A stretch of DNA of 42,507 nucleotides from IMG/VR virus record IMGVR_UViG_3300023276_000595, positions 1 through 42,507 of that record. One strand, written 5' to 3'. How positions within the stretch are numbered: position 1 is the stretch's first letter; every line of letters starts with the position of its first letter. Below, in pieces: positions 1 to 42,507 of the stretch. The position numbers were made by a program, and so were the translations under genes. The notes under the pieces are model-generated. The model was not told the DNA's origin and searched no databases. It saw nothing but the letters and a program-made list of their open reading frames with translations. This stretch comes from a virus.

Positions 1-243
1 AATGAGTTCCTTATTGAAGGTATTAGCAAGAAAACAGGTAAACCTTACTCTATCCCTAAAGGTATTAACTTTGACGAAACTAACTTTGCTAAAGAGTTAG
101 AAAAACGTTCAGAGGGTAAGCAGCAACCTAAGCAAGAGGTTAAGAAAGAAGCTGCTCCTGTTAAGAAGGAAGAAGCAGCACCTACTACAACTTATGCTGA
201 ACCTATGGAATTTGATGAGGAAATGCCTGACGTGCCATTCTAG
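1..243 (+). CDS. SSB-like protein, C-terminal part (5' end outside window)
   Basis: Reading frame 1 is open from the first base and stops with TAG at 241-243, giving the last 80 residues of a protein. It has a short folded-looking start (NEFLIEGISKKTGKPY), then a Lys/Glu/Pro/Ala-rich linker, and ends in an acidic tail closing with EEMPDVPF. A disordered linker ending in acidic residues plus a terminal aromatic Phe is the hallmark of bacterial and phage single-stranded DNA-binding proteins, where the tail recruits replication partners. The OB fold itself is outside the window, so the call rests on the tail and linker only. It is followed directly by a terminator. Confidence 0.6.
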   Translation, partial: NEFLIEGISKKTGKPYSIPKGINFDETNFAKELEKRSEGKQQPKQEVKKEAAPVKKEEAAPTTTYAEPMEFDEEMPDVPF

Positions 244-265
244 AGTTAATTAAAACTTAAACAAT

Positions 266-306
266 AAAAAGCCAGTTGATAAGAAATTATCAACTGGCTT
301 TGTTTT
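266..306. terminator. Bidirectional rho-independent terminator
   Basis: A perfect 10-bp stem (gccagttgat at 271-280 with atcaactggc at 289-298) has an 8-nt loop. It is flanked by A5 on the left and a T-rich run on the right, so it can work in both directions. It sits between the convergent SSB-like gene (+) and the holin gene (-). Confidence 0.9.
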
Positions 307-316
307 ATCTATAATA

Positions 317-763
317 TTATTTCTTTTTATTAAACTTACTAACTGCTGCTTGTATCAAAGAATCCCCTTTATTTCCCAAGTAGTAAAACGACAAAACCAC
401 CATGAAGGCAGCATTACCTTGCTCTCCGTTGTTCTGTAGTACATCCGCAGACTTCATCATAGCTTCAATTGTGGCTGCATCTGTCATCCAAGGTGCTATT
501 GCAGAGAGAGCCAAGCTACCAACATACTGTGCTGCCCAGACTAATGTAACCACTATAGCAATAAAACGCCTCGCAATTGCACTACCTGATGTTGACTTAA
601 GCCACTCCATATAAACGATATTCCCGTCACGAAGTGCTTTAGCTTTATCCTCTTCCTTTTCCTCGCTACTATAATAGAGCTTATCAATTCCAGAAGAAAC
701 GTTATCTATTAATGAAGCTGCTGCTTTGTCTGAACCGAACAATTTACCTATAAAACCTAGCAT
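317..763 (-). CDS. Holin, 3-TM (gene-transfer-agent type) family-like
   Basis: A 148-residue membrane protein. The N-terminal half is charged and probably cytoplasmic (LIDNVSSGIDKLYYSSEEKEEDKAKALRDG pattern). It is followed by a hydrophobic stretch at about residues 64-90 (ARRFIAIVVTLVWAAQYVG...LSAIAPW) and another near 117-130 (NAAFMVVLSFYYLG). The charged 'tSeEEK...R' start followed by two or three hydrophobic segments matches the Holin_3TM pattern. It lies directly downstream of the peptidoglycan peptidase gene, forming a lysis pair, and is the last gene before the bidirectional terminator. Holins form inner-membrane holes that release endolysin. The family call is from memory of the pattern, not a search. 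Confidence 0.75.
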   Translation of the reverse strand: MLGFIGKLFGSDKAAASLIDNVSSGIDKLYYSSEEKEEDKAKALRDGNIVYMEWLKSTSGSAIARRFIAIVVTLVWAAQYVGSLALSAIAPWMTDAATIEAMMKSADVLQNNGEQGNAAFMVVLSFYYLGNKGDSLIQAAVSKFNKKK

Positions 764-777
764 ATTAGAACCTCCTA

Positions 778-1173
778 TTATAAGATCAACTCTACGTGGG
801 GAAGATCGTGAAAAGTTTGGTCGCTAGTCTTCAAATCTGAATCCCAATCGCCTCCACATCTTACCTTAATACCAAGTTGTCTTGCACGTTCCTTAACAAT
901 ACCTATAAACATATACCATCTACCCTTATCCGACCAATCGATAGGGTATAGTCCAGCATCTATCGCTAAGGACGGCTGTGAGTTGTGTTTGCCGTTAGGG
1001 TATACAACCGTACTCTTACCTTCTTTAAATACCTTACTCTGGGCCTCCTCGTCTCGGTAGCCACATAAGATTGAAATGTCGTAGTGTTCTATTAAACTAT
1101 TAAACAATCTTTGTATCTCAGGGTGGCATGTGACCAACCTATCTTTACTGGATTTTCCGTATTTGTAACTCAT
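778..1173 (-). CDS. Endolysin, L-alanyl-D-glutamate peptidase (M15)
   Basis: 131 residues from the ATG at 1173, which has the upstream sequence cggag; a longer in-frame start at 1269 lies inside the endonuclease gene and is not credible. The zinc-peptidase motifs of the M15/VanY group (T5 and SPO1-type endolysins) are visible. These are H63 followed by D72 in KHNSQPSLAIDAGLYP, and a C-terminal D123-x-x-H126 in FHDLPHVEL. The arginine of GYRDEEAQ (about 40) is also typical. It would cleave the L-Ala-D-Glu bond in host peptidoglycan, and it has no signal peptide, fitting delivery by the adjacent holin. Only 4 nt separate it from the upstream homing endonuclease. Confidence 0.85.
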   Translation of the reverse strand: MSYKYGKSSKDRLVTCHPEIQRLFNSLIEHYDISILCGYRDEEAQSKVFKEGKSTVVYPNGKHNSQPSLAIDAGLYPIDWSDKGRWYMFIGIVKERARQLGIKVRCGGDWDSDLKTSDQTFHDLPHVELIL

Positions 1174-1177
1174 ACTA

Positions 1178-1909
1178 TTAAAACTCCGTTTTGTTAAGCT
1201 TACAATTATCAAAATGCCAACGCCCCATTGCACCCCTACCACCTTCTTTCCCGCAGTGAGGACAAACAACTAAAGGTTTCTTCTTACCTTTGTTTGCCAA
1301 GCGAATTTTATCTTTTGTCTCTTCTGAAAGGTGTTTTCCTTTGTAAAATCCTGTCTTACCTTTGTGAGAGTTACTCATCTTCGCCCTTGATTCCTTAGAA
1401 GGGTGCTTGCCAAAATTGGGATTATTAGCGCCACTCATCTTTTCACTCATTTTTAGTTTAGTGGCTGGTGAGGCTTTCCGTCCAAACAGAGGGGAACTTT
1501 TACCTCTTTTACCATACATCGGGTTTAGTTCACCAGACCTTTGTTCACTCATCTTTTCACGAGTTGCTTCAGAAGCTTTCGTACCTCTGTGTGCTTCTCT
1601 TATTTTATTTTTTGTGTCTTCTGAAAGGAGGCCATTAGCACCTCCGGTTTTTACATTATAGGTGTCCTCTCTACCTATAAATTCTTCATTTACTATCATC
1701 TCTTCTACGTGTTCTATAAGTGCTCTTGAATTTGCCTCTTCGATGACCTTCCTAGTGAATTTAGTTTTTCCGTATTTAGCTACTGCCCTCTTTATCAGTA
1801 AACCACTTCCGTAGTATTCTGTTGCTAAGAATTCTTTCTCAGAACTGTGTATACCTACATAAATCTTACCGTTTACTTTGTTCGTTATCTCATAGCAATA
1901 GTGTCTCAT
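1178..1909 (-). CDS. GIY-YIG homing endonuclease with NUMOD3 repeats
   Basis: 243 residues from ATG 1909 (ATG 1915 is an alternative; AAAGGA is better spaced for 1909). The N-terminus carries the GIY-YIG pattern (YEITNKVNGKIYVGIHSS). The middle has at least four NUMOD3-type DNA-binding repeats: SEDTKNKIREAH, SEATREKMSE, SPATKLKMSE and SKESRAKMSN, each followed by G-x-x-N-P or GK. A putative zinc finger CPHC...HFDNC lies near the C-terminus. This is the architecture of phage freestanding or intron homing nucleases such as Seg and I-TevI types. Its start overlaps by ATGA the stop of a 33-residue ORF and it sits between fibre and lysis genes, as expected for an invading selfish gene. Confidence 0.9.
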   Translation of the reverse strand: MRHYCYEITNKVNGKIYVGIHSSEKEFLATEYYGSGLLIKRAVAKYGKTKFTRKVIEEANSRALIEHVEEMIVNEEFIGREDTYNVKTGGANGLLSEDTKNKIREAHRGTKASEATREKMSEQRSGELNPMYGKRGKSSPLFGRKASPATKLKMSEKMSGANNPNFGKHPSKESRAKMSNSHKGKTGFYKGKHLSEETKDKIRLANKGKKKPLVVCPHCGKEGGRGAMGRWHFDNCKLNKTEF

Positions 1910-2007
1910 AACCATCCTTTAGTTAGCATTGTCCCAAGATCCATACGCTCTCCACGGGCTTTGTACGTGCTCTCAGAGACTAACTCTTGTACTTTAAAGA
2001 ATCTCAT
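1906..2007 (-). CDS. 33-residue ORF; possible truncated remnant of a peptidase-like gene
   Basis: The ATG at 2007 is preceded by a very strong ribosome-binding site (aaggagagatt). The product begins MRFFKVQELVSESTYKARGE and stops after 33 residues with TGA overlapping the endonuclease ATG. The opening 'FKvqELVs...Y..rGE' resembles the N-terminus of small phage M15_3-like peptidase proteins as I remember them. A remnant of a gene cut off by the homing endonuclease is therefore plausible. Alternatively it is just a leader peptide that couples translation of the endonuclease. No function can be assigned. Confidence 0.5.
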   Translation of the reverse strand: MRFFKVQELVSESTYKARGERMDLGTMLTKGWL

Positions 2008-2016
2008 AATCTCTCC

Positions 2017-2229
2017 TTAATTAGTTTCTGTTTCTGGGTAAGGGTATTCTGCTTGAATCTTAAATCGTTCTTCTAAGGCTTTAATTTCAAGATTATCAGC
2101 TTGGTCTTCCTCTCCCATTAAACGTTTAATTCGTGCTTCGTTTAAGAGAGGATCAGTACGTTTGGAGTAAGCTGTTTGTCGATTTGCTTTAACTATTGCA
2201 TGTTGTTCCATTAGTTTAAAATTTTTCAT
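2017..2229 (-). CDS. Small conserved phage protein next to tail fibre
   Basis: 70 residues from ATG 2229 (upstream agggtagga); an in-frame ATG at 2259 would overlap the fibre gene. It shows the pattern AYSKRTDPLLNEARIKRLMGEED...EIKALEERFKIQAEYPYPE. This resembles a family of short phage proteins with 'AY..E.DPLf.e.qR......I...yPYP' that usually sit beside tail or baseplate genes. It is charged, probably helical, and lacks membrane segments. Its role is unknown, possibly tail assembly. Confidence 0.75.
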   Translation of the reverse strand: MKNFKLMEQHAIVKANRQTAYSKRTDPLLNEARIKRLMGEEDQADNLEIKALEERFKIQAEYPYPETETN

Positions 2230-2240
2230 ATGTCCTACCC

Positions 2241-2957
2241 TTATGCTGTTCTCTTCCAACGATATACTGCAATCGATGGTTGAATGTTATTCATTGGAGC
2301 ACTACTACCTCTATTATCGGTTGTCCCTGAGAATGGATGTGTATGCGCTCCTGCCTGCGGCATTGAAAACCATGAACCATCATCGTTGCTTATCGTCCCT
2401 GAATCAAAATCAAACTCTGCATCTTCATTGGCATCTCCTACGAAACGGTTTTGTCCGTTAACAGTATGGTCATGTGCCCCCGCAGAGTCAGTTGTACCAG
2501 AGAAATCATGTGGATGTAAGGCTAATTCAGATTCTGTTTGTACGTGCTTGTACTCCCCCTCCGTATCCCCATCTACCCAAGTTTTGGATTCACTTCGGTC
2601 ATCGGTATACTCTCCAACACCTACTGTAACTAAACCTCTACCGAAGGATTCCCAAGTACCATAACCATACAATGTTGCAGGGTTTGTGCTATCACCTGTT
2701 ATTTCTATAATAGTGCCAACCCTTAGCTCCATTGCTAACTTAGCTGCAACTATCTGCGTAGGTATTAATTCTTCTGTAATATACTTCAACCAATTAGCCT
2801 GATTGTTAAACATATAATTCAATTGTTGATAATTTAAACTTTGTTTACCATACCCTTCATTTGTAACAGGAGAGACAGGGGCTACTTTACTTACAAACCC
2901 ATCCCCTCCTAGATTATCTGTTGCTATTAATAGTATTGGTTCTGTTGGTGCTGCCAT
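2241..2957 (-). CDS. Tail fibre / baseplate protein with gp10-type C-terminal domain
   Basis: 238 residues. The N-terminal part includes YQQLNYMFNNQANWLKYI, a baseplate-attachment-like helix. The C-terminal part has GYGTWESFGRGLVTVGVGEYTDD, then three H-x-H-type motifs (HPHDF, HDHTV, HTHPFSGTTD) and the closing NIQPSIAVYRWKR. That ending (n.qPyiavy.WkR) and the metal-binding HxH loops are typical of short tail fibre or baseplate tips (T4 gp12/gp10 C-terminal type). In those proteins, trimeric domains coordinate iron. The predicted role is host-surface contact. It lies between the DUF2612 baseplate gene and the small protein at 2017. Confidence 0.8.
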   Translation of the reverse strand: MAAPTEPILLIATDNLGGDGFVSKVAPVSPVTNEGYGKQSLNYQQLNYMFNNQANWLKYITEELIPTQIVAAKLAMELRVGTIIEITGDSTNPATLYGYGTWESFGRGLVTVGVGEYTDDRSESKTWVDGDTEGEYKHVQTESELALHPHDFSGTTDSAGAHDHTVNGQNRFVGDANEDAEFDFDSGTISNDDGSWFSMPQAGAHTHPFSGTTDNRGSSAPMNNIQPSIAVYRWKRTA

Positions 2958-3020
2958 TTATATTCTCCTCAAGGTCTCTAAGAGACTTTAATATTCTATT
3001 AAACAAGCTTCGCTTGCTGC

Positions 3021-4040
3021 TTATGTATTCTTAACTGTCTTTGCTGAGGAATGTATCCAGTTTGTCAACAGCCCTTCAACGGAAGACTCTTTTTCATCTG
3101 ATAAACCGTTTGAAAACTCTGTCATCTGATACACACCTACTGTAGTTGTTAGCTCATCATCTGTAACACTTATAATGTATTCACCTAAACCTACTGTGTC
3201 AGGCTTTGTCCAAGTTTTACGTTGTCCTGTGAGGTCTTGAATAAGCGTATAGTTATCTAACAATGTTGTGGTGTTTGTACTGTCAATAATATCTTTTAAA
3301 TCAACTAAGTAAAATGGTACTGCATCTGTCTGAGCTGCCCACAAGTTAGTATTGATAGGGAACATCTCTTCAAGCTGCTGAGATACGTCTTTGTCAGATA
3401 AACAGTTAGCAGGGATAACAACTTCCATGAAATTATTTGAGTCAGGAACACCCTCCACAAGAGTCATTGTGTAAGTGTTATGAGGCGTTGTTCCATTCAA
3501 TGAAGTAGTAAGGGTATTACCAACAACACTGAATATATATTCCCCATTTCCAACACCGTCAGGTTTTAGCCAAGTTTGTTTAACCTCCCCTGCATCGTGT
3601 ATATAAGGAAATATATCCAATACAGTGGTAGTGTTAGATACTTTGATGATTAACGGACTTCTACGTTTAGTTATCAGTGGGTTTTCCCCAAAGAATAATA
3701 TCTTCATCAACGTAACAATATCAGCCCTGCTTGAACCTGTTGTTTGCCTAAAAGACCTCAACTTAATTAAGGCTTTATATTCTGTGTCAGTCTGGTCATA
3801 ACGTAGCAAGCCAATACGTTCACCTAACATATCTAGTATCTTACCTGATGCATTATTTAACTGGCGGAGATAGGCTAACTTAATAACCTCCCCGTCCATA
3901 GTTTCCCATCGAGTACAATACCATCTAGCCAACCTCTCATAATTCTTCTTAGTTTGTAAGAACTGCGGAAGCTCTGCTACACCGTCATCAACAAAATTAG
4001 GATCTAATTGAATATGATTAGCTGCGGGTAAATCACTCAT
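3021..4040 (-). CDS. Baseplate wedge-type protein (DUF2612-like) with inserted repeats
   Basis: 339 residues. Residues 1-130 (LPQFLQTKKN...ARWYCTRWE...LGERIGLLRYDQTDTEYKALIKLR) match the DUF2612 tail protein pattern, equivalent in position to Mu gp48 / P2 gpI. It directly follows the baseplate J gene (8-nt gap). After residue 135 there are two copies of a roughly 45-residue module, at about 136-180 and 256-300. Each has SNTTT/TNTTT, then TW.KPD.VG.GEYI.SV and L-T-T. A partial copy occurs in the tailspike at 6262-8604. The repeats probably decorate the baseplate edge or anchor receptor-binding proteins; that is inference. Confidence 0.8.
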   Translation of the reverse strand: MSDLPAANHIQLDPNFVDDGVAELPQFLQTKKNYERLARWYCTRWETMDGEVIKLAYLRQLNNASGKILDMLGERIGLLRYDQTDTEYKALIKLRSFRQTTGSSRADIVTLMKILFFGENPLITKRRSPLIIKVSNTTTVLDIFPYIHDAGEVKQTWLKPDGVGNGEYIFSVVGNTLTTSLNGTTPHNTYTMTLVEGVPDSNNFMEVVIPANCLSDKDVSQQLEEMFPINTNLWAAQTDAVPFYLVDLKDIIDSTNTTTLLDNYTLIQDLTGQRKTWTKPDTVGLGEYIISVTDDELTTTVGVYQMTEFSNGLSDEKESSVEGLLTNWIHSSAKTVKNT

Positions 4041-4048
4041 ACCTTCTC

Positions 4049-5557
4049 CTAATTGATTTGTATGATCTCTACACGTTCAGCAGCAAGTCTTGGTAGTTCA
4101 CTTGGGTCTGGTGTAAAGTCTGTTGGTGTTGCAGGGTAGCTTAGGTCTGTTTCTTCTTTGACCCGCACAACTAACTGTGTGAACCTCTGAGGATTAGCAT
4201 CAAACACTGCACCAGAAAGTTGCCCAATAAACACAGTACCTCCTACAGGGATGTTACTATTAACTGCTTCCACTGAGTTTTGTATTGCCAATAATTCTGA
4301 AGCTGCAAGAGGTATACCATTCAAAGGTTTATACTCTACACGTACAGACATATTTAGATCAGTTCCACGGCTAAATTGAATAACTTCTGTTTTACCATCC
4401 TCTGTAGCTATAGTGTAAGAGATATCCCCAATGTACTGATTATTAGCTGGTTGCGTGTCATATAACACTTGAGCAATTTCTTCTGTTTCTCCACCAAAGA
4501 TAATAGGCTCTACTGAAACAACACCAGCACTGTCTACATTCTTATCTAAGCTTGCACCTACAACTTCATCAATTGCTAAGATAGCTGCTAAGATAGATGG
4601 GCGCGTACCACTATGAGGTGCATCTGCTTGTTGTGTTGCTCTTACTGCATAAGCTGCATCTGTCTCTACATCACTTCCACTAAAGAAGTTTTCAATGTTT
4701 GTGACAGAGACATAGCCATCTGGTGTTGGTAGGATTGAGTTGATGTTATTAGCTGCTAAGGGATTATACCCTGTTTCAGTAGCTAACACACTATGCTCAG
4801 AGAAACGATTACCAATACGATTAACACCGAATTTTAGTTTGAAAGTTTCTTCTGTACCAACTAACACATACTCAGTTTCCCCATCTACAACAACTGGTGT
4901 GAAGCCTACGTAGAAGCTAACCTCTCCAGCCGTAGAGTTTACGATAATATTTGTTGTATCATTGGGGATTGCTAAATCAAAGAAGGATTTCAAGTTGTTA
5001 AAAAATGTTAGCTTATCTGCATCATCATTCGAAACTAGTGCGTATGTTGCACTGCTAATTAAATTATCAGCATTTGTAACTGTAAATGTGTAAGTACCTG
5101 TAGCTAATGTACCCCCTTCAATCTTATACCCTTTAACAAAGTCACTCATTGTCCGAGAGGTTTCTGCTACATATTGTGCACCTGCAATAGAACTAAAAGT
5201 GACACCTGCAACAATCTCATCAATATTCTCAGAAGTGGAGTCTGTTTCTACAATTGCTGCTCCAGTACCAAATGTTGCTGCATTACGAGGAATGCCTTGG
5301 TAAGCGTACAGTTCATCAAGGAACTCACCTTCTGCTCCGTTAAGAGTTTGAGAGTTGTAAGTTGCTTCTAATTGTTGCCATGATTTAAACTCTCGTCCAG
5401 CTTGCATCTTTGCTAATATACCAGCTACAGAGTTATCACCTACGTTGATTTCGTTTCCAAAATAATCTTTTAAATCTTGTTGAATGCTTTCTATAATTTC
5501 TGTAAGATTGGGACGATAAAAACCCCACTCATTACTTATTCCCCACGGTGTTGGCAT
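4049..5557 (-). CDS. Baseplate J-like protein (Mu gp47 type)
   Basis: 502 residues from ATG 5557 (TTTGGAGACAACAA upstream). The longer frame to 5686 runs into unrelated DNA and lacks a ribosome-binding site. The start MPTPWGISNEWGFYRPNLTE, the segment LNGAEGEFLDELYAYQGIPRN, and the middle TETGYNPLAANNIN, SGSDVETDAAYAVRA are diagnostic of the baseplate_J family. These proteins form the wedge that links hub and fibres. It has its own TGGTATAAT-type promoter upstream. The expected upstream neighbour, the gp46-like gene at 8656, is displaced by about 3 kb of inserted tailspike and rusA-like DNA. Confidence 0.92.
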   Translation of the reverse strand: MPTPWGISNEWGFYRPNLTEIIESIQQDLKDYFGNEINVGDNSVAGILAKMQAGREFKSWQQLEATYNSQTLNGAEGEFLDELYAYQGIPRNAATFGTGAAIVETDSTSENIDEIVAGVTFSSIAGAQYVAETSRTMSDFVKGYKIEGGTLATGTYTFTVTNADNLISSATYALVSNDDADKLTFFNNLKSFFDLAIPNDTTNIIVNSTAGEVSFYVGFTPVVVDGETEYVLVGTEETFKLKFGVNRIGNRFSEHSVLATETGYNPLAANNINSILPTPDGYVSVTNIENFFSGSDVETDAAYAVRATQQADAPHSGTRPSILAAILAIDEVVGASLDKNVDSAGVVSVEPIIFGGETEEIAQVLYDTQPANNQYIGDISYTIATEDGKTEVIQFSRGTDLNMSVRVEYKPLNGIPLAASELLAIQNSVEAVNSNIPVGGTVFIGQLSGAVFDANPQRFTQLVVRVKEETDLSYPATPTDFTPDPSELPRLAAERVEIIQIN

Positions 5558-5587
5558 TTGTTGTCTCCAAATAAAACTTAATAAAAC

Positions 5588-5596
5588 ATTATACCA
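5588..5596 (-). promoter_or_regulatory. Putative late promoter -10 (TGGTATAAT)
   Basis: On the minus strand the sequence reads TTTCATGGTATAATG, an extended -10 element (TGn-TATAAT) without a clear -35, 31 nt before the baseplate J start codon. The same nonamer or a one-base variant precedes four other minus-strand genes (16345, 19232, 33862, 37366). Confidence 0.65.
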
Positions 5597-5654
5597 TGAA
5601 ACGAGGGTAGTTATAAGGGAAGGAGGATTATAGGAAATAAGACTGAACCTTTGA

Positions 5655-5837
5655 GGAATATTAACGCCAGAGCAACGCGCAGACATAGAGCTAGATAAAT
5701 ATGCAGCATTGCTAGTGTGGCAGCTTAAACACGCTAAGATAGGCCGCTACGATGTTAAATCGGCCATTGATAGCGCCGATGAAGATAGCCGTGAAATGCT
5801 TAGAGGTGCGATAAATAAATATAGGGGTATGAGATGA
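5655..5837 (+). pseudogene. 5'-truncated small phage gene, upstream partner of rusA-like gene
   Basis: The plus-strand frame is open for 60 codons and ends with TGA at 5835-5837, overlapping the RusA start as ATGA. Predicted residues include LTPEQRADIELDKYAALLVWQLKHAKIGRY and end INKYRGMR. There is no credible start codon: the frame is closed by TGA at 5652-5654 and contains no ATG until near its 3' end. The amino-acid usage and translational coupling argue that this was a real gene that lost its 5' end when the segment was captured. Its function is unknown. Confidence 0.6.
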
Positions 5838-6220
5838 TAAAACTAACACTTCCGATTTATGGAGTGGTTTCCGCAAAGAATCCCAATAAGTCGCTGACAT
5901 TGAATTGGTATAGAAACGCGCATTATCAATCAGCTAACTCTGCTAAAAAGAGATTTAAAAAGATGATTTTGCCGCAACTGCTATCGCTTGATGCTATAGA
6001 GCCGCCAATTAAGATTAGGTATAAATATTATGCAAAACGCAAAGGGACTGACCTAGATAATTTCTGTTCTGTGTCGCGGAAATTCTTTCAAGATGCCTTA
6101 GTCGAAGCTGGATTGATTGAGGATGATAATTGCGATTTTATAGTTAAATCAAGCGAAGAATACGCGGGAATTGACAGGCAAAACCCGCGCATTGAAGTTT
6201 TTATTGAGCAGTTAGATTGA
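5834..6220 (+). CDS. RusA-family Holliday-junction resolvase-like protein
   Basis: 128 residues, start ATG 5834 overlapping the upstream stop. The C-terminal half shows the RusA pattern: KRKGTDLDNFCSVSRKFFQDAL (catalytic-type D-x-D at 'TDLDN'), LVEAGLIEDDN (second acidic pair) and IDRQNPRIEVFI. RusA enzymes resolve four-way junctions during phage recombination and replication. It lies on the plus strand inside the minus-strand structural operon, without an evident promoter of its own, and has a higher-GC texture than its neighbours. It appears to be part of an inserted segment (about 5600-8650), and expression is uncertain. Confidence 0.8.
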   Translation: MIKLTLPIYGVVSAKNPNKSLTLNWYRNAHYQSANSAKKRFKKMILPQLLSLDAIEPPIKIRYKYYAKRKGTDLDNFCSVSRKFFQDALVEAGLIEDDNCDFIVKSSEEYAGIDRQNPRIEVFIEQLD

Positions 6221-6261
6221 AAGCAAAAAGGCGGCTCGATAAGCGATCCGCAGAGGATTGG

Positions 6262-8604
6262 TTATCCGATATTGAAATCAGAGATCACAGTCGGCCTGAC
6301 ATTAGTCCCTTGTATAGAAAGATTTGCCGCGCCATTCCCTGATCCTTGGCAACCTAGAGCTACAACGTTTGCGCAATCACTATCGACTTTAACCCCATTG
6401 CTCCCGCTGTCGTGTCCCTGTACATTTGACAGGCTAATATTTGAGCATGTTGACGCTCTAAATCCGTCATACGCAGCACCTCTGCATATTACATTAGACG
6501 CGTTAACTACTAAACAACTGGACAATCTTACTCCGTCACTCCCTCCGTCAGTTGTCCAGTTGCTTAGGTTCACATCCTTGCAGTTACGTGCATACAACAT
6601 TCTGCCTGCTGTAGTTGATCCACTAACAGCAACATTGCTAATGTTAATGTCAGTAACAGTGTTAGGGCTTGCTGCTGAATTTGCATAAATCATGTGAGCG
6701 TCACTATTTGATTGCGTGTTAAAGGTGCCGCCAACCAGTGAAGATATATTAAGTCTGAATGTATCAGGCCCGGTCTTAATTAATCCACCGCCAATGTCAG
6801 CAAAATTCACACAGTCAACATTTATATTGCTTGTCCCTAGTAACTCTATCGCGTGAACTTTGCCGAGTGGGGACATTGACAGGTCTTGGTTTGTACGTGT
6901 TAGATTTAGGTTTTCTAGGTTTATAGACGATGTTGTTGCATAAACACCTGGCCCGTCGCCATAATCAATCACAATATTGCCACCAGATACTTTAGTTGCG
7001 GATGTACTTATTGCGATTCCTTTGTAAGATGCAATAGACAGAGTTGAAAATGCAACATTTGAGTCTGCCACTGCAAATGCAGAACCACCATTTCCGCCGC
7101 CTAAGTCCCACTTGGCCTCCTGAATATTACAAGCAGTTATAGTTTTCGGTGTAGACCATGTAACGTCTGTTTGATCTAAGATGTTAGTAGGTGCATCACC
7201 GTTAGCAAATCCGATCTTTATCGTACCAAGCGCCCCATTGGCCACAGTGCCCCCAAAGAACCCGACAGGTGTTTTACCTGCTGCTGTTACGTTGATATTA
7301 CTAAATAATGAGTCCTTTGAACCAGTTAACACCTTAACTGCATCTTTGCCTGAATATCGAATAAATACGCCCGAAACAACAGACTTACCCCTGTTAGATC
7401 CGCTGATGTAAATTGTTGAATCAGTTGATTGCCTCACATAAATATCACTTACGATGGTGTCGTCACATGCCGTAACGATAAGGCCACCACGAGTAGCTAG
7501 GCGAATATCACCTATTAAATTTACTCGCTGGCGTGTCATTACAATGCGAGCAAAATCACCATCAACACAGTTACCCCTTATTAGATCCCAGTAACAATCA
7601 TCAAGATTTATATCTCTATTATTAGCAGTAGCAAACTCTTTAATGCCTCCCCCAACAGTATTGATAAAGTTACACGACTTGTACATAACATTTGTGCTGT
7701 TCTGGTGAACGACAAGTTTTACAGGTCTTGTTAATCCCACACTTGCTTCGTTACCAGTCGCGTCAGTGTTGGGCCATTTTGCAAAATCCAAAACCCCTGC
7801 GTTACCGTTTAATGTCATGCCCTCATATAGTATATCGTCAGCATTGACAGCATTAACGAGAAGTGACTTCCCTGTGCCACTTGTCATGAATCCGTCCGAG
7901 CAGTAAATCCCGCCAGTGCGCAGAAAATTAAATCTAGCACCAGAAGGGACGCCCACTTCCGCATCTATCTCGAAATGTCTATGTGATATAATATGCACAC
8001 CATCCTCTAGCATCTGCTGAAACACTGGTGCGTTTTTTGTTTTATCTGATTCTGATGCTCCCAATTTAATTGGATCGACATACCCGCTATACTGGCGCAG
8101 CGAGAGAGCAAGGGTTGCTATTCCTACGCACTGCACTATATTTTTTCCGTTCGTTGATACTGTTAGTGCTAATACAACATCAAAAATACCGTCCGCCCTG
8201 TCAGTAATGCGTATTGAGTCGCCCAATTTAATATCCGTTGATTCGACAGCTTCTGCAATCGTCATTTTTAGATCTGCCACCCCCTGCGTAACCATGGTGT
8301 ATTTTGAAGGGCTAGAAACATCAGTCTCAAGCTGATCACCTACAACCGAAATAATCACCTCACCAGTGCCAACGGCAGCAGGCAAGCCCCAAGTAGTTTG
8401 GTCAACAGGATTATACAAATACTTTGCATCTACTGTTATTACCTGCCCTGCAACGCCGTTTAAAACAGCCTCACGCGGTACGTTTAGCGCTAGAGCGATT
8501 GATTTTAAAGCATCTGTTTTCTCTGAGTCCAAATACTCAAAATTTTCATCCAATTCACTGTGTGTCAAGGGTCTTCCTAACCCATCTCTTAAAGTCAAGC
8601 TCAT
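6262..8604 (-). CDS. Tailspike / receptor-binding protein, right-handed beta-helix type
   Basis: 780 residues from ATG 8604 (AGAGGTGAT upstream; a GTG at 8613 lies in the ribosome-binding site). The N-terminus MSLTLRDGLGRPLTHSELDENF is the phage-adaptor start seen in many tail fibres and spikes. Residues about 70-105 carry a copy of the TW..P..VG.GE..ISVVGD module. Downstream repeated short beta strands rich in N, S, G and I (for example NLDDCYWDLIRGNCVDGDFA, FADIGGGLIKTG, HDSGSNGVKV) have the periodicity of a parallel beta-helix, as in capsule-degrading spikes. An enzymatic (depolymerase) role is inference. It is inserted between the gp46-like and J-like baseplate genes. Confidence 0.8.
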   Translation of the reverse strand: MSLTLRDGLGRPLTHSELDENFEYLDSEKTDALKSIALALNVPREAVLNGVAGQVITVDAKYLYNPVDQTTWGLPAAVGTGEVIISVVGDQLETDVSSPSKYTMVTQGVADLKMTIAEAVESTDIKLGDSIRITDRADGIFDVVLALTVSTNGKNIVQCVGIATLALSLRQYSGYVDPIKLGASESDKTKNAPVFQQMLEDGVHIISHRHFEIDAEVGVPSGARFNFLRTGGIYCSDGFMTSGTGKSLLVNAVNADDILYEGMTLNGNAGVLDFAKWPNTDATGNEASVGLTRPVKLVVHQNSTNVMYKSCNFINTVGGGIKEFATANNRDINLDDCYWDLIRGNCVDGDFARIVMTRQRVNLIGDIRLATRGGLIVTACDDTIVSDIYVRQSTDSTIYISGSNRGKSVVSGVFIRYSGKDAVKVLTGSKDSLFSNINVTAAGKTPVGFFGGTVANGALGTIKIGFANGDAPTNILDQTDVTWSTPKTITACNIQEAKWDLGGGNGGSAFAVADSNVAFSTLSIASYKGIAISTSATKVSGGNIVIDYGDGPGVYATTSSINLENLNLTRTNQDLSMSPLGKVHAIELLGTSNINVDCVNFADIGGGLIKTGPDTFRLNISSLVGGTFNTQSNSDAHMIYANSAASPNTVTDINISNVAVSGSTTAGRMLYARNCKDVNLSNWTTDGGSDGVRLSSCLVVNASNVICRGAAYDGFRASTCSNISLSNVQGHDSGSNGVKVDSDCANVVALGCQGSGNGAANLSIQGTNVRPTVISDFNIG

Positions 8605-8655
8605 TTGTATCACCTCTTTTATTTATAAAATATTCTTATTTGATAACATCATCTA

Positions 8656-9258
8656 CTAATGATATTCATTACCAAAGTAACCTGTATCAACATAACCTGT
8701 TGCTGTATAACCTTTATCAATTCCCCATAGATTCCACCAAGTACTATCACCACTCTCAGGTAAATCAATATTAAGAAACTTATACAACCTGTTAGAATCG
8801 TCAATAAACCCTTGGTCAAGCTCACACACATTAAACGTTTCATCATCAACATCAATCGGTGCAGGGTAACTATATTCAGTGATTCTTGGAGTTGCTAAAC
8901 TTAAATCAACTACAACATTATCTACATAAGCTTCAACTCGGTTTAACACGTAGCTTCTTGTCACAGGGTCAAAGGATGATGAAATGTTCTTAACTGCTGT
9001 GACATCATCTTCTAAATTAATCTGCGCAATAAACTCTGCATCTGCTTGATCTTTTGTAACACCTGCTATAAGGAGGCGTTGTCTGTAAGGTGTACCGAAA
9101 GCTTCGTTGTAAGCCCACTCACCTTTCCAAGTGGAAAACCTCACCTCTAATCTTTGCCTTAATGAAGTGCCACTGTCAGGAGTTAAAGCGAAATCTCCAT
9201 CAATAATGCTTAAATCCCCCGTGTTTTCATCGAGGAGTAAATCCATATAATTTGCCAT
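8656..9258 (-). CDS. Baseplate protein, Mu gp46 / GPW_gp25-like
   Basis: 200 residues, ATG 9258 with CATAGGAGACATAA upstream. The first 70 residues (DLLLDENTGDLSIIDGDFALTPD, LRQRLEVRFSTWKGEWAYNEAFGTPYRQRL) match the gp46/gp25-like baseplate family. A C-terminal extension ends in aromatic/Gly-rich repeats (GDSTWWNLWG...TGYVDTGYFGNEYH) that may contact fibres. It precedes the tailspike; in related phages the J-like gene follows immediately. Confidence 0.88.
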   Translation of the reverse strand: MANYMDLLLDENTGDLSIIDGDFALTPDSGTSLRQRLEVRFSTWKGEWAYNEAFGTPYRQRLLIAGVTKDQADAEFIAQINLEDDVTAVKNISSSFDPVTRSYVLNRVEAYVDNVVVDLSLATPRITEYSYPAPIDVDDETFNVCELDQGFIDDSNRLYKFLNIDLPESGDSTWWNLWGIDKGYTATGYVDTGYFGNEYH

Positions 9259-9267
9259 TTATGTCTC

Positions 9268-10056
9268 CTATGGTGCTGGTTGTGGTATAGGTAAGCCAGT
9301 GTTAGCACCTTCAGTAGTTACTAAGTGTACGTGTGTATCAAAAGCTTCTTTAAGTGTATCAAAGTCTGATTTTAATTGATCAAGGTCAGTCTCCGATGCT
9401 GTAACAAGATTACCTGTTACTGGAATTAACGCATCATTAAAATTCCAAGAACCATCTACACCTAAAGATCCAGACCCATTCTCATTCTTAAGCTCTATTG
9501 AACCTTCTGCATTAAAACTCCCTGAACACGCCTCATTCTTTATAATAACTGTTCCGTCAGGTTTATGTAATGTCATGCTAGTGCCGTTAACTATAACAAC
9601 ATTCTCACTGTCCCACTCGATAGCACTTGCTGGTGTGAATAACCCCACTTCAAAGCTAACAGGGTAAATCTTAACCCCCATTGAGAGATTGTCTTTGATA
9701 AGAGGTTCAACCACTTCATTACCAACACCGTTTATCCAATTTGTTGTATCTCTTTCTGAAAACTTTAACAGTCCAACACAACCTGCTTTCACTGGAAGTG
9801 TGATAGATGCACCACCAACGCCAGTACTTAGTAAAGACATAGGAACATCAATTTGCTCCATAGCTAATGCTTGCGAGTTGTTGATGAAAGTTTTGATTAA
9901 GGGTTGCACTTTGACAGAGTTTTTAATATAATCAACTTCAACCACTTTAGCAGGGATTTGTGTGTGTAGATCGATGTTGCGTTTGCTCCACCAATAGTCC
10001 ATTGCGTTTAGTGGCCCATCCCCCGACAGTTGCCTCTGATTCTCCATTATGCTCAT
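9268..10056 (-). CDS. Baseplate spike protein (gpV / gp138-type)
   Basis: 262 residues. The N-terminal OB-like part (AKVVEVDYIKNSVKVQPLIK, DVPMSLLSTGVGGASITLPVKAGCVGLLKFSERD) matches the Gp138/phage_base_V pattern. The middle has short repeats of beta-strand type (GSFNAEGSIELKNENGSGSLGVDGSWNF), as in the needle. The end FDTHVHLVTTEGANTGLPIPQPAP is typical of this family, where an HxH motif may bind metal. Forms the membrane-piercing tip. It overlaps nothing and follows the hub gene by 9 nt. Confidence 0.88.
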   Translation of the reverse strand: MSIMENQRQLSGDGPLNAMDYWWSKRNIDLHTQIPAKVVEVDYIKNSVKVQPLIKTFINNSQALAMEQIDVPMSLLSTGVGGASITLPVKAGCVGLLKFSERDTTNWINGVGNEVVEPLIKDNLSMGVKIYPVSFEVGLFTPASAIEWDSENVVIVNGTSMTLHKPDGTVIIKNEACSGSFNAEGSIELKNENGSGSLGVDGSWNFNDALIPVTGNLVTASETDLDQLKSDFDTLKEAFDTHVHLVTTEGANTGLPIPQPAP

Positions 10057-10065
10057 ATTTATCTC

Positions 10066-11094
10066 CTAAGCTATTGCCGTAGATGTGTCTAAACTAAGGG
10101 GGTCTATACTATCAATCCCAAAGTTGTTAGTGGCAATCGTTGCATCAAGCTCTACTGCGTCTACAGTAGTTACCCAAGTTCCAGTCTCAAAGCCAGTACA
10201 CACACAAGAGGATTTCTCAATCTTAAAAGCACCGTTCACATCTACCGCAGGATCTTTGACAAATACACTACTTTGCGGATTTAATGTACCATCCATCTGA
10301 CAAGTGAATCTAATACGTTTCTTAGATGATGTATCTTTTTCTGTTTTCTCGGCAGGTTTAGCTTTTGTGTCAAGGGATTGTACATTACCAAGCAATCCCG
10401 TATCAGGGGATATAAACGCTGCTGTCTCAGTCTTCCTTGAGTTGATAGGTAACATATCAAAAGCACCGTTATTAATAGTACCTACATAATCATAAGCATC
10501 AAGCAACCTTTTCAAGTTTCTGTTAGTTTCCCCGAAGATAGTAAATTGTGTATCAATTACATAACTTTGAGGTAGGTCTGCGACATAACCTCGTGGGCAA
10601 CCTAAATCTAATATAAGCTCATCAACAACACGTTTTAGTTTAGTTCCAGCAGGAAACACTCTTGAAGTATAAGCTTTGGAAGTGTTTAAACCACCATCAG
10701 TTGCTACTATTCTAGTCTTATTTGTATTGCTTGTCTTTGTTATAGTACACTCTGTCATAGTTCCTTGGAACGCAAGTTTAACATTTTCTTCATAACCAAC
10801 TTTTAGTACAATAGCTAAATTATCATTCTTGTGTGATGTTAGGTATGCTTTAGTACCTTCTGATAAGTTATCAATAGTTATGTCAAGTTTATTATTAACT
10901 TTCTCAGATTTGGTCAGAGTGAATTTAACGTTGTGTTTGTCTATCAGGTACGCGTTAGGATCACTTTCGTTATAATATTTGTCTAAACTTATATAAGGTG
11001 ATGTACCACGTTGGAAAGGGGGGACGAAATAATCATCTGCAACTTTAATAGGTTGTCCGAATACTAAAGAGTATGCTCTAGTTTTTCTGCTCAT
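10066..11094 (-). CDS. Baseplate hub protein (gp27/gp44-like)
   Basis: 342 residues, ATG 11094 with TAAGGAGGAAGAGTA upstream. It begins RKTRAYSLVFGQP and has YLTSHKNDNLAIVLKVGYEENVKLAFQGTM and TLVDELI-type hub elements (LKRVVDELILDLG, NLKRLLDAYDYVGTI). This layout and the position between plug and spike genes match the E217-type hub. The trimer would cap the tube and hold the spike. Residues 240-265 are Lys-rich and probably a loop. Confidence 0.8.
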   Translation of the reverse strand: MSRKTRAYSLVFGQPIKVADDYFVPPFQRGTSPYISLDKYYNESDPNAYLIDKHNVKFTLTKSEKVNNKLDITIDNLSEGTKAYLTSHKNDNLAIVLKVGYEENVKLAFQGTMTECTITKTSNTNKTRIVATDGGLNTSKAYTSRVFPAGTKLKRVVDELILDLGCPRGYVADLPQSYVIDTQFTIFGETNRNLKRLLDAYDYVGTINNGAFDMLPINSRKTETAAFISPDTGLLGNVQSLDTKAKPAEKTEKDTSSKKRIRFTCQMDGTLNPQSSVFVKDPAVDVNGAFKIEKSSCVCTGFETGTWVTTVDAVELDATIATNNFGIDSIDPLSLDTSTAIA

Positions 11095-11106
11095 TACTCT
11101 TCCTCC

Positions 11107-11445
11107 TTATATAATTGCGTTGTAGAACAAGCGATACCTGCCCTCTATAGTGAAGTTATCAAAATCTACTCTTCCGTTAGTTTCAGACATATCAAGAATA
11201 ATCATATCCCCTTGAGGGGCGTCCTCTCTATGTTTGTATATCGAGTTGAAAATAACATTGGTTTTTACTTTAGTTGAGAATATAGGACTACTACCACTTT
11301 TACTGCAAATAACCGTCCAAGATTCGTCTCTTGTGTTCCATCGGAAACGTATGTCGTAAGTGATACCATCAAGCTCTATAGTTTGCACTATATCTGTAGC
11401 TAAGCTATCCCTTCCTTTGCCAGTTGGGAGTTTGTATAAAGTCAT
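11107..11445 (-). CDS. Baseplate plug protein (Pam3 gp18-like)
   Basis: 112 residues. The pattern ITYDIRFRWNTRDESWTVIC...GDMIILDMSE..GRVDFDNF...RYRLFY is that of the small baseplate plug domain found next to hub genes in contractile phages. The start codon overlaps the stop of the Dit-like gene by ATGA, indicating translational coupling. Confidence 0.82.
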   Translation of the reverse strand: MTLYKLPTGKGRDSLATDIVQTIELDGITYDIRFRWNTRDESWTVICSKSGSSPIFSTKVKTNVIFNSIYKHREDAPQGDMIILDMSETNGRVDFDNFTIEGRYRLFYNAII

Positions 11446-12083
11446 GGTGTTACTCCCGTAGTAGTTTCTCCAGCGATAGCGCCTTTAGTTTCATCATACC
11501 ATTTCTCTAATAGAGTAGTCTCTTTAGGTGATGCTGGTGTCTTACTACCACCTGCATTAGTCTTCCCATTAGCTGCTTCCGTCAACGGAGGACTCATATT
11601 AAGAACCAGTTGCACTCGTTTCTCGTCAGCGAACCTTACTTCCTCAAACTCTAATCTAAAACCTATTGTATCAGAAGGCATAAGCATCGGTTCAAAACTT
11701 GTAAGCAGGTATGAGTTTAGATTTTTGTCAAACCTATACTGGATAGTTACCGTATCTTTTGAATCGTATAGCTTAGTCAGAGCTAGGTAAGCAGCTTGTG
11801 ACCTTGTTTCAGCATCTTTTGTGGAGATTAAATTGTTTTGGTCTAGTATGACAGGATTATTGGCAACATAAGCTTCCATGCTAATCCTACCACCTTTTTC
11901 GCTAAGTATCTCACTAACAAATCCACCAGTTCTTCTATTATTATCTGTTGATATTGGGGATTTTGTAATTGTCCTGCTTTTGGATGGAGAAAAGCTCGTT
12001 ACAGCATCAAATGATATTGATGGCGATGTTCCAGTATCTACTTTTGAAGCGTCCGGTATAATAAATATACTAGATTTAGCCAT
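11442..12083 (-). CDS. Dit-like baseplate/tail-hub protein
   Basis: 213 residues. The N-terminus SSIFIIPDASKVDTG...FDAVTSFSPSKSRTITKSPISTDN, then GFVSEILSEKGGRISMEAYV and the beta-rich FRLEFEEVRFADEKRVQL correspond to the Dit-like fold that joins tube to baseplate. A low-complexity tail (about 165-213, rich in T, G, A, P and K) is dispensable-looking. It follows the tape-measure gene by about 100 nt that contain an A/T-rich TATATAAT stretch but no gene. Confidence 0.75.
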   Translation of the reverse strand: MAKSSIFIIPDASKVDTGTSPSISFDAVTSFSPSKSRTITKSPISTDNNRRTGGFVSEILSEKGGRISMEAYVANNPVILDQNNLISTKDAETRSQAAYLALTKLYDSKDTVTIQYRFDKNLNSYLLTSFEPMLMPSDTIGFRLEFEEVRFADEKRVQLVLNMSPPLTEAANGKTNAGGSKTPASPKETTLLEKWYDETKGAIAGETTTGVTP

Positions 12084-12187
12084 ATGTGCTCCTGTGTATT
12101 GTTTGTTTATTATATAACTATTTTAACATGTTATTGATTTGAATTATAAAGAAACCTACTTGCACTAGGCTCTTTGTCCAATTAACT

Positions 12188-15100
12188 TTAGTAGTAAGTG
12201 CCGTTATAAGATTGATTAATTTTGTAATCAGTATCTTCTGATATCTTTTCTAAAGTTTCAGATTTAAGCTCTACTTCAACCTTTACAGTTTGAGGAGGTT
12301 GCCTCATAGAAGCATTTGAAGCTTTACGATTAACATCTCCGAACGGGTTGGTTATGGCGTCCATAAAAGTTGGTACTTTAAAATCCGTCCTACCTGCTAT
12401 GTGTTTACCTCCTGTATTGAATTCAGGGGCTAGTCTATCCGCAGCCATTACGAAGATAGGTATCATGTTTAAGGCTTGTACAAACTTACCTATACCCTTT
12501 TTAGTTGTTTGCTCAGTAGGTGTAATACCACCCCCACCACCTAAACCACCTATCGGCATATTAGTTACAAAAACCTTTTGTACTCCAAGTTGTCCAAGTA
12601 ACCCACTTCCACCTTTACCGCCTGCTGATGGGCTTTTGCCTCCTAGCCCAACTAAACCTTTAACACCCTTGAGTGCTTGAAAAGCTTTCTTTACTCCCCA
12701 TACAGCTAAACCTAAACCTACAATACCACCTGTAACAAGTGTCACACCTTTCAACATATCATTAAAGAAGTCCTTGCCGCCTTGTGGTAATTTGTTTACT
12801 AAATCATAGATCGCTGCATACACCAACCTAAAAGGTGCTACCAAGCCTATTACAGCGCCTTTGAATAAACCACCAAGAAATTTTGACAAAGGTTTTGAAG
12901 CTTTCATTAGATCATTGAAGCCATCCAGTATGTAAGATAAACCTCCTCTAATACCTTCATCGAATAGTGATTCTTGGAATATCTGTAATCCAGCTGTACT
13001 TTGAGCTAGTTTAACATTCAAACCTTTTAGTGCTAATTCCAATGCACCATTAGCGTTAGCAGCGTCTTTTAAACGAGCTGCTACAAAAGGTAGAACATCC
13101 TTAGCTAAAGCCTTACCATCCTCCATTAGTTTATTAAGTTGAGCAACACTACCATCAGTCTTGCCAGCGTCTTTTGCTGCTGCTGCAAATATTTGTACAG
13201 CACCAGGTAATCGTTCCTATGGTATTCAAAGAGTGGCGCTACACACTCCCCAGCAATCTTAATTGCATCTGCATGTTTCCATACAGTCTAGACTATATCT
13301 TCTGTCTTTCAACAGCCTACCGTTTGGAGGGTCAATAGCTTACCCCCTACTCCGCTACATTCATCACGGATAGTCGTTTGGCACATCCGACTTATGTCGG
13401 ACTTCGCTCAGGATTGCCTCCACCATTATGTGGTAAGGGATTCCCCGATTAGATAGGTTTATACTGACCCAACGTTAAGCCAGTTGTCCTCTACATTGTA
13501 TTCGGAAATGGTCGCAACACCACTTCCCGCCTATTATGGCTGCTCTAGATCTCCCTAGAGATTAGACTATATCTTCTCCCTGAAACAGGGGTTGTACACT
13601 TCGAATGCCATTTGCTTGCTATTCTACTCTCTTTCGAGATAGTCGTTGATCTTGTATCTCATGTGTTAGTACTGAGACGGTAGATGCGGATTTACTCTAT
13701 TGTTAACGTTTTTACCATACCCATCCCGTTATGAATGGTGTTGCTATACTATCACTAATATAGAACGGTAGTTAACACCTTACAAGTGTTTCCCGCAGTT
13801 CACACAATTTTACATACACATTACTGTGTAAGGAACCTAGAAATTAAGCTCTTCCTTATAATTCAATGACTCACGCAACTAAGTCACCAGTTCTCATCGC
13901 TTCTCAGCGGAACTTCTACATGTCACCACGCAGAATAGGTCATATCATAACCCACAGCATCACCTGTTGGGTTCCTCCCGTTTCCATTTAATCAAGAATT
14001 ACATGATTATTACTCATCACTTGAACCCTATGCTTGGCTGTACACTACTTCCTTATCCTCTGGTTGAGGCGGTTTCGCTGACCGTCGAACGTTACTTTAC
14101 TCGTCTATTAACTTTAATATCATATTGTTCCCAAATATGCTTCCATGCCAAACCAGCTTTTATTTTTGTAGATTGTTGTCTACTTAGATTAAAACGTGCT
14201 GCTGCTTCTTTCGGCATACCACCATCTTCATAAAACTTACAGACTGCATGAACTATCTCTTCGGATAGTTCTGCTCGTCCGTTCAAAACACCAGTGCGTG
14301 GTAGAGTCAACCCTGTATCCCAAGCGTGTCTCGCATTAAACTCTTGTGTGCACCATTCTAAGTTTGATAAACTGTTGTTTAGTTTATTACCATCTTTATG
14401 GTTTACACATACTACAAAAGGTGCTTTTACCGCACACTCCGCTTTAAGTTCTTCTGAAGGTTCTGGTAAGAAATGTATAGCCAGTAGTCTGTGGATTTTA
14501 ACAGTATGGTACTTTCCATTTATACTCAACCCTGAGACATAGTACCCTTGCTTGCTTACCCACATTTTTAATGTCCTACATAACCTTATATTCCTTATAA
14601 TACCATTTTCATTTATCTCGTAATTTGGAAAATCTATAATAGTTTTAAACATAACACACCTCTCATTAACATAAAAGAGGATATTGTAAAGTCTTCGCTG
14701 CTGATTGTCAATAGCTAAATTAGTTCTATTGAGTTCCCAGACAATTAAAGAGGTTTTTCGATAACTATTACTAGTTAAAGGGCCAAAGTTTTAGCCTGTA
14801 TTTTTGTCTTCAAGTATATTCAATACAGTTCGTTAATCTGTACCAGCAGCATTACCTGCATCTATATGTTTCCATATAGTCTAGACTATATCTTCTAAGA
14901 AATTAATTCTTAGCCAATCATTTTCGATTTAAAGCTTTCGCTACCACTTGGCCCTACTCCGCTTCTCTACATACACGGATAGTCGTTAGGCATGTCCACA
15001 TTGCTGTGGTTTAGCACGGTAGGTTACCATATGAAGTTTGTACACTCCACGTAGGCTTTCCCCGTTTAAGATCGGAAGAGCAAGAAAATTTACCCATCAT

Positions 15101-16312
15101 TTGCCCAATAGCTTTAACTGCACCTGCTACTTCATCAGTAGTAAGTCCTCGTGCTGTGGACAGTTCTGCGATACCTGTAAATAATGCTTTGGTATCTTCT
15201 TTTGTAATCCCTCCTCGGTTAGCTAAAAGCTGAGATAGTGCTTTAGAGTTTTGTACAAGATCACCACCTAGCCGTAAAGTTTCTGCTCTTACAAAAGCAA
15301 TGTTCTCTTTTGCATCTGCTGAGTTATCACTCACTGCAAGCATAGAAGACCTGATACGTTGCATACCCATACCTGTACGAGCTACAGCACCAATACCTTG
15401 CATAGCAGTATAAACACTAAAAGCTGCACCAGCCATTTGCTTTAAACTGCCTGTTAAGCGTTGTTGTGCAAAGTTCTGTTTGTTTTGGAGTCGTAAATTC
15501 TCCTTGTGTATGGCAGATTCTCTTCGTAGGACACTGTTATGCTCATTCATCACATCCTTAAGTTTATGGGCATTTTTAATCTGTCTTAACTCAAGAAGGA
15601 TAGCTTCCCGTCTCTCTTTATTCAGGTCTTGCACAAGAGGAGAGAGTTCAAAAGCATATATCTTAGATAGTCTAGCTGCTTCCTTGTTTTCTGCTCTCAT
15701 AGCTTTAACAGCTTGAGTTTGCTCTTCTTTTTTGAGAGAACGTATAGATTGGATACGTGCCTTACGTTTAGCAGCGTTCTGTTTACGTAGGTTTTCTTCT
15801 TCTTTAATAGCTTGTTTATTAGAATCGGATAACCAAGCATCTAAGCGCTTCTGTTCTGCAGCCTCCGACTTCATCCTTTCAGCTTTCTTAGAGGAGGCTT
15901 CCTTGTCTATACGCATATCCTCCTCTTTTAACGCAGTACTAAATGCCTTTTGCCTATCATTAGCTTCCTTCTGTCTTGCAGTATTCTCCTTCAAAGTTTC
16001 GGCTTGAGCTTTCGTATCCGCTTGTTGTCTAGCAAGTTCAGCGGGAGGTCTTCTTGGACCAAATTCCGAGGTTACTCTCACATCAGAAATATCGGCACCA
16101 AGCGCCTTCTTAACAGATTGCACTTCTTTCTTTAAATCTTTAATCTTGTTCTTTGTTTCAGTGATACCAGACATCTTAAGCTTTAGTGTATCTATACTTG
16201 ATACGGCTTTCTTATAACGCCTGATATTATTAAACATACGTTTCCGTGACTTGAGATCGTCTTGCCACTTAACACTGTTTATTACTGATATTCCCTTTAC
16301 TGAATCTACCAT
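12188..16312 (-). CDS. Tape-measure protein, five exons (four group I introns)
   Basis: Proposed coding segments in transcription order: 16312-15092, 14810-14793, 13854-13847, 13493-13478 and 13216-12188. Joined they give 763 codons in one frame. Exon 1 (407 residues) has a long coiled coil at about 50-290 and then LQGIGAVARTGMGMQRI and DEVAGAVKAIGQMMG. Exons 2-4 supply KTKIQA, EEL and RGQLA; exon 5 opens ERLPGAVQIF and has membrane-like Gly/Ala/Val segments before ending NQSYNGTYY. The joined region reproduces the conserved tape-measure segment (family pattern GK.saEELrGQL.ErlPGA). The gene sits between the tail chaperone and the Dit-like gene. It sets tail length and fills the tube. ATG 16312 has GAGG upstream. 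Confidence 0.88.
13217..13477 (-). ncRNA. Group I intron 4 of tape-measure gene (261 nt, no ORF)
   Basis: It starts TAACGTTGGGTCAGT. Guide GGTCAGT pairs with exon ACTGGCT (7 bp, 8-nt loop). P3/P4 is TAATCGGGGAATCCC, with a P5 hairpin CCACATAATGGTGG. The Q element is GCAATCCTGAGC, the R element AAACGACTATCC (13368-13379 complement) and the S element AAGATATAGTCT (13290-13301 complement). It ends TTTGAATACCATAG, with the terminal G at 13217, followed by GAA CGA TTA (ERL). The R-to-S region is strikingly similar to intron 1. Confidence 0.9.
13478..13493 (-). other. Micro-exon 4 of tape-measure gene (16 nt)
   Basis: TAGAGGACAACTGGCT (minus strand) has its first T completing the Leu codon and then encodes RGQLA. 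Its 3' end ACTGGCT pairs perfectly over 7 positions (including the required U-G and one further G-U) with GGTCAGT in intron 4. The TAG at its start is out of frame in the spliced mRNA. Confidence 0.85.
13494..13846 (-). ncRNA. Group I intron 3 of tape-measure gene (353 nt, no ORF)
   Basis: It starts TAATTTCTAGGTTCC, with the guide GGTTCCTT pairing to exon GAAGAGCT. The P2 hairpin TACACA-GTAA-TGTGTA has the same GTAA tetraloop as intron 2. The P4/P5 region is GCGGGAAACACTTGTAAGGTGTT. The R element is ATCAACGACTATC (13638-13650 complement) and the S element AAGATATAGTCT (13564-13575 complement). It ends CCGAATACAATG with the terminal G at 13494, resembling the td intron end. Confidence 0.82.
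13847..13854 (-). other. Micro-exon 3 of tape-measure gene (8 nt)
   Basis: GAAGAGCT (minus strand) lies between introns 2 and 3 and encodes E, E and the first two bases of L. It pairs with GGTTCCTT of intron 3 (complement of 13837-13830) over 7 of 8 positions with the U-G at the splice site. With the first base of exon 4 it completes CTT (Leu), giving EEL in front of RGQLA. Confidence 0.8.
13855..14792 (-). ncRNA. Group I intron 2 of tape-measure gene (938 nt, encodes HNH nuclease)
   Basis: Order on the minus strand: P1 (exon GGCT with intron GGCC), P2 hairpin AACTA-GTAA-TAGTT, and the P4/P5 region CTGGGAACTCAATAG...CTATTGACAATC with GCAGCGAAGAC. Then come the HNH ORF, the R element GTTCGACGGTCAG (complement of 14078-14090) and the S element GATATGACCTAT (13935-13946). 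P7 has co-changed to GGTCA/TGACC compared with GACTA/TAGTC in the other three introns. After S, the stretch GCGTGGTGACATGTAG closely parallels the td intron. The intron ends ATTGAATTATAAG, with the terminal G at 13855. Boundaries are inferred from exon phase and P1. Confidence 0.82.
14092..14652 (-). CDS. Intron-encoded HNH homing endonuclease (NUMOD4)
   Basis: 186 residues, ATG 14652 with GAGAGGTGTGTT upstream. A NUMOD4-type start (FPNYEINENGIIRN) is followed by the HNH core: KIHRLLAIHFLPEP, then VNHKDGNKLNNSLSNLEWCT with catalytic H, D, N and H/N residues, then NARHAWDTG. The C-terminus (LSEEIVHAVCKFYEDGGMPKEAAARFNLSRQQSTKIKAG) is a helix-turn-helix DNA-binding domain. It lies in the P6-region loop of intron 2, and its stop codon directly abuts the intron R element. 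It presumably cuts the intronless tape-measure gene to drive homing. Confidence 0.92.
   Translation of the reverse strand: MFKTIIDFPNYEINENGIIRNIRLCRTLKMWVSKQGYYVSGLSINGKYHTVKIHRLLAIHFLPEPSEELKAECAVKAPFVVCVNHKDGNKLNNSLSNLEWCTQEFNARHAWDTGLTLPRTGVLNGRAELSEEIVHAVCKFYEDGGMPKEAAARFNLSRQQSTKIKAGLAWKHIWEQYDIKVNRRVK
14793..14810 (-). other. Micro-exon 2 of tape-measure gene (18 nt, KTKIQA)
   Basis: Six codons AAG ACA AAA ATA CAG GCT lie between introns 1 and 2. The encoded KTKIQA matches the KGKvsA step of the tape-measure motif. The 3' end GGCT pairs with GGCC (14784-14781) of intron 2 across an 8-nt loop. Confidence 0.85.
14811..15091 (-). ncRNA. Group I intron 1 of tape-measure gene (281 nt, no ORF)
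   Basis: The core matches the T4 td intron layout. P3/P4 starts TAAACGGGG (complement of 15060-15068), followed by the CCGTGCTAAA element, an R element AACGACTATCC (14977-14987) and an S element AAGATATAGTCT (14883-14894). P7 is GACTA pairing with TAGTC. The 5' exon end GGGT (15095-15092) can pair with GCTC in the intron (15081-15078), with the usual U-G at the splice site, across a 10-nt loop. The intron ends TTGAATATACTTG with the terminal G at 14811. Boundaries leave phase 0. Confidence 0.88.
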
Positions 16313-16344
16313 TTATTTATCCTCACTGTTATATTATCTAACAT

Positions 16345-16353
16345 ATTATACCA
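16345..16353 (-). promoter_or_regulatory. Putative late promoter -10 (TGGTATAAT) for tape measure
   Basis: The minus strand reads GAAACATGGTATAATATG, 33 nt before the tape-measure ATG. It lies just downstream of a terminator that closes the tube/chaperone unit. Same element as at 5588 and 33862. Confidence 0.65.
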
Positions 16354-16376
16354 TGTTTCACAAGTTGAATTTTATG

Positions 16377-16412
16377 TAAAAAGAAACCCGCTACAGTGTT
16401 ATCCGTAGCGGG
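16377..16412 (-). terminator. Rho-independent terminator after tail chaperone
   Basis: A 9-bp stem (acccgctac 16386-16394 with gtagcgggt 16404-16412) is followed on the minus strand by TTCTTTTT. It begins only a few nt after the stop codon of the frameshifted chaperone product (16419), which supports that product's end. Confidence 0.85.
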
Positions 16413-16418
16413 TGTGTG

Positions 16419-17173
16419 TTATCGATTCTTTTTATTTTCATTTTCGTAGTGTGTTTCCCAAGCGGTTTTAACACTACCTTGCATTGTGTTATGTTGGTGT
16501 AGATATAGTAAGTAATCCCAACCACCACCTTCCTCTAGAGATTGAAGAGTTTCACAGAGGTGCTCCTCTTTTAAAACAGACATCAATACATGATCCATCC
16601 AATGAAAGTCTGCTTTTTCAGCCTTTGCAATACATCTTTTTACTATTTCAGGTAACTGATCTTTTGAATCCAGCTTGTCATCCGGCTCAAATCTAAGCTT
16701 TTTATAAAAGGGCTGAAAGATTGCTCTAACACATCAGCACACACTTTGAATACATCTCCCATATCATCAAAATCTTCATCTAAATCTACAGCCTTACCAT
16801 CTACTGTTGTCTTGGATAGGAGCAGTTCGATAATATCTACAAATTGTCCATTATCCATACTAGAGAATAAAAGCATAAGTGCTTCTGTGATTCCACTTAC
16901 ATCTGCATCTTCTCCGAGATCTTTAAATACTGCGCTAATTGGAACAGCAAATGCATTACCTAAGATTGGTACAAGGGTGATTGTTTCACGAATACCAAAC
17001 TTCTTAATCACATAAGTGCGCTCACCGATTTTAACTTCATTGCGGTTTTTATGGAACGCTGCTGTGAGGTCTTTTAGTAAAGGCTCAGTACCTACACTTT
17101 TTTGATTATCTTCAAAATCTTGTGCGAAATCTTTCTGCTTCTTCATAAAAGCATCTAATTTATCATTTGCCAT
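16419..17173 (-). CDS. Tail assembly chaperone, -1 frameshift fusion (gpGT-like)
   Basis: At CCCTTTT (16712-16706) a -1 slip moves the ribosome into a frame open for about 97 codons. That extension has YKKLRFEPDDKLDSKD, HWMDHVLMSVLKEEHLCETL, GGGWDYLLYLHQHN and the end NENKKNR, stopping at 16419-16421. The extension has no start codon or ribosome-binding site of its own at its head. The alternate frame is closed by TGA shortly upstream, so access is only through the slip. In lambda-like and Mu-like phages the shifted form binds the tape measure while the short form binds tube subunits. Confidence 0.78.
16643..17173 (-). CDS. Tail assembly chaperone, short (unshifted) form
   Basis: 176 residues from ATG 17173 (AAAAGGAGAAACAA upstream); an in-frame ATG at 17200 has no ribosome-binding site. 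It starts MANDKLDAFMKKQKDFAQDFE and has a folded domain containing ERTYVIKKFGIRETITLVPILG, then LMLLFSSMDNGQFVDIIELLLSKT. It is located between the tube and tape-measure genes, where the gpG/gpG-T-type chaperone pair lies in almost all long-tailed phages. The sequence after SFSPF is read only in the unshifted frame and ends soon after. Function is assigned mainly by position and the frameshift. Confidence 0.8.
   Translation of the reverse strand: MANDKLDAFMKKQKDFAQDFEDNQKSVGTEPLLKDLTAAFHKNRNEVKIGERTYVIKKFGIRETITLVPILGNAFAVPISAVFKDLGEDADVSGITEALMLLFSSMDNGQFVDIIELLLSKTTVDGKAVDLDEDFDDMGDVFKVCADVLEQSFSPFIKSLDLSRMTSWIQKISYLK
16706..16712 (-). promoter_or_regulatory. Programmed -1 frameshift slippery heptamer C CCT TTT
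   Basis: The minus strand reads AGC CCT TTT ATA AAA AGC in the zero frame. The heptamer C-CCT-TTT fits X-XXY-YYZ and lets Pro-Phe codons re-pair as CCC-TTT. It joins the two chaperone frames inside the short window where both are open. Confidence 0.72.
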
Positions 17174-17192
17174 TTGTTTCTCCTTTTGATAG

Positions 17193-17226
17193 GATTGCAC
17201 CGATGGCGTTTAGCTATGGTGCAATC
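17193..17226 (-). promoter_or_regulatory. Stable hairpin in the chaperone leader
   Basis: A perfect 9-bp inverted repeat, gattgcacc (17193-17201) and ggtgcaatc (17218-17226), with a 16-nt loop lies about 20 nt before the chaperone start codon. There is no T-run on the minus strand, so it is more likely an RNA-stability or translation-control element than a terminator. Confidence 0.5.
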
Positions 17227-17257
17227 TTTTAAAATTTGTACATTCCTTGTTAGATTA

Positions 17258-17277
17258 AAGCCTCATCCTTGAGGCTT
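17258..17277 (-). terminator. Hairpin downstream of tail tube gene
   Basis: aagcctca (17258-17265) and tgaggctt (17270-17277) form an 8-bp stem with a 4-nt loop just after the tube stop codon. On the minus strand it is followed by TAATCT rather than a clear T-run, so termination would be partial. It may reduce chaperone relative to tube expression. Confidence 0.5.
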
Positions 17278-17286
17278 GGTTTTTTA

Positions 17287-17730
17287 CTAAATTAAGCTAG
17301 TTGTTGGTTGCGGGGATGCAGTGAAGATAGAAGGAGCCCCCCCAAGAAACATGTCTACAGAAGCTATATTCATAACCCAAGTACGACTCTCTGGTGTTTC
17401 CCCTAAACTAATATCGGGTTGTGTAGCGACCATACCCCAAGTAGTTAGTGCCTTTCCTGTATTCAAACACTGGAAAGAAACTGGTACTTGGTACGAAACA
17501 AAGGCAGCCGCTTCCATAAATCTATCGTACTCAGTTCCGTACAGTAGATCGAATGAAAGTGTACCAGAACTCTTGTTTGATTTTGCAAAAATTATTTCCC
17601 CGTCACTCCCTTCGACTACAGAGGAGACGTCATTTGTTCTAGAGATTACAATTTTATTATCCCCAAACCCCTTGATTGGAATAAGACCAATTTGAAGTAA
17701 TACCCGTGAACTATCATATGTTGTTGACAT
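17287..17730 (-). CDS. Tail tube protein (DUF3277-like)
   Basis: 147 residues. It starts MSTTYDSSRVLLQIGLIPIKGFGDNKIVISRTND and contains GSDGEIIFAKSNKSSGTLSFDLLYGTEYDRFM, typical of the DUF3277 tube family ('v.G..Ge.v.s.n.d.sG.v...l...s..n..l'). It polymerises into the inner tube beneath the sheath, whose gene lies immediately upstream with an 11-nt gap. Confidence 0.88.
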   Translation of the reverse strand: MSTTYDSSRVLLQIGLIPIKGFGDNKIVISRTNDVSSVVEGSDGEIIFAKSNKSSGTLSFDLLYGTEYDRFMEAAAFVSYQVPVSFQCLNTGKALTTWGMVATQPDISLGETPESRTWVMNIASVDMFLGGAPSIFTASPQPTTSLI

Positions 17731-17741
17731 CTATTTTCTCC

Positions 17742-19133
17742 TTAAGAAGCTGTGCGGTTATTTACAATGAATGCGGTAGAGTCAATATGGTGAATAGACC
17801 CACTGTAGACTATGCTAATAGAGAAACCTTCCCAAAGTCTTTGACCGATTGCATTGTTTGTCTGACTAGCTCGTGTAGAGGAATCAACAATAGGATTGTA
17901 GTTTATTTGATTACCAGCAGAATCCTCCCCAAATCCAGTTAAGATAGTACCACCTGCAATACCCACATTGATGACATCTGTGAACAAGTTAGCCCTAACA
18001 ATAGCAATACCTTCATCGCTGTACGCAAGAGCAGAAGACTGAGTGGCAAAGTTCTTCATTGTTGTGTACATGGACTCTTGAGAACGAGCCTTAAGCCAAA
18101 GTCCCATGCGACTTCTGTCCAAATAGTCGGAATTTGCAACCCAACCATGGAACACACTACCAAAACCATACTCTTTGATATAGAAGTTTGCTGCCTTTGC
18201 TGTTAGAGCAATTCTTTTACTAGCGGAGATGGTATCATAAGGGATACCAGCAAGCTCTTGCAGATTAAGGGTGAAATTGGTGCTGGGTGCCTGACGTGCA
18301 AAAGTGCCAATCAAACTACCTTCTGCAAATTTTGTATCTGCTACTGTAGAGTACAAACCACAGCTATATTGATAGCTTGAAGCTGCAAGTTTATAAAAAA
18401 TGTCGCTTGTTGCCAGTGGGTCATAAGCCTTTGCATCTTGTGAACTGTACACGTACAGAATGTCATTACTCTCTGCATAACCTGCGTATGCTTGTTGATC
18501 AACAATCTTGTGGCTTTCACCTGATACGATTGCAAAATCTGAGTATTCATCTTCAATCTCAGCAAGTACATCAACAACCGACTCACCAGTTGTAGTGTAG
18601 ATTGTAGTATTCTGCGCCACACCAAAGGATGTAGGCAAGGTGTCATCATCCAAGGTGATGGTTACAAGACCGTTTTCATCTGAAGTAGTAGTTAAGACAG
18701 TTATACCTGAAATTGTACCAAGTGCCGCTGCCAAACCATCTCCAAGTGCTTGTGCGTCCCCTACGGCACCAGCGAGTACTACGTACTCAGCTGTTTCAGC
18801 AATACCATCAATTTTAGTGTAAACAGATAGTGTATCGTCCTCTACAGCATTTACGTCTACTTGTACAGTATATGCACTCGGTGCAGCTCTACCTAAGATC
18901 ATAGTTGCTGGTGCTTGTGTCCCTGAGAACAAACCTAGAGCGAATTCATATGATGGACTGTTTGTTGCAAATCCTGCATCAAGAAGTTCACTAGCTGAAG
19001 TATAGGCTACTTGTCGTGTGTTAAAAATGTTGTGGTGTGCTACGAACAACGGAGTAGAGAAGCCTGCTACGGAGATCGCTCTTCCACCATAAACCACGTT
19101 CACGGAAATCGTGTCTTTTATATAATTGGCCAA
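17742..19133 (-). CDS. Contractile tail sheath protein (DUF3383-like)
   Basis: 463 residues. It opens with ISVNVVYGGRAISVAGFSTPLFVAHH and has SASELLDAGF...SPSYEFALGLFSGTQAP, RMGLWLKARSQESMYTTMKNF, LFTDVINVGIAGGTILTGFGEDSAGN and the ending IVYSGSIHHIDSTAFIVN. This is the pattern of the DUF3383 sheath family, which identifies the phage as a myovirus. It carries a TGGTATACT-type promoter about 100 nt upstream. Confidence 0.92.
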   Translation of the reverse strand: MANYIKDTISVNVVYGGRAISVAGFSTPLFVAHHNIFNTRQVAYTSASELLDAGFATNSPSYEFALGLFSGTQAPATMILGRAAPSAYTVQVDVNAVEDDTLSVYTKIDGIAETAEYVVLAGAVGDAQALGDGLAAALGTISGITVLTTTSDENGLVTITLDDDTLPTSFGVAQNTTIYTTTGESVVDVLAEIEDEYSDFAIVSGESHKIVDQQAYAGYAESNDILYVYSSQDAKAYDPLATSDIFYKLAASSYQYSCGLYSTVADTKFAEGSLIGTFARQAPSTNFTLNLQELAGIPYDTISASKRIALTAKAANFYIKEYGFGSVFHGWVANSDYLDRSRMGLWLKARSQESMYTTMKNFATQSSALAYSDEGIAIVRANLFTDVINVGIAGGTILTGFGEDSAGNQINYNPIVDSSTRASQTNNAIGQRLWEGFSISIVYSGSIHHIDSTAFIVNNRTAS

Positions 19134-19231
19134 TTTTATTATCCTTCTTAGTTTATACTATAAGACTACCTACCTAATGGAATAGGTAAATAATTTAATA
19201 TTAATCTTTACTTTGTTAGCTAACAAGTGAT

Positions 19232-19240
19232 AGTATACCA
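19232..19240 (-). promoter_or_regulatory. Putative late promoter -10 (TGGTATACT) for sheath
   Basis: The minus strand reads TTTCGTGGTATACTATC. This is a one-base variant of the TGGTATAAT element shared with other minus-strand genes, about 100 nt upstream of the sheath ATG. Confidence 0.6.
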
Positions 19241-19264
19241 CGAAACAGAGGTGTATTGAAATCT

Positions 19265-19293
19265 TTGTAATTATTACTGTTTACTGTTATAAT
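19265..19293 (+). promoter_or_regulatory. Sigma70-type promoter for the opposite-strand endonuclease pair
   Basis: TTGTAA (19265-19270), 17-bp spacer, TATAAT (19288-19293). It lies 33 nt upstream of the ATG at 19326. Confidence 0.7.
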
Positions 19294-19325
19294 GGTTTAT
19301 CAGTATATAATTGAAAGGTGAAGCT

Positions 19326-19511
19326 ATGATTAAATATAAATATCAAGATGTATTAAGTATTGAAGGATTTCGTATATTAGAGGATCTGTTGTCAGGTAAA
19401 ATAACAGATAAGAGTTTCCACAGTAAACGGTGGTATGCACGTAAGAATAAAAATATTAAAGTTCTTATAGACTTAGCCTCTGCGTGGGAGTTATATAAAC
19501 TTGAAAAGTAA
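19326..19511 (+). CDS. Small protein of unknown function upstream of endonuclease
   Basis: 61 residues from ATG 19326 (GAAAGGTGAAGCT upstream); a TTG at 19311 is inside the ribosome-binding region. The product MIKYKYQDVLSIEGFRILEDL...KSFHSKRWYARKNKNIKVLIDLASAWELYKLEK is basic, helical and not recognised. Its 3' end overlaps the TTG start of the next gene by 11 nt, so it probably drives coupled translation of that gene. Confidence 0.65.
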   Translation: MIKYKYQDVLSIEGFRILEDLLSGKITDKSFHSKRWYARKNKNIKVLIDLASAWELYKLEK

Positions 19512-20775
19512 AGAAGACAGTTTTATTGGTAGTACTTTTCCTACACCAAAAGGGGCAATTGTAACTGTGGTCTCAAGTAGTAACGTAGTTTGGAGATGTA
19601 AGAAGTACCTTTGCGAGTGTAGTTTGTGCTCTAAGGATAAAGAACTATTCCCTAATCTTTTCCCTGTTGTTAAAAGTTCTTTACTTAGTGGTAGCGTACC
19701 TTGTGGGTGTTCTAAGAGAACTAAATGGACAGCAAGTCAAAATAAGGTACGTATAGAAAGGAAGTGTGTTGCACTAGGACTCCGATTCATAGGCTTTATA
19801 GGGGAGTACATAGGGAAAGATACTAAAATAGAGGTTATAGACGGGTTGACAGAGGAGAAGATAAAAGAGTGTACAGTCTATATGTTTTTACACAAGTACT
19901 ACTCGTATACTAAAACACTAACTAAGACCACTAATCCTACTGTAATCACTAAACCTACTAAAAGTACCACTATAAAAGGTAAAAATGAGGATAGACATAT
20001 AGTAGATTTTATTAATGCTGGGTTCTCTCCTTTAGATACCTTTAAAAGAAGTACAACAAGGGTTGATTCTAAAGGGTGTAGTACTTATTTTGACTGGACT
20101 TGCCACATATGCTCGGATGACAACTATGTGAAAGCAGGTTTATGTACTGGGTTATTCTCATCTTCTATGGGAGATTTAAAGAAAGGTAAGAAGTCTTGCA
20201 GGTGTTCACCAAACTACAGGTACAAGGAAGGTCAGCGAGAGTTCCAAATAAAAACATTGCTTGAAAAAGAAGGTGCAATATTCTTGAGGTGGAAAACTGA
20301 TAGTAGGGACTCTTATAGCAAGTTTGAGTGGATGTGTTCTGAAGGCCACTTCTGTGAAACAGCTGTTTATAGTTTTGTTAATAATAATGCTAGATGCCTA
20401 ACATGTGCACAAGAAGCAGGAGATTGGGGTTACTACCCTGATCGTGTAAACGAGGTTGATAATTTATATCTGTTATCATTCAAATCCGAAACAGAAGCTT
20501 TTCTCAAAGTAGGTAGGTCATTTGATGTAAAAGAAAGAATGCGAGAGTTCTTAAAGTACTACGAAGTAGAGGTTATTACAACCTACCAGAACTGCCATCA
20601 GAAAATATTCGATACTGAACAAGATATCCACTCTTATCTTAAATCTCTTAACTATCACTACACACCTAAAGTTGAATTTGGTGGCAGTGTAAAAGAGTGT
20701 TTTAAATTAGAGGCTCTTTCTACAGCCGAGGATATTTTCTACGACTTACAACTACCTATAGGTTTTATCGAATAA
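19501..20775 (+). CDS. Putative homing endonuclease, zinc-finger repeats plus T5orf172/GIY-YIG-like domain
   Basis: 424 residues, probable TTG start 19501 with GGGAG upstream; no suitable ATG exists. Three Cys clusters look like treble-clef DNA-binding repeats: WRCKKYLCECSLC...CGC, FDWTCHICSDDN...KKSCRCS and FEWMCSEGHF...CLTC. The C-terminal 110 residues (LYLLSFKSETEAFLKVGRSFDVKERMREF ... FDTEQDIHSYL ... FGGSVKECFKL) fit the T5orf172 branch of the GIY-YIG superfamily. That is a K-V-G-R-S-x-D-x-x-x-R motif and a later E. It is a self-contained plus-strand cassette (promoter, two genes, terminator) wedged between minus-strand neck and sheath genes. Confidence 0.78.
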   Translation: MKSKEDSFIGSTFPTPKGAIVTVVSSSNVVWRCKKYLCECSLCSKDKELFPNLFPVVKSSLLSGSVPCGCSKRTKWTASQNKVRIERKCVALGLRFIGFIGEYIGKDTKIEVIDGLTEEKIKECTVYMFLHKYYSYTKTLTKTTNPTVITKPTKSTTIKGKNEDRHIVDFINAGFSPLDTFKRSTTRVDSKGCSTYFDWTCHICSDDNYVKAGLCTGLFSSSMGDLKKGKKSCRCSPNYRYKEGQREFQIKTLLEKEGAIFLRWKTDSRDSYSKFEWMCSEGHFCETAVYSFVNNNARCLTCAQEAGDWGYYPDRVNEVDNLYLLSFKSETEAFLKVGRSFDVKERMREFLKYYEVEVITTYQNCHQKIFDTEQDIHSYLKSLNYHYTPKVEFGGSVKECFKLEALSTAEDIFYDLQLPIGFIE

Positions 20776-20777
20776 AC

Positions 20778-20799
20778 AAAGGAGCCGCGAGGCTCCTTC
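20778..20799 (+). terminator. Terminator after endonuclease cassette
   Basis: Stem aaggagcc/ggctcctt with a GCGA loop begins 3 nt after the stop codon. The following run is C/T rich (ttcctctcc) rather than pure T, so efficiency is uncertain. It separates the plus cassette from the convergent neck gene at 20812. Confidence 0.65.
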
Positions 20800-20811
20800 C
20801 TCTCCCCTCCA

Positions 20812-21402
20812 TCACACACTTCCGTCTGCCACACCCTCCCCCTCAACATCATCTCTCGTAGGATCACCTCCTACCGCAAATCCATAACTAATACTATCAA
20901 GTGTGTTAACAATCTTACTTTTCTTAGCTACATAATTCACTATCAATGTAACAGATCTCCTCTCCTCCCAGTCGCCTCCATTATCGGTAGGGACGGACGT
21001 ATCTGTAGGATCACTAATCGAAATCACACCAATATCAGCTTTACTAAAGAATTCAAACCAAAAGTCCTCTAAGTGTCTGTGTGTTGCAAGTTCATTTAGA
21101 TAACTCTCTGGGTCTTCTGATGCTGCTGTAATTCTAAAGCTATGATTGTACGAGAAGATAGTATCTTGAATATAATTATCATCTATTGCATTATAATAAA
21201 TCTCCTCTCCCATAGGCGATACCCCTTGCAGAGAAGTTGTGATTGATTCTACCAAAGCAAATTTTACACCTACTTTCGGTAAGTCTTTGTAATTTCTAAA
21301 AATCTTTCTTGAATTATCCAGTGTAAAAAGTGCTTTACCAATTTGCAACATCACTTGGTCTCTTTTATCTTGTAACTCAAGTACATCTGTATATCTAGGC
21401 AT
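20812..21402 (-). CDS. Tail terminator / neck protein (LIC_12616-like)
   Basis: 196 residues. It has ALFTLDNSRKIFRNYKDLPKVG...YYNAIDDNYIQDTIFSYNHSFRITAASEDPESYLNELATHRHLEDFWFEFFSKADIGVISI and then WEERRSVTLIVNYV. This combination of an N-terminal pilus-like start and a 'rr..l.l.v.y' end is that of phage neck/tail terminator proteins. It caps the tube and sheath. Gene order (gp10-like, neck, terminator, sheath, tube) supports it. The endonuclease cassette interrupts its linkage to the sheath gene. Confidence 0.72.
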   Translation of the reverse strand: MPRYTDVLELQDKRDQVMLQIGKALFTLDNSRKIFRNYKDLPKVGVKFALVESITTSLQGVSPMGEEIYYNAIDDNYIQDTIFSYNHSFRITAASEDPESYLNELATHRHLEDFWFEFFSKADIGVISISDPTDTSVPTDNGGDWEERRSVTLIVNYVAKKSKIVNTLDSISYGFAVGGDPTRDDVEGEGVADGSV

Positions 21403-21403
21403 T

Positions 21404-21943
21404 TTATATATTCTCCCCTACCCAAGAAGCTTCCCACGCACCATCTTTCAGTGCGGCTTTAGTGGAAATCTGCGGCTCTAATAAACTTGTATCAGGGAAT
21501 TGTGGCAATCCATCTGTATTCTCTAAACTTTGTGCTTTAACTATAAGCGCTTCACAATGATTAATAACACCTGTGTTTCTTATATAGCTACGTTCAACGG
21601 TAAACCATCCACCTGATCCAGAGGGAATATACCCATTCAGCTCTGAATAACTATCTGGAATGAAAATTACATCGCTGAGTAGGTTGGTATTGTCTGTTGC
21701 TTTAAATAACCCAGTGTTTGAAAAAATCGTGAATGCTTGTGTGTTGCTACTACCCTCAGGTAATGCTTTTAAGTCTGCATCTTTTAAACTTTGTAATGTA
21801 CACTCTTCTGCTGCTAACCTTGTGAATTCATACGACTCAGTGTTATTTGCAAAAGGGTTGTTTGCATCCACTACACTTGTAACAAGTTTTCTTCTGCACA
21901 TGGGTACTGGAAATCTCTTTATTAGTGTTCTACCTCTGATCAT
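21404..21943 (-). CDS. Neck / head-tail connector protein, function inferred from position
   Basis: 179 residues, ATG 21943 with AATAGGAGAACAAA upstream. The product is beta-rich (FTIFSNTGLFKATDNTN, SDVIFIPDSYSELNGYIPSGSGGWFTVERSYI, INHCEALIVKAQ) and has no recognisable motif. It lies between an HK97 gp10-like gene and the tail terminator with near-zero spacing, which is where collar or adaptor genes are found in E217-like phages. Confidence 0.6.
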   Translation of the reverse strand: MIRGRTLIKRFPVPMCRRKLVTSVVDANNPFANNTESYEFTRLAAEECTLQSLKDADLKALPEGSSNTQAFTIFSNTGLFKATDNTNLLSDVIFIPDSYSELNGYIPSGSGGWFTVERSYIRNTGVINHCEALIVKAQSLENTDGLPQFPDTSLLEPQISTKAALKDGAWEASWVGENI

Positions 21944-21955
21944 TTTGTTCTCCTA

Positions 21956-22447
21956 TTATTTCACTGACTTTTCTATATTCTGGTATAAAAATCCGGTATC
22001 CAATGCAACTTTAGTAGGCCATCTACTCCCTTTGCTTCTTTTTATACTTATTGTACTTTGTTCTAATGGCTCGAACCCTTGATTATCTATGTTCTCTTGT
22101 ATACTTAAAACACCCTTTTCTGCTATGTCATCCAGTTCTTTATTCAACTTAACTTCTTTACCTTGTAATGCAGCTATTGTAGCTAGTCTAATCTCTTTCT
22201 CACTATCTTCTACCCAAGGTATTGCTGCTCTTGTTACGATTGGGCGAGGCTTAGAAGTAACTCCTGATTTTGAGTTCCGGACACCTCCCTCTAGAAAATT
22301 TGCTATTTCCCCGACCGATAATCCGCTTGGCTCATGTTCCTCTCCTCCAAATCCGACCGAGACACTTCTCTCCGTCAAACGTTCCATGTTTTTCATGATT
22401 TTATCAAGACCACTATAGTCAATTTTACTATCAATTTTAAAAGCCAT
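21956..22447 (-). CDS. HK97 gp10-like neck protein
   Basis: 163 residues from ATG 22447 (TTAGGTGTGAAAGGT upstream; a TTG at 22474 is less likely). SVSVGFGGEEHEPSGLSVGEIANFLEGGV...PRPIVTRAAIPWVED and EPLEQSTISIKRSKGSRWPTKVALDTGFLYQNI match the gp10-like/virion-morphogenesis pattern. Features are 'vGi.....g.svaeIA..nEfG' and 'pL...Ti..K......pLidTG.l..si'. It is involved in tail completion. It is the first minus-strand gene after the divergent early block. Confidence 0.82.
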   Translation of the reverse strand: MAFKIDSKIDYSGLDKIMKNMERLTERSVSVGFGGEEHEPSGLSVGEIANFLEGGVRNSKSGVTSKPRPIVTRAAIPWVEDSEKEIRLATIAALQGKEVKLNKELDDIAEKGVLSIQENIDNQGFEPLEQSTISIKRSKGSRWPTKVALDTGFLYQNIEKSVK

Positions 22448-22507
22448 ACCTTTCACACCTAATATAATCTTCAATATAAGTATTATAACATTTTATACTA
22501 ATTAATG

Positions 22508-22536
22508 TTGACAATGTGTTTGAGAGTGTTTATAGT
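22508..22536 (+). promoter_or_regulatory. Strong sigma70-type early promoter
   Basis: TTGACA (22508-22513), 17-bp spacer, TATAGT (22531-22536), followed by the rha-like gene's ribosome-binding site AAAGGAGAAG. Nearly consensus. Confidence 0.88.
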
Positions 22537-22567
22537 GTTCCTACTTACACAATAAAGGAGAAGTAAT

Positions 22568-23182
22568 ATGATCGAAGTTGAAATGACAAGTTTAGAAATT
22601 GCGAATAAGATTGGCAAAGAGCATAAGCACGTTAGAGAGCTTATAAATAAGAAGCTTCTACCGCTGTTATCCGAGGATTCTCAGGGTCGAGGATTCGACC
22701 GTGAACTTTTCCAAGTTAAAACAGGAAGTTACACTAATATACGAGGTCGTGCATACGATGTGTTTGTACTGAACCCTTATGCAGTTAATGCATTAATGTC
22801 TCACTACAGCCTTGCACAATCTATGATAATTTTAACAGAGTTGCATAGTAAAATTGTATTACTTGAGCGTACTGAGAAAGAACTTGCTGTAATGAAAAAT
22901 ATTGTATGGAAAGTCATAAACAATAAATCTTTCATCTCAAGAGAGTACGCACTTAAATCAGCAGGGATTAACCACCCACGGTTGTTCATGAAATATTTAC
23001 GCAGTAATGAGAGTTTCTATTCAAGTGTATTGAAGCGTGAGTTTCTTAAAGACCAACACGTTTCACCTAGTACGAAAGTTTTAATGTTCACACAAGACGG
23101 TTTCCAGTGGTTGTTGGGTAATACTGAGAAGATTAACTCTTGGGTTGAGGATAACAAGAAACTTCAACGCTGTATCTTATAA
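22568..23182 (+). CDS. Rha-family phage regulatory protein
   Basis: 204 residues. The N-terminal 100 residues (MTSLEIANKIGKEHKHVRELINK...FQVKTGSYTNIRGRAYDVFVLNPYAVNALMSHYS) match the pRha family: 'TTS.diAe..gk.Hk.vl..I' followed by a conserved Tyr/Gly-rich segment. The C-terminal half has a second KilA-C-like helical region (SFISREYALKSAGINHPRLFMKYLR ... FTQDGFQWLLGN). Likely a DNA-binding regulator of early genes. It is first behind a strong promoter at the head of the plus-strand block. Confidence 0.82.
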   Translation: MIEVEMTSLEIANKIGKEHKHVRELINKKLLPLLSEDSQGRGFDRELFQVKTGSYTNIRGRAYDVFVLNPYAVNALMSHYSLAQSMIILTELHSKIVLLERTEKELAVMKNIVWKVINNKSFISREYALKSAGINHPRLFMKYLRSNESFYSSVLKREFLKDQHVSPSTKVLMFTQDGFQWLLGNTEKINSWVEDNKKLQRCIL

Positions 23183-23214
23183 GGGTAACAAAATGATGTA
23201 ATTAAGGGGTGTAT

Positions 23215-23826
23215 ATGACAGAGGAACAAAAAGAGTTATTTTCTGTAAGGTTACATGAAGTTACTCACGCGAAGTTCCATCAATTACAAGGCTATGCTCC
23301 AAGGGAGATACTATTAAGCTCAGAGAAGAAAGATGGAAGGTTAGGCTTCTGTCTTATCACTCAAAAGACTTTCGATATCGTAGACAATACTACTGATCGT
23401 TATAAGGTGTTAGATAAATACTCTTCATTATCTGGAGTGTTCAACAGCAGATTTCATAATATTTGTGATAATGAAAGTGAGATAATACGTATTATTGGAA
23501 GTATGCTTGAGGATACAGAAGAAGCTATAGAGGATCTTGAATATGATGCAAGGGACTTATATGTAACTGACGGACTTGGTCAATCTGATTGGAATAATTA
23601 TGTAACATTAGCATGTCTTCCTTCACCAAGTAATGATGCAGAGTTAGATGTATTTTGCAAAAAGGTGAGGGATGATTTAACAAGGATGTTAGTAATACTT
23701 GAAACGTATATGTCAGAGATATATTCTATAACACACGAGTGGTGTAGGCTTGATACATCAATGAGGAAAGCTAATATGGAGCCTTTACATTATGTAAGGT
23801 ACTCTACACTACAAAATTATCTATAA
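23215..23826 (+). CDS. Hypothetical protein, early block
   Basis: 203 residues from ATG 23215 (AAGGGGTGTAT upstream; GTG at 23209 lies in that site). It is acidic and mostly helical (MTEEQKELFSVRLHEVTHAKFHQLQGY...SEIIRIIGSMLEDTEEAIEDLEYDARDLYVTDGLG). No membrane segment or known motif is seen. It is spaced 10 nt from the next gene, so it is probably co-transcribed with it. Confidence 0.7.
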   Translation: MTEEQKELFSVRLHEVTHAKFHQLQGYAPREILLSSEKKDGRLGFCLITQKTFDIVDNTTDRYKVLDKYSSLSGVFNSRFHNICDNESEIIRIIGSMLEDTEEAIEDLEYDARDLYVTDGLGQSDWNNYVTLACLPSPSNDAELDVFCKKVRDDLTRMLVILETYMSEIYSITHEWCRLDTSMRKANMEPLHYVRYSTLQNYL

Positions 23827-23836
23827 GGAGAAACAC

Positions 23837-24322
23837 ATGCAAATTAAGAAAGGTAAACCATTATTCTCATACAAAGACACATGGAACCTAAACACACAAC
23901 TCTCAAAAGTAATCTCCTCGGGACTATTAAAGTTTAAAGAGGTGATTAACGCTGAGGAAGGTAGAAAGGGTGTTCCAGCTTCAATCTCATGTTATTTAGT
24001 CGAACAAGGGGAAATCACTTATGAGGATGGCTTCTCACTGTCAGATGAAGATTGGGAGAAAGCTTATGCTTATTTCGACTATGTGCTTGATGAGATGATC
24101 TTTGCATTTTCTGACAATGGGCCTGATATTATGGCTTACGATTTCAAGCACAATATGATTCGTAGCGAGGTGCAAGATAACTCTCCGTGTGTTGCTATGA
24201 CAATTGAATGTACTAATGAGGAAGAGAGTGCAAGGTATAATAAGGATATGGTGGAGTATAATGAACGTTGTGAGAAAGGCAGGGAGTTGTTTGCTAAGTT
24301 TTATGATGGGTTGTGGTGGTAA
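23837..24322 (+). CDS. Conserved-looking hypothetical phage protein
   Basis: 161 residues, ATG 23837 with AAGGAGAAACAC upstream. It has KDTWNLNTQLSKVISSGLLKFKEVI, then GVPASISCYL and a central acidic helical part (EDWEKAYAYFDYVLDEMIFAFSDN). It ends in ESARYNKDMVEYNERCEKGRELFAKFYDGLWW. The 'tW..d..la..i...L..fk' opening recurs in uncharacterised T4-like early proteins. No function can be assigned. Confidence 0.72.
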   Translation: MQIKKGKPLFSYKDTWNLNTQLSKVISSGLLKFKEVINAEEGRKGVPASISCYLVEQGEITYEDGFSLSDEDWEKAYAYFDYVLDEMIFAFSDNGPDIMAYDFKHNMIRSEVQDNSPCVAMTIECTNEEESARYNKDMVEYNERCEKGRELFAKFYDGLWW

Positions 24323-24324
24323 TT

Positions 24325-25059
24325 ATGGAGGTAGGTGATATTTACAAGACAAATAATTATGGTGAATTGATTATTACGGAGATTATAAATTGTAAAAATA
24401 TTTATGTAGAGTTTATACAAACGAAGTTTAAGGCTAAGTTTACAAAAGTCAACATTGAAAAAGGAGAAGTAAGGGATCTCCTATACCCGAAAGTTTATGG
24501 GGTTGGGTACATCGGTGTTGGATCTTACCGTTCAAAACACCGTTCCTATATGGCTTGGCATAATATGTTGGCTCGGTGTTACTCAGAAGAATATCAAAGA
24601 CGTTACCCCACATACAATGGTGTCTTTGTAGCAGAGGAATGGCATAATTTTCAGAACTTTGCTAAATGGTATGATAATGAAATTATAAACTTGTGTAGGT
24701 GTTGTACCTACCACGTTGACAAGGACTTATCAAAGCAAAAATTTTACTCTGAGGATACTTGTAATTTGTTACCGCAAGAAATAAACAATCTTTTTGTGTA
24801 CAGGGATAAAAAGAGGGGTGAATACTTAATAGGTGTGAGCCTTATTAAGTCTACTGGGCAATTTAGAAGCTCATCCTCTTGTGGAAGGGCTTCTAAAAAC
24901 CTAGGTCACTTTAGTACAGAGAACAGTGCATATGAGGCGTATAAAGCGTACAAAGAAAATCTAATAAGTGAAAAAGCAAAGAAGGCTTACAGTGAGAATA
25001 AAATATCAGAAAAAGCTTATAATTCCTTGATGCAGTATGAGGTTACAAAAGACCTTTGA
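24325..25059 (+). CDS. HNH-like homing endonuclease
   Basis: 244 residues from ATG 24325. The diagnostic block YMAWHNMLARCYSEEYQRRYPTYNGVFVAEEWHNFQNFAKWY, then HVDKDL, FYSEDTCNLLPQEINNL belongs to a common phage HNH-like family ('W..ML.RCY....q...PtY.g..V..eW..F.nF..W.....ldKDl....k.YspetC.fvP..iN'). The C-terminus contains AP2-like residues (GVSLIKSTGQFRSSSSCGRASKNLGHFSTENSAYEAYKAYKE). It abuts the upstream gene and precedes a terminator, consistent with a freestanding mobile gene. Confidence 0.85.
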   Translation: MEVGDIYKTNNYGELIITEIINCKNIYVEFIQTKFKAKFTKVNIEKGEVRDLLYPKVYGVGYIGVGSYRSKHRSYMAWHNMLARCYSEEYQRRYPTYNGVFVAEEWHNFQNFAKWYDNEIINLCRCCTYHVDKDLSKQKFYSEDTCNLLPQEINNLFVYRDKKRGEYLIGVSLIKSTGQFRSSSSCGRASKNLGHFSTENSAYEAYKAYKENLISEKAKKAYSENKISEKAYNSLMQYEVTKDL

Positions 25060-25143
25060 TCATTTAAACCCCGCCAGCAGCCCTCTCACAAGCGTTTGTA
25101 TGTTCTTGATGCAATTGTACCACTACAATTTAAAACACCTTAT

Positions 25144-25175
25144 AAGCCCTCTACGAAGCAATTTGTAGAGGGCTT
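25144..25175 (+). terminator. Rho-independent terminator closing first early unit
   Basis: Stem aagccctctac (25144-25154) with gtagagggctt (25165-25175), 10-nt loop, followed by ttgtt. The 25060-25143 stretch before it holds no gene that I can support. Confidence 0.9.
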
Positions 25176-25218
25176 TTGTTGTGTGAAATAAACTTTTAAA
25201 TTAAATCACTACTCTTTG

Positions 25219-25246
25219 TTGACAGGAGGGTTCAGTGGTGTATAGT
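25219..25246 (+). promoter_or_regulatory. Sigma70-type promoter
   Basis: TTGACA (25219-25224), 16-bp spacer, TATAGT (25241-25246), 42 nt before the next start codon. Confidence 0.85.
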
Positions 25247-25287
25247 GTATCCAACAAAACGAAATAATCATAAACAAGGAGAAAACT

Positions 25288-25545
25288 ATGGATGTTTTAT
25301 TTTACAATTTAATTCGTAAGATGGTAACCACACCTGAAAGATTTACTATTACACAAGAGAGTTGTTTAAACCAGTCTTATAGTATGAAGTATGCTAATGG
25401 TAAAACCTCTTCTATCAGAAGTTGGTATATCTGTCATTCACGTAATACAGGGTTGTTCACACACCAAGATTTCACTCACGAGCAGTGTGTTAAGTTGGCT
25501 GCTGTTTGCCGTCATGTTCGTGCAATTCAACTAAGAGGCTTATAA
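25288..25545 (+). CDS. Hypothetical small protein
   Basis: 85 residues, AAGGAGAAAACT upstream of ATG 25288. The product MDVLFYNLIRKMVTTPERFTITQESCLNQSYSMKYANG...SWYICHSRNTGLFTHQDFTHEQCVKLAAVCRHVRAIQ has four Cys and many aromatic residues but no recognised motif. First gene of a transcription unit. Confidence 0.7.
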   Translation: MDVLFYNLIRKMVTTPERFTITQESCLNQSYSMKYANGKTSSIRSWYICHSRNTGLFTHQDFTHEQCVKLAAVCRHVRAIQLRGL

Positions 25546-25556
25546 GGTGGGATATT

Positions 25557-25918
25557 ATGAAACTAGTAAAGAAAGAGATAATCACAAAGCTTTACACTAC
25601 TGTTGGGGAATTCTACAAGGAAGACGGTGCTTGGTGGGAAGTTGATAAGCATGATGGTACGGACTTTTTAGTTGGAGGAAAGTGTGTAAAAGAGTTAGAA
25701 GACCTTTTATGCCATGTGGATTTGCAGGTTGGAGATTTAGTTAAGATTGTAGGTGGAGAAGAAACTAAGGTTGGTCTTGGGATACCACTATGGATGTTTT
25801 TATTGGCATGGAAGCTACTATTGTAGATATCAGCGGAAACGGAGATGTGAGCCTTAGGAACGGAGCTGGTGTTGAAGGTTGGTCTTGGGATGAATCTTGG
25901 TTAGAACTAATTAAATAG
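25557..25918 (+). pseudogene. Hypothetical gene apparently split by a frameshift
   Basis: ATG 25557 (AAGGTGGGATATT upstream) opens an 89-residue frame (LQVGDLVKIVGGEETK) that drifts into an unlikely ending VGLGIPLWMFLLAWKLLL and stops at 25826. From 25769 the -1 frame continues sensibly: GWSWDTTMDVFIGMEATIVDISGNGDVSLR...GWSWDESWLELIK, stopping at 25918. The combined text resembles small phage proteins of the type 'vGD.V.I....w...Md.yiG..atI..i....v.l....W.W...wLe'. A one-base indel near AACTAAGG is the simplest explanation. Alternatively 25789-25918 (ATG) is a separate 42-residue gene. A sequencing error is also possible. Confidence 0.6.
25767..25891 (+). repeat. 17-bp direct repeat (aaggttggtcttgggat)
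   Basis: Copies lie at 25767-25783 and 25875-25891, 108 bp apart (36 codons), both reading GWSWD in the same frame. They bracket the part of the gene that is out of frame with its 5' end. Confidence 0.9.
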
Positions 25919-25927
25919 GAGAGTGTT

Positions 25928-26116
25928 ATGAAACCAACATACTTATCTGGTGTGCTAGAATGCGAGGATTTACTAAACAACGGTCATAAGCTTCGAGAGA
26001 TACGTGAATTCATAGAGTTCGAGGCAACGGTGTTAGATTACCGCTGGAACGATTGGGTGCTTGGTTTTACCGAAGGAATTGAGTATTTTGAGAGATTACG
26101 GGAGGAGGGGTTGTGA
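25928..26116 (+). CDS. Hypothetical small protein
   Basis: 62 residues, TAGGAGAGTGTT upstream of ATG 25928. It is acidic and helical: MKPTYLSGVLECEDLLNNGHKLREIREFIEFEATVLDYRWNDW...GIEYFERLREEGL. Not recognised. Confidence 0.7.
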   Translation: MKPTYLSGVLECEDLLNNGHKLREIREFIEFEATVLDYRWNDWVLGFTEGIEYFERLREEGL

Positions 26117-26137
26117 GGTATTTACCTTCTATTTAGA

Positions 26138-26166
26138 TTGATTTGTGGTGATATAAGTGCTATAAT
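26138..26166 (+). promoter_or_regulatory. Sigma70-type promoter
   Basis: TTGATT (26138-26143), 17-bp spacer, TATAAT (26161-26166). The start codon at 26185 is very close, so the 5' leader is about 12 nt and holds the ribosome-binding site AAGGAGAAATTT. Confidence 0.8.
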
Positions 26167-26184
26167 ATAGTTAAGGAGAAATTT

Positions 26185-26427
26185 ATGAGTTTACGTAAAA
26201 GTTTAAGTGATGCTGTTCGTGAGGCTAAGAGACAGTCGGGTATGACCTACGATGAGATTGTTGAAAAGGTAGGTTGTAGTAAAAGTTCTGTTAGATACGC
26301 ATTGAACGGTGGTGATAAGGTTGGTATTGATATTATGGAACGTATTATCACCTGTTGTGGTTTTAGTGTTAGTGCGAAAATTGATAGCTTATATGGTAGC
26401 GATGACTATGATGATGTGGAGGATTAA
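26185..26427 (+). CDS. Helix-turn-helix transcriptional regulator
   Basis: 80 residues. MSLRKSLSDAVREAKRQSGMTYDEIVEKVGCSKSSVRYALNGGDKVGIDIMERIITCCGF is an XRE/Cro-like helix-turn-helix (recognition segment 'CSKSSVRYALNG' at about 31-42). It ends in an acidic tail (DDYDDVED). With its own promoter and a very short leader it may be autoregulated. A small phage repressor or modulator of the early block is the likeliest role. Confidence 0.78.
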   Translation: MSLRKSLSDAVREAKRQSGMTYDEIVEKVGCSKSSVRYALNGGDKVGIDIMERIITCCGFSVSAKIDSLYGSDDYDDVED

Positions 26428-26428
26428 T

Positions 26429-26626
26429 ATGAGATCATTAAAGAAATGCCTAAGCGGTTCTTCTTCTAGCTTATCTCCTGATGAACGTGATTTTGTAAGA
26501 GCATGGTTAGACTCTGATATAACACGTATGACGACTGAACCTTATAAGTATTGTTGTCTACTTGGTTGGTTTGTTCTTGATGATTCGAGCCATCCATTGA
26601 GTCCAAAAGAGGCTGGTTTTGATTAG
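26429..26626 (+). CDS. Hypothetical small protein
   Basis: 65 residues, ATG 26429 with GTGGAGGATTAAT upstream, starting just after the regulator stop. MRSLKKCLSGSSSSLSPDERDFVRAWLDSDITRMTTEPYKYCCLLGWFVLDDSSHPLSPKEAGFD is not recognised. Translational coupling suggests joint action with the regulator. The 26627-26750 stretch that follows holds no gene I can support. Confidence 0.65.
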   Translation: MRSLKKCLSGSSSSLSPDERDFVRAWLDSDITRMTTEPYKYCCLLGWFVLDDSSHPLSPKEAGFD

Positions 26627-26750
26627 TGAAATTGCAATCGTCATCGGCTTACTAAAAAGTGTGCAAGCTCTGTAGCCCTATGGTAGCGGGGTTTTGTATG
26701 CTCATTAAGTACCAAATGGAAAGTGTAGAGTATAAAGAGAGAGATAGAGT

Positions 26751-26999
26751 ATGAATGTAGATAATAAGAGAAAGAAGAATAAGAGTGAGAGGTTGAAGGT
26801 TAGTTCAATAAGACCTTCGTTCTATGGGTACCATTCGGAGTTGCTTATTAAGTTAGCTAATCAGTATGGGATAACAACACACACCTTAATAGTATCAATG
26901 GCAGAGATGTTAAATAAACAAGATGGTAAATTACCACAGGAGTTAATAAATGAAGTACAGGAGTTCAGACCATCCAAAGGTCAATCAACTAACAGATAA
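26751..26999 (+). CDS. Hypothetical basic protein overlapping the polymerase-like gene
   Basis: 82 residues. It has a very basic N-terminus (KRKKNKSERLKVSS) and then a helical region (RPSFYGYHSELLIKLANQYGITTHTLIVSMAEMLN) that could be ribbon-helix-helix-like. It overlaps the next gene by 50 nt in another frame, so the two are probably translated together. Function unknown. Confidence 0.65.
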   Translation: MNVDNKRKKNKSERLKVSSIRPSFYGYHSELLIKLANQYGITTHTLIVSMAEMLNKQDGKLPQELINEVQEFRPSKGQSTNR

Positions 27000-28230
27000 T
27001 ATTAGAGATTCTTTCTATTACAGTTGTGTGTCAAATCAAATAAACCTGATATTTAATGGCAGTGTTCATAAGCAATTTAGTGGTATCTACAAAGATTTAG
27101 TAGATTTATGCGAACATGAAGTTGAGGTTAAAGTTTTGTTATATCACTCTCTACTTTCTTACAAAAGGCAAACCAAAGGCTTCACAGTATGTCTTAGAGT
27201 AGAGGAATTCACTAAGATCAAACAAACAACTAAACATAAGGTGTGCAGTTACCGTAAGTTTACTTCAGTTTTATCTACTCTGGTTTCTAACGGGTACGGA
27301 ACACTATATGTAGGTGATAGGACAGTAGACCCAACATCTTATAAGTCAGTGTTTGTTATGTCAGATAAGTTTATTAACCTATTTAGTGGTAAGAATAAAA
27401 ACTTCTTCCCTACAATAACTAACAGCATACCTTATGATGATCTCGTATTAGTTATGTCAGAGAAGGATAAGAAAGGAAACAGAACAAGGTTACAAGGTAT
27501 AAGAGGAACACGACCACTTAAGAATACAGCTAAAAAGATTAACGACTTCTTAGCTAAGTTTGAATTCAGAGATGGTAATGGAAACAGGTTTTACCCAGAG
27601 GTTTATAGATCTTTCATTGGCGGTTTATTTAACTATGGTAGATGGTATTTCTCAGTGCAGAATATGAAATCATCAGCAAGGAGTGGAATTACTATAGATG
27701 GTGAAACTGTATCGGAATGGGACTTCTCATCAAATCATTCGCGGATCTGTGCATGTCTATGTGGTGTTGTATTGGAAGATACTTTCAAACCCTACAATAT
27801 ATCAGAGAAAGGTTTAGTAACCAAAGTCCCAGAAGATGGTAGTGAAAGGGATGTTTACAAGATGGGTATGATGTGTTTACTAAATTGTAAAGGTAATCAC
27901 TCCACTGCATTAAAGAACGCTTGGACTAAAGATTTACATGGTTACGAAGGGAAGGAAAACTCAAAGTATATTATAAGAGGCTTAAAAGAGACCAACCATG
28001 AGTATATGACAGAGATTAAGAAGCAAGATGCGGGTTCGTTGCAATATATAGACTCATGTATTATGGAGGAGACTATGTTGTACTTGGTTGATAGAGAAAT
28101 TCCATTCCTACCTTATCACGACTCAATCCTAGTCACAAGCTCATGTACGGTTGCTGAAGATGCACTAAGGTATGCTTGGGAGAAAGTATTAGGTACTAAG
28201 AACAATTGTGTTATTGATAAGAAATTTTAA
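26950..28230 (+). CDS. Polymerase palm-like protein of unknown function
   Basis: 426 residues, ATG 26950 with CAGGAGTTAATAA upstream. Residues 1-220 have no known motif. Then come TVSEWDFSSNHSRICACLCGV (a motif-A-like acidic residue followed by S-x-H-x-R), DVYKMGMMCLLNC (a motif-B-region-like Y/K helix), DAGSLQYIDSCIMEETMLYL, and REIPFLPYHDSILVTSS (HDS, motif-C-like). This order of motifs is that of the single-subunit T7 RNA polymerase / family A DNA polymerase palm. The protein is far shorter than either and lacks an exonuclease domain. It could be a replication-initiator or primase-type enzyme. The function is inference. Confidence 0.55.
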   Translation: MKYRSSDHPKVNQLTDNIRDSFYYSCVSNQINLIFNGSVHKQFSGIYKDLVDLCEHEVEVKVLLYHSLLSYKRQTKGFTVCLRVEEFTKIKQTTKHKVCSYRKFTSVLSTLVSNGYGTLYVGDRTVDPTSYKSVFVMSDKFINLFSGKNKNFFPTITNSIPYDDLVLVMSEKDKKGNRTRLQGIRGTRPLKNTAKKINDFLAKFEFRDGNGNRFYPEVYRSFIGGLFNYGRWYFSVQNMKSSARSGITIDGETVSEWDFSSNHSRICACLCGVVLEDTFKPYNISEKGLVTKVPEDGSERDVYKMGMMCLLNCKGNHSTALKNAWTKDLHGYEGKENSKYIIRGLKETNHEYMTEIKKQDAGSLQYIDSCIMEETMLYLVDREIPFLPYHDSILVTSSCTVAEDALRYAWEKVLGTKNNCVIDKKF

Positions 28231-28244
28231 TAAAGGAGGAGCTT

Positions 28245-28943
28245 ATGCATAAGAAAGAAAATACTGTATATGTATATAAACTGTACGACTTAAATGGAGG
28301 TTTAGCTTACATAGGTGAGACTGTTGACCTGAATAGACGAATAAGTGAACATAAAGATAATTATATCCTTGGATCTGTATCCTACACAGCAGTAAAGGAT
28401 AAATATGAATCAGTTAGGTTAGAAGCATATTTGATAAGAAAATATAACCCTAAATTTAATAGGAGACTAGTGCAAGGGTGGGCAGATGAAGGGGAAGAAT
28501 ATATAAGTGGCACAGTGTTTAGAGAAGTTACCAACCTAGATGATATAGAATCTTGCAATGTTAATATGGGTACAGCAAAAGCTTTCTACAAAGATACTTT
28601 TGCAGATATGGTTACTTGTATAAAAACGTTACATAATGTATCCTCTTTTGATGAGGTACTGCGTAGTGTTTACTCTAACCCGAGCTGTGAGGAGCATTAC
28701 GGTTGTTTCTATGAAGAGGGTATGGAAATAAGTGTTGGACTATACAATCATAAGGAAGAGAGCAAAGTAATTATCGGGTGTCCAAATACACAATTACGGG
28801 TTGAAGTTTCTGAGTACTTTAAAGCTAAAGGTATTGTTGTGGCAACCCAAGATAGAGTTATTAAAAAGAAGATAACAAGTAGGGTGTTGACCAAACTAAT
28901 ACATAATCATGATTGGTTTAATTCAGATAAATATACCAAATAA
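28245..28943 (+). CDS. GIY-YIG endonuclease-like protein
   Basis: 232 residues, ATG 28245 with AAAGGAGGAGCTT upstream. The N-terminal 90 residues form a GIY-YIG domain (VYVYKLYDLNGGLAYIGETVDLNRRISEHK, then RLEAYLIRKYNPKFN supplying the catalytic Arg and Glu). The C-terminal 140 residues are unrelated to other nucleases in the window and contain YKDTFADMVTCIKTLHNVSSFDEVLR. Could be a freestanding homing nuclease or a host-DNA nuclease. It sits 14 nt after the polymerase-like gene, suggesting co-expression. Confidence 0.82.
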   Translation: MHKKENTVYVYKLYDLNGGLAYIGETVDLNRRISEHKDNYILGSVSYTAVKDKYESVRLEAYLIRKYNPKFNRRLVQGWADEGEEYISGTVFREVTNLDDIESCNVNMGTAKAFYKDTFADMVTCIKTLHNVSSFDEVLRSVYSNPSCEEHYGCFYEEGMEISVGLYNHKEESKVIIGCPNTQLRVEVSEYFKAKGIVVATQDRVIKKKITSRVLTKLIHNHDWFNSDKYTK

Positions 28944-28968
28944 ATTATAATAAACAAAGGAGAACAAC

Positions 28969-29688
28969 ATGAAATTACGACTCATTGATACAGAAACTTC
29001 CTCCCTAGACGGAGAAGTGATTGAATTTGCAATGATAACAACAGACGAGTGTTTAAACGTAGTGAGCGTCCAGAATCACCTCATTCACCCAACAACGAAC
29101 ATTGACCCATCTGCAAGTGGTGTTCACTTTATCACGGATGAAATGCTTGAAGATAAACCATATTTCAGTGAGGTTGTTGGTGAATATGAGATTGACTATG
29201 AGAATGATATGCTTATTGCCCATAACAGCAGCTTCGATAAACGTCTTCTTATCAAAGAAGGTATGGATAAACTTAAAGATGCAAAGTGGTTAGACACACT
29301 CGCTCTTGCTAAGAAATTGATACCTAAAGAAAGGTTTGGTAATCACAAACTTGGTACATTATTCTATGGCTACAAATGCTATTTAACAATGACCTACGAA
29401 GGGGCTGCACATCGATCAGACTACGATGTTTTCATGATGCGCGAAGTGTTGTTAGCTATTATGAAAGAGTTCAATTTGGACATACATCAAGCTTATGAAG
29501 CATCTATTGCAAAAGCACCTCCTAGACCTAAACTTCCCTTTGGTAAAACTAAATGCTTCTTCAAGAAACATAAAGGTAAATTATGGGAAGATGTTAAGAA
29601 AGATGATCCAGATTATTGTGATTGGATTAAGAGTAGCTTTGGAGGTGATAAGAAAAATAAAGAATTATTGAAATATTTAAACGAATAA
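28969..29688 (+). CDS. DnaQ-type 3'-5' exonuclease (DEDDh)
   Basis: 239 residues. All DEDDh motifs are present: LIDTETSSLDG (Exo I, D7/E9), IAHNSSFDKRLL (Exo II Asp) and AHRSDYDVFMM (Exo III His and Asp). The C-terminus LPFGKTKCFFKKHKGKLWEDVKKDDPDYCDWI resembles the extra domain of exodeoxyribonuclease X-like proteins ('MPFGKhKGk.l.dvP.dYl.Wl'). Probably nucleotide scavenging or repair during replication. ATG 28969 has AAAGGAGAACAAC upstream. Confidence 0.9.
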   Translation: MKLRLIDTETSSLDGEVIEFAMITTDECLNVVSVQNHLIHPTTNIDPSASGVHFITDEMLEDKPYFSEVVGEYEIDYENDMLIAHNSSFDKRLLIKEGMDKLKDAKWLDTLALAKKLIPKERFGNHKLGTLFYGYKCYLTMTYEGAAHRSDYDVFMMREVLLAIMKEFNLDIHQAYEASIAKAPPRPKLPFGKTKCFFKKHKGKLWEDVKKDDPDYCDWIKSSFGGDKKNKELLKYLNE

Positions 29689-29704
29689 CTTTAGTTAATA
29701 ACCC

Positions 29705-29732
29705 TTGACCTCAAGCCTCATTATGCTACGAT
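29705..29732 (+). promoter_or_regulatory. Sigma70-type promoter
   Basis: TTGACC (29705-29710), 16-bp spacer, TACGAT (29727-29732), 51 nt before ATG 29783. Weaker -10 than the other early promoters. Confidence 0.65.
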
Positions 29733-29782
29733 ACATACATCGAAAGCAAGTGGGGCTTTTATTTTAATAAGGGGTGTACGTT

Positions 29783-30091
29783 ATGAGAAATATATCAAGT
29801 ATAGGAATCCTATTGGAAAATGGCTACGTACCAGCACCAGACAACTACATAGCTCAAGTTGGAGATATCCTAGCGGCTCATGGGGCTTATCAATGGGAGT
29901 GGTTTTCACACATAGAAAGGGTAACACCTAAACGTGCGTATATAACTAACTTTGAAGGTGAGGAGTATAAATACCATAGACACTCTGAGACAGATTCTTT
30001 CTTAAAGAAGATCCCTGACGACAGAGAAAAATATTACGGTAAAATTCACTATGTATATGTTAAAAGTCTACCTAAAGGAGAATGCTTATGA
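29783..30091 (+). CDS. Hypothetical protein
   Basis: 102 residues from ATG 29783 (AAGGGGTGTACGTT upstream; GTG 29774 lies in it). It has YVPAPDNYIAQVGDILAAHGAYQWEWFSHIERVTPKRAYITNFEGEEYKYHRH..., a probable small beta-barrel. Not recognised. Its stop overlaps the next start (ATGA). Confidence 0.7.
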   Translation: MRNISSIGILLENGYVPAPDNYIAQVGDILAAHGAYQWEWFSHIERVTPKRAYITNFEGEEYKYHRHSETDSFLKKIPDDREKYYGKIHYVYVKSLPKGECL

Positions 30092-30297
30092 AAACAAAAA
30101 TTAAACAAATGCACAAGCTACAACAAGATATTCTAAGTATTCGACAAGAGTGTAATATCTTAGGCAAGACTATTTACGGAGATTCTTATGAAGATTGTTA
30201 CCTGAACGATGAAGAGGTGTTAGTTATCTTTGAAGATAGCTGTCATGAGTTTGAGAGTGAAGAGTATTATTTTAATAAAGAAGGAGAGGAATTATGA
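30088..30297 (+). CDS. Hypothetical small acidic protein
   Basis: 69 residues from ATG 30088 (AAAGGAGAATGCTT upstream). A coiled-coil-like start (KTKIKQMHKLQQDILSIRQECNILG) is followed by a very acidic region (EVLVIFEDSCHEFESEEYYFNKEGEEL). Coupled to both neighbours by ATGA overlaps. Function unknown. Confidence 0.68.
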   Translation: MKTKIKQMHKLQQDILSIRQECNILGKTIYGDSYEDCYLNDEEVLVIFEDSCHEFESEEYYFNKEGEEL

Positions 30298-30524
30298 GTA
30301 AAAGCACAATAGCCACAGCAGTAGTATTACACGAAGGGTGGGAAATGGACAATGAGGCGTGGGTTGTTGAGGATGAAAATGGTGCAAGAGAACTATGGAC
30401 AACAAACCACGGAAGCCCTTGTCCTATGACTATTGCAGATGTAGATGACCACATAAAAGAATCAGAGGAATCTATAACACAATTAAAGAATTTAAAGGCG
30501 TTAATTACAGGCTACAAAGATTAA
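30294..30524 (+). CDS. Hypothetical small protein
   Basis: 76 residues. AVVLHEGWEMDNEAWVVEDENGARELWTTNHGSPCPMTIADVDDHIKESEESITQLKNLKALI has an acidic N-terminal half and a C-terminal helix. Overlaps the previous stop by ATGA, with AAGGAGAGGAATT upstream. Not recognised. Confidence 0.68.
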   Translation: MSKSTIATAVVLHEGWEMDNEAWVVEDENGARELWTTNHGSPCPMTIADVDDHIKESEESITQLKNLKALITGYKD

Positions 30525-30535
30525 AGGAGGTGCAC

Positions 30536-30901
30536 ATGAAAACAAAACTTAACCGTACATTCATCATCGTTAACAAAGATACAAAAGAGAAGTGGGTAGC
30601 TTCTTCAGGTAAGAGTAGTTGGAAGCAAGTTAATCATGCTAAATGTGCTTTTGCAAACAGTGGTTTCCATAATCGTAGAGATCCGTTGTTAGCAACTGAA
30701 GTACAAACTCTTGCTAAGTACTAAAGCTTAAAGTTTAATGATCAGGATGTGTATGAGATTATTGAATTGAAATCAGAGGATAATGTTAAACTAGCTAAAA
30801 TAAAATCTCTTGTAGAACAATCCAATTTCGATAAGGATGCCGACTACCTCACAACAGAGGAAGTTATTATTTTAGAGATTAAGCAGATTTTAGGGGAGTA
30901 G
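30536..30901 (+). pseudogene. Hypothetical gene interrupted by an in-frame TAA
   Basis: ATG 30536 (AAAGGAGGTGCAC upstream) gives 62 residues (KTKLNRTFIIVNKDTKEKWVASSGK ... LATEVQTLAKY) and stops with TAA at 30722-30724. The same frame stays open for another 58 codons (SLKFNDQDVYEIIELKSEDNVKLAK ... TTEEVIILEIKQILGE) to TAG at 30899-30901, with no convincing start. A 122-codon gene with a nonsense change fits best. Readthrough or a GTG start at about 30750 are alternatives. Confidence 0.6.
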
Positions 30902-30903
30902 CA

Positions 30904-31056
30904 GTGACAGACAATCAAATTACAATCTCAAGCTTACTATCAGGTGGTTTTATCTTATACAAGGGTGTTGATGTAGTAGATAACTTCTTAATAGGTGCTG
31001 GTGTATTCTTATTAGTGTTAGGAATTTTATGTGCTAGAAAAATATTTTTAAATTAA
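30904..31056 (+). CDS. Small single-pass membrane protein (GTG start)
   Basis: 50 residues, GTG 30904 with AGGGGAGTAGCA upstream, directly after the previous stop. The product MTDNQITISSLLSGGFILYKGVDVVDNFLIGAGVFLLVLGILCARKIFLN contains one clear membrane helix (about 28-45). Unknown role; small phage membrane proteins of this kind often modulate host functions. Confidence 0.65.
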   Translation: MTDNQITISSLLSGGFILYKGVDVVDNFLIGAGVFLLVLGILCARKIFLN

Positions 31057-31069
31057 ATAGCTCAACCTC

Positions 31070-31097
31070 TTGACACAAACATCTCACTTGCTATACT
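31070..31097 (+). promoter_or_regulatory. Near-consensus sigma70 promoter
   Basis: TTGACA (31070-31075), 16-bp spacer, TATACT (31092-31097), 45 nt before ATG 31142. Confidence 0.88.
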
Positions 31098-31141
31098 TAG
31101 CTGTGTAAACAAGTGAGAGCAATTAGATAAAGGAGAAGAAA

Positions 31142-31738
31142 ATGATTGATTTGAAAAATACTTATATTAAGAACGATGACAAAGAAAAATGCAGGCTTTA
31201 TCAGGATGGGTGCTTTAATCAGGGTATCGGTTGGGATGGAAATGGAGAGCGTTCTGTTTATCAGGCTATGCGTAGTAGGTTCACTCTTAACAAGGTTTAT
31301 ACTGACGGGCTAGGCAATGAGCTAGCATATGCATCCCATGATGAGTCTACAATTAACCTAAAAGAAATAACACTAGCCGACCTAAAGCCTAAGCGCGTGA
31401 AGGTTAGCTATGAGAAGTGTGAGTTTAATCATGCATGGGAAATGGTGAAAGAGTTTGAAGAATCGAGCGCAGAAACAGAATACTATTTCAATAAAAATGA
31501 CGATTGCCAGATAAAGAATATAGGATCACTAGGCCGTGAGTTATCATTAGGCAATGCAATTTACCGCAAAGTCGAGGTTGAATTAACTTGGCAGGAAGAG
31601 GTTAATGAATACCTTGGCTCTGCAATGGGAAAGCCACCATCGAATGATAAGTATCATTTTGTGTGTTGGTTGAGCGCAGGAGAACTGCTAGATATAGCGG
31701 ATATTATCAAAGTATCAGTGACAGATAAGCCGGAGTAA
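31142..31738 (+). CDS. Hypothetical protein
   Basis: 198 residues, AAGGAGAAGAA upstream of ATG 31142. It has LYQDGCFNQGIGWDGNGERSVYQAMRSRFTLNKVYTDGLGNELAYASHDE, a linker, then KRVKVSYEKCEFNHAWEMVKEF and VCWLSAGELLDIADIIKV. No family recognised. Word usage includes more GC-rich stretches (for example gcgcgtgaagg) than the flanking genes, which may point to recent acquisition. Confidence 0.7.
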   Translation: MIDLKNTYIKNDDKEKCRLYQDGCFNQGIGWDGNGERSVYQAMRSRFTLNKVYTDGLGNELAYASHDESTINLKEITLADLKPKRVKVSYEKCEFNHAWEMVKEFEESSAETEYYFNKNDDCQIKNIGSLGRELSLGNAIYRKVEVELTWQEEVNEYLGSAMGKPPSNDKYHFVCWLSAGELLDIADIIKVSVTDKPE

Positions 31739-31747
31739 AAGATTATC

Positions 31748-31909
31748 ATGACAAACCCTAACGAAATTATGCAATTAGCTTATTCAATATCCGCTTCATC
31801 TATACTTATGTGTGCAGGAGTAGTATTAGCAAAACTTGCAAATAATAACTGGCATGGCATACCTCTTTGGGTTTGCTCTGTCATTTGTCTACTATCAAAC
31901 TTTATTTAA
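31748..31909 (+). CDS. Small two-helix membrane protein
   Basis: 53 residues, ATG 31748. MTNPNEIMQLAYSISASSILMCAGVVLAKLANNNWHGIPLWVCSVICLLSNFI has two hydrophobic segments (about 11-29 and 38-53). Ribosome binding is weak, with gccggagtaaaagattatc upstream. Unknown role. Confidence 0.6.
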   Translation: MTNPNEIMQLAYSISASSILMCAGVVLAKLANNNWHGIPLWVCSVICLLSNFI

Positions 31910-31918
31910 GGAGAAAAC

Positions 31919-32380
31919 ATGACCATTAAGCCAGATATAAGAGAATACACAAAAAGTGGCTATTACAAATGTGGTAGTTGTGATGTCACTTCAGACTATA
32001 GGCAAGAGCAACACCAACTTGCAAAAGATCACTCAGTGTCTCCAGAACAAGTAGTCCTCCTAGACCATGATATCGAAGGTGAGATTTGTGTATATGTAGG
32101 GGGTAGGTGGTGTGGGTATTTACGAGTGGAAAGTGGGATGTTTGATGCGCTAGATCCATCACCTTATGAACACCCTGTGTTGTACACACGTATAGTAAAA
32201 GGTGATTGTGCTGTATATAATGATTCTATATTCGTTGAGGAGGGGAGTTTACTACGTTGTGTATATAACGCATTAGATAATAGGTGTACAGGTGTTAGTT
32301 ACCATTGGACGGATGTTATTGGAAAACAATCTTCTTACTGTGTAAGTTACTATGAAGAGTTTGAGTATTGGAAGAAATAA
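31919..32380 (+). CDS. Hypothetical protein with N-terminal CxxC
   Basis: 153 residues, ATG 31919 with AAGGAGAAAAC upstream. It has YYKCGSCDVTSDYRQEQHQLAKDHSVSP near the N-terminus (a possible half zinc site), then EICVYVGGRWCGYLRVESGMFDA and a Cys/Tyr-rich end. Not recognised. Confidence 0.7.
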   Translation: MTIKPDIREYTKSGYYKCGSCDVTSDYRQEQHQLAKDHSVSPEQVVLLDHDIEGEICVYVGGRWCGYLRVESGMFDALDPSPYEHPVLYTRIVKGDCAVYNDSIFVEEGSLLRCVYNALDNRCTGVSYHWTDVIGKQSSYCVSYYEEFEYWKK

Positions 32381-32384
32381 ATAC

Positions 32385-32413
32385 TTGACGAGGTGATCCT
32401 CGTTTGCTAAAGT
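32385..32413 (+). promoter_or_regulatory. Sigma70-type promoter
   Basis: TTGACG (32385-32390), 17-bp spacer, TAAAGT (32408-32413), 31 nt before ATG 32444. Confidence 0.72.
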
Positions 32414-32443
32414 GTGTATATTAAATAACAAAGGAGAAACATT

Positions 32444-32830
32444 ATGAACAAAGAAAATACAGTAAAAATGCAAAACAACCTAGGTAAAATCGTAGAAGTT
32501 AAATTGGGCTTTTGCCCTATAACACTCGTACTTGGGTTATTATTTGCACCATTAAGCGCAATCCCTGATTTATTTAACGGGAGTGTTAAAACTCCTATGC
32601 TATTCCTATTTATAATATCCTTTGGTGGGATGTTATTAGCTCTAGTAGGATTTGACACTATCCCTATCTTTTTATTCTTCCTACTATCTATTTTGGTATA
32701 TTCTGCACTGCGGAGTAAGTGGCTGGTTCAATTCTATTTGAATAAAGGGTATAAGTTTATTGAAGGGAATAAAGAGAAAGTGGACAACATTCTTGGATAC
32801 ACCACCAATGATAAGATTTGGTACTATTAA
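32444..32830 (+). CDS. Integral membrane protein of unknown function
   Basis: 128 residues. The soluble start (MNKENTVKMQNNLGKIVEVKLG) is followed by three hydrophobic segments at about 23-42 (FCPITLVLGLLFAPLSAIPDLF), 51-68 (MLFLFIISFGGMLLALVGF) and 71-88 (TIPIFLFFLLSILVYSAL). It ends in a basic tail (LNKGYKFIEGNKEKVDNIL). The 'G...lF......r.d' pattern is reminiscent of DUF2628-type small membrane proteins. AAAGGAGAAACATT precedes the ATG. Confidence 0.7.
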   Translation: MNKENTVKMQNNLGKIVEVKLGFCPITLVLGLLFAPLSAIPDLFNGSVKTPMLFLFIISFGGMLLALVGFDTIPIFLFFLLSILVYSALRSKWLVQFYLNKGYKFIEGNKEKVDNILGYTTNDKIWYY

Positions 32831-32861
32831 ACGTTATTAATTAAAACAAAGGAGAAACATT

Positions 32862-33071
32862 ATGCTAACATTATTAATTATCGAGAACATCACCCTACTT
32901 GCTTTAGGTTACTTTCTTGTAACTACTTACGGAATCAATAAGTGGCAAATTAAAGCTTTTATTGCTATTATTCTTGATAGAGGTAAAGATGTGTATTATG
33001 ATTACAAATTTGATGTGGTAAGACGTCTTATAACGACCTACAAAGCTTATATTAGACGTTTTAAGCGTTAA
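32862..33071 (+). CDS. Small single-pass membrane protein
   Basis: 69 residues, ATG 32862 with AAAGGAGAAACATT, identical in style to the previous gene's ribosome-binding site. One membrane helix (MLTLLIIENITLLALGYFLVTTY) is followed by a basic cytoplasmic tail (VRRLITTYKAYIRRFKR). Last plus-strand gene before the terminator. Confidence 0.68.
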   Translation: MLTLLIIENITLLALGYFLVTTYGINKWQIKAFIAIILDRGKDVYYDYKFDVVRRLITTYKAYIRRFKR

Positions 33072-33099
33072 GTGATACAATCACCTACCTGATACAATA

Positions 33100-33141
33100 A
33101 AAGCTCTTAGAACGCCCCTGACGAAGGATTCTAAGAGCTTT
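33100..33141. terminator. Bidirectional rho-independent terminator
   Basis: A 13-bp stem (33100-33112 with 33129-33141, core aaagctcttagaa/ttctaagagcttt) has a 16-nt loop and A/T-rich flanks. It lies between the convergent plus-strand early block and the minus-strand gene at 33161. Confidence 0.9.
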
Positions 33142-33160
33142 ATAATATGTATTATACAGA

Positions 33161-33391
33161 TCAAGTTACACGAGAAACAACCTCTACAATAAGCGGAATT
33201 GGCAATCCACCTAACAAAGTTGCTGCAGCGTCCCATCCATCTACACAACCTCTTCCTGTTGAATCGTAATACTCTTTAGCCAAACCTGCGAATACCACTA
33301 CAAGAATTGCAGCAAGAGGACTAATCCATACGAACATAAATGATAATAGGAAACCTACTGACATGTGTTTTATCTTATCTTGCTCGAACAT
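33161..33391 (-). CDS. Small membrane protein
   Basis: 76 residues. KIKHMSVGFLLSFMFVWISPLAAILVVVFAGLAKEYYDSTGRGCVDGWDAAATLLGGLPIPLIVEVVS has two to three hydrophobic segments. Its pattern 'KH...G...s......P..a........gKE.yDs.G.G.vd.wDa.at..Gg' is shared by small phage/prophage membrane proteins. Function unproven; a lysis accessory role is possible given the following gene. Confidence 0.68.
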   Translation of the reverse strand: MFEQDKIKHMSVGFLLSFMFVWISPLAAILVVVFAGLAKEYYDSTGRGCVDGWDAAATLLGGLPIPLIVEVVSRVT

Positions 33392-33402
33392 TATATTTCC
33401 TT

Positions 33403-33831
33403 TTATTGATTAAGTCTATTATTGCCAATATGCGGGTTTAGTTGAGGATTGCTGTAAACTCTATTGTATTTTACGACACCCTCAATTGTGTATTGGTTTT
33501 TAATAACAGTTGCGTTTATTGCTTGTATCTCTTTACCAAGTTCGTGATTAGCTTCCTTAATCTCCATACCAAGGGTAGTGTTAGCATCTTTAAGTTCTTT
33601 GATTAACTCCTTAAATGAAATTAGGAACTCACCTTGCCACTCATGTTGTGCTTCCACCCTTAACTGCATAGTGTTTATAGATTTTTCAAGGTCTACTATA
33701 CGCTCCTTGTACATCTGTGCCTTAGCGATAGCTTCTGTATTTGTATTAAGTTGCGAATTGAGTGCACCAAAACCAAATATCATAGTGGCTATAGTGAATA
33801 AGATGCCGCCGTAATCCTTAATAAATTGCAT
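33403..33831 (-). CDS. Membrane-anchored coiled-coil protein (possible i-spanin-like)
   Basis: 142 residues from ATG 33831 (GAAGGAAAACAA upstream; a longer frame to 33873 overlaps the promoter). The N-terminal anchor FIKDYGGILFTIATMIFGFGAL is followed by a long helical region (ERIVDLEKSINTMQLRVEAQHEW...KELIKELKDANTTLGMEIKEANHELGKEI). A single N-terminal membrane segment plus periplasmic coiled coil is the topology of Rz-type inner-membrane spanins. No o-spanin lipoprotein was identified, so the role is tentative. Confidence 0.65.
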   Translation of the reverse strand: MQFIKDYGGILFTIATMIFGFGALNSQLNTNTEAIAKAQMYKERIVDLEKSINTMQLRVEAQHEWQGEFLISFKELIKELKDANTTLGMEIKEANHELGKEIQAINATVIKNQYTIEGVVKYNRVYSNPQLNPHIGNNRLNQ

Positions 33832-33861
33832 TTGTTTTCCTTCTAGGTAGTTTGTTTGTTT

Positions 33862-33870
33862 ATTATACCA
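33862..33870 (-). promoter_or_regulatory. Putative late promoter -10 (TGGTATAAT)
   Basis: The minus strand reads TTTTTGTGGTATAATAAAC, 31 nt before ATG 33831. It lies immediately downstream of a terminator hairpin. Confidence 0.65.
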
Positions 33871-33899
33871 CAAAAAGCGCTTGTGGAGTGTAAGCGCTT
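33870..33899 (-). terminator. Rho-independent terminator
   Basis: Two aagcgctt palindromic octamers (33875-33882 and 33892-33899) form a stem with a 9-nt loop. On the minus strand it is followed by TTTG. It ends transcription from the small virion-type gene at 34029. Confidence 0.75.
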
Positions 33900-33971
33900 G
33901 TATTTAAGTGTTTATTGCCGATTAATAGTTTACGGTATTATTTGTAGGCTTTGTTCAAGGAGACTTGATCG

Positions 33972-34008
33972 AGTGTGGTAGCTCATCTTTAATTAGGTGA
34001 GCTACACT
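33972..34008 (-). promoter_or_regulatory. Stable hairpin downstream of gene 34029-34199
   Basis: tagctca (33979-33985) and tgagcta (33998-34004) pair, extended by nearby gtg/cac bases, with an A/T-rich loop. No T-run follows on either strand. The rest of 33900-34028 holds nothing else I can support. Confidence 0.4.
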
Positions 34009-34028
34009 TGGTTAATGTTGTTGTAGGC

Positions 34029-34199
34029 TTACGCTGCTCCACTCTTGCTAAGATCGTAATACGGCTGTCCTGATGAGGTGATTGCCACTTGTACTCCGTT
34101 CGCGTATATCATAGCGTTAACACCATCGATCCCAGCAGCGGTATTTATATCTACCCAAGTTGTATCATCTACAGGTATGTTCGGAATTGTTTGAGGCAT
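34029..34199 (-). CDS. Small virion-associated-type protein
   Basis: 56 residues, ATG 34199 with TAGGAGTAAAGAGAGTA upstream. MPQTIPNIPVDDTTWVDINTAAGIDGVNAMIYANGVQVAITSSGQPYYDLSKSGAA has the look of short phage virion proteins that begin 'IP....W.dI....gi..G....i.n.g...v......P'. These are often encoded beside fibre genes. Exact role unknown. Confidence 0.65.
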   Translation of the reverse strand: MPQTIPNIPVDDTTWVDINTAAGIDGVNAMIYANGVQVAITSSGQPYYDLSKSGAA

Positions 34200-34320
34200 T
34201 ACTCTCTTTACTCCTAGAGTGTTATTGTTAGATGTTAATTATTCATTGTAATGTTAAAAGTATGTGTTTCTTAAACTACTAAGTTCATAGTACAACTCCA
34301 TGTAATAACTGTAAGTGGTA

Positions 34321-34353
34321 AAAAACCTCATCAGCTTGCACTACGAGGTTTTT
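34321..34353. terminator. Rho-independent terminator after fibre gene
   Basis: aaaaacctc (34321-34329) and gaggttttt (34345-34353) form a 9-bp stem with a 15-nt loop, just after the stop of the fibre gene at 34367. A and T runs on both sides allow use in both directions. The 34200-34320 stretch holds only the leader of the small gene. Confidence 0.85.
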
Positions 34354-34366
34354 ACACTACAACCTT

Positions 34367-37303
34367 CTACAACTTAACTATTGTGAAAGATGTGCCAATT
34401 TGCATGTAAAAGTCTTTATCTGTTGCGCTATCAGTGATGGCATAGATTTTCACTTCATCACTTGCAGATAGTGTTAACATCATTGCATAGCTGAACGTTC
34501 TAAGATAGTTGTCAGAAGCAGACTCTATGTTACCTAATGGCAAGAGTGTGCTGCCATTAACTTGCACCGAGAAAGAATAAAGCACATCTTTCTTAATCTT
34601 AGCTGAACCACTGAATACAATATTGTAATCACCAGAGGTTGGTATAGTTAGGCTATCATCTCCTGTAGAAGCAACAGCTCCGTTGGATGGGCCTGATGTA
34701 TTAAACTCAAGTATCTCCCCAACGTTCTTTATCTTTTGATTACCTACACTAGACCTGTGGAGATCAGAGTATGTACCTGCAGGAACTGATGTTAAATAGC
34801 CAGCATCATTTATTAGTTCACTTACGTTATCCCCGTTTTGTAGTGCAGATGCAATGTCACTCCTCTCAGCAACTGTGATAATTTCTCCACTACCAGAGCT
34901 TGTTACATCTGAATGAGATGTTACACTCCCATCAGCGGATACCTTAGCGGTATTTAATATCACAGCAGCATCATTTGCAATATCCACATCAGCCTTAAGT
35001 GTTTCAATACCAGCTGGATTTTCCACTGTAAAAGTAACATTACCATTATCTGTAAGTTTATCACTAAGATGCCCAACACCAAGGTCATCAGCACTAACCC
35101 TCACAAACTCGTCTGTGTTATAAGCTGGTACGTTACGTGTATCTGTTATTTCCTTATTCTTGATATCCTTTGGATTATCATTTTTATCAACTTTAATCTC
35201 TACTAATGCTATACCCACAGAATCATCAGGTAAATAAGGGAGGGGTGGTACATCATGTTTCTCAGCGATAGCCCCAGCAACAGACTTAAGCACTTCGTTA
35301 ACATCTACATAAAGAAGGATGAATCTGTGTTGATAATCTACCATTGCATTATAGTGATCTACACTACCATAGGAATTCTCTAAGTCATACACACCACCAG
35401 AAGCAATAGTCTGTAGGTTACCATCAATAAGATAAGACCCCGCCGTATAATCAACTGTCTGATTTTTAGGAGAATGTTCTGTTACGTCTAAACCACTAAC
35501 CCAATCATCACCGCCTCCATTGTCTGTGATGTTATCAAGTTTTAATTTATCTTCTGCAATCATCGCACCATCAGTTGTTTGTGTAACAACATTAACAGTC
35601 AACTCTTGCCCTGCAATATCGAGTGTTTCTTGCGTGGTTGTATCAGCCGCAAGTGTTACATCCTCTGTATTAGCAGCTACCACAGAGTTAGCTTCTACAG
35701 CAGTATCGAAGTTAGAGATAGTTGAGGCTAATTGTGTACCTAAGTGGTTAGAACGGACACGATCACTTTGATGGTAATGTAAATCTGAATCTCCCATGTC
35801 AGTTAGGTCAGTAGCTTGTACATCTGTTAAATTATTAACTTCAGCTTCATCTTCGATAAGGCCTAACTTAGTACGTTCCAAAGCAGTGAATATTTTCTTA
35901 GTTAGGGACTCATCCATGTTTTCCATGTCAAAAACACTAGCATTCTTAGCTGTAGGATCATATACAGATTTAAGCATATCCCCGCTACTCCCAGTACCAC
36001 TATCTTCCCAAGCACTTCCGTTCCAGAAGAATAAATTTCCACTTGGAGAGGTAACTGTCGCACTATCCCCCTCAACACCTGTCGGGTGTGCAGTTTGGAG
36101 CGCTGTTAAATCAGCAAACACACCTAAGTAGCGACCACCTGTGATACTTGCAAGCTTATCTTTCTCCGCTTGTGTGTATACAACCCCTTCCATTGGTCTA
36201 ATAAACACATGTACGTTAGCACCATCTGACATCAAACCTACATTCTGGTATTGTTCAGATAAGACATAACTACCATTATCGTCTATTGTTTCTCCACTAT
36301 GAGGGATTATTGTAACAAGATTCGAGGAAGAATCCATTTTTGTTACAACCATAGCCATACCTTTAGCTAAACTACCTATTGCAGTTGGGAGGGTAACTTG
36401 TACATCACCAGCTGAAGCATCTACAAAATAAGCATGATGCCAATCATTATCATCTACTATAAGGTCTTCTGTTATTAAATCAGTTGCTCGTGCAACAACA
36501 GGGTCGGCGGATAAGTCTTGGATCTCACGGCGTGTGTAAGGCTTATACTTACCACTTTCAAGATCACCAAATGCAACAACATCCCCTACATTGGATTCGA
36601 GTGTGATATAGTATGTATCCCCTTCAAGTAAGACAAGAGGGTCTTTAGCAAAATCAAAAGTGGTTTCTGTAGCAGGTGTTCCATCATAGGCTTTGGTAGT
36701 AGTCCCAATACCATCTTCGTATAAACGGTTTGGTTCGGACTCAAAGATTACAGGGCCATCTGCCGCACCAAATCTCCACACTTGACGTACACCTGCCTGC
36801 ACAGTAGCATACCGCATGAAATATTTTGTAATAAATCGGTTTTCTGTTGCAGTGATTGTGTATGTAACTTTACCAGTGATATCATTAGGAGGGACAATAG
36901 CGGTTAAATCATCGGAACGCAGACCCTCCCCTGTGAATAGTGTTATAGTTTGTTGTTGCCCTAAAATACGACCAACAGTTGGTCTACCACCTGTACCATC
37001 TACATTATCGTAACGTTTACGTGGTAGGATTGAAAATACTTCTTCTGCTGAGATGACAGAACGTTGCAACACTTCACCACCACCTGCTGAGAGTGTTAAG
37101 GCAGGGCCGATCTCTACAGAAGCTTGGGCAGCAGTCAGCGTATTTGCAAAGAAATTCTTAGTTGTTGATAAAGTGGTACCATTTTCTTGTAAGTCTGATT
37201 CTATTAGGTTGGAGCCGTCAGAGACGGCGTGTTTACCCGTAGGGATTGTTGTTGGCAAGGAAGAATCTCCGTCACCACCTGTTTGTCCAAATACAATGGG
37301 CAT
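34367..37303 (-). CDS. Large tail fibre protein
   Basis: 978 residues from ATG 37303 (CAAACAGGAGTATAAC upstream). It starts MPIVFGQTGGDGDSSLPTTIPTG. The middle includes fibre-shaft segments VYTQAEKDKLASITGGRYLGVFADLTALQTAHP, SGNLFFWNGSAWEDSG and ERTKLGLIEDEAEVNNLTDVQ. The final roughly 130 residues (FNTSGPSNGAV...IPTSGDYNIVFSGSAKI...YSFSVQVNGSTLLP...MLTLSASDEVKIYA) look like a C1q/BclA-type jelly-roll tip. Probably trimeric and host-binding. It has a promoter-like element upstream and a terminator downstream, so it can be expressed on its own. Confidence 0.8.
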   Translation of the reverse strand: MPIVFGQTGGDGDSSLPTTIPTGKHAVSDGSNLIESDLQENGTTLSTTKNFFANTLTAAQASVEIGPALTLSAGGGEVLQRSVISAEEVFSILPRKRYDNVDGTGGRPTVGRILGQQQTITLFTGEGLRSDDLTAIVPPNDITGKVTYTITATENRFITKYFMRYATVQAGVRQVWRFGAADGPVIFESEPNRLYEDGIGTTTKAYDGTPATETTFDFAKDPLVLLEGDTYYITLESNVGDVVAFGDLESGKYKPYTRREIQDLSADPVVARATDLITEDLIVDDNDWHHAYFVDASAGDVQVTLPTAIGSLAKGMAMVVTKMDSSSNLVTIIPHSGETIDDNGSYVLSEQYQNVGLMSDGANVHVFIRPMEGVVYTQAEKDKLASITGGRYLGVFADLTALQTAHPTGVEGDSATVTSPSGNLFFWNGSAWEDSGTGSSGDMLKSVYDPTAKNASVFDMENMDESLTKKIFTALERTKLGLIEDEAEVNNLTDVQATDLTDMGDSDLHYHQSDRVRSNHLGTQLASTISNFDTAVEANSVVAANTEDVTLAADTTTQETLDIAGQELTVNVVTQTTDGAMIAEDKLKLDNITDNGGGDDWVSGLDVTEHSPKNQTVDYTAGSYLIDGNLQTIASGGVYDLENSYGSVDHYNAMVDYQHRFILLYVDVNEVLKSVAGAIAEKHDVPPLPYLPDDSVGIALVEIKVDKNDNPKDIKNKEITDTRNVPAYNTDEFVRVSADDLGVGHLSDKLTDNGNVTFTVENPAGIETLKADVDIANDAAVILNTAKVSADGSVTSHSDVTSSGSGEIITVAERSDIASALQNGDNVSELINDAGYLTSVPAGTYSDLHRSSVGNQKIKNVGEILEFNTSGPSNGAVASTGDDSLTIPTSGDYNIVFSGSAKIKKDVLYSFSVQVNGSTLLPLGNIESASDNYLRTFSYAMMLTLSASDEVKIYAITDSATDKDFYMQIGTSFTIVKL

Positions 37304-37365
37304 GTTATACTCCTGTTTGTTTAGTATTGAACGTGACCCTATGGAAGCGGTCACTTGGTATTTAT

Positions 37366-37374
37366 ATTTTACCA
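37366..37374 (-). promoter_or_regulatory. Putative late promoter -10 variant (TGGTAAAAT)
   Basis: The minus strand reads ATTCGTGGTAAAATATAAATACC, about 63 nt before the fibre ATG. It shares the CGTGGTA start with the sheath element but has A for T in the hexamer. Confidence 0.5.
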
Positions 37375-37406
37375 CGAATAGCTGTTGACATTGTGCATAA
37401 TTCCAT

Positions 37407-38813
37407 CTACACTGTTGCAATACCTACTGGGAATTTTGAAGTGTGGGTGAAGGTCTTAACACTTACCGTGTTTGCATCATCCACTACACCTTCATTGTCA
37501 ACAATCGGGATAGTGTTATCATCTCCCCAATCACTACCATCCCACAACACCTCTCTTCCGTGGTATTGCATATAAAGTAAGCCATCCCTTTCTACTAAGT
37601 GAGTTAGAGCCTTAACAGCAGGTGACGAGTTGGTTGGTGCAACTACTATAGCCGGTGAATGTATTGGTGAACGAGCAGCTCCTGTAATAAATGCACCTAG
37701 ATTACTCAACCAGTGATTAGTGATGCCTAAAGTTTGGGCAAAACTCTGTGCGCTATCGTCTGTACCAATACCACCTGTTAAGGAAGGCTGTAATCTATTA
37801 CCATAAGATATATCATTCCCTGATGTAAATACAACATCACCTTTATCACCATATATCGGTCGGTTAATATCACTCTCAGTGAAGTTTGAGAGGACTTCAT
37901 AAAAGTGTAGGGACACATAAGCTGGATCGCTATATGTTGGGTTTGTTTCACTTGTAACGGGGTTAATCGTTAAATTATTTGAAGTCCAATTATCACCATT
38001 ATCAGTGGTGAAGACTCTTTTTATGTTGGCTAATGCTGTTGTCTTCCTATTTAATGGGAAAACAGCATTAGCTACTGTAGGGATTTGCGGTACCCATTTC
38101 CCCACTACACCTGCACTGAATGTAGTTATGATATTCGCTGGTGAACCAATTATATCAACCCAAGGGAGTGAGTCATACGAAGGTGACAGTTCCTTCTCAA
38201 GGATGTAGTAAACTTCGTTGCCTGTACCAGCACCTGTTGGTGTGCTTCCTGAAACTGTAGTCCAACTACCTGCAGCGGCAGTGATATACTCTTGTGTACC
38301 TGTATTGGTAATTTCAGTCACCTCACCTCTCACTATAAAATCCAGAGTGTTGTCAATACAGTAAAACATATCACCTAAACTTACATCTTTTCCGACCAGT
38401 GTAAGGTATATTACAAAGCTATCTGCTAGGTTCCACCATAAAAAAGGAGCATTAGCACTTACACCTGTACCAGCATCATCATAAACTGTACTGAAAGGTA
38501 CTTTACCTACACCTCTTGTTGTACCAACTACATCCTTACGGACAACATCTTCACGCAGTTTAACACTATCTCTCTTTTTAGCATCTAGGCGTAAGTCTTG
38601 CACTTGACCAGCATATACAGAATCTGCAAAGTCATATTGTGAGCTTGTTCCCGTAGCACCCCCTATTAACCCAGAAGTTAGGTCAAGCTTGGTAGTGTTA
38701 AAACAATCTACTGTTGAATTAAAAACCACAGTTGTTGAGTGCCAAGGTAGATTGTCCGAAGCTCTTTTAGCCCCATTAGGGTTATATGTTGGATGATACA
38801 TTCCCAGATTCAT
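37407..38813 (-). CDS. Virion fibre-cluster protein, function unknown
   Basis: 468 residues, ATG 38813 with GGAGAAACAGA upstream. It starts MNLGMYHPTYNPNGAKRASDNLPW. It is beta-rich with aromatic patches (ANAPFLWWNLADSFVIYLTLVGKDVSLGDMFYCIDN, GDNWTSNNLTINP, HFYEVLSNFTESDINRPIYGDKGDVVFTSGNDISYGNRLQ). It ends LYMQYHGREVLWDGSDWGDD, similar in texture to the fibre gene downstream (both have an 'f.W.GsaW.D' type element). Likely a second fibre or decoration protein. Confidence 0.65.
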   Translation of the reverse strand: MNLGMYHPTYNPNGAKRASDNLPWHSTTVVFNSTVDCFNTTKLDLTSGLIGGATGTSSQYDFADSVYAGQVQDLRLDAKKRDSVKLREDVVRKDVVGTTRGVGKVPFSTVYDDAGTGVSANAPFLWWNLADSFVIYLTLVGKDVSLGDMFYCIDNTLDFIVRGEVTEITNTGTQEYITAAAGSWTTVSGSTPTGAGTGNEVYYILEKELSPSYDSLPWVDIIGSPANIITTFSAGVVGKWVPQIPTVANAVFPLNRKTTALANIKRVFTTDNGDNWTSNNLTINPVTSETNPTYSDPAYVSLHFYEVLSNFTESDINRPIYGDKGDVVFTSGNDISYGNRLQPSLTGGIGTDDSAQSFAQTLGITNHWLSNLGAFITGAARSPIHSPAIVVAPTNSSPAVKALTHLVERDGLLYMQYHGREVLWDGSDWGDDNTIPIVDNEGVVDDANTVSVKTFTHTSKFPVGIATV

Positions 38814-38937
38814 TCTGTTTCTCCTTAAATTCTTTATATTGTTGAGGTGTTTTATTCTCTAGGGAGTAACCTTTCTCCCTATAATATGCTAAACTACCCC
38901 CGTTAGTCTTTACTTCAATATATACATCTTTAATCAT
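38782..38937 (-). CDS. Small protein between fibre genes
   Basis: 51 residues, ATG 38937 with a strong site (GTAGGAGGTAATAAGGT). It reads MIKDVYIEVKTNGGSLAYYREKGYSLENKTPQQYKEFKEKQNESGNVSSNI. Its 3' end overlaps the next fibre gene by 32 nt in a different frame. It is helical and charged, so it is a possible fibre-assembly chaperone, by position only. Confidence 0.6.
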   Translation of the reverse strand: MIKDVYIEVKTNGGSLAYYREKGYSLENKTPQQYKEFKEKQNESGNVSSNI

Positions 38938-38964
38938 ACCTTATTACCTCCTACCTAATGTATA

Positions 38965-40581
38965 TTATTTTTGAATAAGAACCAGTGGTAAGGCATAGCA
39001 TTTCTTGTTATATGATCTAGCAACTGCTGTAGCGCCCACACCTGTGTAGATAGTTGGGTCACTTTTATCCAAACCCCACCCAACAGTGGCATGTGGGGAG
39101 CCAAACAGGTTAGACCCAGTAGAGATATCACTATTGGTCTCACTAATACCCCTTACACCTACACCATAGCCGTTACCAGCACTCAAATTTATATAGTTAA
39201 ATTGACCGTCAGTGTCTTTCCAAGGGACAGCAGATTTCCACTGATTTTGAACACCTCTTATTACACGTACTCTTGCTCTAACTTGAATCAACTCGGCTGT
39301 TTCTGCATCATAGTAAAGGTTGTTCTCAGGATTATCTAAAGCAGTTTTTTGTTGCGCCACAGTCATTGTTGACCATTTAGCAGCATAGCCTACTGTTGTA
39401 GTGTCCCAATCACCGAAAGCTGAGTACCCTTGAGCAACACCTAATGATGTTATCAGGGTGAGTGGGATATCTTCCTCTGATGTAGAGTTGCCATACTGTG
39501 GTAGTCCAAGTGGGCAGAATAAATCTGTGTCGCTCACCTTCTGATGAAAAGTTTCTAAGAAGCCATAGTCTTGTCGAGACAGTATTGGCTGGTTCTCTAT
39601 TTTACGCATAGAAACCTGTGAGACCTCAACTACTGACACACCATCAGTGCTATGCAAAACAATAGCTGGAGCTACAAGAGCATCATCTACAATTGTGGCT
39701 GTTATTTGAATATAACCTGTTGTACCTGCTGGGTGTACAATAACTTCTGCTGCCTCATTATCCGTTCGTAGTGAAAAGGTACAATCACTACGATGTACAT
39801 AGGCAGACAGAACAACAACATCACCATTGACAGGTTTAATTGCACTTAAAATGGTTTGCCCTATATTACCCCAAGCTGTGCTATCAGCTACTAACGTGGC
39901 TACTCCATCCACCACTGTCACAGACGTTAGAGAGTTATTCCAAGAAGTAGTACCATTCCTGAAATCACCATTCTTAATCAACCCTTCAAAATTACGACTA
40001 ACAGCTTCACTCAAATCACCTGCCACATCCCCATACTTAGGATCAACGTCTGTTAGATAATCAATAGCTACACCTGCAACATCGTCATAAGAACGAGTTC
40101 CAGCTTCAGCTTCAGGTGTTAAGATTTTAACAGGGTTGAAAGAGGGGTCATTAGAGTTAATACCATAAAGTTTATGAGATACCCCACCAACCACAACTAT
40201 TGCTGCTTCTGTACGTGAAGTCCCATACGCAGATGTACCTCTACCCAATCTAAGGTCATTAGGAGAGCTGCTTATTTCCCATAACCCTTCGTTAATGTTA
40301 GGGAAAGATGAAGGTAGGTTATGTTTACCAAATTCACTAAAACCACTACCATTATTCTCACGAATACGTTGTTCTGCATTAGCATCAAATACAGACTTTG
40401 GCATTGCAAACTTTTCAACGTCTAAAACAGTTGTTATTGTCTCATTGGAAGCACCATCGAAAGTGATGCCCCCCGTAACATCACCAGCTAGGGTAATATC
40501 ACGGGGGGTTGCAAGTTTGTCAGCTTGAGGCACAACGGCCTCAGCTGAATTGTTCGTTTGTCCGAAATACTTTTTACTCAT
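38965..40581 (-). CDS. Tail fibre protein with carbohydrate-binding-like middle domain
   Basis: 538 residues, ATG 40581 with GCTAAAGGAGCAGCATAA, which includes the upstream stop. The N-terminal fibre motif KLATPRDITLAGDVTGGITFDGASNETITTVL is typical of phage tail fibres. About residues 205-335 (NGDFRNGTTSWNNSLTSVTVVDGVATLVADS...VVVLSAYVHRSD...YIQITATIV) form a carbohydrate-binding-module-like beta sandwich ('NGdF..g...W'). The C-terminus ends NKKCYALPLVLIQK, like a baseplate-distal tip. Coupled to the next fibre upstream. Confidence 0.8.
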   Translation of the reverse strand: MSKKYFGQTNNSAEAVVPQADKLATPRDITLAGDVTGGITFDGASNETITTVLDVEKFAMPKSVFDANAEQRIRENNGSGFSEFGKHNLPSSFPNINEGLWEISSSPNDLRLGRGTSAYGTSRTEAAIVVVGGVSHKLYGINSNDPSFNPVKILTPEAEAGTRSYDDVAGVAIDYLTDVDPKYGDVAGDLSEAVSRNFEGLIKNGDFRNGTTSWNNSLTSVTVVDGVATLVADSTAWGNIGQTILSAIKPVNGDVVVLSAYVHRSDCTFSLRTDNEAAEVIVHPAGTTGYIQITATIVDDALVAPAIVLHSTDGVSVVEVSQVSMRKIENQPILSRQDYGFLETFHQKVSDTDLFCPLGLPQYGNSTSEEDIPLTLITSLGVAQGYSAFGDWDTTTVGYAAKWSTMTVAQQKTALDNPENNLYYDAETAELIQVRARVRVIRGVQNQWKSAVPWKDTDGQFNYINLSAGNGYGVGVRGISETNSDISTGSNLFGSPHATVGWGLDKSDPTIYTGVGATAVARSYNKKCYALPLVLIQK

Positions 40582-42507
40582 TTATGCTGCTCCTTTAGCT
40601 TTAATTGTGTCAGCACTTAGTGCTTCGTGGTATATCTCAAAGTTCTTGATTTCAGAGTTAACCTTTTGAATGAATGTGTAGTATGCTCCTATTGCTAAGA
40701 TATCATCTATGTCGTAAATTGCTGTTGCACCCTCGCTTGCTACCAACTCACCATTAGCAAACACTTGCGCAGAAGTACCAGTGTATACAAATGCAAAACG
40801 CACACCATTAGTTGTATCTATATCAGTTGAAGATGAAGCAACACCACCGCCTGTACTAAACTGGATAAGTCCAGAACTTACTTGCTGACGTGCCCAAAAT
40901 GTAGCATTAGAGCCAAATATAAACTGATTAGCGTTATTGCTTCTAGGTATGTCAGTACAGTCACACATTATAGTGAATGGTTTACCAACGGCTGGCATAT
41001 TACCATTCACGTCTATGCTAATTTCCTCTGCGTCCCTTGGCTCTGCAATTGTAGTTGTTGCCATATATGGTCTACGACCTTCAGTAGTTGTCAACTGTAA
41101 TTCATCAACAAAAACACTGGACGTACTATTACCTTGGTATATAGTCGAGGTAGTGCCTTCTTCTACCATGTACACAGAGGCTTGAGGATTTATGCCAGTT
41201 ACTGTTGCCATATAAGCTGAAAATTCAACCCATCCGTCATTTAACTCTTTAGTCTTAGCAAACACACCAACACTTGTAGAATACACAGTAGCTGTTGTCA
41301 GGTTTAAGTATGCCGCACCTAAAAACCCACTACTATCTGCAAGACGAATCCTAACAGACCTTGCTGCACCATTTCCAAGCTTCACCTTTAAGGACACACC
41401 ATAAAAACCAGTATCGGCTGGTGCTACGATTTGCCTTAAGAAGTGTTCTGCGTTAGCACCGTCTTCAATAAGTTCTTGCCCTAATGCAGCAGCACCTACA
41501 GATGTCCCTGCTTTAGTCCATTGTGGTTGCGTAATATCACCACTATGAAGCAACCAATTGTAGTAAGACTCATAAATGCTTGCACCGTCTTTAGTTATAG
41601 CAAGTTCATCTATTGGAAGAGTTTCTCTTGTACCTGAGAAGTTTATATTACCAGTTGTAGTACCGCGCTCTACTGTCATATAACCAGATAATGCATCGAC
41701 AACCTTATGGGTGAAGGGTATAGACACAACAGGGAGTTTATTTTCAATACCAACTAAACCATCTAAAGAGCTTTCTAGCTCCTGCATTCCTTCTTTAGTA
41801 GACCCATTATCACTGATGATGTTACCAGTGAATGTCCCCATATCCGTATCACCATCTGAGGTACCAGTGGTAGTCCTAATATCACTTATGTCCGAGGTGT
41901 TAGCTGCTGTATCACTTTCAATAGTATCTAAGTTAACTGTTTGAGTTACCGAGATATGACCTACTTTAGTGGCATCACCTAATGGGTAAGTGTTCTTAGC
42001 CGTATTTAAGGTGATGGCTGAATTTAACACTTCAAGTTTATCATAAACAGCGTTTTTACTTGGAGCTACTGTGGTGTCATTATCCCATGCAACACTATAA
42101 GAACCATCATCAACTGTACCTTTAGTTTCTAATGAAGTCTCTAATTCCTGCATACCAGTTTTAACAGATACGTTATCACTGATGGTTGTACCTGAGAAAA
42201 CACCTAAATTTGTCTCACCGTCAGAAGTTCCAGTGGTTGTCCTAATATCGGATATATCTGAAGCGTTACCAGAAACATCACTTTCAATAGTATCAAGATC
42301 AACTGCTTGAGTGACTGTAATATAACCAACTTTAGTAGAATCACTTGAAGGATATGTGGTTTTTGCTGTATTCAATGCTATAGCAGTACTTAATAACTCA
42401 ACCTTGTCGTAAACAGAGTTCTTACTTGGAGCCACATTTGTTATACCATCCCAACCAGAGTCATATGCAGCGTCATTAACAGTACCTTTAGTCTCTAATG
42501 AAGTTTC
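40582..42507 (-). CDS. Large repeat-containing tail fibre (5' end outside window)
   Basis: The reading frame is open to the right edge, giving at least 641 codons; the GTG at 42435 is not a real start. The N-terminal part has a roughly 122-residue repeat (see repeat entry) with APSKNSVYDK and SDISDIRTTTGTSDG. The middle has a beta-sandwich (SGDITQPQWTKAGTSVG...FYGVSLKVKLGNGAARSVRIRLADSSG). The C-terminal 150 residues (PFTIMCDCTDIPRSNNANQFIFGSN...VRFAFVYTGTSAQVFANGELVASE...IGAYYTFIQKVNSEIKNFEIYHEALS) match a LamG/concanavalin-type lectin fold. Probably the long tail fibre. Confidence 0.8.
   Translation of the reverse strand, partial: ETSLETKGTVNDAAYDSGWDGITNVAPSKNSVYDKVELLSTAIALNTAKTTYPSSDSTKVGYITVTQAVDLDTIESDVSGNASDISDIRTTTGTSDGETNLGVFSGTTISDNVSVKTGMQELETSLETKGTVDDGSYSVAWDNDTTVAPSKNAVYDKLEVLNSAITLNTAKNTYPLGDATKVGHISVTQTVNLDTIESDTAANTSDISDIRTTTGTSDGDTDMGTFTGNIISDNGSTKEGMQELESSLDGLVGIENKLPVVSIPFTHKVVDALSGYMTVERGTTTGNINFSGTRETLPIDELAITKDGASIYESYYNWLLHSGDITQPQWTKAGTSVGAAALGQELIEDGANAEHFLRQIVAPADTGFYGVSLKVKLGNGAARSVRIRLADSSGFLGAAYLNLTTATVYSTSVGVFAKTKELNDGWVEFSAYMATVTGINPQASVYMVEEGTTSTIYQGNSTSSVFVDELQLTTTEGRRPYMATTTIAEPRDAEEISIDVNGNMPAVGKPFTIMCDCTDIPRSNNANQFIFGSNATFWARQQVSSGLIQFSTGGGVASSSTDIDTTNGVRFAFVYTGTSAQVFANGELVASEGATAIYDIDDILAIGAYYTFIQKVNSEIKNFEIYHEALSADTIKAKGAA
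41776..42507 (-). repeat. Tandem ~122-codon repeat in fibre shaft
   Basis: Two adjacent copies: 42507-42142 (may extend beyond the edge) and 42141-41776. Shared landmarks are ETSLETKGTV, APSKN(S/A)VYDK, ALNTAK/TLNTAK, LDTIESD, SDISDIRTTTGTSDG and TGMQELE/EGMQELE. DNA copies are diverged, so the duplication is not recent. Confidence 0.88.

Follow-up and report, generated by a model that had tools for sequence, protein, structure and literature searches.

The segment between about 5.6 and 8.65 kb of the window, a 42.5-kb piece (42,507 nucleotides) of a contractile-tailed phage infecting marine bacteria, appears to be a receptor-binding-protein cassette captured from another type of marine phage, with rusA and a DUF3283 fragment hitchhiking beside the tailspike gene; we place the probability of this whole account at roughly 85%. 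The cassette would have entered between the gp46-like and J-like baseplate genes, at a junction where fibres and tailspikes are repeatedly gained, lost and swapped in this phage group. It would comprise the tailspike gene and the DNA just past its stop codon in a donor with converging operons, a late one ending in the tailspike and an early one ending in DUF3283–rusA, so that the rusA and DUF3283 pieces were merely carried along. The N terminus of the tailspike most likely attaches to the baseplate, and a polysaccharide on the host surface is the most likely target of its C-terminal beta-helix part, for binding or for degradation. Recombination may have proceeded through homology in the tailspike linker, through illegitimate joining, or through both.

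Layout of the gp46/J interval

The baseplate genes of the window are nearest to those of the Vibrio phages VnaP, PWH3a-P1 and IBT_VpB-34 (J ~40% identical). Between the stop codon of the gp46-like gene (8656) and the ATG of J (5557) lie 3,098 bp. A tailspike of 780 aa is encoded there, and rusA, behind a 5′-truncated DUF3283 ORF, converges on the tailspike gene. An earlier note on this DNA had named and placed these parts correctly: the tailspike, and the opposite-strand rusA with its truncated ORF, between gp46-like and J. The features of the interval and its flanks are as follows.

8656–9258, minus strand: gp46/gp25-like baseplate wedge protein, 200 aa (PHROG 4233, E 7e-51; PHROG 120 baseplate wedge, E 1e-16); upstream flank of the insert, with a C terminus that is unusually long past WWNLWG in the alignment
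8610–8617, minus strand: ribosome-binding site of the tailspike gene, AGAGGTGA
6262–8604, minus strand: tailspike, 780 aa, ATG start, foreign codon usage (z −6.3), identity to the IBT_VpB-34 fibre
8509–8604, minus strand: tailspike aa 1–32, candidate virion-anchor tip; relative not found
8290–8508, minus strand: tailspike aa 33–105, linker domain common to tailspikes of other phage types (identity to L091, L093 and L081)
6225–6251, minus strand: probable intrinsic terminator of the tailspike gene, a GCGG-A-TCG stem followed by CTTTTT (RNA fold −8.3 kcal/mol)
5834–6220, plus strand: rusA, RusA-like Holliday junction resolvase, 128 aa, intact, probable passenger (PHROG 1682, E 6e-39)
5655–5837, plus strand: 5′-truncated DUF3283 gene, overlapping rusA (PF11686, E 6e-13, positions 4–60 of 61)
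5588–5596, minus strand: extended −10 promoter element of J, TGGTATAAT, native to the site (TGNTAWAAT before J in 22 of 24 phages)
4049–5557, minus strand: J/gp47-like baseplate wedge protein, 502 aa, downstream flank (PF04865, E 1e-8; PHROG 6, E 1e-35)

The probable terminator at 6225–6251 is not among the sites listed by a consensus terminator scan. Elsewhere in the window, a GIY-YIG homing endonuclease gene with four NUMOD3 motifs (1178–1915, minus strand) overlaps the start of a peptidase-like (endolysin) ORF (778–1269).

The segment is an insertion relative to L007 and foreign in composition

An empty version of the site is present in a close relative, a single 6-kb contig (L007; IMGVR_UViG_3300023276_000202), where 90 bp separate the gp46 stop codon from the J ATG. 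This contig aligns to the window on both sides of the segment, with 90% DNA identity over J and 77% over gp46 and beyond, and its J protein is 96% identical. Relative to L007, the window carries an insertion. An independent assembly of 19,679 bp (L006; IMGVR_UViG_3300023112_000124) is 100% identical to window positions 1–6456, so neither the J-side junction nor the order J–DUF3283′–rusA–tailspike is an assembly error; for the gp46-side junction, the window sequence is the sole witness. L006 also runs past the left end of the window and could extend its genome. The extra residues of the gp46-like protein were considered as a border of the insert; the gp46 of VnaP has a comparable extension.

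The GC fraction is 0.428 over 5655–8604 and 0.384 in the remaining window. In a leave-one-out comparison of codon usage across 37 ORFs, the lowest scores are those of the tailspike gene (z −6.3) and rusA (z −3.6), and both flanks are ordinary (gp46-like, z +1.6; J, z +2.4). As no other gene tested deviates so strongly in codon usage as these two, the segment is read as foreign. The proposal that only the C terminus of the tailspike is foreign was dropped, as the N-terminal 110 residues are equally high in GC and GC3. The empty site and the deviating composition were both checks that the earlier note had proposed, and together with the donor-type gene order in L010, L012 and L013 and the linker and relics in L081 and L091 they bear out its view of a fragment captured from another phage. 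The stable ancient layout that it had set against this view, with the same arrangement and matching composition in all relatives, is not what the relatives display.

The difference between the window and L007 could also arise by loss, if their common ancestor had the segment and L007 deleted it. The evidence for an empty site among close relatives is one 6-kb contig, the gp46 tails of the window and L007 differ in length, and in the wider group the site is often occupied (11 of 24). However, the codon usage of the tailspike and rusA is so far from that of the phage that entry would be recent in any case, no other relative of J has rusA at the site, and the empty sites of distant relatives share the short gap and the promoter of L007. 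We consider deletion in L007 unlikely and favour capture of the cassette by the lineage of the window.

Capture by a mobile element, whether a transposon, a homing endonuclease or a site-specific recombinase, was also weighed, with a GIY-YIG/NUMOD3 endonuclease gene lying only ~4 kb from the segment. That gene is nevertheless outside the segment, no transposase or recombinase gene lies within 5560–8656, and the repeats at the borders are no longer than those in shuffled sequences. With border repeats not beyond chance, a mobile-element origin was rejected as extremely improbable.

The tailspike is modular

Residues 104–780 of the tailspike are 65% identical to residues 164–850 of the fibre that IBT_VpB-34 carries at the same junction on a different anchor. 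The linker is present on other C termini in three phage contigs, with identities to the window of 68% in L091, 55% in L093 and 59% in L081 (aa 33–96), and the linker DNA is 75% identical between the window and L091. The protein is therefore modular in both directions, its C terminus occurring on another N terminus in IBT_VpB-34 and its linker on other C termini in L081, L091 and L093. Residues 1–32 matched nothing in phages or among the loci compared, and the protein lacks an anchor of the MSTFPATNS type, which is usual at the gp46/J site. Searches with the tailspike in IMG/VR, species genomes and plasmids gave no matches, leaving IBT_VpB-34 as its sole full relative.

In function, the tailspike most likely acts as a trimer that serves as receptor-binding protein or depolymerase, an assignment with modest support from profile matches and predicted structure. 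Its match to the Pfam Beta_helix family (E 0.005) is below the family cut-off. A model of the C-terminal region (aa 499–780) is of moderate quality (pLDDT 70), and most of the folds that it matches belong to beta-helix lyases and tailspikes. These matches are all weak, with none at E ≤ 0.001, and the single-sequence model of the full-length protein is poor (pLDDT 42), for which reasons the evidence for a possible enzymatic activity is weak.

Modules related to the linker also occur elsewhere. A resident baseplate protein of the window (3021–4040, minus strand) contains two copies of a related short module, TW.KP..VG.GEYI.SV, and L074 (12903–14996) has a related linker as well.

rusA and the truncated DUF3283 gene

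The rusA product combines its PHROG family match with the catalytic aspartates of RusA resolvases. In the alignment, the DLDN...DD residues are kept in 11 homologues, and D73, D75, D98 and K83 (alignment numbering of the first sequence) are invariant; the Pfam RusA match (E 4e-4) is just under the cut-off. The overlapping ORF belongs to the DUF3283 family, scoring 48.9 bits against a cut-off of 25.8. Aligned with intact homologues of 65 and 69 aa, it is incomplete, without a start codon and ~6 residues, and has an in-frame stop just upstream. A search for intact homologues of the 5655–5837 product beside rusA, as the earlier note had advised, found them in Aeromonas prophages (L082), in which an intact DUF3283 gene lies upstream of a rusA. 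The DUF3283 matches in K303-type phages have no adjoining RusA, and a genome scan with RusA gave one match, an unrelated Sulfurovum fragment. Through PHROGs, the DUF3283 fragment of the phage is linked with DNA polymerase III theta, and a chromosomal-type DUF3283 gene is located near an rctB-like replication initiator gene in a Vibrio sp. HDW18 replicon (L059, 5986–6195).

Since its upstream gene is truncated and a simple promoter scan found none upstream, rusA is probably a passenger. It could instead be functional cargo, kept for promoting recombination at the site and thereby driving module exchange, as the gene is intact with its catalytic residues, although L081 and L091 have lost their related copies or retain them only in broken form. 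Intactness fits a recent arrival equally well, however, and to the truncated neighbour and the result of the promoter scan are added the antisense position of the gene in a late operon and the absence of rusA from the gp46/J site in every other occupied relative. We therefore judge a retained function very unlikely and treat rusA as a hitchhiker. The earlier suggestion that the resolvase may have aided the recombination likewise finds no support here, where related phages have this region only as broken relics.

Probable donor type and relics in other phages

Three marine phages (L012, L013 and L010) encode RusA proteins that are 57–59% identical to that of the window (59% for L012/L013), at the end of a plus-strand row of early genes. 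Their tail-fibre genes are on the other strand and convergent with rusA, at a distance of 100 bp in L012. The tail-to-tail order of the tailspike and rusA–DUF3283 in the window is thus the one expected where early and late genes of such a phage meet, and the probable source is a marine phage in which a late operon ending in a tailspike meets an early operon ending in rusA. No donor with the C-terminal domain of the window next to a window-type rusA was found; the sole relative of that domain, IBT_VpB-34, has no rusA.

Remnants of the same flank lie beside sister tailspikes. L081, which shares its sample series with L006, is a siphovirus-type contig by its tail genes. Its tailspike joins the window-type linker to a GDSL-esterase C terminus, and 134 bp past the tailspike stop codon there is an antisense, broken DUF3283 relic (L081 3537–3637; 88% DNA identity to window 5659–5759). 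In L091, the 3′ end of rusA persists as an antisense relic just past the tailspike stop codon (67.5% DNA identity over 117 bp, E 6.5e-9). Antisense relics are therefore present in two of the three contigs that share the linker. Given the tailspikes and relics of L081 and L091, the linker and the antisense rusA–DUF3283 flank recur together across phage types, and we infer that either the two moved together or they provided the homology by which C-terminal domains were swapped. In the window and in L081, the DUF3283 homology has the same first base but different DNA upstream of it, which suggests that the truncation may predate the transfer and is not its scar.

L091 additionally contains a broken duplicate (3955–4030) of the following gene's 5′ end; that gene is head maturation protease-like and starts at 4509. 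The duplicate resembles the L093 copy more than the gene of L091 itself and looks like a scar of illegitimate recombination. L093, a sibling of L091, has neither the rusA relic nor the gene-start duplicate.

Cargo recurs at the gp46/J junction

The gp46/J junction is occupied in 11 of 24 related phages and contigs, by fibre or tailspike genes of 1.9–5.7 kb, and empty in the other 13, with a gap of ~9–91 bp. The earlier statement that the gp46-like and J genes are normally adjacent was thus too strong. On the J tree, occupancy changes 7 times, at least 5 of them across well-supported branches. Most occupants in Vibrio phages have a common N-terminal anchor, MSTFPATNS..., and diverge past it.

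The element TGNTAWAAT occurs within 70 bp before J in 22 of the 24 phages, whether the site is occupied or empty, and in 0.9% of random 70-mers. A separate promoter for J, as claimed earlier, is therefore supported, but its supposed newness as a consequence of the insert is contradicted by its presence at empty sites. As the promoter is old, cargo enters a pre-existing border between transcription units, and it may be tolerated at the junction because J has its own promoter there.

A wider reading is possible, but we hold it only tentatively. The junction may be a long-lived docking site for receptor-binding genes across a wide phage group, made permissive by the extended −10 element of J. A cassette of linker-bearing tailspike and antisense rusA–DUF3283′ might then circulate within one marine community among contractile- and long-tailed phages, its linker and downstream relic acting as homology arms when C-terminal domains are swapped.

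Comparison with known systems

Exchange of C-terminal receptor-binding domains is textbook knowledge and a known route to host change. The present case is a clear and well-documented instance of the known transfer of tailspikes between unrelated phages. Modular tailspikes with exchanged C-terminal receptor-binding domains have been described in E. coli and Klebsiella phages (PMC10408124; see also PMC6872550), and the window tailspike resembles them in having an N-terminal part fitted to the virion and a C-terminal domain common to several phages. It differs in that donor genes unrelated to the tail (rusA and DUF3283′) came along with the swap, and in its lack of the anchor usual at the site.

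In the Alteromonas phages A5, V22 and P24, a host-recognition module is common to distinct morphologies (PMC10579305). Both cases concern marine bacteria and a receptor-binding module in a myovirus and in other morphologies; the Alteromonas module, however, consists of a tail fibre, a chaperone and other virion parts, whereas that of the window is one tailspike with fragments of a donor early operon. The Vibrio phages IBT_VpB-34, R16F, qdvp001, 10AMN, P018-4 and S4-7 likewise have a tailspike or fibre at the gp46/J junction, and in IBT_VpB-34 this protein has the C-terminal domain of the window tailspike. In contrast to the window, this group has another N-terminal anchor, no rusA or DUF3283, and a J protein that is only ~40% identical.

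Less expected than the transfer itself are the non-tail donor DNA carried along, the relics beside sister tailspikes and the repeated use of a promoter-bearing junction as a landing site. An empty site, a foreign gene, a donor-type gene order and decaying donor scraps in the same sample series together make up an unusually complete record of what would be a host-range swap. The gp46/J junction with its own promoter is a place to seek receptor-binding genes in related phages and to study the tolerance of cargo.

A further occupied gp46/J site with an opposite-strand gene is present in L071 (4116–7404), where the ORF at 6727–7404 is sialate O-acetylesterase-like (SASA).

What the first reader, a model, noticed from the sequence alone, without database searches (positions are those of the whole stretch)
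13217..15091. Four group I introns packed into 42 coding bases of the tape-measure gene
On the minus strand there are four separate R/S core pairs: three with AAGATATAGTCT and GACTA-type P7, and one with co-changed GATATGACC and GGTCA. They interrupt the gene after GGT, GGCT, AGCT and GGCT. Removing 15091-14811, 14792-13855, 13846-13494 and 13477-13217 restores a single frame of 763 codons and rebuilds the conserved GK.saEELrGQL.ErlPGA-type segment exactly. Each 5' exon end can pair with a guide 8-10 nt into its intron, and each intron ends in G after a GAATA(C/T)-like stretch, as in the T4 td intron. Multiple group I introns in one phage gene are known (for example in staphylococcal phages). 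Four within 42 coding nt is, as far as I know, exceptional.
Basis: partly seen in the sequence, partly recalled or inferred. Interest (0 to 1): 0.96.

Follow-up and report, generated by a model that had tools for sequence, protein, structure and literature searches.

The report
Four-intron cluster in phage tail gene
A bacterial virus carries four self-splicing RNA introns squeezed into 42 letters of its tail-length gene, one coding piece being only 8 letters long; related marine phages carry three to five introns in the same hot spot, and removal of three of them was already shown by others in the cholera phage ICP1.

Summary
Four group I introns interrupt the tape-measure gene on the minus strand, separated by exons of 18, 8 and 16 nt. 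Joining the exons gives one 763-aa tape-measure protein. Each intron has a G-binding helix (P7), a P1 helix with U·G at the 5' splice site, a 4-6 bp P10 helix with the 3' exon, and a terminal G. Rfam finds all four, two above its cut-off.

It is not unique. About 22 related phage loci (Vibrio, Enterovibrio, Pseudoalteromonas) carry one to five introns at ten recurring sites within 84 nt of the most conserved part of this gene. vB_CoeS_P1 has the same four sites and H101 has five. Vibrio cholerae phage ICP1 has three, and its four-exon mRNA was shown by RT-PCR (Barth et al. 2023). That paper's text does not call them group I introns.

Introns and their HNH endonucleases group by insertion site across phages, so each site has its own mobile lineage. 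The 8-nt exon is just long enough for P10 of the intron before it and P1 of the intron after it. Splicing of this contig's own RNA is untested.

The parts
15092..16312 (-). Exon 1 of the tape-measure gene (ATG at 16312; 407 codons up to ...QMMG)
   Evidence: spliced protein matches PF20155 TMP_3 at E 3.9e-15
14811..15091 (-). Group I intron 1, 281 nt, site 117 in the motif numbering, no ORF; P7 GACTA 14984-14980 / TAGTC 14888-14884; guide starts at 15081; ends ...TTGAATATACTTG
   Evidence: RF00028 43.0 bits; DP boundary; P1/P10; P7
14793..14810 (-). Exon 2, 18 nt (AAGACAAAAATACAGGCT = KTKIQA)
13855..14792 (-). Group I intron 2, 938 nt, site 135, carries the HNH ORF; P7 GGTCA 14083-14079 / TGACC 13942-13938; guide starts at 14784
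   Evidence: RF00028 24.0 bits on the 5' half only; same-site orthologues without ORF score 71-80 bits; P7; alignment A3
14092..14652 (-). HNH_3 homing-endonuclease-like ORF, 186 aa, inside intron 2; nearest relatives are the site-135 ORFs of ICP1 M4 (57% identity) and L025 (54%)
   Evidence: PF13392 E 2e-7; phrog_59 E 7.9e-40; BLASTP and tree
13847..13854 (-). Exon 3, 8 nt (GAAGAGCT); nt 1-4 pair in P10 of intron 2, nt 4-8 in P1 of intron 3
13494..13846 (-). Group I intron 3, 353 nt, site 143, no ORF; P7 GACTA 13644-13640 / TAGTC 13569-13565; guide starts at 13837; P10 of 6 bp
   Evidence: RF00028 68.1 bits
13478..13493 (-). Exon 4, 16 nt (TAGAGGACAACTGGCT)
13217..13477 (-). Group I intron 4, 261 nt, site 159, no ORF; P7 GACTA 13375-13371 / TAGTC 13295-13291; guide starts at 13469; P1 of 7 bp
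   Evidence: RF00028 55.1 bits
12188..13216 (-). Exon 5 of the tape-measure gene (ERLPGAVQIF... to stop)
   Evidence: TIGR02675 match spans the joined exons, aa 386-461

Best explanation
The tape-measure gene of this myovirus contig is split into five exons by four separate, autocatalytic group I introns, probably of the phage IA type. All four must be removed from the mRNA to give the 763-aa protein. Each intron folds its own P3-P8 core, holds its 5' exon by a guide (P1, U-G), binds guanosine in P7, and aligns the 3' exon by P10. The 18-, 8- and 16-nt exons are workable because P1 and P10 each need only 4-7 nt; the 8-nt exon is used almost end to end, nt 1-4 for P10 of intron 2 and nt 4-8 for P1 of intron 3. 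The introns were acquired one by one at sites in the most conserved stretch of the gene, each site having its own lineage of intron and HNH endonuclease. The single endonuclease gene now present, in intron 2, is likely to spread the whole cluster into intronless relatives by co-conversion. Shown here: boundaries, cores, guide pairing, frame, and orthology by site. Inferred: splicing in vivo in this phage, homing, and the co-conversion hitch-hiking.
For: Exact boundary recovery by an independent method. Single 763-aa frame with tape-measure domains across the junctions. Four RF00028 hits. P7 co-varies among four pentamer pairs, GACTA/TAGTC, GACCA/TGGTC, GATCA/TGATC and, in window intron 2, GGTCA/TGACC. 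P1 and P10 pairing over 46 introns far above random sites: P1 5.18 against 1.13 (sd 0.23), P10 4.66 against 2.02 (sd 0.17), though orthologous introns are not independent. [quoted passage not shown] Each site is present or absent independently: L031 lacks site 135, L025 has only 135, L007 and L008 have only 143. Introns and endonucleases group by site.
Against: No RNA data exist for this contig. Introns 1 and 2 score below Rfam's gathering threshold, and the intron 2 hit covers only its 5' half because an ORF splits the core. The 8-nt exon cannot be placed by protein homology alone; it rests on the guide pairing, the 3' consensus and the ICP1 precedent. The ICP1 paper's text gives the number of exons but not their lengths (its figure is not held), so the 8- and 16-nt exons of ICP1 are my prediction. 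Homing and co-conversion are untested.
Confidence: 0.95

Rival explanations
1. Fewer than four independent introns: for example introns 2 and 3 act as one unit (twintron), or a mini-exon is skipped in the functional mRNA, so the annotated mini-exons are not real exons.
For: Skipping exon 2, exons 3+4, or all three mini-exons keeps the reading frame. Exon skipping by phage group I introns is known: dominant in SIOphi terminase (PMC11878797), and in Twort by the title of a cited paper.
Against: Each intron has its own complete core and guide. Sites 117, 135, 143 and 159 are occupied independently in other phages. Skipping would delete A/K/EE/L/Q residues that are invariant or nearly so in 14 tape-measure proteins. 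ICP1 has four exons by RT-PCR (PMC10448857).
Confidence: 0.03
2. The gene is decayed or an assembly artefact: insertions disrupted the tape-measure gene and no splicing occurs.
For: The contig is an IMG/VR fragment without RNA data, and the unspliced gene has a stop 27 codons into intron 1 (ORF 15011-16312).
Against: The same sites carry homologous introns in several cultured, sequenced phages. Exons are in frame and free of stops in the window and in five relatives. P7 compensatory changes show selection on RNA structure.
Confidence: 0.02

Closest known systems
ICP1 tape-measure gene (Vibrio cholerae phage; Barth et al. 2023, PMC10448857)
   Same: Tape-measure gene cut by introns at sites homologous to the window's 135, 143 and 159; HNH_3 ORF in one or two of them; the site-135 ORF of isolate M4 is 57% identical to the window's; splicing shown by RNA-seq, RT-PCR and Sanger sequencing.
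   Different: Three introns, not four (no site 117). The paper's text describes them as introns carrying HEGs and does not assign them to group I (the term occurs only in its reference list).
Vibrio phage vB_CoeS_P1 and IMG/VR contigs L029-L033 (tape-measure gene)
   Same: vB_CoeS_P1 has all four sites 117, 135, 143, 159 with the same 18-, 8- and 16-nt exons. L029/L030 have 117, 135, 143; L031/L033 have 117, 143, 159.
   Different: No ORF in any intron of vB_CoeS_P1. In GenBank the gene is two separate 'tail length tape measure' ORFs without introns marked.
Pseudoalteromonas phage H101 (tape-measure gene)
   Same: Group I introns at 135 and 143 with the same 8-nt exon between them; one HNH ORF.
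   Different: Five introns in 64 nt (110, 135, 143, 154, 174), the densest case found here.
Staphylococcus phage Twort and Bacillus phages of Bastillevirinae (multiple group I introns in one gene; PMC11878797)
   Same: Two or three group I introns per gene; small exons and exon skipping seen.
   Different: Other genes (DNA polymerase, terminase, ribonucleotide reductase and others) and other insertion sites.

Membership tests
Group I intron (RF00028) | Match to the group I covariance model | tested here: met
   Four hits, 68.1, 55.1, 43.0 and 24.0 bits; only two reach the gathering score of 50. Introns at the same sites in other phages score well above it, e.g. site 117 73.7 and site 135 80.0 bits.
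Group I intron (RF00028) | P7 guanosine-binding helix with conserved R and S elements | tested here: met
   Found in all four, with compensatory change in intron 2.
Group I intron (RF00028) | P1 with U-G at the 5' splice site, P10 with the 3' exon, terminal G | tested here: met
Group I intron (RF00028) | Guanosine-initiated self-splicing | not testable with these tools
   Needs in vitro transcription with labelled GTP.
Group I subgroup IA | P7.1/P7.2 insertions between P7 and P3' | tested here: inconclusive
   Extra stem-forming sequence sits between R and P3' in the cmscan alignments; subgroup models were not run.
Mobile group I intron (homing) | Intron-encoded HNH endonuclease that cuts the intronless site | not testable with these tools
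   HNH_3 domain present and closest to endonucleases of the same site; cleavage not tested.
ICP1-type tape-measure intron cluster | Introns at homologous sites of the tape-measure motif | tested here: met
   Sites 135, 143 and 159 shared with ICP1.

The most novel reading that the evidence does not exclude
The most conserved motif of marine myovirus tape-measure genes is a general group I intron hot spot: at least ten insertion sites in 84 nt, up to five introns in one gene, each site with its own intron and HNH endonuclease lineage. Introns can sit 8 nt apart because the exon holds P10 of one intron and P1 of the next side by side, and one endonuclease can carry the whole cluster by co-conversion.
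Probability: 0.75. Interest if true: 0.7.

Novelty: new member of a known kind. Interest (0 to 1): 0.6.

Why it matters
It places the spliced ICP1 tape-measure introns (not typed in the paper's text) in group I, and shows they are one case of a recurrent hot spot in which natural group I introns sit only 8 to 25 nt apart. That gives a set of natural test constructs for old questions: how small an exon can be, in what order adjacent ribozymes splice, whether P10 and the next P1 compete, and whether one homing endonuclease can move several introns at once. For annotation, tape-measure genes listed as two ORFs in many Vibrio phages should be merged.

Tried and rejected
A first spliced alignment put the ICP1_2006_E 8-nt exon inside the endonuclease ORF; adding the observed 3' end consensus moved it to a position consistent with the published architecture. 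IBT_VpB-34 (L009) looked intron-split but is a frameshift with overlapping ORFs. 501E54-1 (L013) is a group I intron next to a DNA polymerase I gene, not in the tape-measure gene. L034 site-135 and site-159 boundaries do not follow the terminal-G rule cleanly and are uncertain. The search with the full 763-aa protein in viral contigs found no close relative, and genome contigs gave none. An upstream-exon alignment was not conserved enough to search with. A first P7 scan used a wrong pattern and was replaced. No covariance model of my own was built: the site-135 alignment misplaces the P5 insertion of window intron 2.

Full report
WHAT WAS CLAIMED AND CHECKED. The window (a 42,507-base virus record) carries on its minus strand a tail module: sheath, tail assembly chaperone, tape measure, baseplate hub and wedge. 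The finding says that four group I introns interrupt the tape-measure gene within 42 coding bases. Removing the four stated segments gives one 763-aa frame with a single terminal stop. The joined protein matches Pfam TMP_3 (aa 309-481, E 3.9e-15) and TIGR02675 (aa 386-461, E 2.3e-9), both spanning the four junctions at aa 407, 413, 415.7 and 421.

INDEPENDENT RECOVERY OF THE BOUNDARIES. I built a profile from eight intronless tape-measure proteins of other phages and aligned it to unspliced DNA, allowing introns only after T and ending in G, with no information on intron positions. I number sites by coding nucleotide in the 71-codon profile: the window has 117, 135, 143 and 159.

RNA EVIDENCE. 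Rfam's group I model hits all four: 68.1, 55.1, 43.0 and 24.0 bits, E 1.6e-16 to 0.0027. Only two reach the gathering score. Intron 2 is weak because a 186-aa HNH_3 ORF (14092-14652) splits its core; same-site introns without an ORF in other phages score 71-80 bits. In every window intron the S element lies 79-91 nt before the 3' splice site and pairs with an upstream R element; the pair is GACTA/TAGTC in introns 1, 3 and 4 and GGTCA/TGACC in intron 2. Across the 46 introns examined, four complementary variants occur, which is compensatory change in the G-binding helix. Each 5' exon pairs with a guide starting at intron nt 9-11 with U-G at the splice site, and each 3' exon pairs for 4-6 bp with the adjoining guide strand. 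Testing each guide against all 2320 positions of the spliced mRNA, only 6, 4, 1 and 1 positions do as well on both helices, the true site included each time.

THE 8-NT EXON. Exon 3, GAAGAGCT, is recognised from both sides: nt 1-4 form P10 with intron 2 and nt 4-8 form P1 with intron 3. The two helices share one nucleotide, so both introns can in principle be served by an exon this short. The order of splicing is not determined. Three exon-skipping products would keep the frame but would remove highly conserved residues.

RELATIVES. The same spliced alignment and Rfam searches were applied to related phages. vB_CoeS_P1: 117, 135, 143, 159. S4-7: 99, 117, 135, 143. Pseudoalteromonas phage H101: 110, 135, 143, 154, 174. 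1.084.O: 117, 135, 159. ICP1: 135, 143, 159. L029: 117, 135, 143. L031: 117, 143, 159. L035: 90, 110, 143. L034: 90, 110, 135, 159 (last two boundaries uncertain). J2-1 (L037): 110, 135, 174. HM1: 110, 135, 171. K412: 110, 143. Single introns: 277E43-1, PS17B-2, L023, L024, P018-4 and R16F at 143; L025 and PH357 at 135; qdvp001 at 117. At least fifteen relatives are intronless in this stretch (L014-L021, L026, L027, L032, L036, L038-L040). Ten sites fall in 84 nt, and the highest-conservation 28-aa window of the whole protein (0.62 against a mean of 0.23) contains all four window sites. Spliced proteins of five relatives have no internal stop.

EXPERIMENTAL PRECEDENT. Barth et al. [quoted passage not shown] My prediction reproduces this for both isolates: 330, 1112 (ORF) and 328 nt in 2006_E; 921 (ORF), 372 and 990 (ORF) nt in M4. 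The exon lengths of 8 and 16 nt are my prediction; the paper's figure is not held. The text uses 'group I intron' only in its reference list.

EVOLUTION. On a tree of 45 introns the insertion site needs 11 changes against 27.9 when shuffled, 0 of 200 as low: introns at one site in different phages are mostly orthologous. The HNH ORFs also group by site (6 changes against 10.5; the window's ORF falls with the site-135 ORFs of ICP1 M4 at 57% and L025 at 54% identity). One exception matters: window intron 1 (site 117) and intron 4 (site 159) are 61% identical and fall, with the site-117 and site-159 introns of vB_CoeS_P1 and L031, in one supported group (98/98), so an intron has probably moved between sites 42 nt apart. 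Most clusters carry only one or two endonuclease ORFs, which suggests (inference) that one endonuclease moves its ORF-less neighbours by co-conversion.

JUDGEMENT. The finding is real and well described. As a kind it is a new member of the ICP1-type, group I intron-split tape-measure genes, here with a fourth site that vB_CoeS_P1 shares. What appears undescribed, in the searched library only, is the hot spot as such: group I identity, ten shared sites, site-specific lineages and the P10/P1-filled 8-nt exon. Searches of open-access papers for tape-measure group I introns found no such description, but subscription papers, including the 1999 Twort paper, could not be read.

Noticed in passing
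window 17200-16419, minus strand: Tail assembly chaperone (phrog_3840) with a C CCT TTT slippery site at about 16712 and an open -1 frame running to about 16420, the usual programmed frameshift before tape-measure genes.
   Followed up: partly
window 14811-15091 and 13217-13477: Introns 1 and 4 of the window are 61% identical and share a supported group with the site-117 and site-159 introns of relatives, which suggests that an intron moved between these sites.
   Followed up: partly
L013:2445-2707 (Vibrio phage 501E54-1): Group I intron hit (55.9 bits) at the end of a DNA polymerase I gene, similar in sequence to the window's introns.
   Followed up: no
L034:2429-2620 and L035:2429-2621: Very short group I introns (192-193 nt, 57-58 bits) at site 90, near the lower size limit for the class.
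   Followed up: no
L009 (Vibrio phage IBT_VpB-34) about 2185: Tape-measure gene annotated as two overlapping ORFs; looks like a frameshift in GGGGAG, sequencing error or real, not an intron.
   Followed up: no
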